Notes under the pieces: model-generated
The model's input: only the letters and a program-made list of their open reading frames with translations
Database searches by the model: none
What the model was told of the DNA's origin: nothing
In this document: positions 1 through 64,000 of the stretch, one piece after another
Position numbering within the stretch: the stretch's first letter is position 1
How the letters are laid out: each line of letters begins with the position of its first letter
Position numbers and translations under genes: made by a program
Assembly (NCBI GenBank): GCA_945860295.1
Contig: CAMAQH010000005.1
Location: forward strand, 124,001-188,000
DNA length: 64,000 bases
Direction: 5' to 3'
DNA from: Prosthecobacter debontii
GTDB taxonomy: Bacteria; Verrucomicrobiota; Verrucomicrobiia; Verrucomicrobiales; Verrucomicrobiaceae

Positions 1-1215
1 GAAGCCGTAAGTGTTGTGATCCCGCCCAACACTGGCGCGGCCTTTAGCTCCGGCGCGATTTTGGATGACGGGCAGGCGGCCCATCTCGCCACCCCAGTGG
101 ACGATGGTGGTATCGAGCAGGCCGCGTTGTTTCAAATCCATGACGAGAGCGGCGGCAGGTTGATCGACCTGCATACAGGCAGTGGGCAGACTGGTCAGGA
201 TGCTGGCATGATGATCCCAGGTCTGGTTGCCGGTGAAGATGGAGACGAAGCGAACGCCGCGCTCGACGAGGCGACGGGCGATGAGGCAGCGCTTGCCGAA
301 CTCTTCCGTCGCTGGTTTGTCGATGCCGTAGAGCTTCCGCGTGGCCTCGCTTTCCTGCATGATGTCGAGCGCTTCTTTGGCGGAGGTTTGCATCCGCGCG
401 GCGAGTTCAAAGCTCTGGATGCGGGCTTCGAGATCGCTCTCTCCGGTTCGGGCATCGGCGTGCTCGCGATTGAGGCGGTTCACAAAGTTTAGGTAGCGTG
501 ACTGAGCCTCACCTTTGAGTGACATGGGCGGGTCGAGATTGAGAATGCGCGGTTCTTTGGACCGGATGACGGTGCCCTGGAACATGGATGGCAGCCAGCC
601 GTTGGAAAAATTATCCACGCCTAGAACGGGTAGTCCGCGCGGATCGGTGAGGGCGACATAAGCGGGCAGATCCTGGTTTTCACTGCCGAGTCCATATGTG
701 AGCCAGCTCCCGAGCGTGGGGCGACCGCCGACGATCTGGCCGTTAATGAGCGAGTAGATGGACTGGCCGTGATTGTTCACGCCGGTGTGCATGGAGCGGA
801 TGAGCGTCATCTCATCGGCGATGCTGCCCATGTATGGGATGAGGTCGCTCATCTCGGTGCCGCACTTGCCGCGCGGTTTGAACTGCCACTGCGGGCCCAT
901 GACCTCAGTGCTGGCACCGGCGGCGTCGTCATACTTAATATCACCGGGAAAGTTTTTGCCATCCAGCTTCATCAACTCCGGCTTCGGCTCAAAGAGGTCG
1001 ATGTGGCTCGGGCCGCCCTGCATGAACATGGAGATCATCGCTTTCGCCTGACCGAAGCCGTGGGCAGGCTTGGGCGTAAGGTCGTAGTGCTGCTGACCAC
1101 CAGCGAGGGCGGGATTGGCTAGCAAGCCTTCCTTTTGAAGTAAGGTGGCGAGCGCGATGGTGCCCATGCCATAGGCACCGGAGAGAAACTGGCGACGGTC
1201 GAGTGGGAGCGACAT
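1..1215 (-). CDS. DUF1501 family protein, 3' end beyond the window
   Basis: The minus strand is open from an ATG at 1215 to the window edge (405 codons), so the C-terminus is missing. The N-terminus reads MSLPLDRRQFLSGAYGMG, an RR-containing, Tat-like export signal. Next come a GGPSHIDLFEPKP block, [34 protein letters not shown] and a WDHH motif, all typical of the sulfatase-like/alkaline-phosphatase-fold DUF1501 family abundant in Verrucomicrobia and Planctomycetes. These proteins usually sit beside a PSCyt1/DUF1549/DUF1553 gene; no such partner lies upstream here, where there is only a decayed cNMP-binding fragment. The biochemical function of the family is unknown. Family assignment is firm. 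Confidence 0.88.
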   Translation of the reverse strand, partial: MSLPLDRRQFLSGAYGMGTIALATLLQKEGLLANPALAGGQQHYDLTPKPAHGFGQAKAMISMFMQGGPSHIDLFEPKPELMKLDGKNFPGDIKYDDAAGASTEVMGPQWQFKPRGKCGTEMSDLIPYMGSIADEMTLIRSMHTGVNNHGQSIYSLINGQIVGGRPTLGSWLTYGLGSENQDLPAYVALTDPRGLPVLGVDNFSNGWLPSMFQGTVIRSKEPRILNLDPPMSLKGEAQSRYLNFVNRLNREHADARTGESDLEARIQSFELAARMQTSAKEALDIMQESEATRKLYGIDKPATEEFGKRCLIARRLVERGVRFVSIFTGNQTWDHHASILTSLPTACMQVDQPAAALVMDLKQRGLLDTTIVHWGGEMGRLPVIQNRAGAKGRASVGRDHNTYGF

Positions 1216-1279
1216 GCTATTATCTACGCACGCTGAAGAAGATGTTTAGCGATTCGAAAGAAGCGTGTGAAAAGATCGT

Positions 1280-1612
1280 CACAGCGGTGAGGTGAAAGTA
1301 AAGGCGGGCGATGTCGGCGACTCTCTCTACGTCGTGCTTTCAGGCGAGTTGGAAGCCAGCGTCAATGGTCCTGAAGGCCGAATCTTGCTCTAAGAGGTAC
1401 ACCCCGGAGACGTCTTCGGCGAGATGGCCTTCGTCACCCAGCAACGCCGCACGGCGGATGTGACCGCCCGAACATATGCTCAGCTGCTAAAGATCAATAC
1501 GATGAACTCGGCCGCCTGCGCCACTTCTCTGCCTATCTCGCCTCAGCTTGCTCTACAACATCTCAAGCAGCGTCTGCGAGAGTGCTACAAAGCCGCAGAC
1601 ATCCTGACCTGA
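1280..1612 (+). pseudogene. remnant of a cyclic nucleotide-binding (Crp/cAMP) domain
   Basis: Reading + from 1280 gives HSGEVKVKAGDVGDSLYVVLSGELEA, then VNGPEGRILL, a stop (TAA, 1391-1393), and in the same frame EVHPGDVFGEMAFVTQQRRTADVTA. This matches the cNMP-binding fold: the GD.G..LY.V..G core, then the phosphate-binding cassette FGE.A, where R or T residues normally follow. An in-frame TGA lies shortly upstream of 1280 and no start is in frame, so both the N-terminus and the continuity are lost. The 3' part stays open to a TGA at 1610-1612. Originally it was probably a CRP-like regulator or a cNMP domain of a transporter or kinase. The name rests on motif recognition only. Confidence 0.65.
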
Positions 1613-1706
1613 GCTTTCAGTTTTGAGGGATTGGAGTGGGACTTACTGTCAAAGCAACGCTAATTCGGGTAAGTAACTCAACGCGCTTAATCGCAGTTCA
1701 TCAAAA

Positions 1707-2993
1707 TCACTTAGCGCGAATGCTTACTGAGTAACCGTGAGCATCAAGTCCTTCCACTTCGGCGAAAGCTCGCACGACAGACTCTGACTTGGCGCAACTC
1801 TCACGACTGAGGTGGATGATGCTGGTTCGACGCTGAAACATATCAACCGTTAGGCCCGGAAAGGACTTCCCTGCTCCACCGGTCGGAAGGGTGTGACTCG
1901 GACCTGCGAGGAAGTCACCCACGGCGACCGGTGAATGATTGCCGAGAAAGATGGCGCCTGCAGTGCGGATCATGGGAAGGATTTCCTGCTCACGCTCGGT
2001 GATAAGAGAGAGATGCTCAGGCGCATAGGCATTCACAAGGCGGGCACCTTCTACGAGATTCGGTGCTAGCAGAAGAAACACGCCTTTCTCTAAAACCGGA
2101 CTGATTTGCGCCTGACGACTGAGCGACTGACTTTGCTTTTCAACCTCAGCAACGACCGCCTTGAGCAAATCATCATCATCTGTAATGAAGCCCGCCTGAC
2201 TGTCTTTACCATGCTCGGCCTGCGCGAGGATGTCTGCGGCGATGAACCCGGGATTTCCGCTGCGATCTGCCAGGATCAGCACCTCACTCGGACCTGGCAA
2301 AAGGTCGATCGAAACAACACCGAAGGCCTGACGCTTCGCCTCTACGACGTAGCTATTGCCTGGACCAAAGATCTTCGTCACCGGACGAATGGTTTCTGTC
2401 CCATAAGCCATGGCTGCGATGGCCTGAGCGCCGCCTATTTGATAAACCTCTGTGGCACCCGCGAGTTTTAGCGCAGCGAGCAATCCAGGATTTACTTTAC
2501 CGTCGCTGCCACAAGGTGTGCATACCACAATCTCCGGCACACCCGCTGCGGCGGCGAGAGTCACTGTCATCAAAGCAGTAGAGACAAGGGGTGCTGAGCC
2601 ACCTGGTACATAGCAGCCGACGCGCTCAAAGGGGTGATAAACCTCACCCACTTCCCCGCCCTGCTCGTTCAGACCGGACCAGCTTTGTCGCAGACTTTTA
2701 TGAGCAAAATCAAACACGTTGCGATGAGAAGCCTCAAGCGCCGATCTCAATTCTGGCGATGCCTCATTCCAAGCAGATATGATCGTTTCAGCAGGAACGC
2801 GCAGTGTCTCGGGACAGAGCCTTACACCATCAAAGCGCTCCGTGAGATCGATGACGGCAGCATCACCGCCTGCGCGAACAGCTTTGATGATGTCCGACAC
2901 AACGTCGCGCACGGCATCACTGGCCTCAGCGCGCCGGTCCAACGCAGCAGCAGTATCGTTCCAGTTGGAGTCGGTGTAGCGGGTAATCTTCAT
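1707..2993 (-). CDS. hisD: Histidinol dehydrogenase
   Basis: Catalyses the last two steps of histidine synthesis, the NAD-dependent oxidation of L-histidinol to histidine, in the cytoplasm. The protein is about 428 residues from ATG 2993 (MKITRYTD...), the usual HisD length. An upstream in-frame ATG at 3014 would add seven non-conserved residues. Hallmarks visible include PGGSAPLVSTALMTVTLAA, the IGGAQAIAAMAYGT segment, KIFGPGN.YV, DLLPGPSEVLILAD, the zinc-site QAEHG.D region and FLGNHSPVAVGDFLAGPSHTLPT. It is transcribed divergently from the GntP permease. Other his genes are scattered: a HisA-like gene lies at 40.2 kb. Confidence 0.97.
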   Translation of the reverse strand: MKITRYTDSNWNDTAAALDRRAEASDAVRDVVSDIIKAVRAGGDAAVIDLTERFDGVRLCPETLRVPAETIISAWNEASPELRSALEASHRNVFDFAHKSLRQSWSGLNEQGGEVGEVYHPFERVGCYVPGGSAPLVSTALMTVTLAAAAGVPEIVVCTPCGSDGKVNPGLLAALKLAGATEVYQIGGAQAIAAMAYGTETIRPVTKIFGPGNSYVVEAKRQAFGVVSIDLLPGPSEVLILADRSGNPGFIAADILAQAEHGKDSQAGFITDDDDLLKAVVAEVEKQSQSLSRQAQISPVLEKGVFLLLAPNLVEGARLVNAYAPEHLSLITEREQEILPMIRTAGAIFLGNHSPVAVGDFLAGPSHTLPTGGAGKSFPGLTVDMFQRRTSIIHLSRESCAKSESVVRAFAEVEGLDAHGYSVSIRAK

Positions 2994-3081
2994 GGTAGTG
3001 TGTCTGGGTGCCAAGGGATTGTCAGAGCGTCAATCCACGATTTAAATTTTACGCTGAAATCGGATCGAAGGATGGTGGTTC

Positions 3082-4449
3082 TTGACCACATCATGCGTTT
3101 CTGTCTTTCTTCCCATCGTGAATCCCGATACTACCCAACTCCTCTTTCTATCCGTCGTCGCCGTCGCTGTTCTTATCGCGCTCATCGCTTGGCTGCGCAT
3201 GAACGCCTTTCTGGCTCTGTTGCTAGCAGCGATGGTGATGGGCCTCGGCTCAGGCATGGACCCGATGGCCATGATGACAGCTTTCGAGAAAGGCATGGGT
3301 GGCACGCTAGGCGGTATCGCGGGCATTCTTGGGCTTGGAACAATTCTTGGCGGTTTACTGGCCGCTTCAGGCGGCGCAGAGGTGCTGGCAAAGGCGCTCA
3401 TCAAAGTCTTCGGCCCCAAGAGAGTGCACTGGTGCCTAATGGCTCTTGGTTTATGCATCGGTCTGACCACATGGTTTGCAGTCGGCTTAGTGATGCTGGT
3501 GCCGATTCTCGTGACACTGGCCCGTGAGACGAAGGAACCCTTTCTCAAGCTCGCGATTCCTCTACTGGCGGTGCTATCGATCATGCATGGCGTCATGCCT
3601 CCGCATCCAGGACCGGTTGTCGCACTGCAAGCGCTTCATGCAGATCTGGGTAAAGTCATGCTCTGGGGGCTACTCGCAGCAGTGCCTGTGGCAGCGATCT
3701 CTGGCCCCATCTTCGCACGTTGGGCAGTGCGGCATGTTAAGGCCGAAGTTCCAGAGCCACCGCCCATTGATCCATCTTTAGCCGCACGAAAATTGCCATC
3801 AATTGGAATTACAGTCGCCGTTCTGACGGTTCCCATTCTGCTACTGCTCACTCAGACCCTAGCTGAATTGATCATTGCCGATAAAGGGCATCCAGTACGC
3901 CAGATAACGACGATCATTGGTAACCCAACGCTTGCATTAGGTCTGTCAGTCATCTTTGCAGGAATCGCGTTCCAATTCACGCGCGGTGAGGCATTGAAGA
4001 TCGGTGAAAAAGCCATCGCAGCCGTGGGCATGACGCTGCTGGTCGTCGGAGCAGGGGGCGGATTCAAAGGCGTCCTTGAAGCCAGTGGCGCAGCAAAAGC
4101 AATCGGGGAAATGGCCACCGCTGCTCACCTGCCACCGCTCGTGTTTGGCTGGGTATGCGCAGCTCTAGTTCGCGTAGCGACTGGTTCTGCCACGGTCGCA
4201 ATCACCACTGCCAGTGGTTTAGTCGCGCCACTAGTTCTGAGCACACCTGGAGTCAATCCTGAGCTGGTCGTCGTCGGCATCGGTTGTGGTTCACTATTTC
4301 TATCCCATCTGAATGATGCTGGCTTTTGGATCGTGAAGGAAACGCTCGGACTATCTGTGTCTCAAACGCTTCGAACATGGACGGTGACCGAGACGCTGGT
4401 GGGCATCACAGGACTCTTTGTCGCCTGGGGTTTAGATCTCATCTTCTGA
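3082..4449 (+). CDS. GntP-family gluconate/organic acid:H+ symporter
   Basis: An inner-membrane permease of about 443-455 residues with a dozen or so hydrophobic segments. Recognisable GntP features are the early FLALLLAAMVMGLGSGM segment, G..GTLGGIAGILGLGTILGGLLAASGGAEVLAKAL, MHGVMPPHPGPVVALQALHADLG, and late VRVATGSATVAITTASGLVAPL followed by SHLNDAGFWIVKE. The family imports gluconate and related sugar acids with protons; the substrate here cannot be read from sequence. Start choice is uncertain: TTG 3082 gives an extra N-terminal 12 residues, while GTG 3118 (VNPDTTQLLF) fits the family better. Divergent from hisD with a short shared promoter region. Confidence 0.93.
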   Translation: MTTSCVSVFLPIVNPDTTQLLFLSVVAVAVLIALIAWLRMNAFLALLLAAMVMGLGSGMDPMAMMTAFEKGMGGTLGGIAGILGLGTILGGLLAASGGAEVLAKALIKVFGPKRVHWCLMALGLCIGLTTWFAVGLVMLVPILVTLARETKEPFLKLAIPLLAVLSIMHGVMPPHPGPVVALQALHADLGKVMLWGLLAAVPVAAISGPIFARWAVRHVKAEVPEPPPIDPSLAARKLPSIGITVAVLTVPILLLLTQTLAELIIADKGHPVRQITTIIGNPTLALGLSVIFAGIAFQFTRGEALKIGEKAIAAVGMTLLVVGAGGGFKGVLEASGAAKAIGEMATAAHLPPLVFGWVCAALVRVATGSATVAITTASGLVAPLVLSTPGVNPELVVVGIGCGSLFLSHLNDAGFWIVKETLGLSVSQTLRTWTVTETLVGITGLFVAWGLDLIF

Positions 4450-4506
4450 TCAACTCAGTGTGAGGCATGAGTTGCGTCGATCATTTCACATCATGGAACA
4501 AAATGC

Positions 4507-4534
4507 TTGCGTTGAGAGAGGTCTCACCTATCCT
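4507..4534 (+). promoter_or_regulatory. putative promoter of the tRNA-Asn/tRNA-CAT pair
   Basis: TTGCGT (4507-4512) and TATCCT (4529-4534) are separated by 16 bases and followed by a GC-rich stretch (CGCGGCCCG), as in stringently controlled stable-RNA promoters. The tRNA starts about 30 bases downstream. A similar TTGCAC-16-TATCGT arrangement precedes the tRNA-Gln gene. Sequence match only. Confidence 0.4.
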
Positions 4535-4564
4535 CGCGGCCCGTTTCCAAACGGGAAAAAACGT

Positions 4565-4639
4565 TCCTGAGTAGCTCAGCGGTAGAGCGGGTGGCTGTTA
4601 ACCACTAGGTCGTAGGTTCGAACCCTACCTCAGGAGCCA
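4565..4639 (+). tRNA. tRNA-Asn (GTT)
   Basis: A full cloverleaf. The 7-bp acceptor pairs TCCTGAG with CTCAGGA, the discriminator is G and CCA is encoded. The D arm contains AGCTCAGCGGTAGAGC. The anticodon loop CTGTTAA carries GTT at positions 34-36 on a GGTGG/CCACT stem. The T arm has GGTTCGAACC. Decodes AAC/AAU. Six bases separate it from the next tRNA, so the two are probably cotranscribed. Confidence 0.97.
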
Positions 4640-4645
4640 AAACAT

Positions 4646-4720
<75 letters not shown>

Positions 4721-4796
4721 CTTTTGGAAACCAAGAGGACCGACCCTAAGGGCACTCGATTGAGTTAGAGTTATTGCAATGACCGAAGCCTCGTCA

Positions 4797-5486
4797 TCAC
4801 CCAACTCGGGCGATATATAGCGAGGCAATACCCAAACTGAGTTTATGAGTTCGCACCTCATTGTAGCCGCAGTCTTTCATTAGCTTCTCCATGACATGGC
4901 CAGACGGGAATTGCTCAACTGAACTGCACAGATACTCATACGCTTTTCGCTGCCCAGTGATCCAGCCAGCAACTCGTGGCATGATGTTCTTCAAATAAAA
5001 CAGATAAGCGGGACGAACCAGCGGAAGTGTCGGCAGTGAAAAATCAAGCACAAAGAGATGTCCCTGCCCGCTGAGCACGCGGCGCATTTCTCTCAAAGCA
5101 TCTGGCCATGACGCCATATTGCGCAATCCAAAAGCGACAGTGAGCACATCGAAGCTCGCGTCTTGAAAAGGTAGTGCCATGCCATCAGCAGCAATGAGAT
5201 GGTGGAAGTTTCGATGCTGAGCCTCACGCATCATTGGAACGGAAAAATCAGCTCCAAGAATCTTGGCATCTGGACATGACTTCCGTAGGGTCTGGGCGAG
5301 ATCACCACTACCTGTAGCAAGATCTAGAATACGTTTCGGATGCTTCTCAGCTACGAGCCGTGCGGTCATGCTGCGCCACAAAACATCTATGCCCAAACTG
5401 AGCACATGATTGGCTAAAACATATCGGCTAGCGATCCCTGCAAAGGCATTTTTGACAAATCCAGCGTCTTGCATATCTAAAGTCAT
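4797..5486 (-). CDS. menG: UbiE/MenG demethylmenaquinone (ubiquinone) C-methyltransferase
   Basis: A SAM-dependent C-methyltransferase of about 229 residues acting on the last step of menaquinone (or a step of ubiquinone) synthesis. The early FAGIASRYVLANHVLSLGID.LWR block, motif I (LDLATGSGDLA), GADFSVPMM, and the family-specific VAFGLRNM followed by REMRRVLSGQGHLFVLDFS are present. The start ATG 5486 is chosen because longer in-frame starts run into the tRNA-Leu gene that ends at 5499. Verrucomicrobia typically use menaquinone, hence menG rather than ubiE. Not obviously in an operon with other quinone genes. Confidence 0.93.
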   Translation of the reverse strand: MTLDMQDAGFVKNAFAGIASRYVLANHVLSLGIDVLWRSMTARLVAEKHPKRILDLATGSGDLAQTLRKSCPDAKILGADFSVPMMREAQHRNFHHLIAADGMALPFQDASFDVLTVAFGLRNMASWPDALREMRRVLSGQGHLFVLDFSLPTLPLVRPAYLFYLKNIMPRVAGWITGQRKAYEYLCSSVEQFPSGHVMEKLMKDCGYNEVRTHKLSLGIASLYIARVG

Positions 5487-5498
5487 CCTTTTTAGAGA

Positions 5499-5583
5499 TG
5501 GTGCGCTCGAGAGGACTCGAACCTCCACGATGTGAGTCACTAGAACCTGAATCTAGCGCGTCTACCAATTCCGCCACGAGCGC
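5499..5583 (-). tRNA. tRNA-Leu (CAG)
   Basis: An 85-nt class II tRNA on the minus strand with a long variable arm. The acceptor pairs GCGCTCG with CGAGCGC, and CCA is encoded (complement of 5499-5501). The D arm region reads TGGCGGAATTGGTAGACGCG, the hallmark of tRNA-Leu. The anticodon loop TTCAGGT gives CAG. It lies just upstream of the methyltransferase gene on the same strand, with 12 bases between. Confidence 0.96.
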
Positions 5584-5795
5584 AACTTTCCGAAACGGGA
5601 TTAGATCATTGACCAGCATCACAACATCACAACCAGAAAAATAGAAATTGTTCTGACATCACCATTCTTTAATAGCACTGCGGCATTGTTGGCTTCGTTA
5701 TCGAATAAAAAGTCGCGTTGAGTGGTCTGGGAAAGGCCACAAGCTGATTCAACAAACGACTTGATTGATTCAGGAAGTTAAGAATCCTTAATGAA

Positions 5796-6677
5796 ATGAA
5801 AATGAACTCTCCCCTCCGAATGACTATCGTAGTCGCCTCCATGGTTTCTTTGAGCGTTGAATGTCAGGCTCAGCAGGCTCCAGGATACAGATACTCACAG
5901 GCTCCTACCTACCCGCAGCAGGACTACTCGCCGCAAAATTATCCTAGACAAGGCTACACTCAGCAACCTCAGAGCCAGCCTCAGCAAGGAGATGCCCAGC
6001 CCGGACTGACAGAGTATTTGAATCCAATGCAGTTTCTGCCCACTTTTGGTCGTAAATTTGGCAGCATGTTCCGGCGGATCTTTTATGGCGATGCGCCACC
6101 ACAGGGTTATAGCCTACCACAGCCACAGCAAGGAGGTCATCTTGACCAACCGCCGAACGCCAGTGCGCAAGCCTATGAAGTTGCACCGAGCGCAGCACAG
6201 CCAGGATACGCGCCGCGATATCAGACAGCTCCAGTTCCACGTTCCACGACACCAGCCATGCCACCCACGAGCCGCATGAACTCTGGCTCCGCAAAATCTC
6301 CACCAGCTATGAAGAAGAGTCCTTCCGCGCCAAACTCTAAAAACAGCAGTTCTTCAACCAGCAAAAGGAAGTATACACCGCCTAGCATCACTAGGGAGGC
6401 ACCGAAGGTAGAAGAAGAGCCTGACAAGACCAACACGAGCAGCAAGCCCTACCAGCTTCCAAGCGCTAAGCCCGCAGCGACTGCATCAAGCGGCTCTTCA
6501 AATGACAATACCAACGCAGCTGCCAGCAGTGGCAACTTCCTACGCGGTAAAAAAAGCAGCAAAGAAGGCCGAGTGATCAGCCCTTACCCACCTTATCGTG
6601 AGCTTGATGTGAGTGGTCTCTCTAGCGGTTCGCTAGCCCTTGATCCGACAACTCAGAAGGTCTTCGAGGTGCCGTAG
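5796..6677 (+). CDS. Secreted Pro/Gln/Ser-rich protein of unknown function
   Basis: 293 residues. The N-terminus (MKMNSPLRMTIVVASMVSLSV...QAQQ) looks like a signal peptide. Residues about 25-75 are rich in Gln, Pro and Tyr with repeats of the type YPQQDYSPQNYPRQGY; a middle block contains LNPMQFLPTFGRKFGSMFRR. Residues about 150-250 are low-complexity Ser/Lys/Pro/Ala. The last 35 residues turn ordered: GRVISPYPPYRELDV, then SGLSSGSLALDPTTQKVF and EVP at the end. A conserved tail on a disordered secreted protein suggests a sorting, anchoring or docking motif, but this is inference. It is followed by a strong hairpin terminator. No function can be named. Confidence 0.8.
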   Translation: MKMNSPLRMTIVVASMVSLSVECQAQQAPGYRYSQAPTYPQQDYSPQNYPRQGYTQQPQSQPQQGDAQPGLTEYLNPMQFLPTFGRKFGSMFRRIFYGDAPPQGYSLPQPQQGGHLDQPPNASAQAYEVAPSAAQPGYAPRYQTAPVPRSTTPAMPPTSRMNSGSAKSPPAMKKSPSAPNSKNSSSSTSKRKYTPPSITREAPKVEEEPDKTNTSSKPYQLPSAKPAATASSGSSNDNTNAAASSGNFLRGKKSSKEGRVISPYPPYRELDVSGLSSGSLALDPTTQKVFEVP

Positions 6678-6686
6678 GCTATTTTC

Positions 6687-6728
6687 AAAAAAAGCCCTGC
6701 GATTCACACCGCAGAGCCTTTTTTGTTT
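6687..6728. terminator. bidirectional rho-independent terminator
   Basis: The inverted repeat GCCCTGCG ... CGCAGAGC (one mismatch, 6694-6717) is flanked by seven A on the left and a TTTTTT run on the right. It therefore serves both the + gene ending at 6677 and the convergent minus gene ending at 6745. Confidence 0.8.
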
Positions 6729-6744
6729 CGATCAATGAGAGCGC

Positions 6745-7608
6745 TTAGTTCACGAGAGGCTCGAGGTTGTCTTTGCACCACTGCCCATTTTGCTTCGTCA
6801 CAGAATCTGGGTCTTCGACAGCAACATGGGCTTCATCTTCGCAGATGATCCAACCTTCGTACTGATGCAGCGTGAGCCACTCGGTGATTCTATGGAAGTC
6901 GAGCTTGCCTGTGCCCATTTGCGCCCATGGCTCTGCACCGTTGCCAGAGAAGTCCTTGTAATGAATATGGTTCACCAAATGCGCCCACTTATTCATCGTG
7001 GCGATGACATCCATGCCTCCACGAATGATATGCCCCACATCAGGCGTCCAGCCAGTTACCTTTGGATCAAGGCTGCTAAGGACGACATCGTAGTCTTCCT
7101 GCGTGCGCACGATCGAAGGCGGTGGGCTGTTTGGGTGGAAGGAACAGACAAGTCCTGCATCCACAGCACGGCGACTGACAGCATTCACATTCTTCACCAA
7201 ATTCAGACGGCGATCCTGCAGATTGTTTTTGCGACCACTTGGAAGTGGAACCGTGCCCAGTTTGGCATCAGGAAAATGCTTCAGAGTTGCAATGGCATAG
7301 TCTGCGGCAGTTCGCTCTTCAGGAGTCTCCTGGTCGGCATCCCACTGGCAAACGAGAGCTAGACCTGCCAGCTTCATGTTATACTGAGCTAGGCAATCTT
7401 TGAGCTTCTCAGGATCTATGAGATCGCCGAGCCAATATTCAGACACCCCAAGGCCGCGTTTTGCGACCTCGAGCACCATAGGTTCGATGCCCGTAAAACC
7501 CGCTTCTGCGGCGACCTTGATCATGTGGTCGAGTTTGTTGTCGTAGCCTTTGCCAGTGCCCTGCATAAACCAGGTATAGACCTGGGAACCGAATTCAATG
7601 TTGCCCAT
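6745..7608 (-). CDS. Sugar phosphate isomerase/epimerase-like TIM barrel protein
   Basis: 287 residues without a signal peptide. The sequence shows the xylose-isomerase-like TIM barrel (AP endonuclease family 2) pattern: AAEAGFTGIEPMVLE early, LAGLALVCQWD, GLVCSFHPNSPPP, TGWTPDVGHIIRGGMD, VNHIHYKDFSG and IICEDEAHVAVEDPDSV near the end. His, Asp and Glu residues in these blocks are the expected metal ligands. Members of this family act on inositols, ketoses or hydroxypyruvate-type substrates, and the substrate here is unknown. A single gene convergent with the preceding secreted protein. Family assignment is good; specific function is open. Confidence 0.85.
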   Translation of the reverse strand: MGNIEFGSQVYTWFMQGTGKGYDNKLDHMIKVAAEAGFTGIEPMVLEVAKRGLGVSEYWLGDLIDPEKLKDCLAQYNMKLAGLALVCQWDADQETPEERTAADYAIATLKHFPDAKLGTVPLPSGRKNNLQDRRLNLVKNVNAVSRRAVDAGLVCSFHPNSPPPSIVRTQEDYDVVLSSLDPKVTGWTPDVGHIIRGGMDVIATMNKWAHLVNHIHYKDFSGNGAEPWAQMGTGKLDFHRITEWLTLHQYEGWIICEDEAHVAVEDPDSVTKQNGQWCKDNLEPLVN

Positions 7609-7919
7609 GTTGGTGGATTTCTGTGTTGTTATGGTCGTTTAAATTGTCACTTATCTGATAAGCGTGCGAGCATATTGGAAACGACAGCAGGCCGACTGTC
7701 CAGCCTCGATCTTTGGGATTCCAAAAAGTCGCTTTTGACCCGCCACTCATGTTTTCTCGAAAACGCGCGAAAATTTTGATGGTACCCACAGGATTCAATC
7801 CGCTCCACCAACTGGTAAAAAGTCGGACTTCTATAAAATATAGTATATTCAAATAGTTTATGATTGAAATAATTATGATAATTAATATAATATACGCTAA
7901 AATAAGGCAAATTATATAT
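7609..7919. other. Intergenic stretch ending in a very AT-rich tract
   Basis: No convincing gene. The first half has ordinary composition. From about 7815 to 7925 it becomes almost pure A/T (many ATAATTA/ATATAT runs), unlike the rest of the window, which is clearly GC-richer. It directly precedes the broken P-loop ATPase gene, and may be its old promoter region or a mark of foreign DNA. Short open frames here are compositional artefacts. Confidence 0.6.
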
Positions 7920-8667
7920 ATAAAGCTCATTCTCATCCAAAACGACTACCCGTCCACAGGCAAGAGCACGTTGGCTCATTGCTTCAGTCATTACCTCGGC
8001 CAACACGGCGTCTCCCATCAGGTCAAAACGTTGGTGGAAGAAACCCATAAAGACGAGGACAGCCATCTGTTAGACTGCACTCGGATCACGAGTCTATAGT
8101 CGATCCCTTCTCAGCCTCCTTGAAAGCTCCCCAATCACCATTCTTGAGGTCCGCTCAGGATTGGGAGAATTAATTTCCAAATTCTATCAAAATCAACAGT
8201 TAGACCTCCTACTCAGCGAGCCCGCCATCAGCCTCTCCGTCGTTTTGCCCGTCACGATCGAGAGCGACAGTTTTGACTCGGTGATCGAAGCCGCAAAAGT
8301 GTATTCAGACAATGCCGAATATCTCATCGCTCACCTAATCACCAGCAGCTATGAGGACGCCAACAAGATTTGGGACAAAAGCTATGAAGCCCGGGTGATG
8401 GACATGTTTGAAGCCGTGGAATTGCACATCCCTGAAATCGGTTTCCAAATTGAAATGGATCTGCATGCACAGCATAAAGACCTTGCCGAGGTCATCCTCG
8501 ATTCAAATGCCGCGAGCAGTTTCGGCAAAGACTTCACCAAATGGCACAACCGCGTCATGGCCCAGGTTAACAGTGCTCGTCAGTATTTGTTCGGCGAGTC
8601 ATTCAAGCCAACCACGCAGCCAAAACTAGTCGACAAAAAAGCACGCATCAAAGATCGCGCTGCTTGA
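7920..8667 (+). pseudogene. Frameshifted P-loop (ParA/MinD- or TraL-like) ATPase
   Basis: The 5' part (frame of 7920) encodes KLILIQNDYPSTGKSTLA, a beta strand plus Walker A-type loop (PSTGKST), then HCFSHYLGQHG, and runs into a TAG at 8097-8099. The 3' part continues in the +1 frame from about 8101: RSLLSLLESSPITILEVRSG, then LGELISKFYQN, and on to a TGA at 8667 after KWHNRVMAQV. The two halves read as one protein, so a single indel near 8095-8105 broke it. The codon before KLILIQ is ATA (7920-7922), consistent with a lost ATG start. Translation of the 168-residue 3' part alone from TTG 8161 is possible but unlikely. A P-loop ATPase of the ParA/conjugal TraL kind is an inference from the Walker motif and length. 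The AT-rich upstream DNA suggests acquisition. Confidence 0.6.
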
Positions 8668-8700
8668 TAATTATAAGTTAGTTCGTTGCCTTTGTTCATG

Positions 8701-8740
8701 ACTTCCCGCACGTCTCACTGATGTGCGGGAAGTTTTGTTT
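8701..8740 (+). terminator. rho-independent terminator
   Basis: A perfect 11-bp stem, ACTTCCCGCAC (8701-8711) with GTGCGGGAAGT (8723-8733), an 11-base loop and a following TTTGTTT. It closes the P-loop pseudogene 33 bases after its stop, which indicates that the locus was once a normal transcription unit. Confidence 0.88.
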
Positions 8741-8851
8741 AAACGCCTCTAGTTGCATGGGGCAAAATCTGTCGATGCATGAAGCCTGATGTCGTTCTTG
8801 AACACACTTGCCGTCTGCGCCATCTGAGTTGCGTTCATCTTTCCTATCACC

Positions 8852-9691
8852 GTGATTTTTCCCCCGAACCAACTCCTCCTGAGTGCAGCCATTCTTGGCA
8901 TCGTTTGGGGAGTGACTAAGTCAGCCTCTGCGCAGGCACTTGATCAGGCAGGACAGAACTCCATTTCAGCAAGCGCCGGTGAGTTTGTCACTCGGGCGGT
9001 TTTTTGGACTGCCGATCAGACCCCTGCGGATTTTCTGGAGATGGCAGGAAAGCATACGAAAGCACGCTGGCGTCAGCTTTACCGCCCCCAGCCGCCAGCT
9101 CCAACTGCGGACCGCACCAAAGCAGCATTTACACTTGGCACTCTAATTGGAGAAACCTTTTTGATCTGGGAGACCGGAGATTCACAGCAGTTTCGCAATA
9201 ACAACCAAGACATCGTGACCTACTGCCGCATGTTAGGTGTCGGGGAGAAAATGATGCCGCGCCTCATGGCTCAGGCCAAGATGGCTGAATCGGATGAATG
9301 GAAAGACATACGCCAAGAGATTGTAGATGGTCACCAAGAGTTAATGCGCTTGCTAAGAGAGCAACGTGACGAAGACTTGTCCGTTCTCGTCAATATCGGA
9401 GCGTGGATGCGATCCTTGGAAATCGTTTCAAAACTGGTGGTCGAAACCCCTGAGGTGGACAAGCGCCCGCTCTGCATCGGTTCCCCTGCCCTGCTTGCCC
9501 TGTTGCGGCAGAATTTCTCGACATTGAGTGACCTGACTCGTCATTCACAGCTCTTGCAGCCAGTCATTCTCGTGCTCACTGAGTTAGAGAAAGTCTGGAG
9601 TGATCGTCTCTCTGGCCCACCGACTCAAGGCATGGTATCCCGCACTCATGATCAGCTTCGAGTGCTGATGGAAGATCTCACGCTGAAGTGA
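8852..9691 (+). CDS. Exported protein of unknown function
   Basis: 279 residues from GTG 8852. The N-terminus IFPPNQLLLSAAILGIVWGV...ASAQA is a signal peptide with an A-x-A cleavage site. The mature part is mainly helical and charged (EWKDIRQEIVDGHQELM, LLREQRDEDLSVLVNIG, LTELEKVWSDRLSGP), with no motif I recognise. The stop sits one base from the stop of the convergent panD gene. No function can be assigned; possibly a lineage-specific periplasmic protein. Confidence 0.75.
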   Translation: MIFPPNQLLLSAAILGIVWGVTKSASAQALDQAGQNSISASAGEFVTRAVFWTADQTPADFLEMAGKHTKARWRQLYRPQPPAPTADRTKAAFTLGTLIGETFLIWETGDSQQFRNNNQDIVTYCRMLGVGEKMMPRLMAQAKMAESDEWKDIRQEIVDGHQELMRLLREQRDEDLSVLVNIGAWMRSLEIVSKLVVETPEVDKRPLCIGSPALLALLRQNFSTLSDLTRHSQLLQPVILVLTELEKVWSDRLSGPPTQGMVSRTHDQLRVLMEDLTLK

Positions 9692-9692
9692 T

Positions 9693-10043
9693 CTACAGCA
9701 CGGTCGTATTCACGATCTCATTGCGCTCATTCATGAGGAGTCGCTTAGGTTTAATCGGCACCTGACTTTGACCAAACGCCATGATGGTGACCATTTCACC
9801 TTTGCCGATCAGATGCGCAGCAGCACCATTGATGACGATCTGCCCCGAACCTGCCGGTGCAGTAATCACATAGGTCTCAAGTCGATTTCCACTGGTGATC
9901 GAAGTCACAAGCACCTTCTCACCCTCCCACAGATCACAAGCCTCCAGCAGGTCTGTCGGTATAGTAATGCTTCCTTCGTATTGAACATTGGCATCGGTGA
10001 CAGTGGCGCGGTGGATCTTGGATTTGAGGAGGGTTCGGAGCAC
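9693..10043 (-). CDS. panD: Aspartate 1-decarboxylase
   Basis: Decarboxylates L-aspartate to beta-alanine for pantothenate and CoA synthesis, using a pyruvoyl cofactor made by self-cleavage. 116 residues, normal length. The N-terminus MLRTLLKSKIHRATVTDANV carries the conserved Lys9 and His11. The cleavage site Gly24-Ser25 lies in YEGSIT, and RLETYVI (active-site Arg/Tyr) and the INGAAAHL signature follow. All key residues are intact. Not near other pan genes; divergent from the deacetylase gene. Confidence 0.97.
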   Translation of the reverse strand: MLRTLLKSKIHRATVTDANVQYEGSITIPTDLLEACDLWEGEKVLVTSITSGNRLETYVITAPAGSGQIVINGAAAHLIGKGEMVTIMAFGQSQVPIKPKRLLMNERNEIVNTTVL

Positions 10044-10126
10044 GTCTCAGAGTGCGCAATGACCGCCGTTTTGCAAGACCTTGTGCATGAGTTGCCAAAA
10101 CCAGAGTCGTCGGCTAAAGCTTGCCG

Positions 10127-11446
10127 ATGCGGCTCATACCGATCTGTCTCCTCGCAGCGCTCCTGCTCCCAGCCACCTCATGCAAACGCATTGAGGCCAA
10201 ATTGGATCGTCTTGCCCGAGCCGCAGGCATTACTGCAGAGTCTTCACCCCAGGCAAAAACCAAACCCGCTGAGCCAGTCTTAACCCCAGAACAACAGGCC
10301 ATCGAGGCACGCGTGCTCAACAGCGCCATCTTTGAGGCGGCCAAGCCTGAAGAAGCCGCGCCCAAAGCCATCGCGTTCGAGTTGAACAAGTCCGCCGTTG
10401 TCGCCATTCTCGGTTATCACGACTTCCGTGAGCGTGGCGGCAGCCCGATGATCATCGCTGCACCCAAGTTTCGCGAGCAGATGCAGGCTATCAAAGATTC
10501 CGGCATCCCCGTCATCTCGCTGAGTGACGTCCTCGCTTGGCGTAAGGGTCAAAAAAACATCCCCGAAGAGTGCATCGTCATCACCATGGATGACGGCTGG
10601 GAAGGTGTACACACTTATGCGTATCCCGTGCTCAAGGAGTTTGGGTTTCCATTCACCGCCTACATTTACAAGAAGTATGTGAACATCGGTGGTCGCTCGA
10701 TGAGCTGGGATCAGATCAAAGAGATGATGAAAAACGGCTGCGAAATCGGCAGCCACAGCGTCTCGCATGAGAGCCTCCGATTGAAAAAAGGCCGCAAGGA
10801 AGCGGACCATCAAATCTGGGTGCTAGGTGAACTGAAGGACTCCAAGGATTATCTGGAAAAGAACCTCGGCATCACCTGCACTTCCTTTGCCTATCCCTTC
10901 GGCATCTTTGATGACAGCACCAGCGAAACCGCGCTGCAGGTCGGCTATGAAACTCTCGTCACCGTCAACAATCAAAAAGTCACCTGGGATACTCCGATGG
11001 GCAAGATGGGCCGCTACATCATCCATGGGGAAAGTGACACGAACTTCAAGCTCGCCACCAGCTTTCGTGGGCGTGGTGATGTCTCCTCCAATCACTTCCT
11101 CGTGGCCAATGCCAAGGACGACAAAGGCAATCCACTCGTCGAACTCAAACCTTTACCTGAGGAGCTGATCACTGAACGCCAACCGCTCATCCAAGCCAAT
11201 CTCAAAGGACTCGGTGAAGTCGTCCCTGAAAGTGTGCGCATGAGAATCGGCGGACTCGGTATCGTCCCTGCCCACTACGATCGGGCGACCATGACCGTGA
11301 CTTATCAGATGCCCTACAAACTCCGGCGTGAAGACTGCGCTGTGACGCTCAATTTTAAGCGTACTGCGGATCAGCAAGATGAGGTCGTGAACTGGCGCTT
11401 CAAGGTCAATCTTGCCGCAGCTTACGTGCCCGCAAAACGACCCTAA
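10127..11446 (+). CDS. Polysaccharide deacetylase lipoprotein (NodB/CE4 domain)
   Basis: About 439 residues. ATG 10127 is preferred over TTG 10121 because it begins a clean lipoprotein signal (MRLIPICLLAALLLPATSC, lipobox Cys near 19). A Lys/Ala/Pro linker is followed by a CE4 domain from residue about 95: AILGYHDF, VITMDDGWEGVHTYAYPVL (the metal Asp motif), then EIGSHSVSHESLR (His-xxx-His metal site), SFAYPFGIFDD, and a terminal beta-rich extension. It removes N- or O-acetyl groups from an envelope or extracellular polysaccharide; the substrate is unknown. It is followed by the cbb3 oxidase genes on the same strand, with a gap of 150 bases and no obvious functional link. Confidence 0.9.
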   Translation: MRLIPICLLAALLLPATSCKRIEAKLDRLARAAGITAESSPQAKTKPAEPVLTPEQQAIEARVLNSAIFEAAKPEEAAPKAIAFELNKSAVVAILGYHDFRERGGSPMIIAAPKFREQMQAIKDSGIPVISLSDVLAWRKGQKNIPEECIVITMDDGWEGVHTYAYPVLKEFGFPFTAYIYKKYVNIGGRSMSWDQIKEMMKNGCEIGSHSVSHESLRLKKGRKEADHQIWVLGELKDSKDYLEKNLGITCTSFAYPFGIFDDSTSETALQVGYETLVTVNNQKVTWDTPMGKMGRYIIHGESDTNFKLATSFRGRGDVSSNHFLVANAKDDKGNPLVELKPLPEELITERQPLIQANLKGLGEVVPESVRMRIGGLGIVPAHYDRATMTVTYQMPYKLRREDCAVTLNFKRTADQQDEVVNWRFKVNLAAAYVPAKRP

Positions 11447-11596
11447 AGACTAGAGGAATGCTCCTCTAACTTTGTGAAGCCGGCATCCTTGCCGCGAGTC
11501 ACCGGCTCAATCGCTGCACCATGCCCACAAGATCGGTGCATCCTACAACAAGGAGCGCAGAGCGGCACCTGCACCACTGCGCTTCGTTCGGCGCAC

Positions 11597-11767
11597 ATGG
11601 AAGTTTTTGCCGTTACCATCTTCATGAGCATCGCATTTGCGGTGCTCTTTGGCGTCCTCTTTTTCGCTGAGCGCAGTCAACGCCAGCGCAGTTCCATGGA
11701 GCAGATCTCGCTCCTGCCACTGGATGGCGATGGAGCCAGCCACTCGACCCTGAGCCGCGAAAACTAA
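11597..11767 (+). CDS. ccoS: CcoS-like cbb3 oxidase assembly protein
   Basis: A 56-residue protein starting MEVFAVTIFMSIAFAVLFG: one N-terminal membrane helix, then a short charged tail with SLLPLDGDG. CcoS proteins are about 50 residues with this one-helix, acidic-tail plan and are needed for cofactor insertion into cbb3 oxidase. The start at 11597 is picked because the helix begins there; a longer in-frame start at 11474 adds a Cys-rich stretch without family character. It ends 15 bases before ccoNO. Position next to ccoNO is the strongest support. Confidence 0.72.
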   Translation: MEVFAVTIFMSIAFAVLFGVLFFAERSQRQRSSMEQISLLPLDGDGASHSTLSREN

Positions 11768-11782
11768 GCCCACCAATCTCCC

Positions 11783-14167
11783 ATGACTAACACCTCCACC
11801 AAGCAAACCATCGAGTTCAACGACAAGGTCGTCCGCCAGTTCATGTGGGCCTCCATCATCTGGGGCATCGTCGGGATGCTCGTCGGAGTTTTGATTGCTG
11901 CTCAGTTAAACTTCCATCAGCTCAACCTCACCTCCTGGCTCTCCTTTGGCCGCCTGCGCCCACTGCACACCAATGCGGTCATCTTCGCTTTTGTCGGGAA
12001 CATGATGTTTGCAGGCGTCTATTATTCCACCCAGCGGCTCTGCAAGGTGCGCATGGGCTTGGACATCTTATCGAAGATCCACTTTTGGGGCTGGCAGCTC
12101 ATCATCGTCAGCGCGGCAGTCACCCTACCGCTGGGCTTCACTCGCGGACAAGAATACGCCGAGCTCATCTGGCCCATCGACATCGCAGTCGCCCTCATCT
12201 GGGTCGTGTTTGCCGTGAACTTCTTTTGGACACTGGCCAAACGTAACGAGCCATCACTCTACGTCGCCCTTTGGTTCTACATCGCCACCATCATCACGGT
12301 GGCGATGCTTTACATCGTCAATCACATATCAATTCCGACGAGTTGGACGCACAGCTACACGATCTTTTCAGGCGTGCAAAATGCGCTCGTTCAGTGGTGG
12401 TATGGGCACAACGCCGTGGCCTTCTTCCTGACCACACCGATCCTCGGCATCATGTATTACTTCCTGCCCAAAGCGGTGGAGCGGCCCGTGTACTCCTATC
12501 GTCTGTCCATCGTTCACTTCTGGTCCCTCGTCTTCATCTACATCTGGGCCGGACCGCATCACTTGCTGAATACATCTTTGCCGAAGTGGCTGCAAATGCT
12601 CGGCATGTTCTTCAGTCTCATGCTTTGGGCACCGAGCTGGGGCGGTATGCTGAACGGTCTGCTCACACTTCGTGGGGCGTGGGATAAATTGCGCACAGAC
12701 CCCGTGGTGAAATTCTTCATCGCCGCCGTGACCTTCTACGGCATGTGTACTTTTGAGGGACCGTTACTTTCCATCCGCGCAGTGAATGCTCTTTCTCACT
12801 ACTCCGACTGGACCATCGGTCATGTGCACAGCGGTGCTCTAGGCTGGAATGGCATGATGGCAGCAGGCTTATTCTACTGGCTCACGCCACGCTTATACGG
12901 CACCAAACTTTACTCCGTGCCGATGGCTAACTTCCACTTCTGGATATCCGTCTTTGGCATCCTACTCTATGTCGCCGCCATGTGGGTCTCAGGTATCATG
13001 CAGGGCCTCATGCTGAACTCGACGAATGCCGCAAGCACTGCGCTGACCTATCCAAACTTCTTGGAAACGCTCACCGCCATCCGCCCCATGATGGGCTTCC
13101 GCGTCATCGGTGGTGCCATGTATCTGGTCGGTATGGGTATGATGCTGGTGAATCTCTGGCTCACTGCCCGCAGTGGCAAGGCGGTCAATGAAACCCGTGA
13201 AGTAACCGTCATCCAGCGTGGCACGATTGATAACATGGACATGAAGACCACCTTCTTGGCCTATCCCGTGACCTACTTCTTTGGCGGTCTGTTTCTACTC
13301 ATGGGCTGGATATTCCTCCCCAAAGGAGCAGACATCGCCGCGCTGATTTGCTCGTTCATTTTTGGGGTGATCGCGGTGAAAAAATTCGCTTCCTCGCATC
13401 AGTCCTGGTCACAGTGGTATGAGCGACTTTTGGAAAATTGGCTGCCCTTCACCTTACTCACCTTTGTCGCCGTAGCACTCGGCGGATTGATTCAGATTAT
13501 CCCCACCGTCATGGTAAACCGGGCCAAGAACATGGAGGACCGCATTCAACAGGTCTATACGCCATTGGAACTAACTGGGCGCGACATCTATGTGAGTGAA
13601 GGCTGCTACAACTGCCATAGCCAAATGATCCGCACCATGCTGCCTGACGTGCTTCGCTACGGAGACTACAGCCGCATGGGTGAGAGCATTTATGATCACC
13701 CTTTCCAGTGGGGCTCAAAGCGCACCGGACCCGATCTCGCGCGTGAAGGTGGCAAGTATCCCCATAGCTGGCACTTCAATCACATGAAGGACCCGCGCAG
13801 CACTTCCATCGGCTCGAACATGCCGTCTTACCCGCATCTCTTCGCCGACAAGTTCGATCAAAAGACGCTGCCCAAGAAGATCGCCACCATGGTGATACTC
13901 GGCGTACCCTACCCCGCTATGACCGATGTCGAAATCAAAGAAGACGCCATCAACCAAGGCATCAAAATCGTCAACATGCTACAGAACGACAACCTCAGCA
14001 CCTTCCCCGATACGAAGATCGTAGCCGTTATCGCCTACCTACAGAAGTTGGGCAAATACGACACTCCAGAGGTCGAAAACAAACTCAAAAACACACCCGG
14101 TACGCCACAACTCATCCCCGGCCCCGGCAATCCAGACAAGAACCGCACAGGCGGCGCTAGCGAGTAA
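11783..14167 (+). CDS. ccoNO: cbb3-type cytochrome c oxidase, fused subunits I and II (CcoN-CcoO)
   Basis: 794 residues. Residues 1 to about 490 are CcoN: 12 or more membrane helices with heme and copper histidines in LRPLHTNAVIFAFVGN, WWYGHNAVAFFLT, WAGPHHLLNT and WTIGHVHSGALGWNG. After connecting helices (about 495-570), residues about 590-780 are the periplasmic mono-heme CcoO with GCYNCHSQMIRTM (CxxCH near 607), RTGPDLAREGGKY and SNMPSYPHL (axial Met). The fusion replaces separate ccoN and ccoO genes, an arrangement known from some Bacteroidota. The enzyme reduces O2 to water at low oxygen. It is followed at 18 bases by ccoQ. No ccoP, ccoG or ccoI is in the window. Confidence 0.97.
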   Translation: MTNTSTKQTIEFNDKVVRQFMWASIIWGIVGMLVGVLIAAQLNFHQLNLTSWLSFGRLRPLHTNAVIFAFVGNMMFAGVYYSTQRLCKVRMGLDILSKIHFWGWQLIIVSAAVTLPLGFTRGQEYAELIWPIDIAVALIWVVFAVNFFWTLAKRNEPSLYVALWFYIATIITVAMLYIVNHISIPTSWTHSYTIFSGVQNALVQWWYGHNAVAFFLTTPILGIMYYFLPKAVERPVYSYRLSIVHFWSLVFIYIWAGPHHLLNTSLPKWLQMLGMFFSLMLWAPSWGGMLNGLLTLRGAWDKLRTDPVVKFFIAAVTFYGMCTFEGPLLSIRAVNALSHYSDWTIGHVHSGALGWNGMMAAGLFYWLTPRLYGTKLYSVPMANFHFWISVFGILLYVAAMWVSGIMQGLMLNSTNAASTALTYPNFLETLTAIRPMMGFRVIGGAMYLVGMGMMLVNLWLTARSGKAVNETREVTVIQRGTIDNMDMKTTFLAYPVTYFFGGLFLLMGWIFLPKGADIAALICSFIFGVIAVKKFASSHQSWSQWYERLLENWLPFTLLTFVAVALGGLIQIIPTVMVNRAKNMEDRIQQVYTPLELTGRDIYVSEGCYNCHSQMIRTMLPDVLRYGDYSRMGESIYDHPFQWGSKRTGPDLAREGGKYPHSWHFNHMKDPRSTSIGSNMPSYPHLFADKFDQKTLPKKIATMVILGVPYPAMTDVEIKEDAINQGIKIVNMLQNDNLSTFPDTKIVAVIAYLQKLGKYDTPEVENKLKNTPGTPQLIPGPGNPDKNRTGGASE

Positions 14168-14185
14168 TCATCACCACACACCATC

Positions 14186-14341
14186 ATGTTCAAACAAGTC
14201 ATCTATGAAAACTGGCTCGAATGGGTTCCCTACGTCGCCTTTGGTATCACTGCCGCCGTCTTCATTACCTTTGTGATTCGTGCTATCGCCCTCAATAAAG
14301 ATCGTGCGGCTGAGATGGCACGGATTCCTCTGGATGATTGA
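14186..14341 (+). CDS. ccoQ: CcoQ-like small membrane subunit of cbb3 oxidase
   Basis: A 51-residue frame, MFKQVIYENWLEWVPYVAFG followed by a hydrophobic helix (ITAAVFITFVIRAI) and a short polar tail ending ARIPLDD. One membrane helix, the size and the position 18 bases after ccoNO all fit CcoQ/FixQ, which stabilises the oxidase. It is not covered by most ORF length cut-offs. Its TGA (14339-14341) directly abuts the end of the epimerase pseudogene on the other strand. Confidence 0.75.
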   Translation: MFKQVIYENWLEWVPYVAFGITAAVFITFVIRAIALNKDRAAEMARIPLDD

Positions 14342-15024
14342 TCAAGCAAGCAGACGATCCATATACCAGAGCATTCTCGGCAAGTGAAACGGCCCCTTAA
14401 AATGGCTGCCCTTAGCTGGCTGTGACACACCGCCATCACGGTGCAACCAGCCAAACCACTTGCCATGCTCGGCGTCTGGGAAATGCTTAAAACTCCAATC
14501 ATGCACCGCCGCGTGCATATCACTGTATTTGGCATCGCCACTCACTTCATAGGCCAATGCCGTGGCGATGATCGCCTCACAGTGAGGCCACCAGAACTTC
14601 ATATCCTGCCAGTATTCCAGAACTGATAAGCCGCATGGGCAATGCTAGCAAAGGCCTCGCTATAAACGTAACGACGCATCCGCAGTGGGCGCCCCTCGCG
14701 AGTCACTGTGTAGAAAAGTTTTCCGTCAGTCGCATAGCCATGCTTGTCCAAAAAACTAACACACGAGACTGCTGCCTCAAGAAACTCAGGACGCTTTTCG
14801 ACCGTGTTGAAGAGCGGCGCAAACATCCAACCCGCTCGTCCTTAAAACCAAATGCTCTTGTCCGAGTCCATCACACTCCCATCCCGATCTAACGTCGTCA
14901 TGATTCCGTCATGCTCACGGTCCATCCCATGGAGCAGCCAAAAAGGCATCACGTCATTCGCTAGCGCATCTTGGTAAAGCGCCCGCAGGTCGGCACGCCG
15001 AGCGTGATGATTAAGATAACTCAT
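14342..15024 (-). pseudogene. N-acylglucosamine 2-epimerase family pseudogene (nonsense + internal deletion)
   Basis: On the minus strand from 15024: ALANDVMPFWLLHGMDREHD, TTLDRDGSV, DKSIWF, then TAA (14842-14844) where CAA would give the family's WFQGR, and in the same frame GRAGWMFAPLFNTVEKRP and MRRYVYSEAFASIAHAAYQF. About 14615 the reading jumps frame to LEYWQDMKFWWPHCEAIIA and RDGGVSQPAKGSHFKGPFH, ending at 14342. AGE-family proteins are about 390-420 residues; only about 225 codons are present, so some 170 codons of the centre are deleted. The enzyme would have epimerised N-acylglucosamine to N-acylmannosamine or acted on a related sugar. It is non-functional because of these two independent lesions. 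Confidence 0.88.
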
Positions 15025-15211
15025 AAGTCGGATCAAACAGCAGAAAGATGCCATCTGAAATCAGAAGATCACAGATGATCCACACTCACCAAAAAAAACT
15101 CGCCATAGGTGGCAAAACTGCTTGGAGAGAGCGCAAAACCAATCCTCGGTCATAGAATCTCAACTTGAGGATTGCGGAATTACTTAACATATATTAAGTT
15201 TAATCAAGATT

Positions 15212-16081
15212 ATGATAAATTTTACCCGCTTTTTTTCCAGCCAAATGACTTTGGCGTTGATCTGCCGAATGGGTTTAGTCCTCGCGATTTCATATCTCTC
15301 CTCCTGCTCTTCGGCACCAAAATCAGAAGTCGTGATCAGCGTCAAGGATCAGAAACTCGGCGTGTATTCAGAAGGTCATCTGAAAAAGCAATTTACCATA
15401 TCGACCTCAAAATTTGGTCTTGGTGACACCCCAGGAAGCTGCCGAACCCCTTTGGGCAAGCATGAAGTCATCGCCAAGATTGGTCATGGACTCCCGGCCG
15501 GTGCTGTTTTGAAAAGCCGCTCATGGAATGGTGAAGTGCTCAAGCCCAATGCACCTGGCCGTGATCCAATCGTGTCTAGAATCATGTGGCTGCGCGGGAT
15601 GGAAAGTGGCAACCGCAACGCGATGAAACGCTACATCTACATCCACGGCACGCCTGAAGAAAACCGCCTCGGCACACCTGCGAGCTATGGCTGTATACGC
15701 ATGGGAATGAAGGATGTTGTCGAAGCCTTTAACGACATCGGTATCGGAGCCAAAGTGGTCGTCACTCGCGGCAGACTGCCGCTCGGCAAAAAGGAAGACG
15801 CGCCGCAGCCGACGCTCGAAGCTGGAGTAGTCATCGCTCAGAAAAAGTCTGACGCAGAAGTTCCAGTCGCCATCCCCGTGACGCTCAACAAAGCAGACAC
15901 AGCCGCAGCCCAGGTGAAAACAAAGAAGAAAGTCGGACCAGAGGTACCGGACGCAAAACCAAGCGAGAAATCGCACGCTTATGCCAAGCCTATAGCCAAG
16001 TCAAAAAAGACAGCAGGCAAGCCAGAGAAAATCACCACCAGCAGCCGCCACAGAGTAGCGATTAAACGTGCGCACGGCTAA
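15212..16081 (+). CDS. L,D-transpeptidase (YkuD domain) lipoprotein
   Basis: 289 residues. The N-terminal hydrophobic segment ends in YLSSCSS (lipobox Cys about 32), so it is a likely lipoprotein. The YkuD domain spans about 38-195: ISVKDQKLGVYSEG, the KFGLGDTPGSCRTPLGKH strand, IYIHGTPEENRLGTPASYGCIRMG with the catalytic His (about 145) and Cys (about 160), then VVVTRG. The family makes 3-3 peptidoglycan cross-links or anchors proteins to the cell wall. The C-terminal 90 residues are Lys/Ala/Pro-rich and disordered, perhaps wall-binding. A single gene after the epimerase pseudogene. Confidence 0.93.
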   Translation: MINFTRFFSSQMTLALICRMGLVLAISYLSSCSSAPKSEVVISVKDQKLGVYSEGHLKKQFTISTSKFGLGDTPGSCRTPLGKHEVIAKIGHGLPAGAVLKSRSWNGEVLKPNAPGRDPIVSRIMWLRGMESGNRNAMKRYIYIHGTPEENRLGTPASYGCIRMGMKDVVEAFNDIGIGAKVVVTRGRLPLGKKEDAPQPTLEAGVVIAQKKSDAEVPVAIPVTLNKADTAAAQVKTKKKVGPEVPDAKPSEKSHAYAKPIAKSKKTAGKPEKITTSSRHRVAIKRAHG

Positions 16082-16086
16082 TAGGC

Positions 16087-17631
16087 TTAAGCCATGGCAG
16101 GCGGCAAACGCGCAGGCATGATCCTTTCAAAGGCTTCACCATAGGCCAAAAGCTGCGGCTCGGTCCAAGCCCCACCAAAGAAAGAAAGCCCCACGGGTAA
16201 GCCAGCCACCAAGCCCATCGGCACGGTTAGATGTGGATATCCGGCGACTGCCGCAGGACCGCAGGCGCAGCGCACATGCGCATCTCCCTTGCTAAGCGTG
16301 ATGCTCTGAATCGGATCATTAGTTGGGCAAATAAGAGCGTCGAGCTGATGCTCCTGAATGACGGCATCAATGCCTTCAGGACCGGCCAAAAATCGCGCGT
16401 TAGCCCTAGCCTGATTGGCTTCATCCGTTGCTTCTGTCGTGCCTTGGCTTTCGGCTTTTTCAAATAGGTCCTGGCCGAAAAACGGCATCTCTGAGTCGCG
16501 ATGTTTGATATTGAAAGCAATCACGTCAGCCAATGATTTCATGTTTCCACCTCGTCTTTCGAGGTAGCCGTTCATATCCGCTCGGAACTCCGTGAGCATT
16601 GCCTTCCAGGCCAGTCCACCCGCTTCACGATGATTCGGAAGCGTGACTGGATCGATCAAGATCGCTCCTGCTTGCCGCAGCATTTCCAAAGACTGCTCAA
16701 ACAGCGCCAAGACTTCCTGGTTCTCTCCACACAGATTACGCACCACCCCCAGACGAACGCCTCGCAGAGCATCACTTCCCATCAATGCCGTGTGATCATA
16801 TTCCAAGCCATCCGGCTGCTTCAGGAACGGCACATCGCTCGAATCCAAACCGGAGATAACATTCATTAGCAGCGCTGCATCACGCACCGTGAGCGTCATG
16901 GGGCCAGCGGTGTCCTGCCAATGAGTGATGGGCATAATACCGCTGCGACTCACTCTTCCCACCGTTGGTTTTAAACCAACAATACCGCAAGCACTCGCCG
17001 GACTGATGATGGAGCCGTTCGTCTCTGTGCCGATAGCAGCCACGCAGAAACCCACCGCCACAGCGACGGCTGAGCCGCTACTCGATCCACTGGCGCTGTG
17101 CGTGAGATTGTGTGGATTCCGGGTCAGTCCACCACGCGCACTCCAACCACTGGATGAATCACTGCTACGGATGTTTGCCCACTCGCTAAGATTGGTTTTG
17201 CCAAAGATCAGCGCGCCAGCTTCTCGCAGACGCCAGACGATTTCCGCATCCTGCTTGGGCTTCGGCGCATCGACCAAGGCCAACGAACCCGCTGTGGTAA
17301 GCATTGCGTCAGCCGTCTCAATGTTATCCTTGATCAGAATCGGTAAACCAAGCAGCGAGAGGCCTGTCTTCGAAAGATCACTCTGAGCTGCCATCGCCAT
17401 AGCATCAGAATGCAATTCGATCACCGCGCGCAATTCTAGCCCGACACGATCCAGTCGCTCAATTCGCCCCAGGCAGTGCCGCATCAACTCCACTGAAGTC
17501 AGAGAACCAGAAGCCATACGACTGATGAGCTCTGTCATCGGCAGAGGCAAATCATGGGGCAGTGCCAGTCTCTGAGAACAACCTGTCAGCAGGCTGGCCG
17601 CAGTGCTCTGAAGGAAACGGCGTCTCTTCAT
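16087..17631 (-). CDS. Amidase signature family hydrolase, exported
   Basis: About 514 residues from ATG 17631 (MKRRRFLQSTAASLLTGCSQ), which gives a Tat-like or lipoprotein signal; an alternative ATG at 17640 adds three residues. The Ser-cisSer-Lys amidase core is complete: Lys in LPILIKDNIETADAML, then the Gly/Ser signature SASGSSSGSAVAVAVGF and AIGTETNGSIISPAS. Later blocks ICPTNDPI and AGYPHLTVPMG are typical. It hydrolyses an amide, but the substrate is unknown; export argues against a GatA role. It follows a small ORF 16 bases upstream and is convergent with the L,D-transpeptidase gene. Confidence 0.92.
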   Translation of the reverse strand: MKRRRFLQSTAASLLTGCSQRLALPHDLPLPMTELISRMASGSLTSVELMRHCLGRIERLDRVGLELRAVIELHSDAMAMAAQSDLSKTGLSLLGLPILIKDNIETADAMLTTAGSLALVDAPKPKQDAEIVWRLREAGALIFGKTNLSEWANIRSSDSSSGWSARGGLTRNPHNLTHSASGSSSGSAVAVAVGFCVAAIGTETNGSIISPASACGIVGLKPTVGRVSRSGIMPITHWQDTAGPMTLTVRDAALLMNVISGLDSSDVPFLKQPDGLEYDHTALMGSDALRGVRLGVVRNLCGENQEVLALFEQSLEMLRQAGAILIDPVTLPNHREAGGLAWKAMLTEFRADMNGYLERRGGNMKSLADVIAFNIKHRDSEMPFFGQDLFEKAESQGTTEATDEANQARANARFLAGPEGIDAVIQEHQLDALICPTNDPIQSITLSKGDAHVRCACGPAAVAGYPHLTVPMGLVAGLPVGLSFFGGAWTEPQLLAYGEAFERIMPARLPPAMA

Positions 17632-17647
17632 AACAAACAACGTCGCC

Positions 17648-17881
17648 TTATGGATTCATCCAAGCACCAAAAGCCGCGTCCACGCGTTGAAGCATTTCCG
17701 TCGTACTGTGTTTCGCATCCGTGAATTTGCTCCACCGCGTCGGGTCATAGCTTTTTCCAGAACCCTCCAACTCAGAAATAAATTCCTCCACCAAAGCCAA
17801 ATGCTCAGAGTGCTGCTCACGCAGATGAGTCTTGCAGGTGGTTCCAGTTTGGTTCAGGCGATTCTTTGTACCGATGCTCAT
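17648..17881 (-). CDS. Small hypothetical protein
   Basis: 77 residues, no membrane segment, charged and helical (HLREQHSEHLALVEEFISEL, RVDAAFGAWMNP). I recognise no family. It is on the same strand as, and 16 bases before, the amidase gene, so it could be a small operon partner; there is no overlapping alternative gene. Coding potential is not proven. Confidence 0.4.
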   Translation of the reverse strand: MSIGTKNRLNQTGTTCKTHLREQHSEHLALVEEFISELEGSGKSYDPTRWSKFTDAKHSTTEMLQRVDAAFGAWMNP

Positions 17882-17951
17882 AGGTTGCCATCATTGCGCA
17901 GGAAACAGACAACGCCAAAGAGGTAAAACAGTCTTCAGGAATGCACTGGCA

Positions 17952-19361
17952 TCAAGCGATCACATCCCTCAGCACATTCCCATGCACATCGGTGAGCCGT
18001 AAATCGCGTCCACTGAAGCGGTGGGTGAGCTGCTCATGATCGATGCCCATGAGATGCAGCACCGTGGCCCACATGTCATAGACGCTGCAGGCGTTCTCGG
18101 TGGCGTTGTAGCCAAATTCATCCGTAGAGCCGTATACGTGGCCGCCTTTAACTCCGCCGCCAGCCATCCACACCGTGAATCCGTAGGGATTGTGGTCGCG
18201 GCCGTTATTGCCTTGAGCGAAGGGCGTGCGGCCGAATTCACCGGCCCAGACGAGCAGGGTGCTGTCAAGCAGACCGCGTGAGCGGAGGTCTTTGATAAGC
18301 GCGGCGATGGGTTGGTCGATCTGGTTGGCCATCTGGCCGTGACCCTCTTTGATGGCTCCATGATGATCCCAGGGATTGGCTCCGTTACCGCCGCCGAGGT
18401 TGTAAGCGAGCGTGCTGAGTTCGATGAAGCGCACGCCGCGTTCGACCAGACGACGCGCGAGCAGGCACTGGCGGGCGTAGGCAGCTTTTTTCGGCTCGGG
18501 ATCGTCGAGGCCGTAGAGTTTTTTGGTCGCCTCGGTCTCGCCGGAGATGTCGCAGAGGTCGGGCACGGCGGATTGCATACGCCAGGCCATCTCGTAGTTC
18601 GAAATGGCGGCCTCGACGTGCATGTCGTGCTGCGTGGTGCTGGCGAATCGTTTGTCCATCGCGCCGATGAAGTCGAGTTGCTTGCGCTGCATGTCGTGCG
18701 GTTGGCGCGGGCGGATATTCGTGACCGCTTCGGCTTCATCGGCCTTCACGACGCTGGCCTGATGCTGCGCGGGAAGGAAGCCGTTGCTGAACAAGCCCAC
18801 GCCGCCATGCGGAGTGGCCGCACCGCCGCTTTGCAGCACGACGTAGCCGGGAAGATCGCGTGACTCGGTGCCAAGACCGTAGCTCGTCCACGCTCCGGCG
18901 CTAGGATTACCAAGAAAGGGAAAGCCGGTGTGCATGAAGAAATTCCCCTGCGCATGCTCGCTGAACTTCGCGGTCATGCTGCGTATCATGCAGAGGTCAT
19001 CCGCCACGCCGCCGATCTGTGGGAAGAGATCGCTCACTTCGAGTCCCGACTGCCCGTAGCGTTTGAAGTCCCAGTGCGACGGCTGGACAGTGCCGTTGTT
19101 GTTGAACTGCGTTTTTTTGACGGCTCCCGGCATCGGTTTGCCCTCGAAATTCTTGAGCATCGGCTTGTGATCGAAGGAATCAACATGGGACACGCCGCCA
19201 CTCATGTAGAGGAAGATGACCGAGCGAGCTTTGGGTGCGAAACGCTTGGCGCGATTCACAAGGGCGGCTTGAGATTCTTCCTGCATGAGGCCTGCCAAAG
19301 CAGCCATGCCGAAGCCGGTGGAAGCGCGGGAGAGGAGTGCGCGGCGATTAATGGTATTCAT
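17952..19361 (-). CDS. DUF1501 family protein
   Basis: 469 residues. The N-terminus [19 protein letters not shown] carries an RR motif, suggesting Tat export. Then come [83 protein letters not shown] and [21 protein letters not shown], the full DUF1501 pattern with metal-binding-like Asp/His positions. Its ATG overlaps the stop of the PSCyt1 gene by 4 bp, so it is translationally coupled to it. The pairing is conserved across Planctomycetes and Verrucomicrobia, but the joint function is unknown. Confidence 0.95.
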
Positions 19362-22300
19362 TGCAGGTAGATAAACTCCTTCAGGTTGATCAGTGACTGA
19401 GCGAGGCTTGCCCAGGCATTCAAAACGGGGTCCGTGCCAGCGGTTGTGCTGCGTGTCGATTCGAGTGCCTTGGCGAGAAGATCACGCTGCGATTGAAGGC
19501 GTGTGAGTTGAGTGCGCTGATCGATTGAAAGCGTGGCGAGGATGTCGGCTTCAGTGATGGTGCTGGATTCGATGCGGGCGGTCTTGGCGATGTCTTCGGG
19601 CGTCAAAGCACGGTCGTAGAGGCGGGCGCGAAAGATGCGACCAGCGAGGCCTTTGTTGCCGGTCGGAGAGCCGTGGCGGCAGCCAAGGAGGACTTGGCTG
19701 GCGTCGGTTTCGAAGACGGCGGCGGGGGCTTTGCGGTAGGTGATACCGTAGGGTTTGCCATCGCGGTAACCGCTGATGGTGCCATCAGGTTGATAGACGA
19801 CGGCGACATGCACAGGGCGTGTGGCGGCCTCGGTTTCGGCGGGGCCTTCGAAGAGTTCGCTGCGGTCGAAGAAGTTGCTACCCGCGACCCATTGCGCGGG
19901 TGTTTTTTTGGCGAAGACAAGGGAGTCGAAGATGCCGCCGTTTTTTTCCTGCACAGTGAACACGCCGCCGCCGCGCTGGGTGAGGTTGTCGAGCATGACC
20001 CATGCTTCGAGAGTCTTGGCGGTGAGTTTTTTCGGCAAGAAGCCGGATTTGGCCATGGATTTGCCATCGAGGATGAGGGCACCTTTTTCGATGCGGGCTG
20101 CGCCGACGAGTTCGAGTTTCATGCGACCCTTGGTATCACTCAAATCCTTGTCGAAGGTCCATTCGGCAAGAGCTTCAGGCAGGTCAGTGGGAGCGATGGG
20201 GAGTTTGCGCTCGGTTTGAAGCTTAGTGCGTGCGGGATCTAGAATCGTAGTGATCTGGCGGTTCAATGTGGAGATTTTTTCTTCCTGCTTGGCGAGTTCG
20301 CGGGCTTGCACGCTGCTTTCCTGCTGAAGGGTGGTGAGGTAGGCGAGGCTTTGCTTCACTTCATCGTCGCTGGCATCGCGGGAGTAGGCTTGGCGGAACA
20401 TTTGGCGGATGCGAACTTCATCTTTGGCATAGGCGCTGCGTAAAGCCCAACTACGAGACCAGTCGATGACTTTGCTGTCATTGAGAAGCGTGAGGGATTG
20501 CGCGGGGACGTTGGTGGTGTCGCGCTTGCCACGGGAACTGAAAGGGACGGGCAGGTCAAAGGTGGTGAGAAACGGGTCGAGGGCGTTGCGGATGACTTTG
20601 ACGTAGATGCTGCGTCGTGGATCGCCACTGCCGACGGATTCGCCGTAGAGCGTAGTGTCGAGCTTGCCGGACAAGTTGACGATGGAATCGCGAATTGCCT
20701 CGGCTTCGAGGCGTCGCATGCTCCAGTGGCTGAGGAGTTTGTTCTCGGGGTCTTTTTGAGTGCTGAGCTCTGAGGACTGAGCGCTTCTCTGAAACGCCTT
20801 CGATGACACCATGAGCTTCACCATCTCTTTGATGCTGCCTCCGCTGTCGATGAAGCGTTGGGCGAGAAGGTCGAGCAACTCAGGGTGCGTGGGCAGATCG
20901 CCGAGTTTGCCGAAGTTATCCGTCGTGGCGACGATGCCGTGGCCGAAGACGTGATGCCAAAGACGGTTCACGATGACACGTGCGGTGAGCGGGTTGTGCT
21001 TCATGTCCGCCATGCACTCGGCGAGTTCGAGGCGACCGCTGCCGATGGTGTTGAAGGGCGCCGGATCGAGCGCGTCGAGGAATCGGCGTGGAATGATCTC
21101 GGCGGGTTGTTTGTGGTCACCACGGACAAAGAGCTGAGCGTCTTTGGCGTTGGCCTCGATCACGCCGGGCACGCGAGTTGGGGCGGGGAGTTTGGATTCG
21201 ATGTCACGGTAGCGCTTGAGAAAATCTGCGATGGCTTTTGTCGAGAGTTTTTTGAATTGGACGAGGGTATCGAGAGCTTCGGCTTGGGCGTCGGTGAGTG
21301 TGTTGTTCTGCCAAGCGAGGATCAGTGTTTGGGGCAAATCTTTAGACTGCTCGGGCTTGGCGGGAGGTGTTTTGTCCTTGGTGATGACGGCGTTGGTCAG
21401 TGCAAACCAAGAGCGTCCACTTTTGAACTCGGCAGGCATATCGGCGGCAGTGGCCAATTGAAGGAATATCTCGTCGTCCTTCCAGAAATCGAGGTCGAGG
21501 CTACGCCAAGCGAGGGTTTCGTCCTTCTCGTCTTTGAGTTCGACTGCTTTGTGTACGGTGCCGGTGCGCGGGTAGTTCTGGACGACGTATTTGGCCTTCA
21601 CACCGCCGTTTCCAGCAACGCGAAACCAAAAAGTGCCACCGGGATTCTTGAAGCGATCCGTGATGAGCACGCTGCGGTCCTGCGTGGAGATGAGATCGGA
21701 AAAATAGCCGCCGGGATAGATGCGGAGGCCTTTTTCGGTGATGGAGAATTCGCCGGGCTTGGAGCGAGGCAGGCCGTTGAAGGTGAAGGCTGGCTTTTGA
21801 TAGTTCGGATAGGACTTATTGGACTTATCCGACGTATCCGACGTATCTTTGAAGGTGGTGAGCCAATCGGCGATGAGCGTGGCTTTGATCTGCGTTTTGA
21901 GCTGCTTCAACTCCGCACGAATGGCATCGCCGGTGCCGGGAGCATTGACGTCGATGACGGCGGGGTGCGTGCTAGTGAAGATGCCATAGAGAGCGTAGAA
22001 GTCGGCTTGGGAGATGGCGTCAAACTTGTGGTTATGGCAACGGGCGCAGCTCACGGTGAGGGCTTGGAATGCCTTCGTCACTGTGTCGATCTGATTGTCG
22101 GTGAAGGTGACCATTTCATCGAGCGAATCGACCGGCGAGAAGCCGTGCAACACCATGCGAAGCTGCGCGATGCCGATGGCGCTTTCATTGAGACCGTTCT
22201 TGAGACGTGGTTTTGGCAGGAGATCACCAGCGATGGATTCCTTCACGAGTTGAGGATACGGAACGTCGTTGTTGAAGGCACGGATGAGGTAGTCGCGGTA

Positions 22301-23041
22301 TTGGTAAGCGTAAGGGATTTGGGGATCACCTTCGGAGCCGTAGCTCTCGGCATAGCGGACCCAATCCATGAAGTGGCGGGCCCATTTTTCGCCGAAGGCG
22401 GGCGATGCAAGGAGTTGATCGATGGTTCGATCGCTACTCGGAGGAAGTCCGGTGAGGATGTAGCTCATGCGCCGATGCAGCGTCTGCGCATCAGCCTGCG
22501 GCGCAGCGGGAATGCCTTGCTTGGTGAGTTCGGCATCGATGAAATCGTCGATGGTCTTGTTTGCGGACGGCTTCGAGATGGGTAGGAAGGCCCACCACTG
22601 CTTGCGGCGTTCGAGGACTGCTTTCCAATCGCTTTCTTTGGCGATTTGCTCTTTGGAGGGCGCGGTGTCACGGGGATCGAAAGCGCCTTCACGAATCCAG
22701 CGCTCGAAATCGGCGATGACCTTGTCATCGAGCTTCGCACCAGCTTTGGGCATCTTGAGATCTTCGTGCTCGTGCTTGATCGTTTGAACCAACAAGGATG
22801 CAGCCGGATCACCGGGCTTGATGACATCACCCGATTCGCCACCGGACTGCCAGCCGACACGGGAATCGAGCACAAGGCCGCCTTTCTTCTTCGTGGCAGA
22901 GCTGTGACACTCGTAGCATTCCTGCGCGAGAATCGGGCGGATCTTCGACTCGAAGAGCTCAACCTGCTGAGGCGTTGGCGCGGCGAAAATTTTGCCGCAG
23001 AGGAGCAGAGAGGCTGAGAAGCGGAGGAGTTGTTTTTTCAT
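19358..23041 (-). CDS. PSCyt1/DUF1549/DUF1553 protein with LamG-like domain
   Basis: 1227 residues, secreted ([20 protein letters not shown]). Residues about 36-100 are a planctomycete cytochrome C domain ([20 protein letters not shown], CxxCH at 42-46). DUF1549 follows ([47 protein letters not shown]) with a second CxxCH ([13 protein letters not shown], about 335). A DUF1553 half contains [19 protein letters not shown] and [19 protein letters not shown]. Between about residues 960 and 1160 is a LamG/concanavalin-like module ([42 protein letters not shown]). Its start overlaps the iclR stop by 4 bp and its stop overlaps DUF1501 by 4 bp. Probably surface or periplasmic redox/carbohydrate handling; function unproven. 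Two low-complexity repeat tracts lie inside the gene. Confidence 0.95.
20757..20784 (-). repeat. CTCAG-type repeat-like tract inside the PSCyt1 gene
   Basis: The minus strand reads GCTCAGTCCTCAGAGCTCAG followed by CACTCAA, encoding [10 protein letters not shown] between otherwise conserved DUF1553 blocks. It resembles the CTCAGTTTTCAG-like strings seen in intergenic DNA at 32819-32845 and 43073-43109. It looks like a small in-frame repeat insertion. Confidence 0.4.
21812..21847 (-). repeat. Four tandem 9-bp units inside the PSCyt1 gene
   Basis: The + strand reads GGACTTATT, GGACTTATC, CGACGTATC, CGACGTATC in succession. On the coding strand this gives the tripeptide series [12 protein letters not shown] in a loop region. 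The in-frame unit length keeps the gene open; copy number may vary between strains. Confidence 0.75.
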
Positions 23042-23823
23042 GCTAAGAGCCTCCGGGTAATGTTTTCTGCGGCCTGCATGCAGAGATGGCCGAGTTTTTC
23101 GAATTGATCGCGTTTCAGGCGGAAGGATGGAGACATGACGGTGACGGAGGCGACGGGATAACGGTATTCATCAAGCACAGCAGCAGCCACACAGTGGATG
23201 CCTTCGAGTCCCTCGGCGATGTCAGTGGAGAAGCCTCTTTTGCGAGTTTTCGCCAGATCCGCCTCCATGGCGCTGCGCGTGGCGAGCGTGGTCGGCGTGT
23301 ATTGCTTGAGCTTCACGCTAGCGAAAAAGAAATCGAGTTCCTGCGGCGGCAGATAGGCAAGGACAGCCTTGCCTGGAGCGCAGGAATACATGGGGACCTG
23401 GAGACCGACGGTGCTGCTCACCTTGATCGGCTGCGACGAGATGCACTGCTCCAGCACGGTCATTTTGTGATTCACGCTGGTGAGAAGTTGCGTGGTCTCA
23501 CCAGATTCATCGCGCAGCCATTTGAGCGACTCCAAAGCGCAGACGACGAGGCTCTTCTCGCGCACCTGAGGGCGGGAGAGATCGAAGAGCTTGTTCGTCA
23601 GCACAAAACGCTTGTCGTCCTCGCGGCGCTGGAGGTAGCCGCGATTGTGCAGCGTGCCTGTGATGCGGAAAACCGAGTTCACGGGCAAATCCAACTGGCG
23701 GGCGATCTCGGTCAAACTCAGGCCCGCACGATGCTGGCCGAGGAGTTCCAGAATAGCCAGCGTGCGCTCGGTTCCTGGAGCCAGGGTATCTTCGGATGGG
23801 GAGATGACGGCTTCTTTGATCAT
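23038..23823 (-). CDS. IclR-family transcriptional regulator
   Basis: About 261 residues from ATG 23823 (MIKEAVISPSED), which is preferred over an in-frame ATG at 23931 because the latter would lie inside the divergent dehydrogenase gene. An N-terminal winged helix (about 15-75: ERTLAILELLGQHRAGLSLT, EIARQLDLPVNSVFRITGTL, NRGYLQRREDDKRFVLT) is followed by the IclR effector domain (VPMYSCAPGKAVLAYLPP, TTLATRSAMEADLAKTRKRG, AEGLEGIHCVAAAVLDE). Its stop overlaps the PSCyt1 start (ATGA), so it heads the operon it presumably controls, together with the divergent alcohol dehydrogenase. Palindromes sit at its start codon. Confidence 0.94.
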   Translation of the reverse strand: MIKEAVISPSEDTLAPGTERTLAILELLGQHRAGLSLTEIARQLDLPVNSVFRITGTLHNRGYLQRREDDKRFVLTNKLFDLSRPQVREKSLVVCALESLKWLRDESGETTQLLTSVNHKMTVLEQCISSQPIKVSSTVGLQVPMYSCAPGKAVLAYLPPQELDFFFASVKLKQYTPTTLATRSAMEADLAKTRKRGFSTDIAEGLEGIHCVAAAVLDEYRYPVASVTVMSPSFRLKRDQFEKLGHLCMQAAENITRRLLA

Positions 23824-23844
23824 TCTAAATTTAGAAACGTTTCT
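23823..23844. promoter_or_regulatory. Overlapping palindromes, candidate IclR operator
   Basis: TTCTAAATTTAGAA (23823-23836) is a perfect 14-bp palindrome and AGAAACGTTTCT (23833-23844) a perfect 12-bp one, sharing AGAA. They lie at the very start of the iclR-type gene and 55 bases before the divergent dehydrogenase. IclR proteins usually bind such TTCxxx palindromes and autoregulate. Binding is inferred. Confidence 0.45.
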
Positions 23845-23898
23845 GGATTTGGAATTCTTGCTTGTCTTTCTGCCCGCGTCTAGAAAGACTTCATCAAT

Positions 23899-24921
23899 AT
23901 GAAATCCGTCATCGCTGTTCACTCTTGTCATCTCGAAATCCTCGACACACCCGTGCCGAAACCGAGGCCTTATCAGGCGCTGGTGAAGACCGAGTGCGCC
24001 TGCCTTTGCAACCGCACGGACAGTGAGCTGCTACATGGACGGTTCCCTGGCATGGAGGACAAGTTTCCTTTTGCGCTCGGCCATGAGAGCGTGGGGATCG
24101 TGACCGCAGTTGGCGAAAAGGTGCGGAACTTCGCGGTCGGAGATCGAGCGGTGGGCGGACTGTGCTTTGATCTGCAAATGGAAGGCGTGGACTCAGGCTG
24201 GGGCGGCTTTGGCGAATACACACTGGCGAATGATCACGCAGCAATGGTGGCCGACGAAGTGGCGAATGAAGCGAACGGCTGGGTGGAGGTGTATGAGATC
24301 CAGACAAAGGTGGACGCGGACATCCCGCCGGAAGAGGCTGTGCTGCTCTGCACCTGGCGCGAGGTGCTCGGAGCCTTCTGCGACTTCCGTCTCCAACCCG
24401 GCGATGATGTGCTGATCTTTGGCGCAGGGCCGGTGGGGCTGAGTTTTGTGAAGCTTGGGCGATTGTTTGGACTGCGCTGGATTGGCATTGTGGATCGTCA
24501 TGCGGACAAGCGCGCGAAGGCGATCTCGTTTGGTGCTGATGCGGTCTTTGAGCCGACGCAGATCGAGACGCCGGGCAAGCTGGATGCGGTGATCGATGCG
24601 GTGGGGCATCCTGACATTCTTCAGCAAGGATTGCCGTTGCTGCGTCGTGGCGGTTCACACTGCATCTATGGCGTTCTGACGCAGCCGGTGCTACACATCG
24701 ACAAATCGAAGGGTGACTTCAATTTTAACGTGCTCGTCCACCAATGGCCGACACGGAAGTATGAGCGTGAAAGCCAGCCGCAGCTTTGTCAGTGGATTCG
24801 TGAAGGGAAGCTGACATCGGCGGACTTCATTACGCATCGGTTCCCGCTGGCTGAAATTCACTCAGCCTTTGATGAAGTGGCACGCCGAGGTGTGATCAAG
24901 GCACTCATCGAGTATCCTTGA
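23899..24921 (+). CDS. Zinc-dependent alcohol/polyol dehydrogenase (MDR family)
   Basis: 340 residues. An N-terminal GroES-like domain carries the catalytic zinc Cys in CLCNRTDSELLHG (Cys37) and the GHES block; the four-Cys structural zinc loop is absent. The Rossmann domain shows VLIFGAGPVGLSFVKLGRLF and an acidic residue after IGIVDRHADKRA, favouring NAD(H). It oxidises a secondary alcohol or sugar alcohol; the substrate is unknown. It is divergent from the iclR gene with 75 bases between starts, so shared control is likely, and convergent with purM. Confidence 0.9.
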   Translation: MKSVIAVHSCHLEILDTPVPKPRPYQALVKTECACLCNRTDSELLHGRFPGMEDKFPFALGHESVGIVTAVGEKVRNFAVGDRAVGGLCFDLQMEGVDSGWGGFGEYTLANDHAAMVADEVANEANGWVEVYEIQTKVDADIPPEEAVLLCTWREVLGAFCDFRLQPGDDVLIFGAGPVGLSFVKLGRLFGLRWIGIVDRHADKRAKAISFGADAVFEPTQIETPGKLDAVIDAVGHPDILQQGLPLLRRGGSHCIYGVLTQPVLHIDKSKGDFNFNVLVHQWPTRKYERESQPQLCQWIREGKLTSADFITHRFPLAEIHSAFDEVARRGVIKALIEYP

Positions 24922-24940
24922 TCACTCAAATCGGAACGGT

Positions 24941-25933
24941 TTAAACCAGCTCGCAAGTCACTTTGGCGCTCTTGTCCATGACGCCGAGAGCGACGGCACC
25001 TACACCGACTTTGAGGGCTTTGGCGGCGTGTTTTGGATCGACGATGGCGACCCAGCCGATGCCCATATTGAACGTGTCCCAGCAATCGGCGGGATCAGCG
25101 TGGCGCAGCACTTTTTGAACGACGTCGTTCTTCCAGGTTGGGACCTTGAGATGACAACCGAAGCCGCGCTTGGTGAAAATGCGACCGAGGTTTTCGACGA
25201 GACCACCACCGGTGATGTGGGCCATGGCTGCTGGCTTGATCTTAGCCTTCTTGAGGCCCCAGCATTGCTCATGATAAAGCAGGGTTGGAGTGAGAAGTTG
25301 AGCGGCTTCTTTCTTGCTGAGCTTGATGCTTTCTTTGGTAAGGATGCGGCGAACGAGACTGAAGCCGTTGGCATGGAAGCCAGCACTTGGCCAGCCAATG
25401 AGGACATCACCCTTCTTGATCTCGGCAGGATTGAGCACGTCTTTTTTCTCAGCGGCTCCAATCGCAAAGCCTGAGAGTTCGACCATGCCATCGAGCACAG
25501 CACCGGGCATTTCGGCAGTTTCACCACCAGCCAGGATGCAGTTGCAGGATTGCAAATACTCAGACATACCGGCGATGATTCGGGCGAGCTGGCGCTTTTT
25601 GATTTGATTCACACCAACGTAGTCGAGAAACATGATGGGATCTGCGCCACAGGTGAGCACGTCGTTGACGTTCATGGCGACGAGGTCTTTGCCCGCGTTT
25701 TCGAGCAGGTCGTATTTGAGCAGGAGTTCCAGCTTGGTGCCCACACCATCACAGCCGGTGAAGATCATCGGATTCTTGTATTTGCTCAGATCGTAACCGG
25801 CGGCAAAGAGACCGAAGGCATTGGCGAGCTTGCGCTTCTTCTGGGTGGCCTTTACGAGCGCGCCGATGTCATCGACGAACGAGGCTGCTTCATGAATATC
25901 GACGCCGGCTTGTTTATAGGTGTGCTTGGACAT
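24941..25933 (-). CDS. purM: Phosphoribosylformylglycinamidine cyclo-ligase (AIR synthetase)
   Basis: The fifth step of purine synthesis: ATP-dependent ring closure of FGAM to AIR. 330 residues, normal size. Evidence: YKQAGVDIHEAASFVDDI, MIFTGCDGVGTKLEL, KDLVAMNVNDVLTCGADPIM, DYVGVNQI, CILAGGETAEMPG, GWPSAGFHANGFSLVRRI, MAHITGGGLVENLGRIF and a C-terminal MGIGWVAIV segment. All are PurM signatures of the PurM/SelD/ThiL ATP-binding fold. Not clustered with other pur genes; a PurC-like gene is 16 kb away. Confidence 0.97.
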   Translation of the reverse strand: MSKHTYKQAGVDIHEAASFVDDIGALVKATQKKRKLANAFGLFAAGYDLSKYKNPMIFTGCDGVGTKLELLLKYDLLENAGKDLVAMNVNDVLTCGADPIMFLDYVGVNQIKKRQLARIIAGMSEYLQSCNCILAGGETAEMPGAVLDGMVELSGFAIGAAEKKDVLNPAEIKKGDVLIGWPSAGFHANGFSLVRRILTKESIKLSKKEAAQLLTPTLLYHEQCWGLKKAKIKPAAMAHITGGGLVENLGRIFTKRGFGCHLKVPTWKNDVVQKVLRHADPADCWDTFNMGIGWVAIVDPKHAAKALKVGVGAVALGVMDKSAKVTCELV

Positions 25934-26011
25934 GGGAAAGAGGGCCGACGTATCGCAGTCGGGGCGCAGAGAGTGAAGCGCAGAGGCGTGGATGCAAGTC
26001 TGGCTTGATCC

Positions 26012-26254
26012 TCAGATGGGGTCCAGGGCTCCACGCTGATTTTGGGTGCCACAGGCGGGGCATTGAGTAACAGCGGGAGTTTTTTTCGCAATGGCGTAGG
26101 TGCAGTTACAGATGCGGCATTGGATGGCGATACGGCGGCGATACACCTCACGCCGACGCTCGCGCCAGAGTGTCCAGATCCAAAGTGCGCAGACGAGGCA
26201 GACACCGATCATCATGACCACCACGATTAGCTCGCTAAGTTGGATCTTGATCAT
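26012..26254 (-). CDS. Small membrane protein with a zinc-ribbon-like tail
   Basis: 80 residues from ATG 26254 (MIKIQLSELIVVVMMIGVCL). One membrane helix at about 8-28, a basic stretch (WRERRREVYRRR), then CRICNCTYAIAKKTPAVTQC and PACGTQNQ: four cysteines in two CxxC pairs, a likely zinc ribbon. Its ATG overlaps the stop of the TonB-like gene by 4 bp, so it is the last gene of the exbB-exbD operon. No named family; a cytoplasmic zinc domain tied to an energiser complex is unusual. Confidence 0.75.
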   Translation of the reverse strand: MIKIQLSELIVVVMMIGVCLVCALWIWTLWRERRREVYRRRIAIQCRICNCTYAIAKKTPAVTQCPACGTQNQRGALDPI

Positions 26255-26994
26255 GGCGCGGCCCCCTTCTCCCAATCGAAGCCGACCTGCGCCCACTCAA
26301 TGTCCTTTCCGCCTGACTGAAAGCGCAACTGAGTCATGGCCGCGTGGAGTTTGACCATGACGGCTGGGTCTTCTGTAGAGGCCAGCGGTAAGGCTATGAC
26401 CACCTGGCCCAGCGATCCCACGGCTATGCGGAATCGCGGGCGTGATGGATCGGATAAAGGGATGTCATGAAGGGCCGCATCGGAGATCAATCGGTTCGCC
26501 ATTTCTCCATCAATCTTGACCTTAAGCGCAGATGCTTGCGCCGCTTTGACGGGAATTTTTTCCACCTTTGGCAAAGGCGGCAGCACGTCCATGTCGTGAG
26601 CAAACAAGCGCGGCCTCTCACGCATGGTGAGGCCTGTATTCGGAGCTTTGAGCTTGAGTTCATAGCCAGCCAAAGCGGGCTGAAAATCTGGCAACTTCAC
26701 CGAGCTAGGCACCGCACGCTGATCTGAAGACTCGGAAGGCAGCAGCGTGAAGCTGAGATCCATGGCATGATTGATGAGGGCACGCTCACCCGGCACGTCA
26801 GGATTCAAGACGATCATCTGCTGCGGTCGTGATGTGAGCTTCGGGGTCACGGGTGTCACGATGCGAAAAACAATGAACAGTGCGGCAAATCCCAAGCCTG
26901 TAATGAGCAGCCCCAAGAGCAACCAGGGAGTGGTGCGCTCACGGCGATCCCAATCAAAAATCAGGGGTGACTCATGCTGATGAGAGTGCTTCAT
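26251..26994 (-). CDS. TonB-like single-pass membrane protein
   Basis: 247 residues. A short cytoplasmic N-terminus (KHSHQHESPLIFDWDRRERT) is followed by one membrane helix (about 24-46, PWLLLGLLITGLGFAALFIV), then a Pro-containing linker (DMDVLPPLPKVEKIPVK) and a folded C-terminal part (RFRIAVGSLGQVVIALPLAS). The plan and its place right after exbD (ATGA overlap) suggest a TonB/TolA-like transducer. I see no clear TonB C-terminal signature, so the name is positional. Confidence 0.6.
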   Translation of the reverse strand: MKHSHQHESPLIFDWDRRERTTPWLLLGLLITGLGFAALFIVFRIVTPVTPKLTSRPQQMIVLNPDVPGERALINHAMDLSFTLLPSESSDQRAVPSSVKLPDFQPALAGYELKLKAPNTGLTMRERPRLFAHDMDVLPPLPKVEKIPVKAAQASALKVKIDGEMANRLISDAALHDIPLSDPSRPRFRIAVGSLGQVVIALPLASTEDPAVMVKLHAAMTQLRFQSGGKDIEWAQVGFDWEKGAAP

Positions 26995-27416
26995 CGCGTG
27001 GTGGCAGTGACCGCAGGAATGGTGGGCGTGGTGGAAAGAGCCAACTCATACCCCATCTCTAAAGCGAGGCTGCTCACCTCAGTAAATCGAGAGGTGGGAG
27101 CCTGACGATCTGTATGCAGGATGATGCGGCGCTCACCATCTCGACGAGCTTTGAGTTCGGCGTGTAACTCAGCCCACGTGACACGTTTTCCATCGAAGTA
27201 CATTGGCGCATTATTGCCTGCAGCAAGTGTGACGATGTGGGCGTGATCAAAGCCCGTGAGCCGACTACTCGACTTTGGTTTTTCTACCGTGATGCCGCTC
27301 TGCACGATGAACCCGCTGCTGAATAAAAAGTAGATCAACAGCAGTAGGATGCCGTTGAGCAATGGCGTGATGTAGAGCCAGGGACTCTGCTTGGGCAGAT
27401 GGCTTTCGAGTTTCAT
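26991..27416 (-). CDS. ExbD/TolR-like protein lacking the membrane Asp
   Basis: 141 residues from ATG 27416 (MKLESHLPKQSPWLYITPLL). One membrane helix (about 13-36) precedes a periplasmic domain containing MYFDGKRVTWAELHAELKAR and IILHTDRQAPTSRFTEV, a normal ExbD/TolR layout. In the family the helix begins with a PLIDV-like motif whose Asp carries protons; here it reads PLLNGILLLLIYF, so Asn21 replaces Asp. Downstream of exbB by 13 bases. Either the complex is not proton-driven in the usual way, or another residue substitutes. Confidence 0.82.
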   Translation of the reverse strand: MKLESHLPKQSPWLYITPLLNGILLLLIYFLFSSGFIVQSGITVEKPKSSSRLTGFDHAHIVTLAAGNNAPMYFDGKRVTWAELHAELKARRDGERRIILHTDRQAPTSRFTEVSSLALEMGYELALSTTPTIPAVTATTR

Positions 27417-27429
27417 ACAAAAGATCTGA

Positions 27430-28110
27430 TTAGCTTTTCCGCGCACGGCCTTTCACCGGCACCTCCTCAGAAGCCTGCCGGAACTCAACGATGTTATCCG
27501 TCATCTTCGCGTCCTCGATGAGATTCACGATCTCCACCCCAGCGCGCTCCAAATCATGCATGATGGAGCGCGAGCGGGCGCTGAGAAAAGCGAAGAAGAG
27601 ATAGGATGGAATGGCCACCACGAGACCGAGCGCAGAGGTGATGAGACTTTGATAAACACCACGCGCTACTTCAGCAGGAGTGGTGATGCCATTGGCCGAA
27701 GACATGTTGGTAAAACTGTCTAGCAGACCAATGACGGTGCCCAGCAGACCGATGAGCGGGCCAATATGGGCGATGGCATTGAGAATGCTGAGGTAGCGCT
27801 CCAAGCGCGGCACTTCTAGCTGACCAGCTTCTTGCACGATCTCTTTGAGCTGCTCACGCGGAGCATGATGGCGGAGCAGTGCGGCATGAATGACACGCCC
27901 TGCTGGCACACGAGTGGCCACACATTCCTGAAGTGCTTCAGCGAAGTTTCGGCGGCGGATCAGAGCCGCTAGACCGGCGAGGAACTCACCGATATTCATG
28001 CTGGCCCGGTGGTAGTAAGAGAGCCGCTCCAGGAAGATCGCGAGAGAGAAGCCCAGGCAGGCCATCAGTAGCCAGACAAGCGGGCCGCCTTTAGAGATCA
28101 GTTCAGTCAT
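27430..28110 (-). CDS. ExbB/TolQ (MotA-type) proton channel protein
   Basis: 226 residues. Three membrane segments: about 9-28 (GPLVWLLMACLGFSLAIFLE), about 118-140 (HIGPLIGLLGTVIGLLDSF) and about 155-178 (LITSALGLVVAIPSYLFFAF). The GLLGTV...F..M and A..TT..GL.VAIP patterns are the MotA/TolQ/ExbB signatures. It heads an operon exbB-exbD-TonB-like-zinc-ribbon. Such complexes energise outer-membrane uptake or envelope constriction. No TonB-dependent receptor is in the window. Confidence 0.92.
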   Translation of the reverse strand: MTELISKGGPLVWLLMACLGFSLAIFLERLSYYHRASMNIGEFLAGLAALIRRRNFAEALQECVATRVPAGRVIHAALLRHHAPREQLKEIVQEAGQLEVPRLERYLSILNAIAHIGPLIGLLGTVIGLLDSFTNMSSANGITTPAEVARGVYQSLITSALGLVVAIPSYLFFAFLSARSRSIMHDLERAGVEIVNLIEDAKMTDNIVEFRQASEEVPVKGRARKS

Positions 28111-28264
28111 GGGATGAAAAGGGGTTGGATTTGATACTGAGAATGTGAGCCTGCTAGACCAAGTCCACGCAGATCGTTCATCCTCAGCATGATTGATGCC
28201 TCTTGATTAAAATTCTAATAACAGGCATCAGTCTAGCCATCATCCCGGCATCCGCCAACGCATT

Positions 28265-28705
28265 TTGAGCACACCGAACGACAGCCCGCCCGCCCGCGTC
28301 CTCTTGGCTGAGGTGCGCATGCCCTACCGCCGGGTAATCCGGGAGGCGCTGATGTCATTCCGCCATTACGAAGTGGATGACTGCCCGATGGGCGAGCGTG
28401 CCTTTGAATTAGCTCTCTCACGGCCTTATCAGCTATTCATCTTGGCCCTGCCTCTGCGAGATCTCGTTGGTCAAATACTCGACAATCTCATCTCGCGCGC
28501 CCACCCGCTAGCGCACCGCGGCATTCACACGGCACCAACCGTGATCTTCATCACACGCGCTGCCGAAGCTGCTGCGATGGAAGCGATGAAGCGCGATGTC
28601 TGGCTTCGTGGCTGCCTCAGCTACCCGCCGAAACTTGACGAGTTACTCACGATCACTGCTGGATTACTCCCAGAAAAACAACCTTCGCTGCCCCATGTTT
28701 CCTGA
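28265..28705 (+). CDS. Degenerate response-regulator receiver-like protein
   Basis: 146 residues from TTG 28265. Secondary-structure pattern and spacing match a CheY-like receiver: RVLLAEVRMPYRRVIREAL at the N-terminus, a helix MGERAFELALSRPYQL, the central strand LFILALPLRD, then TVIFITRAAE and WLRGCLSYPPKLDELL. The acidic pair is reduced to Glu16-Val17, the phosphoacceptor Asp is Ala61 and the Lys-Pro is Tyr-Pro. It thus cannot be phosphorylated in the normal way. The last 11 bases overlap trpF. A pseudo-receiver is inferred; a new small family is possible. Confidence 0.6.
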   Translation: MSTPNDSPPARVLLAEVRMPYRRVIREALMSFRHYEVDDCPMGERAFELALSRPYQLFILALPLRDLVGQILDNLISRAHPLAHRGIHTAPTVIFITRAAEAAAMEAMKRDVWLRGCLSYPPKLDELLTITAGLLPEKQPSLPHVS

Positions 28706-29345
28706 CCCAAAACACACTGCCATCAAGATCTGCGGTATCACTCAAGAGCAACAGGCGCGCGACATCATCTCGCTAGGAGCCGATGCTTTGGGCATCAATT
28801 TTTGGCCGAAATCCAAGCGCTACTTACCCATAGAAACCGCAGCCACTTGGCTGACTGCGCTACGTGATCAGACCACACTGGTGGCCGTGCTCGTCAATGC
28901 TGACGCGGCAACGCTAGACGCGATTCTCGATCAGCATTTGGTCCACATCCTACAGCTTCATGGTGATGAAACTCCTGCCGATGTTGCTGCACTACGCCAG
29001 CGCGGAGCATTGGTCATCAAAGCTCTGCAAATACGTGATCGCGAGTCGCTTTCGCAGATCGGTAGCTTTCCGTGTGAAACTATTCTTCTTGATGCCTACA
29101 ACCCCGGCCTCTACGGCGGCACGGGTGAAACTTTCCCGTGGGAACTAGCAGTCATCGCTCAAGACATGTTTCCAGAAAAACGCATCCTCTTGTCCGGCGG
29201 GCTGACACCGCAAAATGTAAGGCAGGCAATTGAGGAAGCACACCCAGCCGCTGTCGATGTCGCTAGCGGTGTGGAATCAGCACCAGGCATCAAAGACCTA
29301 GCTCTCGTGCGCGAATTTATCGAACAGGTGCGGCTGGCAGTGTAA
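28695..29345 (+). CDS. trpF: Phosphoribosylanthranilate isomerase
   Basis: Third step of tryptophan synthesis, the Amadori rearrangement of PRA to CdRP. 216 residues from ATG 28695; an earlier in-frame ATG (28596) is rejected because the family begins at the IKICGIT strand. The blocks IKICGIT (catalytic Cys), GADALGINFWPKSKRYL, VAVLVNADAATLD, ILQLHGDE, ILLDAYNPGLYGGTGETFPW (catalytic Asp) and ILLSGGLTPQNV are all present. The start overlaps the pseudo-receiver gene by 11 bp, suggesting coupling. No other trp gene is nearby. Confidence 0.96.
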   Translation: MFPDPKHTAIKICGITQEQQARDIISLGADALGINFWPKSKRYLPIETAATWLTALRDQTTLVAVLVNADAATLDAILDQHLVHILQLHGDETPADVAALRQRGALVIKALQIRDRESLSQIGSFPCETILLDAYNPGLYGGTGETFPWELAVIAQDMFPEKRILLSGGLTPQNVRQAIEEAHPAAVDVASGVESAPGIKDLALVREFIEQVRLAV

Positions 29346-29356
29346 CTCGCTGCGAT

Positions 29357-29398
29357 AAAACAAAACGGCCAAAGGCTCGCAGAGAGAGCCATTGGCCG
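29357..29398 (-). terminator. rho-independent terminator of the ABC/Gld operon
   Basis: The stem is CGGCCAA-GGCTC with GAGCC-TTGGCCG (29366-29398), one internal mismatch. On the minus strand it is followed by TTTTGTTTT, so it ends the minus-strand DUF4340 operon. The + side lacks a T run, although trpF may also use it. Confidence 0.8.
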
Positions 29399-29423
29399 AT
29401 AAGTGTAGAAGAAAACGCTGAGC

Positions 29424-30758
29424 CTACTTTTTCTCAGGCACCGCAGGATTCGCATCGGCAGCTGGAGCAGGCTTCACTTCGGCCTTCGGTAGAGCAGGCA
29501 CAGACACGGGTGGTGTCGTGACGCTGATGGGAGAAGTGGTCTTGATCTCAGGCTTGGCAAAAGATGGCGCAGGCGTTGGAGCGGATGCAGCGCCAGGTGC
29601 AGGCGGAGCGGTCGCCGCAGGCACATTGAGCTTCACGATTTCACTGCGCTTCTTGAGCAGATTATTGATGGTGTACTCAGAGACTTCATAGACCCAGCCT
29701 GAGAGCTTCTGCTCCTTGGCGAGCTTTTCTTCTTTGCCCTTCTTGGCGACAGCAAACTCCTCGTCTTTTTTCTTTTTGTCGTCTTCCTTTTCATCCTTCA
29801 CTGGCGCGCGCACTTTCGGGATGTCGGCACTCACGCTCAGGCTAACGAAATACTTGTCGCTGCCATCCTTGGACTGCTTGGCAACCTGAACGTCGTAGCT
29901 GAAGCCATCGAAAGTGGTGATCTTTACCTTGCTGGCATCTTTGAGCAATTCAGCCGCCTTGTCCTTACCGTTCACGTCATTGAATGTCGGACTGGAAAGG
30001 ATGCTGCTGGCGGGAAGTTTAGCCGCATCAAGCGTCTCACCCTTGGCGTCAGCGAGCGTGAAGTCAGGAGCGTTCTCATCGGCACGACTGACTTTCCATG
30101 AGTCATCTGCCTTCGGCGCGGTGACCGTGATCTCTTTGATTTTCTGCACATCGATGAAGCCCTTGTCCAGCCAGCTATCAGGCTTAGCTTCCAGATCAAA
30201 GAACGTGTTACTCACGACCCAGATGGTTTCGCCATCTTCGGGAATACGAACGAAGCGCTGGTTACCACCCATCATCGGCGTGCTGCTCTTACCACCAGCG
30301 ATGTCGATGTTTTGACCCAAAACGAGAGTTGCCAATGGTTTATCAGCCGGGCCGAGCAATTCGACCTGTGTGCCAATACCCTCCGCGCCATCGCCAGGAG
30401 CTTTGAGTTTGTTCTTCACCCAGGCTCCTTTACCGACCTGCTGTTTAGTGGAGATCTTCTGTTCACGAAGGTCGGCCAAAGCAGAGCTAAGCTTGTCGAT
30501 GGAAGCAGGATAGCCACCACGCTCAGCGACGGTGGCTGACTTGAGGTCATCACTAATGGCAATCGTCACTGAAGATTTTTCGTCCTTCAGATTGAATTTG
30601 CGCACTGCCGTGATGTCGAGGCTCGGCAGCAGTAGTTCACGCTGCTTGATGCCACGACTGGCGGCGGTATTGAGAGATGCGTTTTGCTGGTTTTGATAAA
30701 ACACAGCCGTGCCGATGACGGCACCGAGAATAACTAAGAGGAAAAGGATTTTCTTCAT
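29424..30758 (-). CDS. DUF4340 domain protein
   Basis: 444 residues. An N-terminal anchor (MKKILFLLVILGAVIGTAVF) is followed by the DUF4340 beta-rich domain, seen as LDITAVRKFNLKDEKSSVTI, WVVSNTFFDLEAKPDSWLDK and ITVTAPKADDSWKVSRADEN. A Lys/Asp/Glu-rich linker and a Pro/Ala-rich tail (PAPAADANPAVPEKK) end it. DUF4340 genes habitually follow GldG-type ABC genes, as here. The protein is probably a periplasmic accessory to the exporter; its role is unknown. Last gene of a four-gene operon with a terminator 25 bases on. Confidence 0.9.
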   Translation of the reverse strand: MKKILFLLVILGAVIGTAVFYQNQQNASLNTAASRGIKQRELLLPSLDITAVRKFNLKDEKSSVTIAISDDLKSATVAERGGYPASIDKLSSALADLREQKISTKQQVGKGAWVKNKLKAPGDGAEGIGTQVELLGPADKPLATLVLGQNIDIAGGKSSTPMMGGNQRFVRIPEDGETIWVVSNTFFDLEAKPDSWLDKGFIDVQKIKEITVTAPKADDSWKVSRADENAPDFTLADAKGETLDAAKLPASSILSSPTFNDVNGKDKAAELLKDASKVKITTFDGFSYDVQVAKQSKDGSDKYFVSLSVSADIPKVRAPVKDEKEDDKKKKDEEFAVAKKGKEEKLAKEQKLSGWVYEVSEYTINNLLKKRSEIVKLNVPAATAPPAPGAASAPTPAPSFAKPEIKTTSPISVTTPPVSVPALPKAEVKPAPAADANPAVPEKK

Positions 30759-30797
30759 GAATGGGATGGAGAAAGAGGGTTCAATATGGGTTCAACA

Positions 30798-32813
30798 TCA
30801 GACCGCCGCTGTGGAAACACGACGGCGAATGGCGAGCAAGACGCCCACCGCGATAACGAGCAATGAAACACCAAAAACATTCAGGATCGTGATCACTGAC
30901 TCGGTGAAGTAGATGTCCTTGTTCTGCTCCTTCTTGGTGTTGCGAATCTCACGCTGAATGAGCGTTTGCTTCTTCATGAGTTCTTCGAGCTTTTTGATCT
31001 GACCTGGGTCAGCAAGCTGCCCGTTCTTCACGCGAAGAGGTCCCATTTCTTGGGCGATCTTGTCCATCTCGGCCTGACGTTCGACGAGCTTCGGACGGAA
31101 CTGCTTCTCCACGTTTTCGCGGAGTTCATCCATCTTGGTGAACGGGCGCTGAGTCGCGGCACGACTGCGAACCTGGAGAAGGTCACCACCACCAGCGAGA
31201 GTTTCTACCGAGTTCAAAACCAGCGGCAGATTAGAGTTAGTGGCGACGAGGCCACCCGTCATCGGGTCCTGCTGAACGCAGAAGGCGTCATACATCATGT
31301 CAGCATCCGCAAAGAGAACGACCACGCCCTCGCTGTTCATCGACTCCTTAATGGTGCCGTCATCGACGGGCTTCGGTTCCTCCTTCTTGGCTTCTGCAAC
31401 AACAGGCGTCCCTGGTGCAGCCACTGCAGGCGTGGCGGTCGCTGGTGCCGTGACGACTGGCGCCGGAGCCGCAGGCTTCGGAGCATTGGCATCATCTTGT
31501 GCGCCACCGCCTTCTTTCGGAGCCGCAGGGCCCTTGGGTTTACCGCTGGGGAAAGCGGTCTTGAACTTGCCGCTCAAACGCACAGCCAAGATTTGCTTCT
31601 TGCCGCTTGGGGTGAAGCTGGAGAGATTTTCGCGGCGCAGCTTTTCGGCCTCAGTCGTGTCGATCATCTCGCTGGCTTCAGAAGAGGTGATGAGGGTCGC
31701 GGACTCGATTCCGTCTTTTTTTTCCACATCGAATGAGCCAGCCGACATCATAAGCACTGTCTGAAGATCTGCGGTCACGCGATCTTTTTTGTTCATTGCT
31801 TCTTTAGGCAAACGCAGAGCGGTTGGGTTCTGGCGACCCTGCATCGCTGTGCGGTAATTCACATCCGCCACGACGCTGCTCTTGTTGTAAGCAACGCCCC
31901 AAGCCTTAAACAGATTCGCGAGGTCGGAAGAAGGATTGATCGTCGCGCCGGGCTGACCCGTCATCGGGTTCTGCTGACCGCTGTAGGCCTGAGCGATCCA
32001 GCTCTGCGGATCGACAAGACCGATGACTTTACCGCCTTTGAGCAGGTATTGATCGACGGCGTACTCAGCGGACTCGGTGATGTCGGCTGGGTGAACAAGG
32101 ACGAGCACATTCACATCCGAGTCGATGGTGCTGGAACTCATCGGAATATCACGCACTTCATAGTCCATGCGCAGACGCTGAATCATGACCCAGGGTTCCT
32201 GACCCTTTTGGCGCTGATAAGGATACATGGGCGATCCCATGATCGGCATCCCACTCATAACGCCGATGATGGTCTTCTTTGTAGCCGACACCTTCTGGAT
32301 GGCGCGTGAAATGTTGTACTCCAGTGCGGTTTCCTCATTTGGGTTGAGGAAAGGCAGCACTTCTTTTTGGCTACCGGCATGGATGGCCATGCCGAGGTAG
32401 ATGTTGTCACCTTCCTGATTGACCTGCATTCCCTGGAGATCGTCTTCACGAGCCTTATCCTCATCTTCCGAGTTTGGATTCGGAGCCAGCTTTTCGAGGA
32501 TCAGCTTACCCTTGGATGCCTTCTGGTATTCCAAAAGAAGATCCTGCACGGTGCGGGCATGGGACTTGAGCATCGGTGGCATCACGCGGTCTTCGGTTGA
32601 GACATAATAACGGATGGTCACCGGCTCATCCACGCTCAGACGATCCAGGATGTTTCTCGTGCCAGTGGACAGGGTGTAGAGTCCGTCTTGCGTTAGGTCG
32701 ATGCGCTTATTTAGGAAGCCCAAACCGCCCACCAGGAAATTCACAGCGATGACGATGGCGATAACCAACAGGGCTGTGAAGCCTGCCGTTCCTTCTTTGC
32801 TATTCAGATTCAT
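30798..32813 (-). CDS. GldG-family ABC transporter auxiliary membrane protein
   Basis: 671 residues. One N-terminal helix (FTALLVIAIVIAVNFLVGGL), then an extracytoplasmic domain of the GldG/ABC_transp_aux type: LSTGTRNILDRLSVDEPVTI, RYYVSTEDRVMP, YNISRAIQKVSATKKTIIGV and VLVLVHPADITESAEYAVDQ. A long Ala/Pro insert (about 460-510) precedes a Gld-like ADADMMYDAFCVQ block and a C-terminal helix (ILNVFGVSLLVIAVGVLLAI). In Bacteroidota, GldA-GldF-GldG takes part in gliding; PVC bacteria carry the same module without known gliding. It sits between the permease and DUF4340. Confidence 0.9.
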   Translation of the reverse strand: MNLNSKEGTAGFTALLVIAIVIAVNFLVGGLGFLNKRIDLTQDGLYTLSTGTRNILDRLSVDEPVTIRYYVSTEDRVMPPMLKSHARTVQDLLLEYQKASKGKLILEKLAPNPNSEDEDKAREDDLQGMQVNQEGDNIYLGMAIHAGSQKEVLPFLNPNEETALEYNISRAIQKVSATKKTIIGVMSGMPIMGSPMYPYQRQKGQEPWVMIQRLRMDYEVRDIPMSSSTIDSDVNVLVLVHPADITESAEYAVDQYLLKGGKVIGLVDPQSWIAQAYSGQQNPMTGQPGATINPSSDLANLFKAWGVAYNKSSVVADVNYRTAMQGRQNPTALRLPKEAMNKKDRVTADLQTVLMMSAGSFDVEKKDGIESATLITSSEASEMIDTTEAEKLRRENLSSFTPSGKKQILAVRLSGKFKTAFPSGKPKGPAAPKEGGGAQDDANAPKPAAPAPVVTAPATATPAVAAPGTPVVAEAKKEEPKPVDDGTIKESMNSEGVVVLFADADMMYDAFCVQQDPMTGGLVATNSNLPLVLNSVETLAGGGDLLQVRSRAATQRPFTKMDELRENVEKQFRPKLVERQAEMDKIAQEMGPLRVKNGQLADPGQIKKLEELMKKQTLIQREIRNTKKEQNKDIYFTESVITILNVFGVSLLVIAVGVLLAIRRRVSTAAV

Positions 32814-32862
32814 AGAAATGTTCTCAGTTTCGAGTTCTCAGATTCAATTTTTAAGACCGCAA

Positions 32863-33621
32863 TCAGGCACGTTTCGAGCGTAGGCCCATGTCAGTGACCA
32901 CTAGGCCGACGATGATGACGGAGACGAAGTAGAGCACGTCACGGATGACGAAGATGCCCTTCGACATTTCATAGAAGTGGTCCATGAAACTGAGGTAACT
33001 CACGAAGCGCACGACCGACTCCAACGAGTCAGGCACGGTGCGAACAACGGTATCCACGATGCCTGGATAACCGATGAGCGTGAGCAAGATGCAAAGGGCC
33101 ACGGAAACAATGAAGCACACCACCTGACTGCGCGTGTAAGCACTGGCCGCGCTGGTCACGGCAAGGCAACCGAGAGCGTACAGATAGCTAGCCACATAAC
33201 CCGTGACCATCGGCCCTGGATCAGGATCACCGAGCCAGCAGACCGTGATGACGATGGAGAAGGTCAGCGCAAGTCCGATGGCCCAGACGAGAGCTGCGGC
33301 GACGAATTTACCAATGATCGCCTGCCACGGGGACAGCGGCATAGTCATGAGTAATTCGATTGTACCCAGTCGGTGCTCTTCAGACCACATGCGCATTCCG
33401 ACCGCGGGAGCCAGCACGATATAAATCCATGGATGCCAGAAGAAGAAGCTCTGAGTGAGCGAGGCATTGTCGGATTCCAGAAAGCGCCCGAAAAAGAACG
33501 CAAAGCCCATCGAAGCCAGGAGGTAAATCACGACGATGACGTAAAGGACGGGCGAGTTGAAGTAAGAGAGGAACTCCCTCTTAAAGATGGCCAGTGTGTT
33601 AGCCAGATCTCTGCTTTTCAT
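32863..33621 (-). CDS. ABC-2 type permease (GldF-like)
   Basis: 252 residues with six predicted membrane segments. The start FKREFLSYFNSPVLYVIVVI is the usual GldF-like opening. WIYIVLAPAVGMRMWSEEHR and LGTIELLMTMPLSPWQAIIG are the ABC-2 coupling blocks. A late FMDHFYEMSKGIFVIRDVLY segment is characteristic of the Gld subfamily. It pairs with the ATPase 47 bases upstream and the GldG-like protein 49 bases downstream. The exported substrate is unknown. Confidence 0.93.
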   Translation of the reverse strand: MKSRDLANTLAIFKREFLSYFNSPVLYVIVVIYLLASMGFAFFFGRFLESDNASLTQSFFFWHPWIYIVLAPAVGMRMWSEEHRLGTIELLMTMPLSPWQAIIGKFVAAALVWAIGLALTFSIVITVCWLGDPDPGPMVTGYVASYLYALGCLAVTSAASAYTRSQVVCFIVSVALCILLTLIGYPGIVDTVVRTVPDSLESVVRFVSYLSFMDHFYEMSKGIFVIRDVLYFVSVIIVGLVVTDMGLRSKRA

Positions 33622-33668
33622 GTTGAAGTCAGGTGTTGGGGGAAAGGGTTGTTAAAATCAGGGGTGTC

Positions 33669-34397
33669 TTATTTTTCCAAATCAGAGCGGGTAATGGAGC
33701 GGAAAACTTCATCCATCGTGTGGCAGCCCGGCACCAGCTTCTTGAGCTGATCCGGCGTGCCATCAGCGATGACTTTGCCCCGGTCGATAATGATTGCGCG
33801 CGTGCAAGCGGCCTCGACTTCTTCCAGGATGTGAGTGGAAAATATGATGGCTTTGCTTTGACCCATGCGCTTGATCATGCCGCGAATTTCATGCTTCTGG
33901 TTCGGGTCCAGGCCATCCGTCGGCTCGTCCAGAATCAGCACATCCGGGTCGTGGATAATGCTTTGAGCAAAACAAGTGCGATGGCGGTAGCCTTTGGAAA
34001 GGGTATCGACACTTTGATTGCGTACCTTGTGCAGGAAGCAAAGATCGAGCACGCGGTCAATGGCTTTGGACTTCGCCGCGCCATTGAGTCCGCGCATCTC
34101 AGCGCAGAAGCCCAGAAAGCTGGCCACAGTCATGTCAGAATAGAGCGGAGCATTTTCTGGCAGGTAGCCGATGCTGCGTTTGGCCAGTTCAGGCTCTTCC
34201 AACATATTGACTCCACCGATGCTGATGCTTCCTGCGGTCGGCCGGAAGTAGCCGGTGACCATTCGCATGGAGGTTGATTTGCCTGCGCCATTGGGCCCGA
34301 GGAAGCCGAGCACCTGGCCTTTTTCGACGGTGAAGGAGACATCGTCCACCGCTACCTTGCTGCCGAAGACCTTTCGGAGGTTTTGCACTTGGATCAT
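33669..34397 (-). CDS. ABC transporter ATP-binding protein (GldA-like)
   Basis: 242 residues from ATG 34397 (MIQVQNLRKVFGSKVAVDDV); the in-frame ATG at 34454 adds a non-homologous leader. Walker A is GPNGAGKSTSMRMV, the Q loop region IGYLPENAPLYSDM, the signature LSKGYRHRT, and Walker B VLILDEPTDGLDPNQ, followed by a switch His (IIFSTHIL). It energises the GldF/GldG-like exporter encoded downstream. First gene of the operon; a perfect palindrome lies 67 bases upstream. Confidence 0.95.
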   Translation of the reverse strand: MIQVQNLRKVFGSKVAVDDVSFTVEKGQVLGFLGPNGAGKSTSMRMVTGYFRPTAGSISIGGVNMLEEPELAKRSIGYLPENAPLYSDMTVASFLGFCAEMRGLNGAAKSKAIDRVLDLCFLHKVRNQSVDTLSKGYRHRTCFAQSIIHDPDVLILDEPTDGLDPNQKHEIRGMIKRMGQSKAIIFSTHILEEVEAACTRAIIIDRGKVIADGTPDQLKKLVPGCHTMDEVFRSITRSDLEK

Positions 34398-34463
34398 AGT
34401 GACACTATCATGGTTGGTTGGTTTATTTAAATGAAGGGAGGTTGTGGGACACACAGCCTTTTA

Positions 34464-34482
34464 GCGCTGTTCAGAACAGCGC
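34464..34482. promoter_or_regulatory. 19-bp perfect palindrome upstream of the ABC operon
   Basis: GCGCTGTTC-A-GAACAGCGC, arms of nine bases around one base, in the non-coding space between the divergent ABC ATPase and dehydrogenase genes. The short spacer favours a protein-binding site over an RNA hairpin. It contains GTTC/GAAC half sites. The binding protein is unknown. Confidence 0.45.
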
Positions 34483-34638
34483 GGCGCTCTATTGGTTACG
34501 CCGAGTCCTTTTGCAACTGAATTTTAGAACGCGCCTGCCACAGATCTTCGTACGCCAGAGCTTGCATTTCGCGCTCCCCGGCTAGACTCATGCCCCCTTC
34601 TTTCTTTCATTTTTTATACTATTTCTTTTCCAACACTC

Positions 34639-35847
34639 ATGTCTCACAAAGTTCTCATCATCGGAGCCGGCGGCGTCGGCCGTGTCGTCACTCATAAATG
34701 CGCTCAACAGCCCGAAGTCTTCGGTGGGATCATGCTTGCCAGCCGCACAAAGTCAAAATGCGACGGCATCGCCGCTGAGCTAAAGCGCCCGATTCAAACG
34801 GCATCGGTCGATGCGGACAATGTGCCTGAGTTGGTGAAGCTGCTGAAGAGCTTCCAGCCTGAGGTCGTTATCAATGTGGCGCTGCCTTACCAGGATTTGA
34901 CGATCATGGATGCCTGCCTGGAAGCTGGGGTGCATTACATCGACACGGCCAACTATGAGCCGCGTGATATGGCTAAGTTTGAGTATCACTGGCAATGGGC
35001 TTATCAGGACAAATTCAGAGCCGCTGGCCTGACAGCTCTACTCGGTTGTGGATTCGATCCCGGTGTCACAAATGTCTATACGGCTTATGCAATGAAGCAT
35101 CACTTCAGCAAGATTGACACGCTCGACATCTTGGACTGCAATGCAGGCGATCACGGCAAAGCTTTTGCTACCAATTTCAATCCTGAGATCAATCTCCGCG
35201 AGGTCACGGCGAATGGTCGCTATTGGGAAAACGGTCAGTGGATCGAAACCAAGCCGCTGGAGATCAAACGCAGCTTCTCTTTCCCAGAAGGCATCGGTCC
35301 GAAGAACATCTACTGCCTCTACCATGAGGAACTGGAGTCGCTGACCAAGCACTTCGACATCGGTCGTGCGCGCTTCTGGATGACTTTTGGCGATGCCTAC
35401 ATCAAGCACATGGAAGTGCTCGTCAATGTCGGCATGACGCGCATCGACCCCGTCATGCATCAGGGGAAAGCGATCATCCCCATCGAGTTTTTAAAGACGC
35501 TACTCCCTGAGCCAGGTTCTCTCGGTGCAGATACCAAAGGCAAGACCTGCATCGGTAACTGGATCGAAGGCACAGGCAAAGATGGCCAACCCAAGCGTTA
35601 CTATATATATAACATTTGTGACCACCAGGAGTGCTATAAAGAGACCAATAGCCAAGGTGTCAGCTATACCACAGGTGTCCCGGCCATGATCGCCGCACGC
35701 CAACTTTTGACGAATCCTAGCGAGTATCGCCAGCCCGGTGTGTGGAATATCGAACAGCTCAATCCTGATCCTTTCATGGCTGATCTCAATTCCTATGGCC
35801 TGCCATGGCTTGAGACTTGGCCGACCGACGCGCTGCCAGGAGAATGA
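34639..35847 (+). CDS. Carboxynorspermidine dehydrogenase (saccharopine dehydrogenase family)
   Basis: 402 residues. The Rossmann start VLIIGAGGVGRVVTHKCAQ, then LASRTKSKCDGIAAEL, NVALPYQDLTIMDACLEAGV, HYIDTANYEPRD, and the family-specific LLGCGFDPGVTNVYTAYAMK place it in the Lys9-like/CANSDH group. The enzyme condenses aspartate semialdehyde with a diamine (NADPH) to form carboxynorspermidine or carboxyspermidine in the alternative polyamine pathway. The partner decarboxylase is not in the window. Alternative: a saccharopine-forming enzyme, less likely by length and motifs. Confidence 0.88.
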   Translation: MSHKVLIIGAGGVGRVVTHKCAQQPEVFGGIMLASRTKSKCDGIAAELKRPIQTASVDADNVPELVKLLKSFQPEVVINVALPYQDLTIMDACLEAGVHYIDTANYEPRDMAKFEYHWQWAYQDKFRAAGLTALLGCGFDPGVTNVYTAYAMKHHFSKIDTLDILDCNAGDHGKAFATNFNPEINLREVTANGRYWENGQWIETKPLEIKRSFSFPEGIGPKNIYCLYHEELESLTKHFDIGRARFWMTFGDAYIKHMEVLVNVGMTRIDPVMHQGKAIIPIEFLKTLLPEPGSLGADTKGKTCIGNWIEGTGKDGQPKRYYIYNICDHQECYKETNSQGVSYTTGVPAMIAARQLLTNPSEYRQPGVWNIEQLNPDPFMADLNSYGLPWLETWPTDALPGE

Positions 35848-35852
35848 AGACC

Positions 35853-36503
35853 CTACATCCCCGCTTGCTGCTCCACCCACTGAACCGCGTAGCGGACGAG
35901 GGCGGCACCGTCAGTGATGGATAGCTTGTCTTTAATGTGCGCACGGTGAGCTTCGACGGTGCGCGTGCTGATATTCAGGCGCTCACCGATCAGCTTGGTG
36001 GCGATGCCTTGGCCAATCATCTCCAGCACTTCGAGCTCGCGATCCGTCAGCGTGTCGATGGCAGCAACGGTGGTTTTTTGTCGATGCCCGCTCAGCAGCT
36101 CCAGCATCCGGCTGGCCATGCCATCGCTGACATAAATGCCACCGCCAAGAACTTTTCGCACCGCCGTGATGAGGTGATCAGCAGCGGCCTCCTTCATGAT
36201 GTAGCCGCGGGCACCTGCACGCAGGGCACGCTCTCCGTACAAGGCCTCGTCGTGCATGGAGAGGACGAGGCACAGTGTGCCGGGATGTAGGGCTTGGATG
36301 TCTTTGAGAAGTTCCAGGCCGTTCTTATCCGGCAGAGTCAGATCAATGACGACAAGGTCGGGTTTAAACTGACCCACTGCGGCAAGCCCATCATACGCAT
36401 TGCCAGCTTCAGCACAGACTTCCAGCCCCTCTTCACTTCGAATGAGCTGCGCGAGGCCATGGCGCATGATGGGGTGGTCATCGACCAACAGCAGACGCTT
36501 CAT
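35853..36503 (-). CDS. NarL/FixJ-type response regulator
   Basis: 216 residues from ATG 36503 (MKRLLLVDDHPIMRHG). The receiver is complete: Asp8-Asp9, phosphoacceptor Asp54 in VVIDLTLPD, and Lys in GYIMKEAA. A LuxR-type helix-turn-helix follows at about 150-210 (LTDRELEVLEMIGQGIATKL, ERLNISTRTVEAHRAHIKDK). The ATG overlaps the stop of the kinase gene by 4 bp, which marks the pair as cognate; a longer start at 36557 would lie in the kinase. The target genes are unknown. Confidence 0.95.
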   Translation of the reverse strand: MKRLLLVDDHPIMRHGLAQLIRSEEGLEVCAEAGNAYDGLAAVGQFKPDLVVIDLTLPDKNGLELLKDIQALHPGTLCLVLSMHDEALYGERALRAGARGYIMKEAAADHLITAVRKVLGGGIYVSDGMASRMLELLSGHRQKTTVAAIDTLTDRELEVLEMIGQGIATKLIGERLNISTRTVEAHRAHIKDKLSITDGAALVRYAVQWVEQQAGM

Positions 36504-38068
36504 GAGCGACTGCGGCGCTGCGGAGTTTTTTGCGGAGCTGGAAGTGGGACGCGACATCGGACGAGGGTGCCGCCTGATTGATCATGCTCGACGGCGAAAA
36601 CACCGCCTATCATTCGAGTGCGATGACTCATGGTCAAGAGTCCCATGCCTGTGCTCTTGCCTGTTATATTATCAGGGATGCCGACGCCGTTATCACGAAT
36701 CATGAGCTGTAGCTCCCCATCCACTTCGGTAAGTGAAAGCTCGATTCGATCGGCTCGGCTATGCTTGAGGGCGTTTGCTACCGCCTCCTGAGCGATGCGA
36801 AATAGCTGTGTGGCCACTTTGTTATCAGGCACCTGTACGGGTCGCTCACAGCGGAAGCGGCAGCTCACACGGAAGATACGTTCTGTGCCCTGCGCCAGTT
36901 CAGCGAGTGCCGCCATGAGCCCGGCAGAATCCAGCACCACAGGCATGAGACCACGCGACATTTCGCGCGCTCTGACATTGGCATAAGTCACTAGCCGCAC
37001 AATTTCCTGAAGGCTCTGCGCCTGCTCGGAGCCACCTTTAGTAAGCTGCTGGTGCGCTACTTTAGCCAGGCAGCCAATTGCGGCGAGTTGCTGACAAAGA
37101 TCATCATGAATGTCCTGGCCGATGCGGTGCTGCTCCTCTTCACTGATTTGAAGGATCTTCTCCTCCAATTGCTTTCGATCCGTGAGGTCGCGGATGATGC
37201 CAGTGAAAACACGGCGACCATCCTGAAGAAGCACTTCGCCCACGGAAAGCTCGAGCGGGAAGATCGTGCCGTCCTTGCGTTGACCAACGACCTCGCGCCC
37301 GATTCCGATGATCTTCTTCACGCCCGTCTTCAGGTAGTTCTGCACATAAGTGTCATGAGCATCACGATAGGGCTGCGGCATGAGAGTGCTGATATTTTGC
37401 CCGACCAACTCCTCTTTGGAATAACCAAAGATACGCTCCGTGGCAGAGTTCACTGTCTCGATGATGCGTGCCTCACTCATCGTGATGATGGCATTCACGG
37501 CCGTCTCGACAATGGCTGCGCTTCGCTTCTCGGAGGAAATGAGTGCATAACGAGCGGCTTGGAGATCCGTGACATCACGCCCGATGCAAAGTATGCCAGT
37601 CACCTGCCCCTGCTTGTCTTTCACGTCCGAGAGCAGCCACTCCACCTGGCGCAGTGAGCCATCACAGACACGCAGGGGTTGCACATGATTGCGGCTCCGA
37701 TCACCACCCATTCCGTCACGGCACATAGCCCGTGCAGCCTCCTGAAACTCAGCAGGCACAAGCGCCGCCACCCAGTCGCGTTGCTGCAACTCCACTGACT
37801 TGTAGCCGGAAAGCAGCTCTAGCCCGTGGCTCATCCATTGAATCTGCCCATGGGTATCTACCCCCATCACCAGCATCCCAGAATGTTCCACTAGGCTTTG
37901 TAATAGAGCAGGGTCAGAAGTGGGACACATAAGGGGAGCAGGTGCGCGATGCTCCGCGCCCTGACCAGCACTGTCAACTCTGCCAACTGAAGCATCTGGA
38001 TGCACACCACTAACGTCGGGTTTCAAAATGGAGTTCTGTCGCCAATGAGACATGATCGGAAGCGTCAC
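36500..38068 (-). CDS. PAS-PAS sensor histidine kinase (HisKA_3)
   Basis: 522 residues from GTG 38068, or 517 from ATG 38053. Two PAS domains: about 65-185 (LVEHSGMLVMGVDTHGQIQW...LCIGRDVTDLQAARYAL) and about 190-310 (AAIVETAVNAIITMSEARII, ATERIFGYSKEELVGQNIST, GEVLLQDGRRVFTGIIRDLT). No membrane helices are seen, so it is cytoplasmic; FixL-like heme or flavin sensing is possible but not shown. The HisKA_3 motif is EEQHRIGQDIHDDLCQQLAA and the HATPase has IRDNGVGIPDN and GMGLLTM. It abuts the UspA stop and overlaps the regulator gene. Confidence 0.95.
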   Translation of the reverse strand: MTLPIMSHWRQNSILKPDVSGVHPDASVGRVDSAGQGAEHRAPAPLMCPTSDPALLQSLVEHSGMLVMGVDTHGQIQWMSHGLELLSGYKSVELQQRDWVAALVPAEFQEAARAMCRDGMGGDRSRNHVQPLRVCDGSLRQVEWLLSDVKDKQGQVTGILCIGRDVTDLQAARYALISSEKRSAAIVETAVNAIITMSEARIIETVNSATERIFGYSKEELVGQNISTLMPQPYRDAHDTYVQNYLKTGVKKIIGIGREVVGQRKDGTIFPLELSVGEVLLQDGRRVFTGIIRDLTDRKQLEEKILQISEEEQHRIGQDIHDDLCQQLAAIGCLAKVAHQQLTKGGSEQAQSLQEIVRLVTYANVRAREMSRGLMPVVLDSAGLMAALAELAQGTERIFRVSCRFRCERPVQVPDNKVATQLFRIAQEAVANALKHSRADRIELSLTEVDGELQLMIRDNGVGIPDNITGKSTGMGLLTMSHRTRMIGGVFAVEHDQSGGTLVRCRVPLPAPQKTPQRRSRS

Positions 38069-38977
38069 TTAATCTGTTCCCTTCGGCATACCGTCAGGTT
38101 TCACCGCGAGTATCGAGCATGGTGCATTCACCACGATTTTCTCCGCAGTGGTGCCGATAAGCATTTCGCGCAGGCCCGTTTTGCCGCGTGTTCCAAGCAC
38201 CACCAGATCGGCATGTGTTTCCTGCACATGCTCCAAGATCGTTTCCCGGATATTCAAGCGCTCGATAACGGTAGTCTTCACTGACACGCCAGGAGCCTCA
38301 GCACTCAAAGGTTTAACAAAAGATTTCAAATCATCCTGCCACTGATCCAGCGTCACCGTGTCTGAGGCGGAAGGCATTGGTACGCCCATACCGCCATAAT
38401 CCAGTGACATAGCCATAGCTGACTGATAGACATAGAGGCAGTCCACGGAAGCGCCATCCTGCCCAGCGATCTGCAGCGCACGGCGCACCGCTTTGGCCGA
38501 GTTCTCTGAGAAGTCCACACAGGTCGCCACTTGCTTAAAGGGTCCGATCGCGTCCTCACGCACCAGCAGCACATCCACCGGAGCCTTGCGCACGCATTTC
38601 GCGGCGATGACACCAATTCGATTAGGCTCTTGTAGAGATCCCCGCACCCCCATCACTAACAGATCTGCCTCATACACTTGGCATACCTCAGATAGTTCCT
38701 GGAAAGGACTGCCGATGCGCACCTCCACCGCCGCGTCATGCGTCCCGAGATCGGTGTCATCGACAAATTTCCTTAGCCGAGTCTGCCACTCAGCGCGCAC
38801 CGTCGCCTGATCAGCCGAAAGAGAACGTTTGAGTTCATGGACCAGAAATTCGTCCATCACATGGACGATCGTGAGCCGCGCTTGATTGGCCGTAGCCAGT
38901 CGCACGGCCTGATGCAGGGCATTGCGACACGAAGGAGTGAAGTCCACGGCAGCGATCAGATAAGAGTACGTTTTCAT
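38069..38977 (-). CDS. Tandem universal stress protein (two UspA domains)
   Basis: 302 residues. Domain 1 (about 1-140) starts YLIAAVDFTPSCRNALHQAV and ends LLVMGVRGSLQEPNRIG with VLLVRE. Domain 2 (about 147-295) starts VATCVDFSENSAKAVRRALQ and ends with the ATP-binding signature VVLGTRGKTGLREMLIGTTA. The GxRG/GTRG motifs suggest nucleotide binding. Its stop directly precedes the kinase start, so UspA, kinase and regulator form one transcription unit; a stress or hypoxia response is plausible but inferred. Confidence 0.93.
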   Translation of the reverse strand: MKTYSYLIAAVDFTPSCRNALHQAVRLATANQARLTIVHVMDEFLVHELKRSLSADQATVRAEWQTRLRKFVDDTDLGTHDAAVEVRIGSPFQELSEVCQVYEADLLVMGVRGSLQEPNRIGVIAAKCVRKAPVDVLLVREDAIGPFKQVATCVDFSENSAKAVRRALQIAGQDGASVDCLYVYQSAMAMSLDYGGMGVPMPSASDTVTLDQWQDDLKSFVKPLSAEAPGVSVKTTVIERLNIRETILEHVQETHADLVVLGTRGKTGLREMLIGTTAEKIVVNAPCSILAVKPDGMPKGTD

Positions 38978-39108
38978 AAAAGAATGGCCAGACTAACCGC
39001 CCGCATCCGCTGCCGCGCTGCTTTCCTTGGCTTCCACTAGGCCGTGATTGCGCTGTGCCTTGCCAACACGACATCCCTGATGGAAGCTGCACCCTAACTC
39101 CCCCTCCC

Positions 39109-39960
39109 ATGATCATGAACGCTCGCAACATCGCACTCTCTCTCGTCTTCCTGGCCTTGGGCTATGGCATCTGGCATTACCATTCCGATGCAGGTCGGCT
39201 AATACAGGAGATGGACCAACTCAAAGCCGCCCATACGCTAGCATTGCAAACGAAGGACGAGGAACTCCAACACTCACTCAGCGCTCAAAATGAGCAGCAT
39301 CAAAAAGCGCTCCAATCAATCAATGATGAACACGACCAAAAACTCAACGAACTGCGCCAAGGCCAGCGCCAGCAAATGGCCAACGCCTACAAGGAGTTTG
39401 AAAACATTTTCTCGGGGAATAAGCAGACGCTCCAGTACTTCGACATGTTGGAGCAAAAAACCAAGGCTGGTCAGCAGCTCTCGAAGATCGAAGCAGAAAA
39501 GCTCGTCGTCATCACCAGCGGCATCAGTTTCCTCCAGAAGCAATATCAAAAACCGATGCAGGAATTCACCGCCCTTCAGGACTATTTTGATGACGTGGCC
39601 AAGCGCCCAAATGAGCAGCCCAAATCCAACTTCGGTTTCTTCAAGCGCATCTTCAGCAAGAACTTCCGTGAAGCTGAAAAGGAGTATTTCCGTGAAGAAG
39701 GAGCGCACCGAGCCTTCAATGAAGCCCAGGTAAAATTTAACGGCGTTTATGCCGTCGCCCAGCGCTCCATGCGCAGCGCGAATCTCGATACAGAAGCTCT
39801 GCTCAAAAAGCTCGACGACGTGATCCAGAACAAGCAATCCACCAACGCCGAAGACCTCAGCAGCTTCTTTAACAAAGCCCGCCAGTCCCTGCGCACCCAT
39901 CAGGATGTGCTCGACTTCGAGCCAGCAGGCGCGCCTCAGGCTCCCAAGGTGCAGCCTTAA
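39109..39960 (+). CDS. Membrane-anchored coiled-coil protein
   Basis: About 283 residues from ATG 39109 (MIMNARNIALSLVFLALGYG); an earlier in-frame ATG at 39055 is not preceded by hydrophobic sequence and is rejected. One N-terminal membrane helix is followed by a long Gln/Glu/Lys coiled coil (about 25-115: EELQHSLSAQNEQHQKALQS, QRQQMANAYKEFENIFSGN) and further helical regions (NFREAEKEYFREEGAHRAFN). No known domain. Possibly an envelope scaffold. Single gene upstream of tRNA-Gln. Confidence 0.75.
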   Translation: MIMNARNIALSLVFLALGYGIWHYHSDAGRLIQEMDQLKAAHTLALQTKDEELQHSLSAQNEQHQKALQSINDEHDQKLNELRQGQRQQMANAYKEFENIFSGNKQTLQYFDMLEQKTKAGQQLSKIEAEKLVVITSGISFLQKQYQKPMQEFTALQDYFDDVAKRPNEQPKSNFGFFKRIFSKNFREAEKEYFREEGAHRAFNEAQVKFNGVYAVAQRSMRSANLDTEALLKKLDDVIQNKQSTNAEDLSSFFNKARQSLRTHQDVLDFEPAGAPQAPKVQP

Positions 39961-39992
39961 GCGCGGAGCCATCACGCTTTTTGTCAAAGTGG

Positions 39993-40020
39993 TTGCACCC
40001 TCTCATTTGTCCCCTATCGT
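39993..40020 (+). promoter_or_regulatory. putative promoter of tRNA-Gln
   Basis: TTGCAC (39993-39998) and TATCGT (40015-40020) with a 16-base spacer, 17 bases before the tRNA. The same plan as the promoter proposed for the tRNA pair at 4.5 kb. Confidence 0.4.
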
Positions 40021-40037
40021 CACGACTCTCACCGCAT

Positions 40038-40111
40038 TACCTCGTGGTGTAATGGTAACACAGGAGATTTTGATTCTCTCATTCAAGGTTCGAGTCCTTG
40101 CGAGGTAGCCA
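40038..40111 (+). tRNA. tRNA-Gln (TTG)
   Basis: The acceptor TACCTCG pairs perfectly with CGAGGTA; discriminator G and encoded CCA follow. D arm GGTGTAATGGTAACAC, anticodon stem GGAGA/TCTCT with loop TTTTGAT (anticodon TTG), T arm AAGGTTCGAGTCCTT. Decodes CAA and, by wobble, CAG. Confidence 0.96.
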
Positions 40112-40165
40112 ACTGAGCGTGCTAATGCCAGTCCTGTCCGGGGTGAGGCACCTCGACTTCCCTTC

Positions 40166-40942
40166 ATGACTCGCTTCCGCCCCTGCATCGATCTCCACTC
40201 AGGACAAGTGAAGCAGATCGTTGGCTCCACTCTGAGTGACACAGGCGCGGGCCTAAAAACCAACTTCGTCAGTGATCGCGACGCCGCCTGGTATGGCGAG
40301 CTTTATCAGCATGATGAGCTGCCCGGAGGTCACGTCATCATGCTAGGCACTGGCAATGAACAAGCCGCCAAGTCCGCCCTCGCCGCCTATCCCGGTGGCC
40401 TGCAACTCGGCGGCGGCATCCGCCCCTGCAATACTGAGGAATACCTCAGCGCAGGTGCCAGCCATCTCATCGTCACCAGCTATCTCTTTGAAACCGACGG
40501 GACTTTCTCTGAAACCCGTCTACAAAAGATGGTCGCCGCCGCAGGCAAGGAGCGCCTCGTCATCGACCTCAGTTGCAAAGCCACCGCTGATGGCTGGACC
40601 GTCGCAATGAACCGCTGGCAGACACTCACTGACCTACACGTCACGCCCGAGACGCTGCGCCACCTCGCCACCCACTGCGCCGAGTTCCTCATCCATGCCG
40701 TGGATGTCGAAGGCAAGTGTGAAGGAATCGACGAAGCCCTCGTCACGTTCCTTGGTCAGCATAGCCCCATTCCCATGACCTATGCCGGCGGCATATACCG
40801 CATCGAGGATCTGCACCGCATCCAAGAACTCAGCTCAGGCCGCGTCGATGGCACCATCGGCAGCGCCCTGGATTTGTTTGGTGGAAAAGGCGTTCGTTAC
40901 TCAGATTGCCTCGCCTTCAACCGTAGAACTCTCCCCACATGA
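40166..40942 (+). CDS. Eukaryote-type HisA (ProFAR isomerase, HIS6-like)
   Basis: 258 residues. Fourth step of histidine synthesis, isomerisation of ProFAR to PRFAR on a TIM barrel. The sequence follows the fungal/plant HIS6 pattern rather than ordinary bacterial HisA: FRPCIDLHSGQVKQIVGSTL, TNFVSDRDAAWYGELYQHDE, LQLGGGIRPCNTEEYLSAGA, LVIDLSCK, MNRWQTLTD, EFLIHAVDVEGKCEGIDEAL, MTYAGGIYRIEDLHRIQELS and GSALDLFGG. The catalytic Asp residues (Asp in CIDLH and in AVDVEG) are present. The stop overlaps the next gene by 4 bp (ATGA). Canonical hisA genes are absent from the window. Confidence 0.92.
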   Translation: MTRFRPCIDLHSGQVKQIVGSTLSDTGAGLKTNFVSDRDAAWYGELYQHDELPGGHVIMLGTGNEQAAKSALAAYPGGLQLGGGIRPCNTEEYLSAGASHLIVTSYLFETDGTFSETRLQKMVAAAGKERLVIDLSCKATADGWTVAMNRWQTLTDLHVTPETLRHLATHCAEFLIHAVDVEGKCEGIDEALVTFLGQHSPIPMTYAGGIYRIEDLHRIQELSSGRVDGTIGSALDLFGGKGVRYSDCLAFNRRTLPT

Positions 40943-41733
40943 AAATCATCCGCTACTCCGACTCCTCTGGCCAGATCCACCACGCAGCTCAGCAATCCGA
41001 CGGCTCGGCGCTCGTCATTGATGGCGACCTCTTCGGCTCCTACAGCGTCAGTGATCGCAAGGCGGATGTTGCTAAGCTGCTGGCTCCGGTCGAGCCGCGC
41101 GCGATCCTTTGCATTGGTCTGAACTACAAATTCCATGCGGAGGAAAGCGGCATGGCGATTCCTGAGAACCCCATCCTCTTCATCAAAAACCCAGCAGCCG
41201 TGCAGAACCCTGGTGATCCTATTTTGCTGCCGACTCATCTGGTGAGCGACAGCGTGGACTACGAGTGCGAGCTCGCCGTCATCATCGGTAAGACCGCCAA
41301 GAACGTCAGTAAAGAAAACGCGCTGGACTATGTGCTCGGCTACACTTGCGCCAATGATGTCAGCGCCCGCGACTGGCAAAAGAACGGCGGTGGTGGCCAG
41401 TGGTGCCGTGGCAAGACTTTTGATACCTTTTGCCCGCTCGGTCCCGTGCTGGTCACGACGGATGAGATCGCAAATCCCAATGCGCTTGGCATCAAGACCA
41501 TCCTCAACGGTCAGACTGTGCAGGACTGGAACACGAACGACATGATCTTTGACGTGCCCACACTCATCGCCTTCCTGAGTGCCGACACCACGCTGCTACC
41601 AGGAACAGTCATCATCACCGGCACGCCACAGGGCGTCGGCATGGCCCGCAAGCCGCCTCTTTTTATGAAGTCAGGCGACAGCGTGACCATCGAAATCGAA
41701 GGCATAGGCAGCCTGACAAATCCGGTGGTTTGA
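40939..41733 (+). CDS. Fumarylacetoacetate hydrolase family protein
   Basis: 264 residues. An N-terminal short domain, then the FAH catalytic domain from about 55: ILCIGLNYKFHAEESGM, PILFIKNPAAVQNPGDPILL, DYECELAVIIGKTAKNV (metal Glu), GYTCANDVSARDWQ, GKTFDTFCPLGPVLVTTDEI, and LLPGTVIITGTPQGVGMARK. The family cleaves or decarboxylates beta-diketo acids, including 2-hydroxyhepta-2,4-diene-dioate isomerases and oxaloacetate or acylpyruvate hydrolases. Coupled to the HisA gene by a 4-bp overlap; a metabolic link is not evident. It is convergent with purC. Confidence 0.93.
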   Translation: MKIIRYSDSSGQIHHAAQQSDGSALVIDGDLFGSYSVSDRKADVAKLLAPVEPRAILCIGLNYKFHAEESGMAIPENPILFIKNPAAVQNPGDPILLPTHLVSDSVDYECELAVIIGKTAKNVSKENALDYVLGYTCANDVSARDWQKNGGGGQWCRGKTFDTFCPLGPVLVTTDEIANPNALGIKTILNGQTVQDWNTNDMIFDVPTLIAFLSADTTLLPGTVIITGTPQGVGMARKPPLFMKSGDSVTIEIEGIGSLTNPVV

Positions 41734-43038
41734 TCAGACTCCGTTCAACTTCAGCAGCTCTGCCAGCAGCCCGCGTGAACGATAAAACTCCGCCTCGGCC
41801 AACCCTGTCTCCACGAGTCCAGCACGGATCATGGTTGCATCGGATTCACCGAGAACGTGCTGCTTGATTAGCGCAGTCTTCTTTGCCTGGAGATCCAGGA
41901 AAGCTGCATCCACGACAGGTGTATTCGGATACTTGCCTGCTGCTTGCCCAGCCTTGAGCACGCCTTTGAATGGCGAACCCGTTTTTGCTGCATCTTGCTT
42001 GGCGGCATTCACGCCCGCATACCAGTCAGCGGTGACGAGGCGATAGTAATCTCGCATGGCCTGCTTGTTGTAGTGAATGCTCAGGCTGCAGCCATCCACT
42101 GTCACCGTGCTCGTCGCGCGGAAGCTGTCGGCATCAATGGTATCCACGAACAGCAGGTCATCACCATCCACAGCAAACTCCCACTTCAGATCCCAGAGCT
42201 GCAAACCGATCTCATCCAGCAGATCACGCACAGCCCAGGCACCCAGCAGCGCCATTTTGATCGTGCCAGTAAAGTGCTGCACGCTCAGGCCAGACATCAG
42301 CAGCGCTTCCTGCTTCGTCACCGCGCGGTCTTCCGGCTCATACTTGCTGGTTAGATCATAGATTGGCCGATCCAGCATTTGCCAGGCCTTCATCGGGGCA
42401 GTCAAACCAAGCTCATGCTCAAAAGCACGCTGCTCTTTTTCGCTCAGTGCCTCATACTTGCGCAGGATCGAACTGCCGCTCGTCACACCAAATCGCACGA
42501 TGTACTCCAGCGGCACCACATAGGTCGTGCTTTGGTGAAAGAGCGCGTAGTCGAAGACAAAACTACCCATTACATTCCGCTGCGGCGGCGTCATAACCGG
42601 GAAGCGGCGCACCACGTTGTAGTAGCTCGGGTGAGCAGGCATCCCAGTGCTCACGATCTCACCAGTCTCGGCATCCAGCATCCCGACATGGTGCGTCATC
42701 GCTCCGCTTTCCAGCATGGTCTGGAGCCCACCGACCATGAGTTCATCACGCCAGTCTGCGTTCAGCGTTGTCGCCTTTAGCAAAGCCGCCTGCACGCGCT
42801 GCCAAGTCGCCGTCTGACCGAGACGCGAGTACATCGCATGGCGAAAGATCGCGCGGTTCAGGTCATTGCCTTCGATATTAAAAATGCTGCCCACATCGAA
42901 AACCGAACCGGCAGGCGTCGTCTCACAAACGATGAAACCCAAATGCCCCGGCACGGCATACAGATTCTGGACAGAGCCGCGATAGACGGGCTCACCGAGG
43001 GTTTTAAGATCAATGCGAGATGGGGTTTCCTTATTCAT
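41734..43038 (-). CDS. purC: Long SAICAR synthetase-like protein (PurC family)
   Basis: About 434 residues from ATG 43038 ([20 protein letters not shown]); typical PurC is 235-310. The core elements are recognisable: [14 protein letters not shown] for the Gly-rich ATP loop, [40 protein letters not shown] (the metal Asp region) and [11 protein letters not shown]. An insert of about 110 residues follows the N-terminal strand (residues about 55-165: [40 protein letters not shown]). It catalyses ATP-dependent joining of CAIR and aspartate. The usual Lys in the GKVRDxY motif is replaced (GSVQNLY). I favour a divergent PurC; a related ATP-dependent ligase is the alternative. Confidence 0.75.
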
Positions 43039-43244
43039 GGCAGGCGTGCAGGCATGGCGTGCCAGCGCCACATTTCAATTTTCAGTTTCCACTTTTCAGT
43101 TTTCAGGCCCAGTCCCCAGGTCACTCCACCCTAGAAATAGCCATTGACCCAGCCGCGTGCTGTGGCAACATAGCCGCCCTCACGCCCCGGCGAAAGCGAC
43201 CTCCTGTCCCTCGCCGCTCCAACGTGATTCCCACCTCTACCACT

Positions 43245-43517
43245 ATGAAAGAAGCAGGCCACCCAACGGTTTACGAAACGAGCATCACCTGCACTTGCGG
43301 CACGGTTTACGCCACCAAGTCCACAGTTCAAAATCTCCGCATCGGTATTTGTGCCGCTTGCCATCCCTTCTTCACCGGTGAGCAGCGATTCATCGACACC
43401 GCTGGTCGTGTGGACAAATTTGCTCAGCGTTACGGCAGCATCCGCGCCCGCCGCGCCGCTCCGAAGGTCAGCGACACTGCTGCCAGCGAAGCCCCTGCCG
43501 AAGAAGTTTCAGCGTAA
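43245..43517 (+). CDS. rpmE: 50S ribosomal protein L31
   Basis: 90 residues from ATG 43245 ([19 protein letters not shown]); earlier in-frame codons lack homology. The zinc-binding type with CTCG and [20 protein letters not shown], the defining L31 motif. The C-terminus has a Lys/Ala-rich tail beyond the core ([20 protein letters not shown]). Followed 27 bases later by a strong terminator. Confidence 0.96.
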
Positions 43518-43543
43518 TCTGGCTCTTCAAATTCCCCTTCATG

Positions 43544-43583
43544 AATCGCGGAAGCCTCAACAGGCCTCCGCGATTTGTTTTTG
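43544..43583 (+). terminator. rho-independent terminator after rpmE
   Basis: Inverted repeat AATCGCGGA-AGCCT ... AGGCC-TCCGCGATT (43544-43576), followed by TGTTTTTG. The stem is long and GC-rich. It lies 18 bases from the stop of the convergent sulfatase gene. Confidence 0.85.
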
Positions 43584-43594
43584 TAGCGAGATCT

Positions 43595-45091
43595 TCAAGG
43601 CAGAGATGCAGGCTTTTTCTTCTTCACCTTGGGTTTGTCCTGACCGCCAGCAGCCTTGGATCGTGGTGAGAGATACTGATCAAAGATAGCGCCCTGGCCC
43701 AAAACACGCGGGTCCTTTTGCAGAGTGAGCTCGGCCATCAGCTTATCACGCAGGGCCGTCATCTTGGCTGAGTAAGCTGGATCAGAGGCTAGGTTCTTGA
43801 CACAATCGGGATCACTAGCGAGGTCAAAAAACTGCTCCTCGGGACGTTTGCCAAAAGCGTGCTGCCAGAAAGCATCACTCTGACCAGCGGCCTCGATCAG
43901 AGCTTTGGTGGGGCTGGCGTCCGTGTCTTTCAGACCCAAGTCAGGATTGCCACAGGGCCAGCGATCCGACTCAAAGTTATGAATGTAGAGCAACTCACCC
44001 TGACGGATGGCGCGCACCGGATAACCAAGACCTGCGACTGATCCAGGCCGCGCATCCACATCATTGCGCTCACGCCCAATGATGACAAAGCTACGATCCT
44101 TCTTGGGTTCACCCCGAAGCAGATCGGTGAAACTGCGACCCGTGATGGCAGCCATGCCCATCACCGCGCCATCGACTCCAAACAACTCCAGAAAAGTCGG
44201 GGCGAGGTCGATAAAACTCACCAAGTCCGGCACACGACGCCCTGAGTTCACGATACCCGCTGGCCAATACGCGATGAGTGGGATGTGGTTCGCTTCATCA
44301 TTGATGTGGCCCTTCACGCGCGGGAATGGCATACCGTGATCCGAAGTGACGATGACCAGTGTGTTTGCCGCCTCACCACTGGCCTCCAGCGCCGCGATCA
44401 ATTCACCCACCTCAGCGTCATAAGCCTCCACCTCAGTGGCGTAGTCGAGCATGTCGCGCCGCACCTCATCATTGTCGGGCCAATAACCGGGCACGTGATC
44501 GATCTCTTCGGTCTTCTTTCCCGCCCCGATGCCAGCATCCAGCTTGTAAGGCCGGTGCGGGTTCTTGCTGCCGAACCAATAGAAGGAAGTTTGACCCTTG
44601 GGTTTCGACTTGAGAAAGCTGGCGAATCCAGCACCCACACCGCCTTCACCTTTACCACCGCTGCCTAGCGCGAAGTTTCGCGGGCTACCATCTGCATTCT
44701 TCGCATCGCCAGGTCCCCATGTCTTACCAGCGCCACCAGTGGTGATACCTGCCCTGCTTAGAGCCTCGCTGAAGGCCATGAACTTCGCTGAAAAATACGG
44801 CTGATGATTGGCCGCCTCCTCAAGCTGCCAAGGATTTCGACCCGTGATGATTGCCGCCCTGGAAGGTGCGCATTTTGAAGTCGGCGTGTAGGCATTGTCA
44901 AAGACGAGTCCCTTCTTCGCTAGGCGATCAATGTTCGGCGTTTTCACCCAGTCGCACCCATAAGCCTCACCGAAACTGCGCGAGGCATCATCAGCAATGA
45001 TGAAAAGAACATTGGGTCCATCCTTGGCTGAAGCCACACAGGACAAGCAAATCAGGGTTAGCAGGAGATGGAGAACGGCGTGCTTGTTCAT
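43595..45091 (-). CDS. Formylglycine-dependent sulfatase (S1 family)
   Basis: 498 residues, secreted (signal peptide NKHAVLHLLLTLICLSCVASA). The metal site starts NVLFIIADDASRSFG; the modification motif is Cys74-Ala-Pro-Ser-Arg (SKCAPSRAAIITGRNPW). GKTWGPGDAKN, DHGMPFPRVKGHINDEAN and a late DLASDPDCVKNLASDP follow. It resembles heparan N-sulfatase (SGSH-like, S1 subfamily 8) in the ADDASRSFG and SRAAIITGRNPW blocks. It removes sulfate from a glycan in the periplasm. Downstream of the DUF1501 gene on the same strand, and the last gene of the 20-kb minus-strand block. Confidence 0.95.
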   Translation of the reverse strand: MNKHAVLHLLLTLICLSCVASAKDGPNVLFIIADDASRSFGEAYGCDWVKTPNIDRLAKKGLVFDNAYTPTSKCAPSRAAIITGRNPWQLEEAANHQPYFSAKFMAFSEALSRAGITTGGAGKTWGPGDAKNADGSPRNFALGSGGKGEGGVGAGFASFLKSKPKGQTSFYWFGSKNPHRPYKLDAGIGAGKKTEEIDHVPGYWPDNDEVRRDMLDYATEVEAYDAEVGELIAALEASGEAANTLVIVTSDHGMPFPRVKGHINDEANHIPLIAYWPAGIVNSGRRVPDLVSFIDLAPTFLELFGVDGAVMGMAAITGRSFTDLLRGEPKKDRSFVIIGRERNDVDARPGSVAGLGYPVRAIRQGELLYIHNFESDRWPCGNPDLGLKDTDASPTKALIEAAGQSDAFWQHAFGKRPEEQFFDLASDPDCVKNLASDPAYSAKMTALRDKLMAELTLQKDPRVLGQGAIFDQYLSPRSKAAGGQDKPKVKKKKPASLP

Positions 45092-45178
45092 AGACAGGCT
45101 TCAACGAACAACCCGCTCCATCATTTCGTCGAATTCACATCCCACGTCACATAATTGGCCTTCCTCTCAAATCAGCCA

Positions 45179-46522
45179 TTACACCAACTCAGGCATGGCC
45201 TGATGGCCGCCGTCGATGAGGTATTGAGGACGACCACTGAGGTCTTCGAGAGTGACTTTATTGACATCAATGCCGAGGTGTTGATAAAGCGTGGCAAAGA
45301 CCTCGCCAAAGGCGACGGGGCGCTCGATGGCTTCACCGGCGAGTTTGTCCGTGGCACCGATGACCTGACCATGTCTCATGCCACCACCAGCAAGCAGCGC
45401 GCAGGACACACGCGGCCAGTGATCGCGACCACCTTTAGGATTGATCATCGGCGTGCGACCAAACTCGCCCCACACAACCACGGCCACATCTTTGTCCATG
45501 CCGCGCTCATGCAGATCGGTGATCAGCGCACTGAGGGCGCTGTCGAGTAGAGGCAGATCTTCGCGGAGCTGACCAAAGTTGTTTGAATGGTAGTCCCAGC
45601 GGCTGAACCCGAGCGTCACCACACGCGCGCCAGCTTCCACCAGACGACGCGCGGCGAGGAAGTGCTCAGTCATGCGGGGACCGCCATCATCACGATTGCG
45701 ATTCTCGCCCTGACCGTAGCGCTTGGCGGTGCGTTGATCCTCACGGCTTAAATCCAGCGCGTGGAGCAACTTCGGGCTCGTCAGCACGCCGAGCGCCTGC
45801 TCATTGAAGACATCCATGCCGCCCATCAGACCACTGGCATCCAGCTCACGGCGCAGTTGGTCGAAGCTCTTCAGCAAACCCGCGCGATCATGCAGACGAT
45901 CCAGGGAGACGCCATGGAGTGACATGTCCTCGATGCCACCGCCGCGGTTAGGCTGGAAAGGCGAGTGAGCGACGCCTAGATAACCCGGCTCGCCATTCCG
46001 CGCCCATGGCATGTGGCCCATCTTCGGAGAAAGCCCGACAAACGGCGGCATCGCCGCATTCACTGAACCTTGCAGGCGCGAGACGATGCTGCCCATCGCC
46101 GGCCAGCCGCCCGGAGGCTGGCGCTTGCCCGCACGTCCGGTTAGGCATTGGAAAGCGTCGTGACTCGTGTCGCAGTCCGCCATCGAGCGGATCAGCGTAC
46201 ATTTGTCCATCATCTTCGCCATGCGTGGCAGCAGCTCACAGATTTGCAGCCCCGCCACATTGGTCCCGATGGGTTTAAACTCGCCTCGTACTTCGGATGG
46301 GGCATCTGGCTTCAAATCAAAGATGTCCTGATGTGATGGACCACCCGGCAGGAAGACCATGATCACCGCCTTGTGCTTTGACTTCGTTCCTTGCACTGCC
46401 TCTGCACGCAGCAGTTCCGGCAGCGACAGACCGCCCATCGCCAGACCGCCGATCTTCAAGAAATCACGCCGGTTTTTGCCATCGCAGAAACCGTGTTGTG
46501 AAGAGCCTTGGATTGAGAGCAT
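45179..46522 (-). CDS. DUF1501 family protein
   Basis: About 447 residues from ATG 46522 (MLSIQGSSQHGFCDGKNRRD); a longer start at 46567 adds an unrelated leader. NRRDFLKIGGLAMGGLSLPE is a Tat-like signal. KAVIMVFLPGGPSHQDIFDL, KCTLIRSMADCDTSHDAFQC, ARRLVEAGARVVTLGFSRWD, VVWGEFGRTPMINPKGGRDH and WPRVSCALLAGGGMRHGQVI identify DUF1501 of the type paired with PVC dehydrogenases. It lies between the esterase remnant and the sulfatase. Function unknown. Confidence 0.95.
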   Translation of the reverse strand: MLSIQGSSQHGFCDGKNRRDFLKIGGLAMGGLSLPELLRAEAVQGTKSKHKAVIMVFLPGGPSHQDIFDLKPDAPSEVRGEFKPIGTNVAGLQICELLPRMAKMMDKCTLIRSMADCDTSHDAFQCLTGRAGKRQPPGGWPAMGSIVSRLQGSVNAAMPPFVGLSPKMGHMPWARNGEPGYLGVAHSPFQPNRGGGIEDMSLHGVSLDRLHDRAGLLKSFDQLRRELDASGLMGGMDVFNEQALGVLTSPKLLHALDLSREDQRTAKRYGQGENRNRDDGGPRMTEHFLAARRLVEAGARVVTLGFSRWDYHSNNFGQLREDLPLLDSALSALITDLHERGMDKDVAVVVWGEFGRTPMINPKGGRDHWPRVSCALLAGGGMRHGQVIGATDKLAGEAIERPVAFGEVFATLYQHLGIDVNKVTLEDLSGRPQYLIDGGHQAMPELV

Positions 46523-46739
46523 GCGAAGGTCGTTAATTAGTATGAGAACCAATACGGCAGCCTTCACATATCTTTTGCAGCCATTTCACACTGCTCCGAG
46601 AGGTCGTCTGATGCTCACTTCGGGTAGGAGCCCTTCTTCTTTGGGGCGCCTCTCAATCTGGTGCTGGTTGTGGCTACACACCGGCGGCGAGCCTGTTATG
46701 GCTGATAGCGTCATTGCTCAGAGCACTGGTGCCATCGAA

Positions 46740-47037
46740 AGCATCACGGCCTCAGGTCTTGCCGTCCGAGATTCTTCACTCGCAGTGGATGCATCCAACT
46801 TCAGCGACCCTTTACCATCCGTGCCCGCTGCGGCCGATTTCGACTGACCCGCAAAGGCAACGGCACACTCTCGCCCACATCCGCCCATCCCCAGATGGCG
46901 ACAGGCTTTTTACACGGAAGCACCATGTGATCCTAAAGCGCTGAGGCGAGGCGGAAATCGGCTGCGAATAGAAATGCGCTGCCGAGGGTGAGCCATGCGG
47001 GGAGTGTAGCGAGGCAGTTTATCTTCAAGGTATTCAT
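46740..47037 (-). pseudogene. 5' remnant of a sialate O-acetylesterase gene
   Basis: ATG at 47037 overlaps the stop of the PVC dehydrogenase gene (ATGA). It reads a signal peptide (NTLKINCLATLPAWLTLGSA), then FAADFRLASAL and TAG (46933-46935), then in frame DHMVLPCKKPVAIWGWADVG and ESVPLP. A frameshift near 46868 moves homology to AFAGQSKSAAAGTDGKGSLK and LDASTASEES. The order DHMVLQ-like/VWGWA/AGxxG.W matches the N-terminal domain of sialate O-acetylesterases such as the intact gene at 59.5-61.3 kb. The catalytic GQSNM part is gone. At least two lesions plus truncation. Confidence 0.72.
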
Positions 47038-50000
47038 CTTGCGGCCACAAAAGTCACATCATCACATTGGGTCTTCATGAGAGTTGCAGATTTGGCTGGG
47101 CGCACGGTGATCTGATGATCGCCTGCTGGGATGGGCGTGCTGCATTGACCGTCTTTGATGTCGAGTGGTTTGCCATCAAGCCAAGCGGCTTCGATGCCGG
47201 TGAAGATCAGCGGCTTCGTCGTGGGTTTGGAGGCCGTGAAGTTGGCGATGGCGTAGGGCTTGTCGGGACGGTCTTCGGCGCGGAGGTCGCCGTTGATGAG
47301 GGTCATGGCATAGGCGGCAGAGTCCTGCGCCGGTGGTGCACCGGGAGCCAGGCTGGCGAACTTCCACATTCGGGCTACGTTGAGTTTGCTGGCGTCAAAC
47401 GGGCCCGGGCGACCGATCTGGCTGAGGAACGCAAAGAGGTTGCGCTTGTCGTTAGGTTTGAGGGCGTCGATCAGGCCCTGTGGCATGAGGCTGCCGATGT
47501 TTTCCTTTTTGATGAGGTTGGCTTTGGCCAACGGCAGCTCAGCTCCTGGGCCGATCTTGATGATGACATCGGTGGCGGTCTCGCGGGCGGGGATGCCGCT
47601 CATGACGGTGCCGTCCTTCATGGTGAAGGCAAATCCGTGGTAGCCTTCCTTCACCTTCGCCGCCGGATTGAGCGTGCTTTCAATGATGTAATCGAGTGGG
47701 GCACTGGCACCAATGCTGGAGAAATCGGGGCCGTAGTTGCCGCCGACTCCGCCAATGGCGTGGCATGCGGCGCAGCCGATGCGACGATAGACGAGTTCGC
47801 CATCGGCGCTGTTGCCGCCTTCAGGCACAGACTTCATCAGCGCTGCGATTTCAGCAGGGTAATCACGCGGCGCGGTCTGCACTCCGACGAGGGGTTGCAG
47901 GGCTGCGACGAGCGCATTGCCGCCACGGCCCATGCCTTTGGCGATCTGCAAAGCATCTGCATACGCGGAGGCTGGCAGGTCTTTTGGCACAGCACTGGCG
48001 AACTGATTGGCAAAGGGAGCGTGTTGGAAAAGCTGACGCCAGAGGGCCTGCGCAGCGTTTTGATTCATCGTTTGCTTCAAGATGGATGGCAAGGCAGCGA
48101 GCGCATCGGCACGTCCGTGCATGGCCAGTGCGATGAGTGCCCCACGACGCACCTCTGCTGGCTGATTTTCAGCCACGAGCTTCTTGAGCGCCTTCGCGGT
48201 TTCACCGCCGCCGATAAGGCGCAGTGCAGCCAGTGCTTCACCCCGCAAGGCTCCGTCTTTTTCAGAGGCAGCGAACTCAGCGAGTGTGGCAATGACTTTT
48301 CCCTGCTGCCACTCACCCGCGAGGCGGATGGCAGCGAACTGCATGTCACGAGCGGTCGATTTCAAAAGCGGGGCGATGACGCTAAGGTCACCCTGCGGAC
48401 GGAGGCGGCGTTGTTTTGCTGCCTCGGCGAGGGCACGCGCAGCGCGAAGGCGAGCGGCTGGCTGGAGCTTGCCTTCCTCGATGAAGGCGGTGTAAAGCGT
48501 GTTCACCTCAGCTTGGCCACCGGATTTGCCGATGAGTTCGATCCACGGGCCGCTGCCCGCAGCATCAATGCTGCGTCCGGCAAAGAGGCGCTGCATGTAA
48601 GGCGCGGCGATAACGGGATCGGCCATGTCTGCGAGTGTGGTGAGCTGTTTTTCACGACCTGCGACCTTCTCGGGATGTGCGGCGAGTTCTTCGAGCCATG
48701 GACGCGCAAGTTCGTTAACGGTGGTCCATGCAGCGAAGTCGAGGAAGCTGTCGCTGGCATCGTTGGGCATGTTTTTGAGGACTACATCGGCACTTTCAAA
48801 GGTGCTGATGCGGCCCAGCGCACGAAAAGCCTCCAGGCGAGTGCGCGGATCCTTCCCGGCCTCCACCCACGGGGCGATGGCGCTGATGTTAGTGATGCCA
48901 CGATTGCCGTAAGCTTTGCCGATCTCACGCAGGGCGACCTGAACGCTTGTTTCATCCTGACCCGACTTCAGCGTGGCGAGCAGATGCGAGACATCGGCGC
49001 TGCGACCACTGAGCAGCCAGGCGGCGTGACGACGAGTGACTTCATCTTTGACCCAAACGGCGAGCGCCTTTTGCAAGTCAGCGAGGGACGCCTTTGCGAG
49101 TTCACGGCGAGCTTGTTCAAACTCCCAGCGATTTGGCGAGAGCAGTTTGTTGAGCAGCGCATCGACTGGCAGGCCTACAACGGGTTCCCAAGCGATCGGT
49201 TTGCTGCCCTTCGGTGCGATGCGCCAGATGCGGCCATGCTGTTTGTCACGACGTGGATCGCGGAAATCAACTTCACCGTGATTGATGATCGGATTGGTCC
49301 AGTCCGCGACATACAAGCCGCCATCGGGCCCCATGGCGAGGGCGATAGGGCGGAAAGCCGCATCGCTGGTGCGGGCGACATCGGCCTGCGTTTGCGTGAT
49401 ATAGCCTGACTTTGGAGCCGCCTTGTCCTCCGTGAAGTCGGTGAAGTTAAACCGCACGATGCGGTGAGCGCGGAAGTCGTTCGTGATCGCGCTGCCCTGC
49501 CATTCCTGGCCAAAGAGCGGGCTATTCACGAGCTCGAGTCCGCAGAACTTTGGATACGATCCAGGGCTAATGCTTTGGATGTAACGGCGTGCGCCTTCGC
49601 TCGGTGGCAACACGGCACCGGGGAAGCTCCAACTCACGCCATTGCCATCCGCGCCAGAGGTGAGGAAAGTCTGTCCGTTGGCGTCTTCCTGCTGGCCCCA
49701 GCAGTTTACGAGGCCCTTGGAATGGACTTCGAGTCGCTCGGTGTTCGGGTCATAAGCGAAAGCCACGCCGCTGTTTGCTCGCACCAGGCCCCACGGCGTC
49801 TCGATGTGCGAGTGGATGTAAATGGTCTGCTGAAAATAGAGCCGTCCATCAATGCCCCAATGCAGGCCGTGGATGATGTGATGGGTGTCCTCCGTGCCGA
49901 AGCCGCTGAGCAAAATGCGGCGCTCATTGAGCAAGCCATCTGCACCGGGTTGGCTGAGATGCACGAGCTCCGTGCTGGCTCCGACAAAGCAGCCGCCGTT

Positions 50001-51347
50001 GTTGTCCGGTGCAACGCCTGCAGGGATGAGCAGCTTGTCAGCGACGATGCGGGAGACATCTGCCACGCCATCGCGGTTCGTGTCTTCCATCACGATGATG
50101 CGGTCATTACCGGTGGATGGACCAAACTTGGCACTGTTGCCTTCCATCTGCGCACCGAGGTCATCCGGGTTCACCTGCGGGTAAGTGTTCGATGTCGCGA
50201 CCCACAAGCGACCCGCGGTATCCCAGTTCATGCCGACCGGTTTTTCCAGCAGCGGATTTTCGGCGAAGAGTGTCATCGCAAGGCCATCGTCGAGCGTGAA
50301 CTCAGGCTTTGGCAAAGAAGCCAGCACGGGCAGCTTCGTCTCGCTCGGCAGCTCGGGCGGCAGTGTGCTCGGCTTACCCGCCGCGATGCCGATCACGTTC
50401 GCCTCGGCTTTTTCGATAAGAGGATCAAACTTCGGAATCTCCACCGCATTGCGCCCCTGCTCCTGTTTGCGGAAGCCGAAGATGTAGGTGTAGTTCGCCG
50501 GACGACTGCGATGGAAGAACAACGAGTTCTTGCGCAGGATTGCCTCCCGCAAGGAGCGCTGTTCGGCGGTCTCAGCATCCCACTTGGCCGCATCCGTTTT
50601 CCAACCGAGCTGGGCTGCAAAACTCTCGCTCAATGCCTGAAGGCCACGCGGATTCAAATGAATGCCGTTGTCCGTGCCCTGCGCCAGATCAATGCCTGCC
50701 GCCTTCTGCCATTCACCCCGCACAAAGGGCGACTGCTTCTCCGCTGCGAGCTGTTCCATCACCTTTTCATACTCCATGAGCAGAGCATTGTGCTCCACCG
50801 GATCAGGCAAGCCGGGCCGTGTCGCACGCAGGTCCTCATGCTTGATCGGCCCCACAAATACAAAGCGCACTTTGCCCTCAGGACTTGCCGCCGTGATCAG
50901 ATCCATCAGCGCCAGCAACTCCTTGCGGAACTTCGCCGGACTGTGATCCAATCCGTAGCGAACAGGATCGGGATTGAGCACGGGATCGTTCTTCCGATAC
51001 GTCAGATCATCCAGACTCGCCGCCATGCCATAGCCCAGGATCGCTACCGTCGGCTTCACCACAGCGAGCTGTTCCTTCAGCGCATCCACACCCTTTTCCA
51101 CCGGATCAAAACTCGCCCGTGAAGCTCCCAGCGGACTGTCACCGCTATAACCCAGATTGCGCAGCGCAAAACTCTTGCCCGCAAACTCCCGCCGCATCTT
51201 TGATTCGATGTAGCCATAGTTGTTCTCTCGCTCGACAAGCACGTCGCCAATGAGCAACACCCGGTCGCCGTCGTTGATTTCGAGTTTGCGTTCAGCAGCC
51301 CCTGCAATGGAAGCGAGAACGAGTAGAGAGAAGAAGTGACGGATCAT
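47034..51347 (-). CDS. PVC-type SGNH / membrane-bound dehydrogenase / HEAT / cytochrome c protein
   Basis: About 1437 residues from ATG 51347 (MIRHFFSLLVLASIAGAAER, signal peptide). Residues about 20-260 are an SGNH/GDSL-like hydrolase domain (GDRVLLIGDVLVERENNYGY, LAQGTDNGIHLNPRG). Residues about 330-720 are the PVC membrane-bound dehydrogenase beta-propeller (DGLAMTLFAENPLLEKPVGM, VMEDTNRDGVADVSR, HHIIHGLHWGIDGRLYF). HEAT-type repeats fill about 740-1130. A cytochrome c-like domain has GCAACHAIGGVGG (CxxCH near 1190) and a heme-family tail. It probably oxidises a sugar with electron transfer in the periplasm. Coupled by ATGA to the decayed esterase gene. Confidence 0.93.
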   Translation of the reverse strand: MIRHFFSLLVLASIAGAAERKLEINDGDRVLLIGDVLVERENNYGYIESKMRREFAGKSFALRNLGYSGDSPLGASRASFDPVEKGVDALKEQLAVVKPTVAILGYGMAASLDDLTYRKNDPVLNPDPVRYGLDHSPAKFRKELLALMDLITAASPEGKVRFVFVGPIKHEDLRATRPGLPDPVEHNALLMEYEKVMEQLAAEKQSPFVRGEWQKAAGIDLAQGTDNGIHLNPRGLQALSESFAAQLGWKTDAAKWDAETAEQRSLREAILRKNSLFFHRSRPANYTYIFGFRKQEQGRNAVEIPKFDPLIEKAEANVIGIAAGKPSTLPPELPSETKLPVLASLPKPEFTLDDGLAMTLFAENPLLEKPVGMNWDTAGRLWVATSNTYPQVNPDDLGAQMEGNSAKFGPSTGNDRIIVMEDTNRDGVADVSRIVADKLLIPAGVAPDNNGGCFVGASTELVHLSQPGADGLLNERRILLSGFGTEDTHHIIHGLHWGIDGRLYFQQTIYIHSHIETPWGLVRANSGVAFAYDPNTERLEVHSKGLVNCWGQQEDANGQTFLTSGADGNGVSWSFPGAVLPPSEGARRYIQSISPGSYPKFCGLELVNSPLFGQEWQGSAITNDFRAHRIVRFNFTDFTEDKAAPKSGYITQTQADVARTSDAAFRPIALAMGPDGGLYVADWTNPIINHGEVDFRDPRRDKQHGRIWRIAPKGSKPIAWEPVVGLPVDALLNKLLSPNRWEFEQARRELAKASLADLQKALAVWVKDEVTRRHAAWLLSGRSADVSHLLATLKSGQDETSVQVALREIGKAYGNRGITNISAIAPWVEAGKDPRTRLEAFRALGRISTFESADVVLKNMPNDASDSFLDFAAWTTVNELARPWLEELAAHPEKVAGREKQLTTLADMADPVIAAPYMQRLFAGRSIDAAGSGPWIELIGKSGGQAEVNTLYTAFIEEGKLQPAARLRAARALAEAAKQRRLRPQGDLSVIAPLLKSTARDMQFAAIRLAGEWQQGKVIATLAEFAASEKDGALRGEALAALRLIGGGETAKALKKLVAENQPAEVRRGALIALAMHGRADALAALPSILKQTMNQNAAQALWRQLFQHAPFANQFASAVPKDLPASAYADALQIAKGMGRGGNALVAALQPLVGVQTAPRDYPAEIAALMKSVPEGGNSADGELVYRRIGCAACHAIGGVGGNYGPDFSSIGASAPLDYIIESTLNPAAKVKEGYHGFAFTMKDGTVMSGIPARETATDVIIKIGPGAELPLAKANLIKKENIGSLMPQGLIDALKPNDKRNLFAFLSQIGRPGPFDASKLNVARMWKFASLAPGAPPAQDSAAYAMTLINGDLRAEDRPDKPYAIANFTASKPTTKPLIFTGIEAAWLDGKPLDIKDGQCSTPIPAGDHQITVRPAKSATLMKTQCDDVTFVAAR

Positions 51348-51394
51348 TGAGGTTGGGGGTAATAACAGAAAGATAAACGCATGTGGATTCGAGA

Positions 51395-51484
51395 TCACTC
51401 GGCAGCAGTTGTGTCGTATTCAGCAATCGAGTATGCCAGTGGCGCAAAGAGGAAGGCAGTGAAAAGTCTGAGTTTGGGCTTCAT
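51395..51484 (-). pseudogene. Orphan signal peptide, probable gene stump
   Basis: ATG 51484 begins KPKLRLFTAFLFAPLAYSIA followed by EYDTTAAE and a stop, 29 residues in all: a signal peptide with almost nothing behind it. It starts 13 bases after the upstream sulfatase gene stop, where a cotranscribed secreted protein gene would be expected. Either the start of a deleted gene or a tiny exported peptide; the former seems likelier. Confidence 0.4.
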
Positions 51485-51497
51485 TGAATAGGGTTCC

Positions 51498-52922
51498 TTA
51501 TTTCCACAGTGGTTCGATTTGTTCGGCGTTCCACTTATCCCAAAGCGCTGACAGTTGCTGTAGGCGGGCGGGTTCTTGGGTGGCGAGATTCCGGGTCTCG
51601 CTGATGTCGTGCGTGAGGTCGTAGAGTTGCCACTCCTTGCCATCGCGAATGAGTTTCCAGTCGCCAAGACGCAGGGCGTTCTTTTGGCCAACGCGCCAGA
51701 ACAAGGGACGTTCTGGCAGTTGCGTGGTCTCGCTCGTGAGCAAGGGCATGAGGTTGATCCCGTCCAAGGTGGCTTCGGCTGAAGCTCCAACTACTTTCAG
51801 CGCTGTCGCGGTGGCGTCGATGGACGCCACAGGTGCCTCCACCACCTGACCTGCGGTGATGTGATTCTTCCACGACGCAATGAAGGGCACGCGAATGCCG
51901 CCATCCCAGAGTTCGCCTTTGCCACCGCGCAGCGGAGCATTGCTGGAGGTGAGTTCTTGGGTGGGGCCGCCGTTGTCGCTGAGGAAAACGATGAGCGTGT
52001 TCTCTTCGATGGCGCTGTCACGGAGTTGAGCGAGCACCTTGCCCACGCTGTCATCGAGATGCGCGAGCATGGCGGCGAAGATACGGCGCTGGATGTCTTT
52101 GATGTGCGCGAACTTCTTCAGGTAATCGTCCGTGGCCTGCATGGGGCTGTGGACGGCGTTGTAGGCGAGATAAAGGAAGAACGGCTGCGCGGAATGCCGG
52201 GCGATGAAGTCGCAAGATTCACGCGTGAAGGCATCGGTGAGGTTCACCTGTTCGTCCACGGGCTGACTGCTGCGCAGCAATGGATTGTCGGTGTCGTATT
52301 CGGGTTCGTTCGAGCCGAGATGGGTGCTCCACACGATGCGGCCATCGGGTGAGGTCCAGCGGCCCTGACCGCCATCCGGCAGGGTCTTGCGGCGCAGCCA
52401 GGTCGTCACGCCCTGCCACGGCGGCTGCACATAGTAATGACCCTCGTGCAGAAATCCGAAGAACTCATCAAAGCCACGCCGCTGCGGATGAAACTCCGCC
52501 GTGCCTCCGAGGTGCCACTTGCCCACCAATCCCGTCGCATAGCCCGAGTCACGCAGTCGATCCGCCACAGTCTTCTCCGCGACTGGCAAGCCAATGCCCG
52601 GCGCAGCGTTCTTCGCGCCGATGGGATTGAACTCAAAACCGAACCGCGTCTGGTAGCGACCGGTCATCAGTGCCGCACGCGAGGCCGCGCAGAACGGTGC
52701 GGTGACATAGCCGCTCGTGAATCGCGCCCCACTCGCCGCGAGTGCATCGATCTGCGGTGTCGGGACGTCTTTCCCACCGTAGCAACCGAGTTCGCCGTAA
52801 CCGAGATCATCAACGACGATGAAGATGACGTTGGGACGCTGCTCCGCAGCGAGTGATGAAGTCTGAGCGCAGAGCGGCGCGAGCAGCAAAGAGAGGAAGC
52901 AGAACAAACGGCGGCATTTCAT
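51498..52922 (-). CDS. Formylglycine-dependent sulfatase (S1 family)
   Basis: About 474 residues from ATG 52922 (MKCRRLFCFLSLLLAPLCAQ, signal peptide); an earlier ATG at 52958 is not needed. NVIFIVVDDLGYGELGCYGG is the metal site of arylsulfatase A-like enzymes. The modification motif is Cys78-Ala-Ala-Ser-Arg (APFCAASRAALMTGRY), with Ala instead of the common Pro. GLVGKWHLGG, FLSDNGGP and GIRVPFIASWKN complete the set. A sulfatase of arylsulfatase A/GalNAc-sulfatase character. First gene of the downstream half of the block; broken regulators lie upstream. Confidence 0.95.
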   Translation of the reverse strand: MKCRRLFCFLSLLLAPLCAQTSSLAAEQRPNVIFIVVDDLGYGELGCYGGKDVPTPQIDALAASGARFTSGYVTAPFCAASRAALMTGRYQTRFGFEFNPIGAKNAAPGIGLPVAEKTVADRLRDSGYATGLVGKWHLGGTAEFHPQRRGFDEFFGFLHEGHYYVQPPWQGVTTWLRRKTLPDGGQGRWTSPDGRIVWSTHLGSNEPEYDTDNPLLRSSQPVDEQVNLTDAFTRESCDFIARHSAQPFFLYLAYNAVHSPMQATDDYLKKFAHIKDIQRRIFAAMLAHLDDSVGKVLAQLRDSAIEENTLIVFLSDNGGPTQELTSSNAPLRGGKGELWDGGIRVPFIASWKNHITAGQVVEAPVASIDATATALKVVGASAEATLDGINLMPLLTSETTQLPERPLFWRVGQKNALRLGDWKLIRDGKEWQLYDLTHDISETRNLATQEPARLQQLSALWDKWNAEQIEPLWK

Positions 52923-52993
52923 GGTGAAAGTAAAACGCCCCACCATTCGGGAATCCATGGCCTAGGTCTGCCAAAAGTTGTCATCATCCTGCC

Positions 52994-53127
52994 ATGGCTC
53001 CCGAGGCACTCCAAAGTGCCTTTTTCGCCAGCATGACCGATCCACAGCCATTCCGGCTCATGTTTGATCAGCAGCCCAACGTGTTCTTCTTTGTGAAGGA
53101 TCGCGAGAGTCACCTCACCACTGCCAG
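52994..53127 (+). pseudogene. N-terminal scrap of a PAS-AraC regulator
   Basis: From ATG 52994: APEALQSAFFASMTDPQPFR, LMFDQQPNVFFFVKDRES, HLTTASEPM. The FD..P.V.FFVKDRES core matches the PAS domain that opens AraC-family regulators common in this phylum. After about 45 codons homology stops where the opposite-strand XRE scrap begins; the frame then reads the XRE gene backwards. The AraC DNA-binding end is missing here, but an AraC tail is found on the same strand at 63.5 kb. Confidence 0.6.
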
Positions 53128-53283
53128 CGAGCCGATGTATTCCCGACTCAGCCCGCTCTCACGAGCCAGCCCATATTTGCTCAGCCCACAGCGTTCCCGC
53201 AGCTCCTGCAAACGTCTCGGCAGCCGCTCGCGGATGCGTTCGCGGTAGCCGTGGGGGTCGTGGGGGTCCGGCATTGTGGGCAT
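53110..53283 (-). pseudogene. N-terminal scrap of an XRE-type helix-turn-helix regulator
   Basis: A 57-codon frame from ATG 53283: PTMPDPHDPHGYRERIRERL, RLQELRERCGLSKYGLARES, GLSREYIGSL and then AVVR and a stop. The LR...GLSKY.LA.ESGLSREYIG series is a Cro/CI helix-turn-helix, cut off where the family continues ERG..NP. The break coincides with the AraC scrap, so a deletion fused the two genes tail to tail. A related, frameshifted copy lies at 63.7-63.9 kb. Confidence 0.65.
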
Positions 53284-53388
53284 GAGAGATTCATGCAGAT
53301 TGCCTTGGAGTCATCGGCGTGAGCAGCAGCAAGGTGGGGAGGAAGGCGAGTATTTGCGTCTTCATTAAACGGCTCCGATTGCCAGTGT

Positions 53389-54585
53389 CTACTTTTGCAC
53401 AAACGCAGGAATGATCCGCTGCGGCAGCGTCTTGAGCATTTCGCCCATGCCTTTGTTGTGGGAGGTGACGACGGCGACGAGGTCGAGTCCGGGGAACATG
53501 AAGATGAACTGCCCGCCTGCGCCGCGACCTTGAAAGCTGTGGTAAGTCTTGCCGCCGACGGTGAAATCATCAACCCACCAGAAGAAGCCGTAGTGCTCGT
53601 TGATCTGGCTCGGGGTGGTCGCCCGCACGAGGTAGGCCTCGGGGATGAGTTGATCGCCTTTCCACTTCCCTTTGTTGAGGATGAGTTGGCCGAATTTCAG
53701 CACGTCGCGCGACAGGATGCTGCTTCCGGCGGCGGACTTCGGCAGGCCGCTGATGGCGTGTTCCCAATGATACTGCGTGATGCTCATGCGCCCGAGAAGT
53801 TCTGTTTTGATGAACTCCTCCGCGCCGCCGGGAACAACAGCATTCAGCACTTGCATCGCGATGGCGGTGTCAGGCTCCTGATACTTGAACTCGCGTGGCA
53901 TCGCGGGGATCGGATCGCTGTGTTGCAGATAGGCTTGCAGTTCTCCCAGTCCCTTGAGCTGCGCCGGATTTTTCATCAGCTCTTTCTCCTTCTCCTTCGC
54001 GAGCCGGATGCCGGAACCCATCTGCATGGCCTGCGCGAGCGTGATCGTGTCCGCGCCCGCGACGAGCTTGGTCGTGTCGAGTCCCTTGAGGAAAGAGATC
54101 ACGGGCTTGTCGAGGTCATCCATCTTTAGCAGGTCGAGCTGAATCGCGCGACCCACGGCCAGTGCGGTGTAGGACTTCGTGATCGACATCTGGTAGTGCG
54201 GGAAGTTCGCACGGCCCCGGCGGTAGTAGGATTCAAAGAGCAGCTTGCCGCGATAGCTGATGAGCATGCTGTCCACATGGCCCGCCGTCTCGTCCTCCGC
54301 CGCTGCCGCCAGCTTGTTGGCAAAGGCCTCAATCATCGCGCGGTCACCGCCATCGACACCGAGCTTGCCCACGACGAGCCCGTCCTTTTTGTCCTCCGGA
54401 GCAGCGCTGATGTAGGGCTTTTCCAAGTCTGGCAACTTGGCTTCCAACCGGTAAAGTTTGTCTTTGAGATTCAGCCCCGGCACCTCAGGCGCGAGGCCGT
54501 TGCTGGGCTGCTGGGCGTGGAGAAGAAAGCCGCTACTCACGAGGGTGAGGGTGAGCAGGGAATGGAGTATGGAGTTGAGCTTCAT
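53389..54585 (-). CDS. Serine hydrolase, beta-lactamase class C/CubicO family
   Basis: About 398 residues from ATG 54585 (MKLNSILHSLLTLTLVSSGF, signal peptide). A longer frame opening at 54720 runs into the upstream glycosidase gene, which makes it unlikely. The catalytic SxxK is Ser-Ile-Thr-Lys in YQMSITKSYTALAVGRAI. YRRGRANFPHY precedes it; the YxN-like element reads QEPDTAIAMQVLNA; QGRGAGGQFIFMFPGLDLVA is the C-terminal HxG-like region with Gly replacing His. An esterase or peptidase, in context perhaps a carbohydrate esterase, not an antibiotic resistance enzyme. Last gene of the sigma/FecR block; a duplicate of its N-terminal stretch lies at 63.44-63.51 kb. Confidence 0.9.
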   Translation of the reverse strand: MKLNSILHSLLTLTLVSSGFLLHAQQPSNGLAPEVPGLNLKDKLYRLEAKLPDLEKPYISAAPEDKKDGLVVGKLGVDGGDRAMIEAFANKLAAAAEDETAGHVDSMLISYRGKLLFESYYRRGRANFPHYQMSITKSYTALAVGRAIQLDLLKMDDLDKPVISFLKGLDTTKLVAGADTITLAQAMQMGSGIRLAKEKEKELMKNPAQLKGLGELQAYLQHSDPIPAMPREFKYQEPDTAIAMQVLNAVVPGGAEEFIKTELLGRMSITQYHWEHAISGLPKSAAGSSILSRDVLKFGQLILNKGKWKGDQLIPEAYLVRATTPSQINEHYGFFWWVDDFTVGGKTYHSFQGRGAGGQFIFMFPGLDLVAVVTSHNKGMGEMLKTLPQRIIPAFVQK

Positions 54586-54641
54586 GAGGGTTGTCGCGGG
54601 TTGTGTTGTCAGGTTGTGGTTTGGATTCAAAAGAGTGTCGA

Positions 54642-56282
54642 TCACGGCTTCGTGCTTTCCCAGCCGATGGCTTTGAGCATGGGAGCGATCTCGGGATTGG
54701 CCATGAACAGGCGCCAGCACAGGCCGGTGCGGGCGTTCTCAATCATGGCGATGATTGGTCCCTGGTCGATGGCAAGATACTGATCGGAATACCAGTCGCG
54801 ATTGAGATTGAAGGCATCCTTGAAACCAAACTCGCCCCACAGGCGCTTGCCGTGGGTGAAGTAGAGATGCTTCAAACAGGCGAGCGATTCCGCTGGCGTG
54901 TAAGGCATGGCGCTGATGGCCGCCGTGGGCGCGATGGTGCCGTTGTCGTTCTGGCCAGGGGCACTGTTGTGATACTTGTCAGGTCCCATGCTGGCGGTGA
55001 GTCCCCAGAGCGATTCGCTGTAGCCTTGGTGCTTGCCGGAATTCTCGATGGCGTAGGCTCGATGAATCAGCGTGGTGTTGCGATTGTTCTCGAAGTAATC
55101 GCAGAAGCGGTCGCGCTTGTTGCGTGGGTCGAAGCCGATGAAGGAATACTGCGTAAGGAACAAGGGGCCGCCCATGGGATAGCGCCCGACGGCTTGAGTG
55201 AAACCGTAATACTGCTGACCGTGGACATAATTTTTCGTCCTGGCCCAGCCTTTGTAGTAGCAGTCCGCCGGGATCGGATGCGTGGGCGAAGCAATCGCCA
55301 GCAGGTAGGCGATCATGGCTTCGTTCCAGCCGGCCACCCACGCATTTTTCTGCCAACCAAATTCAGGCGACCAGTGCCAGTAGAGCGTCTTGCTGCCAGG
55401 CGACTTGAGGAACCAATCCCACTCGACGGCTTCCCAAAGGTGGGTGGCTCGCTGCCGTATCTCCGTCTCGACTCCACCCGCTTGATTGAAATACTGCCGC
55501 ACAGCGAGCACGCCCTGCATGAGGAGTGCGGTCTCGACGATGTCCGCGCCGTTGTCATCCGGCGAGAACGGCAGGGTCTTGCCCGTGGTCCCATGAATCC
55601 AATGCGGGAAGGCACCGTGATAGCGATCCGCTTTCTCTTCCAAAAACGCGAGCATCGTTATGACTCGATGGGCCACTTCATTTCGCGGCGCAAAGCCTCG
55701 CTCCGCTCCTACCATCAGGGCAAACAAGCCAAAGCCAGTGCCACCCGTCGCACACGCAACGCCATAGTTGGAGCGCTCGCGGATCAGGCCGCTGCCCGGA
55801 TATGCGTAGTCCCAGAAGTAGCGAAACGTGGCTTCCTGCACCGATGTGAGCAGCTCCGCATCCGTCATCGCGCGACTGCTCGCGGTGACGGTGATGGAAG
55901 GCGCACTCTGCTTGCCATTGGGAAAGAGGCGCGCGACTCGATAGCTGTAAGTGCGGTCATTTGCGCCAATGAAGTCGCTGTAAAAATTCGCGCGATGATC
56001 CGCTGCGATGGCAACAAAAGGACCTTCGGGCCGGTCAGCACGCTCGACCGTGAAACGCTCCCTTCCGGTGGCCACAGGCAGCCAATGCAGGTCGATGCGA
56101 CAGGCATGACCTTTCGCGGTGAGTGTTTGAATGGCATCGGCTCGGCCGGGAGCTGTGCCGTCGTTTGCCTGTGCCTGGATGCCGCAACACGCACACAGCA
56201 TTGCCCAGGCGCAAAGCAACTGTATGACGCACGCACGAATCCACTCAACAGTAGTTTTCTTGAAGAACGTAAGCATCAGCAT
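54642..56282 (-). CDS. GH144-like beta-1,2-glucanase / glycoamylase-like hydrolase
   Basis: 546 residues, exported. An N-terminal fibronectin-like domain (about 45-130: IDLHWLPVATGRERFTVERA, YSYRVARLFPNGKQSA) precedes an alpha6/alpha6 barrel: EATFRYFWDYAYPGSGLIRE, GVACATGGTGFGLFALMVGA, HGAFPHWIHGTTG, VETALLMQGVLAVRQYFNQ, GWNEAMIAYLLAIASP and YGFKDAF-like WGEFGFKDAFNLNRDWYS. These match the glycoamylase-like domain of GH144 and relatives. The enzyme cuts a beta-glucan or similar backbone, probably in the periplasm. It lies between a sulfatase and the serine hydrolase. The exact linkage cannot be told from sequence. Confidence 0.87.
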   Translation of the reverse strand: MLMLTFFKKTTVEWIRACVIQLLCAWAMLCACCGIQAQANDGTAPGRADAIQTLTAKGHACRIDLHWLPVATGRERFTVERADRPEGPFVAIAADHRANFYSDFIGANDRTYSYRVARLFPNGKQSAPSITVTASSRAMTDAELLTSVQEATFRYFWDYAYPGSGLIRERSNYGVACATGGTGFGLFALMVGAERGFAPRNEVAHRVITMLAFLEEKADRYHGAFPHWIHGTTGKTLPFSPDDNGADIVETALLMQGVLAVRQYFNQAGGVETEIRQRATHLWEAVEWDWFLKSPGSKTLYWHWSPEFGWQKNAWVAGWNEAMIAYLLAIASPTHPIPADCYYKGWARTKNYVHGQQYYGFTQAVGRYPMGGPLFLTQYSFIGFDPRNKRDRFCDYFENNRNTTLIHRAYAIENSGKHQGYSESLWGLTASMGPDKYHNSAPGQNDNGTIAPTAAISAMPYTPAESLACLKHLYFTHGKRLWGEFGFKDAFNLNRDWYSDQYLAIDQGPIIAMIENARTGLCWRLFMANPEIAPMLKAIGWESTKP

Positions 56283-56283
56283 C

Positions 56284-57894
56284 TCAATCAGGAGTGGCAG
56301 GCTGACGTTTCTTCTTTGCCACCAGCTTCGGCGGTTCCGGAATCTGATACTGCGATTTTAGTGCGGCCAGTCTTGCTTTAAGCCGCTCCACCTCTTGGGC
56401 GTATTCGGACTTGTCATAGCCGTTGTGCAACTCGTTGGGATCGTCTTTCAGGTCGTAGAATTCCCACGCGTTGTAGTCGTAGAAGGAGATGAGCTTGTAG
56501 CGGTCGTCACGCACACCCATGTGGCGCGGCATGTTGTATTCACCACGGGCCTTCGGCGTTCCGCCATCATAATAAGTGTAGAGGATATCCTTTCGCCAAT
56601 CGGGTGGCGTTGTGCCAGCTAGCAACGGCTGCAAAGGACGTCCGTGAATCTCCTTCGGCACCGCGATTCCGGCAGCGGTGAGCAGCGTCGGAGCCAGATC
56701 AATGTTTTGCACGAGCGCATCAATCCGTGTGCCTGGCTTGATCGTGCCGGGCCAGCGAATCATCAGCGGAAACTTGAAGCTTTCCTCATACATCCAGCGC
56801 TTCTCCGCCCAGCCGTGCTCCCCGGTGAAAAAGCCCTGATCGGAACTGTAGATGACGATGGTGTTCTTGCTGAGACCTGACGCGTCGAGATAGGCAAGGA
56901 TGCGCCCCACATTGCCATCGAGGCCGTCCACGCACCGCACCGTGTCCGCAATGTAGCGCTGGTAGGCGTAGCGAATGCCATCCTTGCCATTGAGCTTTCC
57001 CGCGGCTTTGAGCTTTGCGTATTTGCGGTTGCGCGGATCGTAGGCCTTGTGCCAAACAGCGCGTTGCGCGGGATTCATGTCCTCTAGGAAATGCGGCATC
57101 TTCTTCGGGTTCGCGGCGAGTTCTTCCTGAGTTGGGCCAATGTTGAGGCCGGGGCCGGTCATGCCACTGATTTTCATCCAAGTGTCCGCCACGAAGGGCT
57201 GCCGCGTGGCGTAGTCGTCGAACAACGTCGGAGGTTCCGGGAAAACCACGCCATCATAAGAGGCCATGTCTTTGAGCGCGGGAGTGCGCGGTGTGTGCGG
57301 GGCCTTGAACTGAGCGCAGAGCAGAAAGGGCTTCGATGCGTCGCGCTTCTTCAACCAATCGATGGACTTGTCCGTGATGATGTCGGTCGAGTAGCCTTCG
57401 GTCTTTGATGGGCCGACAGCGCTGACAAATTCCGGATTGTAGTAAGACCCTTGACCGCCGCTGCCAGAGAGCACTTCCCAATGCTGAAACTCATCGGTTG
57501 GGTTGCCCTTCAAATGCCACTTGCCGATGAGCGCAGTCTGGTTCCCAGCCTTGCCAAGCTCGCGTGGATAAACCCATTGTTTGCCATTCCAGTTGGAGCT
57601 GTTGCCCAGGATACCATTGGCGGCACTGTGTTTGCCGGTCAAAATGGAAGCACGGCTCGGGCAACAGATCGAGTTGCCGACAAACGCGCTCGTGAAGATA
57701 CCGCCCTCACTCGCGATCCGGTCCAGATTCGGCGTCTTGTTGATGGAGCCTTCGTAAGCCCCGATGGTCCGCAACGCGTGGTCGTCGCTGAACAAAAACA
57801 GAATGTTCGGCCTCGCCGATTCGGCTTCAGTCGCATGCAATGGCAAAAGCGACGCGAGCACCAATGTGGCGATGAGTGTGAGGATGAGTTTCAT
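56284..57894 (-). CDS. Formylglycine-dependent sulfatase (S1 family)
   Basis: 536 residues, signal peptide KLILTLIATLVLASLLPLHA. NILFLFSDDHALRTIGAYEG gives the metal site; the modification motif is Cys77-Cys-Pro-Ser-Arg (SICCPSRASILTGKHSAANG). GKWHLKGNP, YSSDQGFFTGEHGW and YYDGGTPKARGEYNMPRHMG follow, resembling mucin/heparan sulfatases that act on N-acetylhexosamine sulfates. It starts within the stop of the next sulfatase gene (4-bp overlap) and ends one base from the glycosidase start. Part of the proposed sigma/FecR regulon. Confidence 0.95.
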   Translation of the reverse strand: MKLILTLIATLVLASLLPLHATEAESARPNILFLFSDDHALRTIGAYEGSINKTPNLDRIASEGGIFTSAFVGNSICCPSRASILTGKHSAANGILGNSSNWNGKQWVYPRELGKAGNQTALIGKWHLKGNPTDEFQHWEVLSGSGGQGSYYNPEFVSAVGPSKTEGYSTDIITDKSIDWLKKRDASKPFLLCAQFKAPHTPRTPALKDMASYDGVVFPEPPTLFDDYATRQPFVADTWMKISGMTGPGLNIGPTQEELAANPKKMPHFLEDMNPAQRAVWHKAYDPRNRKYAKLKAAGKLNGKDGIRYAYQRYIADTVRCVDGLDGNVGRILAYLDASGLSKNTIVIYSSDQGFFTGEHGWAEKRWMYEESFKFPLMIRWPGTIKPGTRIDALVQNIDLAPTLLTAAGIAVPKEIHGRPLQPLLAGTTPPDWRKDILYTYYDGGTPKARGEYNMPRHMGVRDDRYKLISFYDYNAWEFYDLKDDPNELHNGYDKSEYAQEVERLKARLAALKSQYQIPEPPKLVAKKKRQPATPD

Positions 57895-59456
57895 TGTTTC
57901 GCGTCCTTCGCTTCTGCTTCCTTCTTCATCGCACGATTGGCCTTCCGCTTTGTCGCCTTGTCATCAGTCGCGGCTGGTTTGGAATCCGGTTCCTCGCCTG
58001 CTTCGGTGGCGGTGCCGCCGGATTTGTCGAGCACTGGGTAGTTGGCCACGGCTTTGGCGAGCTGCGCGGGGTTTTCGCGGACATCGAAGGCGGCCAGGCA
58101 ATGGTCGTGGCTTTCGATCATCCATTGGCGCAGGCGGTCCTGATATTTCTTCACGAGAGACTGCTGCTGCGAATCGTAAATGAGGTTGTTCGTGCATCCA
58201 GGATCTTTTTCCAAGTCATAGAACTCCTGCGGGACACGGAGCCGGAACAGGTCCACGCGAGCTTGGATGGCGGCATCGGTTTTACCGGCTTCTTCCATCG
58301 CGGCGAAGGTAAGGCCTTCGTTGTTGTTCTTGTATTTGAATTTGCCGTCGGAGAAGGCGTTGAAGATGTAGCCGTAGCGCGCGTCTTGCACGCAACGCAT
58401 CGGCTTGGGCGGGCCGCCGATGGTGTAGTCGATCTGGGTGAAGACGTAATCGCGCCCATCCTGCTCGCCTCCTTTGAGGAGCGGGACCATGGAGCGTCCG
58501 TCGAGTCCTTCGGGAATCGGCAGGCCCGTGGCGTCCATGAAGGTAGCGAAGAAATCGACCTCGGAGACGAAGTGCGTCTTGTCCACCGAGCCGGGTTTCG
58601 TGACGCCAGGCCAGCGCATGAGCATCGGCGTTCGGTTGCTCGCGAGATAGGTGTTGGCCTTGGCAAAGGGAAAGGCGGAACCGTTGTCGGTGATGAAGAC
58701 GACGAGCGTGCGACTGGCGAGGCCGGAGTCATCGAGGGCCTGGAGCACGCGCCCCACGGTGTCGTCGAGACGGCGCACGGAGTTGAAGTAATGCGCGTAT
58801 TCCTCGCGGACTTTCGGCAGGTCAGGGAGATAGCTGGGGATGACCATCTCCTCCGGCTTGAAGAGCCGCGACGGGACTTCCTCGCCACTCTTGCCGCGCC
58901 CGTTGGGATCGTGAAACGGGCGATGCGGGTCGTGGGAGTTGACCATGAAGTAGAAGGGTTTGTTCTCCTTCTTACAAAGGGCGAAGAAATCCTGCGCGAA
59001 GCCATGATACTTCGTTGGACTGCGACCTGCGCCGAGTTCGGCGAAGTCATGTTCATAGTCCCACTTGAACGCCGCATCAGGCGTGGAGTGACTCACTTTG
59101 CCGAGAACGCCGGTGAGATACCCCGCCTTCTGGAACGTGCCAAACACTGTGGGGATCGGCTTGCTCAGCTTGTTGAAGCCAAACAAGCCGCTGTTATGCC
59201 CATAGCGCCCCGTAGCGATGATGCTGCGGCTCGGACAGCAGATGGCGTTGTTGACGAAGCCATGCTGAAAGCTGAGGCCCTCGGCAGCGAGCTTGCTGAG
59301 GTTCGGCGTGACACCCGGCACCTTGCCATCCAGGAAGTCCATGGCCTCATAGCCGAGGTCATCGGCGGTGATGAGCAGGACGTTGAGCGGCAACTCAGCG
59401 GCGTGTAGTGCGGCGAACGGCAGGAGACATGCTAGGAGAACAAGGAGCGGTTTCAT
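57891..59456 (-). CDS. Formylglycine-dependent sulfatase (S1 family)
   Basis: 521 residues, signal peptide KPLLVLLACLLPFAALHAA. NVLLITADDLGYEAMDFLDG is the metal site and Cys73-Cys-Pro-Ser-Arg (AICCPSRSIIATGRYGHNSG) the modification motif. GKVSHSTPDAAFKWDYEHDF, NSHDPHRPFHDP and FITDNGSAFPFAKANTYLAS are typical of the N-sulfoglucosamine sulfohydrolase-like group. A Lys/Ala-rich tail (TDDKATKRKANRAMKKEAEA) is unusual and resembles the Lys/Ala segment of the esterase encoded upstream. 35 bases after the esterase gene. Confidence 0.95.
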   Translation of the reverse strand: MKPLLVLLACLLPFAALHAAELPLNVLLITADDLGYEAMDFLDGKVPGVTPNLSKLAAEGLSFQHGFVNNAICCPSRSIIATGRYGHNSGLFGFNKLSKPIPTVFGTFQKAGYLTGVLGKVSHSTPDAAFKWDYEHDFAELGAGRSPTKYHGFAQDFFALCKKENKPFYFMVNSHDPHRPFHDPNGRGKSGEEVPSRLFKPEEMVIPSYLPDLPKVREEYAHYFNSVRRLDDTVGRVLQALDDSGLASRTLVVFITDNGSAFPFAKANTYLASNRTPMLMRWPGVTKPGSVDKTHFVSEVDFFATFMDATGLPIPEGLDGRSMVPLLKGGEQDGRDYVFTQIDYTIGGPPKPMRCVQDARYGYIFNAFSDGKFKYKNNNEGLTFAAMEEAGKTDAAIQARVDLFRLRVPQEFYDLEKDPGCTNNLIYDSQQQSLVKKYQDRLRQWMIESHDHCLAAFDVRENPAQLAKAVANYPVLDKSGGTATEAGEEPDSKPAATDDKATKRKANRAMKKEAEAKDAKQ

Positions 59457-59491
59457 CGTCTGTGAGTGTGAAAAGATTCAAGCTGGGTGAG

Positions 59492-61300
59492 TTACTGCGT
59501 CATCTGCGGACGCTCCCAGTCTTTGAAGTTCCTCTTCGCATCGCGGGCTTCGTCAGTCTTTTCGGGTTTCTCCACGCGCACGGCGGGATCGTTGGGATCG
59601 AAGAGCGGCCAGGTGTCGGTGCGGAAGGGTGAGGCGGGGAGGCCTTCCTTGTTGTAGAGCAGATTGCGCTGCGAGGGATTCATCGCCCAGGCGTAGCGGA
59701 CGGCCACGGGAGTCGGCACGTCTTTGGATGAAACGATGACCTTGTTTCCGGCGATCTCGGCGTCCGCCCATTGCCACTTTTTGTCCGCTCCGGCGATGGC
59801 GAAGGTATCCAGCTTGCCCGGCTTCGCGGCCATCATGCCGCTGCCGATGCTGTCGAACTCGAGGGTGATTCTGCTGCCTTCGATCTTCTGGCTGAGGTAG
59901 CGCGGGCCGATGGGGACGATGTCTTTGCCATAAGCTTCTTTGAGCGCGAGATAGGCGTGGCGGATGCCGATAGGCTTCTTGTTTTGCGGATGCAGGGCAA
60001 CAGGATCGCCGCAATCAATGCCCACGGCCATGCCGGTATGCGGCATCTCCATGCTGACGAGCCGCATGGTCTCGCGGTTGACCGCCCAGGTGGCCTCGAA
60101 GCCTTCGACGGGCTGGGTTTGCGGCGCTTCCCAACTGGGCAACTGCGTGAAGAAGAAGGGGAAGTCTTTCGCGACATTGCCGCCGGAGAGCTCATGCCAT
60201 GAAGAGCGGTAGTAGCTGATGAGCCGCTTCAGTTGTTCGCCGTAGGCGACGGCCTGGGGCGCGGTCTTGGAGTTGCGCTCGCCCTGATACCAGATGGCAC
60301 CTTTGATGCCATAAGGTCTGATGGGATAAATCATTCCGTTGAAGATGTGGGCCGGATACTGATGTCCCAAGTCGGCGGGCTTGGTGATCGTGGGCGGTTG
60401 CAGCTCACGCGCCTGGTTCTTCATGGTCTCGCCTGCGGCGATCTTGGCGTTGTAATCAGCGAGTTCGCTTTCGAACTGCTGGAGCGCCTTCTCGCGGGTC
60501 TCGCCCTTCCGGTCCACTTGCAGCTTCGCGCTTTTGTCGCCGTCCGCCTTCTGCATCTTCGATTGTGCGATGTCCTGCTGGACCACCCACGGCATCCAAC
60601 CCTCGATCGGCGTTCCCGCGTAAGCCTGCTGAATGATCCCGACGGGAACATTGAGGGCTAGATGCAGCTTCTTACCGAAGTGATACGCCACGACGGAGGT
60701 CTCAGCGGCCGACTCGGGATTGCAGGGCTTCCATTGATCGAGGAGATCACGTTTCTCCTTCAGCGGCTCATGCCAGTGCTCGCGGGCGGATTTGAATATG
60801 CGGTAGTTCGGCAGATTGACGTTCGCCTCCAGCTCCGCTTCCGCGGAGTTGCCCACCGACCAGCCCATGTTGGACTGCCCCGCGCAGAGCCACACTTCAC
60901 CAATCGCCACGTCCTTGATCTCGATGGTCTTCGAACCCGTGATTTTCAGCGAATGCCCCTTGCCAAACGCGGGTGTTTCCAGCAGGACCTTCCACGCGCC
61001 ATCCGCACCGGCTTGCGTCGAGGCCGTGGCACCCCAACTCGCCGTTACGGTGATGGATTCCTTCGGCTCGGCCCAGCCCCAGATGGTGTTTTTCATGTTC
61101 TGCTGGAGGATCATGTGATCGCCAAACAGGCTCGGCAGCCGAAGGCCTGTCTTCGCCGGCACGGCGATTTCTGATGGTTTCTGCGCTGCTTCCGCAGCCT
61201 TGCGTCTCGCCTGTCTTTTGGCGGCTTTGTCGTCCTCAGCCTTCGCCGTGTAGGACGCAGCCAAGAGAAGGATCAGCGAGAGCGTGGTCAATGTTTTCAT
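59492..61300 (-). CDS. Sialate O-acetylesterase-like esterase (SGNH family)
   Basis: About 602 residues from ATG 61300 (MKTLTTLSLILLLAASYTAK, signal peptide). A charged Lys/Ala stretch (DDKAAKRQARRKAAEAAQK) precedes RLPSLFGDHMILQQ and IWGWAEPKESITVTASW, the beta-domain of the family. The catalytic Ser143 lies in VWLCAGQSNMGWSVG. Further blocks are IQQAYAGTPIEGWMPW, GAIWYQGERNS and GIDCGDPVALHPQNK, the last holding the Asp/His region. It deacetylates sialic acid or another acylated sugar. The start at 61300 leaves a 98-base gap after FecR with a promoter-like motif. A decayed relative is at 46.7-47.0 kb. Confidence 0.93.
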   Translation of the reverse strand: MKTLTTLSLILLLAASYTAKAEDDKAAKRQARRKAAEAAQKPSEIAVPAKTGLRLPSLFGDHMILQQNMKNTIWGWAEPKESITVTASWGATASTQAGADGAWKVLLETPAFGKGHSLKITGSKTIEIKDVAIGEVWLCAGQSNMGWSVGNSAEAELEANVNLPNYRIFKSAREHWHEPLKEKRDLLDQWKPCNPESAAETSVVAYHFGKKLHLALNVPVGIIQQAYAGTPIEGWMPWVVQQDIAQSKMQKADGDKSAKLQVDRKGETREKALQQFESELADYNAKIAAGETMKNQARELQPPTITKPADLGHQYPAHIFNGMIYPIRPYGIKGAIWYQGERNSKTAPQAVAYGEQLKRLISYYRSSWHELSGGNVAKDFPFFFTQLPSWEAPQTQPVEGFEATWAVNRETMRLVSMEMPHTGMAVGIDCGDPVALHPQNKKPIGIRHAYLALKEAYGKDIVPIGPRYLSQKIEGSRITLEFDSIGSGMMAAKPGKLDTFAIAGADKKWQWADAEIAGNKVIVSSKDVPTPVAVRYAWAMNPSQRNLLYNKEGLPASPFRTDTWPLFDPNDPAVRVEKPEKTDEARDAKRNFKDWERPQMTQ

Positions 61301-61323
61301 GGTTTGATCAAAGGGATCGTCAT

Positions 61324-61355
61324 CGAAGTAGGGGCCAACGCGGCCAATGTCACAA
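61324..61355 (-). promoter_or_regulatory. Putative ECF-sigma promoter before the esterase gene
   Basis: On the minus strand TTGTGACA, then 13 bases, then CCCCTACTTCG, ending 23 bases before ATG 61300. The same two blocks at the same spacing occur before the sigma gene (63377-63408) and I saw no third copy in the window. This would let the local sigma factor transcribe esterase, sulfatases, glycosidase and serine hydrolase separately from sigma-fecR. Confidence 0.7.
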
Positions 61356-61398
61356 CGGCGGCGGAAATAGCGGAAGAAAACCAGCGCGCAGCCAATCG

Positions 61399-62808
61399 TC
61401 ACCGCACCATCGGTGGATCAGACACATCCACGATGACGCGGATTTGAACCAATCCATGCTCGATGCCCTGTTCCACCTGCCAGTCGAGCTTGAGCGTCCG
61501 GCGGTCCTGACTCAGGGAGAGGCGGTCGCCGTCCTTGAGTGATCGTCCCCCGCCTGACGAATAGACGAACCTCTTTTTGCCGAGCACTTCGTCGGAAGCC
61601 GTGAGTTGATCTCCATCTGCGATGATGGCGATGATCGGACGGTCAAAGCTCACTTCGCCGACGAAACGTATGGGATTGGAAATGGCGGCACCCTCCGCCT
61701 GTGGCGGGCGGTATTGGACGAGATAGGTGTTCACGCGCCTCTTTTCAGGATGCAGCGTCTCCTGGCGACCGATGATCTCCTCCGGCCCGTAGTCTCCCGG
61801 TTCGGTGAGGCTCACGGTGAAATCCGTCCTCAGCTTGGTCGCAAATCGTTCTGGGAAAATCACGAGGCTGTCGGCATCCGTGACACCCGCCGGATTCAGA
61901 CCTGGCTGCGGAGAAGCGAAGCGAATCTTGCCACCCGTGTTCACGACGCCAAACAAGACCTCCGAGCCGCGAAATGCGCGCGTGTTGAACTTCCGAGGCA
62001 TGAGCGCACCCGAGCCTTCGTTGACCGACACCTCGCTACCTTCCTCGATGACCTTCTCCTCGCGACTCACGAGCGAAGTCACCGCGACCAGGCCCTCATA
62101 GACTGCCACATCCGTCGCACCATTCGTTCCTACCGAGACGCCGAAGGTGGTGCCAAGATCCACGACCTTCGCCCGCTCGGTGTGGACCTGCAATCCAATG
62201 CCTTCTGGCGGGACATTCGCGGTGAGCTTTCCCGAATGAAGCCGGGTCTCACCGGGGCCGATGAGCTCCAGATCCGCCGGACCTTCCAGAGTTAATCGAA
62301 CGTCCTTGGCGAAATCGAGCCGCACCACGCCTGCGGCCAGCCTCAGGTGACCTTTCCCGACTCGCTCACCCGAAGCGAGCTTCCGATCACCCGACCAAGT
62401 GGCATCGATCTGATGCGCGACCGTGGCGAGCGACTCGTCTGCCCTCGGCAAACTCCACATCACGAACCATCCCAGCGCGATCACCGCAGCAATCGCCGCC
62501 GCCTTTTGCATCACCGAATACCAACGCAAGCCAGGCTTCGATGGTCTCAGCGCAGACAGCACCGCAGCGGAGACATCGCGTGAACTCGTGCTGGGAAGAA
62601 TGCACTGCATCACCTCACTCACCCGGCGATCTGCTTCATCCAGCAAAGGAAGACCAAGCAGAGTGTTCTGAATGCGAAGCTCATCCAGAAACCGCGCCTT
62701 CAAATCCGCATCCGCAGAGAAGGCCGTCAGCAACTCCCGCGACGCCTCCTCATCGAGCGTTCCGTCCGCATAGCCTTCCAGCAGTTCGTAGAATCGCTCG
62801 TCGTTCAT
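61399..62808 (-). CDS. FecR-like anti-sigma/transmembrane sensor
   Basis: 469 residues from ATG 62808 (MNDERFYELLEGYADGTLDE), overlapping the sigma stop by 4 bp. A cytoplasmic N-terminal domain of about 90 residues (EEASRELLTAFSADADLKAR) resembles anti-sigma domains. One membrane helix follows (about 97-117, AAAIAAVIALGWFVMWSLP). The FecR domain is about 145-270 (LASGERVGKGHLRLAAGVVR, LDFAKDVRLTLEGPADLELI, AKVVDLGTTFGVSVGT, VAVYEGLVAV). The periplasmic C-terminal 200 residues (FPERFATKLRTDFTVSLTEP, DVSDPPMVR) are of unknown type. It probably holds the sigma factor inactive until a periplasmic signal. Confidence 0.93.
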   Translation of the reverse strand: MNDERFYELLEGYADGTLDEEASRELLTAFSADADLKARFLDELRIQNTLLGLPLLDEADRRVSEVMQCILPSTSSRDVSAAVLSALRPSKPGLRWYSVMQKAAAIAAVIALGWFVMWSLPRADESLATVAHQIDATWSGDRKLASGERVGKGHLRLAAGVVRLDFAKDVRLTLEGPADLELIGPGETRLHSGKLTANVPPEGIGLQVHTERAKVVDLGTTFGVSVGTNGATDVAVYEGLVAVTSLVSREEKVIEEGSEVSVNEGSGALMPRKFNTRAFRGSEVLFGVVNTGGKIRFASPQPGLNPAGVTDADSLVIFPERFATKLRTDFTVSLTEPGDYGPEEIIGRQETLHPEKRRVNTYLVQYRPPQAEGAAISNPIRFVGEVSFDRPIIAIIADGDQLTASDEVLGKKRFVYSSGGGRSLKDGDRLSLSQDRRTLKLDWQVEQGIEHGLVQIRVIVDVSDPPMVR

Positions 62809-63368
62809 GACGCTCCTCCCGTTTGCGCTGACCGCTCCATGCACTCTCGCAGCGTCTTGCGGACGCGGTTCAAAGTCGTCGTCACCCAGCTCACGGTGCG
62901 CTGCTTCTGCTCCGCGATCTCCTTGCAGCTTCGCTTCTTGAAATAGCGGAGCGCCACCAGATCCGACGCCTCGCGCCCCAGCTTGCCCACGCAGTCCCGC
63001 AGCCCGGCCAATTGATCCAAGCGGAAATCTGGCTCCATGTCCTCTGTCACTGCCGTGGCAATCTCGACCTCCAACTGTTCGCGATAGTTCGACAGGTTGT
63101 TCGCCTCCCGCCGCTTCTTCTCCAGCTCGGTGAGGATCAAATATCGGCACGTCACGCAAAGCCACACGCCGAACTCCTCGTCCGCACGAAAATCCGCCAG
63201 ACGCTGATAAGCGCGGATGAAAGTGAGCTGCACCACCTCCTCCGCCAGCGTCCAATCACTCAGCCGCCGCAGCGCATACCCCAGCAGCATGTCCTGATGC
63301 TCCCGAACGACCTCGCCATAAGCGTCGAGATCGCCATCTAAGATGCGTTGTTGAGTGAATGGGTTCAT
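62805..63368 (-). CDS. ECF-type RNA polymerase sigma factor
   Basis: 187 residues. Region 2 (about 20-85): HQDMLLGYALRRLSDWTLAE, EVVQLTFIRAYQRLADFRAD, FGVWLCVTCRYLILTELEK. Region 4 (about 125-175): LAGLRDCVGKLGREASDLVA, LRYFKKRSCKEIAEQKQRTV, SWVTTTLNRVRKTLRECM. It belongs with the Rhodopirellula/Verrucomicrobium ECF sigma type usually found with FecR. A promoter-like motif with its -10 block eight bases before the start codon implies autoregulation and a very short or absent leader. Coupled to fecR by a 4-bp overlap. Confidence 0.95.
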   Translation of the reverse strand: MNPFTQQRILDGDLDAYGEVVREHQDMLLGYALRRLSDWTLAEEVVQLTFIRAYQRLADFRADEEFGVWLCVTCRYLILTELEKKRREANNLSNYREQLEVEIATAVTEDMEPDFRLDQLAGLRDCVGKLGREASDLVALRYFKKRSCKEIAEQKQRTVSWVTTTLNRVRKTLRECMERSAQTGGAS

Positions 63369-63376
63369 GCCGTCTC

Positions 63377-63408
63377 CGAAGTAGGGGCTGGAGTGAACTT
63401 TGTCACAA
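63377..63408 (-). promoter_or_regulatory. Putative autoregulatory ECF promoter before the sigma gene
   Basis: Minus-strand TTGTGACA (63408-63401), 13-base spacer, CCCCTACTTCG (63387-63377). Eight bases separate it from the ATG at 63368, so transcription would begin at or just before the start codon (leaderless). Identical blocks and spacing precede the esterase gene. Confidence 0.7.
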
Positions 63409-63440
63409 AATACATCCTTAACCTCGGAGAGAGGCCCATG

Positions 63441-63510
63441 CAGGCTTTTCCAAGTCCGGCAACTTGGATTCCAAATGGTAAAGCTTGTCCTGCAGGTTCA
63501 GCCCCCAAGA
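63441..63510 (-). pseudogene. Duplicate scrap of the serine hydrolase gene
   Basis: The minus strand reads SWGLNLQDKLYHLESKLPDL then EKP; the intact hydrolase has PGLNLKDKLYRLEAKLPDL and EKP just after its signal peptide. DNA identity over about 65 bases is high but not perfect, so the copy is not recent. Neither its start nor its catalytic part is present. Confidence 0.7.
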
Positions 63511-63534
63511 GTTCCACATCAAGACCCGAGTCCT

Positions 63535-63684
63535 CCCGCCGTGCGCCTCCTCAATGAAACCAGCCCCACCGCCACCGAGATCGCCAGCAAAACCGGCTTC
63601 GTCGATGCCAGCAGCTTCGCCGAACAATTCAAACACCGCACAGGTATGCCCCCCACCGAGTATCGGGCGCGACAGGCAGTCTAG
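63535..63684 (+). pseudogene. C-terminal scrap of an AraC-family regulator
   Basis: Reading + gives RLLNETSPTATEIASKTGFV, then DASSFAEQFKHRTGMPPTEY and RARQAV, stop. This is the second helix-turn-helix of an AraC DNA-binding domain (IA..TGF.D.S.F...FK..TG..P.EYR). No start or N-terminal domain is attached; the upstream bases are the serine hydrolase scrap. It is on the same strand as the AraC N-terminal scrap at 53.0 kb. Confidence 0.8.
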
Positions 63685-63721
63685 GCACCGTGGTCCATCC
63701 ATCCATCGACCGACAGATTAA

Positions 63722-63873
63722 GCCGCCTTTGCTCCTGCCGATGGCTTTCCAGCTGATGCCACTCTAACGAGCCAGGGTGGACGTTGCTCAAGCCCATCGC
63801 TTCCCGGAGTTTCTGCAAGCGCCCCGGCAGCAGCTCGGGGTTCGGGGATGTTTTGCTCCGATGGTTGTTTCAT
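63722..63873 (-). pseudogene. Frameshifted scrap of an XRE-type regulator
   Basis: ATG 63873 opens KQPSEQNIPEP; a shift then gives PELLPGRLQKLREAMGLSNV, the start of a Cro/CI helix-turn-helix like that at 53.1-53.3 kb (there ERLPRRLQELRERCGLSKYG). The DNA of the two scraps is clearly related around CTGCAAACGTCTCGGCAG-like bases. Homology stops after GLSN. Not functional. Confidence 0.6.
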
Positions 63874-63884
63874 CGCGTGTGTTC

Positions 63885-64000
63885 TCACTGCTTCGGCAGC
63901 GGCACCTTGGCTTTTGGAGCGGGTTTGGGGTCGAGGTTCTGTTTCAAATCTTCCTCGGTAACCACGGACTCCACGCCATTGGCGGGGACGGATGCTTTCG
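63885..64000 (-). CDS. C-terminal end of an unidentified protein
   Basis: Only the last 38 codons are inside the window: KASVPANGVESVVTEEDLKQ, NLDPKPAPKAKVPLPKQ, stop at 63885-63887. The Lys/Pro/Ala-rich tail is typical of secreted proteins of this genome, but no family can be named. The coding frame continues past the right edge. Confidence 0.5.
   Translation of the reverse strand, partial: KASVPANGVESVVTEEDLKQNLDPKPAPKAKVPLPKQ

Follow-up and report, generated by a model that had tools for sequence, protein, structure and literature searches.

A two-block motif as the probable promoter of an ECF sigma factor-FecR pair and of sulfated-glycan enzyme genes in Verrucomicrobiota

The window analysed here is a stretch of 64,000 nucleotides from a Prosthecobacter debontii assembly (GCA_945860295.1, contig CAMAQH010000005.1, positions 124,001 to 188,000). 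Near its end, the minus strand encodes an ECF sigma factor, a FecR-type protein and a series of enzymes, with a two-block motif preceding both the sigma gene and the first enzyme gene. The features of the locus are the following:

63401..63407, minus strand: putative -35 element TGTGACA of the sigma-fecR promoter
63377..63387, minus strand: putative -10 block CCCCTACTTCG of the sigma-fecR promoter, with CTAC, 16 bp from the -35 element, as the probable -10
63373, minus strand: predicted transcription start (A) of sigma-fecR, 8 bp after CTAC, implying a leader of 5 bases
62805..63368, minus strand: ECF sigma factor, 187 aa (PF04542, E 1.8e-12)
61399..62808, minus strand: FecR-type protein, probable anti-sigma factor, 469 aa (PF04773, E 4e-05)
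61348..61354, minus strand: putative -35 element TGTGACA of the esterase-operon promoter
61324..61334, minus strand: putative -10 block CCCCTACTTCG of the esterase-operon promoter
61320, minus strand: predicted transcription start (A) of the esterase operon, implying a 20-base leader to the ATG at 61300
59492..61300, minus strand: SASA-type carbohydrate acetylesterase, 602 aa, first gene of the proposed target unit (PF03629, E 3.2e-15)
57891..59456, minus strand: sulfatase A (PF00884)
56284..57894, minus strand: sulfatase B (PF00884 and PF16347)
54642..56282, minus strand: PF10091 'glycoamylase' protein (E 4.3e-74)
53389..54720, minus strand (frame as listed; start likely near 54585): beta-lactamase-fold serine hydrolase (PF00144)

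ECF sigma factors (group IV of the sigma-70 family) contain only sigma-70 regions 2 and 4 and have a size of about 20 kDa. The window sigma matched PF04542 above cut-off (residues 21-87) and TIGR02937 with 67.5 bits (cut-off 42.9), and PF08281 at residues 123-173 with 22.1 bits against a cut-off of 25.7 (E 1.2e-4). SigW (5wuq) was its best PDB match in a profile search. The top NCBIfam model was TIGR02989 (residues 17-177, E 2.8e-32), at 111.8 bits and hence under the curated cut-off of 124.55; the protein can therefore be described as a divergent relative of the TIGR02989 sigmas (Rhodopirellula/Verrucomicrobium family), for which this is the best, if sub-cut-off, model. Both features that define an ECF sigma factor were found: the domain content and, as predicted from sequence, a promoter of its own gene whose -35 and -10 elements are separated by about 16 bp.

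The fecR start codon overlaps the sigma stop codon (ATGA). The FecR domain match spans residues 188-241 and scores 24.4 bits, with a cut-off of 24. N-terminal helices, including a hydrophobic one at about residues 102-115, were present in the full-length model, which is of low confidence (pLDDT 50.6). The C-terminal 157 residues are conserved (mean column identity of 82% in nine sequences) and were modelled as a beta-rich domain with a pLDDT of 78, the other four models lying at 50-57. Foldseek searches with this C-terminal model returned no match at E <= 0.001, and the best Z obtained with VIA-align was 5.5, which may mean just a common arrangement. Family resemblance suggests that the FecR-type protein would gate the window sigma.

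The esterase starts at the ATG at 61300, a correction to the original prediction, and is followed at close spacing by the two sulfatases, the PF10091 protein and the serine hydrolase. The original prediction had given the PF10091 protein the candidate label GH144. The five enzyme genes are predicted to be carried by one transcript.

Several possible remnants and repeats were observed around the locus. A 63-bp segment upstream of sigma (63443-63505) is 86% identical to 54416-54478, near the start of the serine hydrolase gene, and, read as LNLQDKLYHLESKLPDLEKP, matches the hydrolase; this segment could be either a dispersed repeat or what is left of a gene. An open frame on the plus strand (63500-63684) has an end resembling an AraC-type DNA-binding segment and is probably a gene remnant. 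Farther upstream, a stretch of some 110 bp (63716-63826) recurs at 86% identity elsewhere on the contig of loci L040 and L071, besides the matching copy next to sigma, and is possibly a repeat element of the genus. A terminator-like hairpin was also seen at the end of fecR (61386-61407, minus strand), just ahead of the second promoter; the region holds five terminator-like sites, compared with 2.2 +/- 1.8 in shuffled sequences, which is possibly due to chance.

The original prediction rested on two exact copies of TTGTGACA-N13-CCCCTACTTCG, on the same strand and with an identical spacer length, and both were recovered without mismatches, at 63377-63408 (minus strand) before the sigma gene and at 61324-61355 (minus strand) before the esterase gene. 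They end 8 bases before the sigma ATG and 23 bases before the esterase ATG, and they were the only two matches when the window was scanned with up to three mismatches. In 100 dinucleotide shuffles of the window the mean number of matches was 0.01, and no shuffle contained two. The two copies share 19/19 block bases, 4/13 spacer bases and 0/10 upstream bases, bearing out the claim that their spacers are unrelated. Since the blocks are alike and the spacer and upstream bases are not, the pair is no plain duplication.

The absence of a third copy, which had been noted for the window, also held genome-wide. The source genome comprises 4,676,447 bases in 75 contigs and is 95% complete; a scan that allowed up to 3/19 mismatches returned one additional match, on contig 32 (L003). 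All three of its mismatches fall in the -35 block and no cluster gene lies behind it, so it was rejected as a third copy.

Orthologues of the window sigma were detected in 9/68 genomes of the family at E <= 1e-30, in 13/288 genomes of the order at E <= 1e-25 and in 2/387 genomes in a search of the phylum, the second at 40% identity; all three counts include the source genome. A genome collection provided 17 sigma loci, several of which are the same contigs as in other genomes searched. We counted 20 distinct orthologous sigma genes with the start present, 53-100% identical and two of them partial at contig ends; loci L037, where the sigma start is missing, and L087, at 40% identity, were excluded. 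The motif was expected before orthologous sigma genes, and it lies directly upstream of 17/20, with up to a few mismatches. Two others (G073 and G151) are located inside an operon headed by the motif, and the contig of the last one (G117, L084) begins within the preceding sulfatase, so that the operon head is missing. In G512, a 40% identical sigma followed by a VWA-type protein is preceded by TGTGACG-16-CTAT, which is suggestive only and was left uncounted.

The core TGTGACA-N14/15-CCCTACT was then scanned in all 68 family genomes, with the reversed pattern as control. We identified 26 exact sites in 12/68 genomes and none for the reversed control in the 68. The core was present in 9/9 genomes with a sigma hit and in 3/59 of the others (Fisher p 4.5e-9, a value that overstates independence because the genomes are related). 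Among these three, G032 shows 24 codons of sigma before its contig runs out, while both G049 and G057 carry a promoter followed by a sigma start joined to a fecR end, which corresponds to a deletion scar. The stretches concerned, with the promoter kept, are L072:8067-8098 in G049 and L070:387-418 and L069:8663-8946 in G057, where sulfatase A, behind its own motif, is likewise reduced to its first 69 residues.

A motif at random positions in the genomes would have spoken against the promoter reading; instead, all 26 exact sites precede sigma (10), a sigma-fecR scar (2), the esterase (8), a PF10091 gene (3), sulfatase A (2) or a 69-residue sulfatase A remnant in G057 (L069). In a separate scan of 16 genomes (N14 only), 31/31 exact sites were on the same strand as, and directly before, sigma, fecR, a gene of a cluster family or a remnant; G117 returned no site because its contig is cut. 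Allowing one mismatch produced 10 further sites, against 26 for the reversed control (up to one mismatch), and weaker sites are thus indistinguishable from chance. Of the four one-mismatch sites whose surroundings were viewed, one (in G073) precedes the esterase, and the three at L094, L095 and L097, which precede no cluster gene, were discarded. The enzymes show a parallel distribution: close relatives (E <= 1e-150) of the esterase occur in 7/68 family genomes and those of sulfatase A in 6/68, all among the nine sigma genomes, the sulfatase A remnant of G057, below the E threshold, being the one known exception.

This distribution bears on whether the motif could be read by another of the ECF sigma factors that the genome encodes, with the window sigma as just one of the targets. 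The source genome does encode 10 further sigma-like matches, 21-31% identical to the window sigma. However, the exact core was found in 0/56 genomes lacking a window-type sigma or its pieces, even though these genomes hold many other ECF candidates (7 to 44 each in a first-look count), and at up to three mismatches the contigs of the 10 paralogues contained no motif besides the window pair. Upstream bases were viewed by eye for 9/10 paralogues (L009 has no usable frame). We consider this reading very unlikely, and infer from the sequences that the window sigma itself would bind the motif.

To describe the anatomy of the putative promoter, we tabulated 43 sites from 26 segments in 21 genomes or records. 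The segments were chosen for holding sigma or the motif, and the table is accordingly distinct from the unbiased scans (source genome, 68-genome exact core and 16-genome scan). Two sites had been dropped before this count (L003, with three mismatches, and L097, with four), neither of which precedes a cluster gene, as had duplicates of contigs already included (L030, L040, L074-L077 and L083). The spacing was 13 in 42/43 sites and 14 in the other, these being the two spacings sought; a wider search from 11 to 16 gave, at other spacings, shifted readings of the same sites or sites with four mismatches.

TGTGAC and CCCTAC are invariant in the 36 distinct sites with spacing 13, where block 1 carries a mean information of 1.83 bits and block 2 one of 1.56, falling to 0.67 in the spacer and 0.33 in the 10 upstream bases. 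The motif as originally described is exact in the window; relatives conserve less of it, TGTGAC(A)...CCCTAC(T), with a variable final TCG. TGTGACA and CTAC, 16 bp apart, co-occur in 40/43 sites, and the remaining three have one changed core base. An A is found 8 bp past CTAC in 34/37 distinct sites. This is about where a transcript would be expected to start, and the conserved A is accordingly read as the likely transcript start. In front of the G151 serine hydrolase it coincides with the first base of the ATG, which predicts an mRNA with no leader.

Two blocks at a fixed distance can also constitute a protein-binding site, and the motif might be the operator of a separate DNA-binding activator or repressor, which could be co-inherited with the cassette, instead of the promoter of the sigma. 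The blocks, however, form no palindrome and do not repeat each other, they are oriented alike in all 43 sites, block 2 being the one closer to the start codon, and the spacing suits an ECF -35/-10 pair. Moreover, the sigma-FecR pair was the only regulator co-inherited with the motif that we noticed in a non-systematic look. These observations make a separate regulator improbable, and favour a promoter read by the sigma.

The motif was also seen to accompany the genes through rearrangement. In G047 (L073) the cluster is broken up and four copies precede sigma, a PF10091 gene, the esterase and sulfatase A, the latter having its own copy here, apart from the esterase, as it does in G055, where it resides on a separate contig (L068). 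The order in G073 (L038/L083) is sulfatase B, sulfatase A, sigma, fecR and esterase, with copies directly before sulfatase B and before the esterase, and in G175 (L085) copies precede sigma and, directly, sulfatase B. G151 presents copies before the sulfatase heading the sigma operon and before fecR (L082), and an exact core mid-way in a different 56-kb contig (L096), where the gene behind it encodes a serine hydrolase sharing 55% identity with the window enzyme. The locus of G056 extends over two short contigs, one of which has a second, partial sigma.

Spacers vary in their likeness within genomes. Those of G151 share 2/13 bases. In G055 the sigma spacer shares 10-11/13 bases with the target spacers, and those of the esterase and sulfatase A share 10/13; sigma and target spacers of G056 share 8/13, and the target-promoter spacers of G047 share 7-12/13. 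The similar spacers in G055 and G056 indicate that promoter copying occurred there, and hence that spacer divergence is not universal.

The copying evident in G047 and G055 could be taken to mean that the sites are recent copies of one leader sequence, or a housekeeping promoter, with no dedicated sigma involved. In the window, nonetheless, full identity of the blocks contrasts with the dissimilarity of the spacers and upstream bases, and no sigma-70-like promoter was found between 61200 and 63900. In another family, where the sigmas show 53-61% identity and the genes stand in a different order, the core is likewise retained, as it is with the dissimilar spacers of G151. We regard such an origin as extremely unlikely when set against a promoter specific to the sigma.

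Almost the same sigma-fecR sequence was found in two genera. The segment corresponding to window positions 61399-63408 is 99.65% identical between the source genome and G008, from another genus, and 99.15% identical between G007, of the same genus as G008, and G053, of the window's genus (the loci compared with the window being L024 and L032/L031). The rpoB genes of G007 and G008 are 75-79% identical to those of five genomes of the window's genus; rpoB was sought in the source genome and not found. The contigs involved in G007 and G008 are short (5.2 and 15.3 kb), and the near-identity reflects either transfer or misbinned short contigs; we make no claim of transfer. Sigma loci of this type were also observed in records titled Klebsiella, Acidobacteria, Akkermansia and Chthoniobacter (L029, L033, L035 and L039), at least some of which are likely mislabelled or mixed assemblies.

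A tentative reading, to which we give somewhat less than an even chance, is that the regulon is portable and self-contained: sigma, FecR and the sigma-specific promoters would travel together among Verrucomicrobiota, each reshuffled or relocated enzyme gene keeping or gaining a promoter copy. If so, the enzyme set would remain under a single switch in each new setting.

FecI-FecR cell-surface signalling and the ECF/anti-sigma switches of Bacteroides glycan loci pair an ECF sigma with a membrane protein that carries a FecR domain, in the neighbourhood of carbohydrate genes. The window likewise has an ECF sigma and a probable FecR-type partner next to carbohydrate genes; in contrast to those systems, its genes encode an esterase, sulfatases and a PF10091 enzyme, and no TonB-dependent transducer was found among the 10 window proteins scanned.

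For the promoter, the closest known systems are autoregulated ECF sigma factors in general, for example ECF41, for which TGTCACA and CGTC are reported at a separation of 16 +/- 1 bp (PMC3426412). ECF41 and the window have in common a two-part motif, its elements 16 bp apart, upstream of the sigma gene and of adjacent targets, and in some ECF41 loci, as in G073 and G151 here, sigma lies within the target operon and has no copy of its own. The window elements differ in the central base of the -35 (TGTGACA) and in the -10 (CTAC), and neither TGTCACA nor CGTC was found among the 43 sites. Unlike ECF41, the 187-aa window sigma lacks a C-terminal extension, with no Pfam domain past region 4, which ends at residue 173, and has a FecR partner.

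We conclude, with a probability of about 0.9, that the ECF sigma of the locus reads the two-block motif as its promoter, which would define an autoregulated sigma/FecR regulon for sulfated-glycan enzymes. The two-unit autoregulated regulon originally proposed is supported by co-inheritance, by placement before the same gene families and by ECF-like geometry, and it is co-inheritance and placement that make the support for the sigma reading strong. Under the proposed mechanism, region 4 of sigma would recognise TGTGACA as the -35 and region 2 would recognise CTAC, within CCCTACT and 16 bp on, as the -10, with transcription beginning 8 bp past CTAC, at the conserved A. The motif before sigma would drive sigma-fecR, resulting in autoregulation through a nearly leaderless mRNA, and the other would drive the esterase, sulfatase, sulfatase, PF10091 and serine hydrolase genes. 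The FecR protein would sit in the membrane and keep sigma inactive there until a periplasmic signal, probably a glycan product, released it, and both units would be switched on together.

ECF sigmas that regulate their own expression and have a FecR partner next to catabolic genes are a known kind of system; what appears to be new is the well-defined promoter specificity. The literature, to the extent that it was available, provided no account of this motif, and a predicted motif for the ECF group may stand in the reclassification (doi 10.1093/nar/gkaa1229) or its database. Titles and abstract openings likewise gave no account of promoters read by such sigmas in Verrucomicrobiota. Genomes of this family carry many sulfatase-like genes and ECF candidates in first-look counts, and comparative evidence ties one of these sigmas to an exact promoter and to its target families. 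This makes regulon prediction possible in uncultured genomes, and the conserved A, together with the 5-base sigma leader, predicts leaderless or near-leaderless mRNAs. The sigma and its putative promoter also constitute a candidate orthogonal pair, amenable to a defined reporter test.
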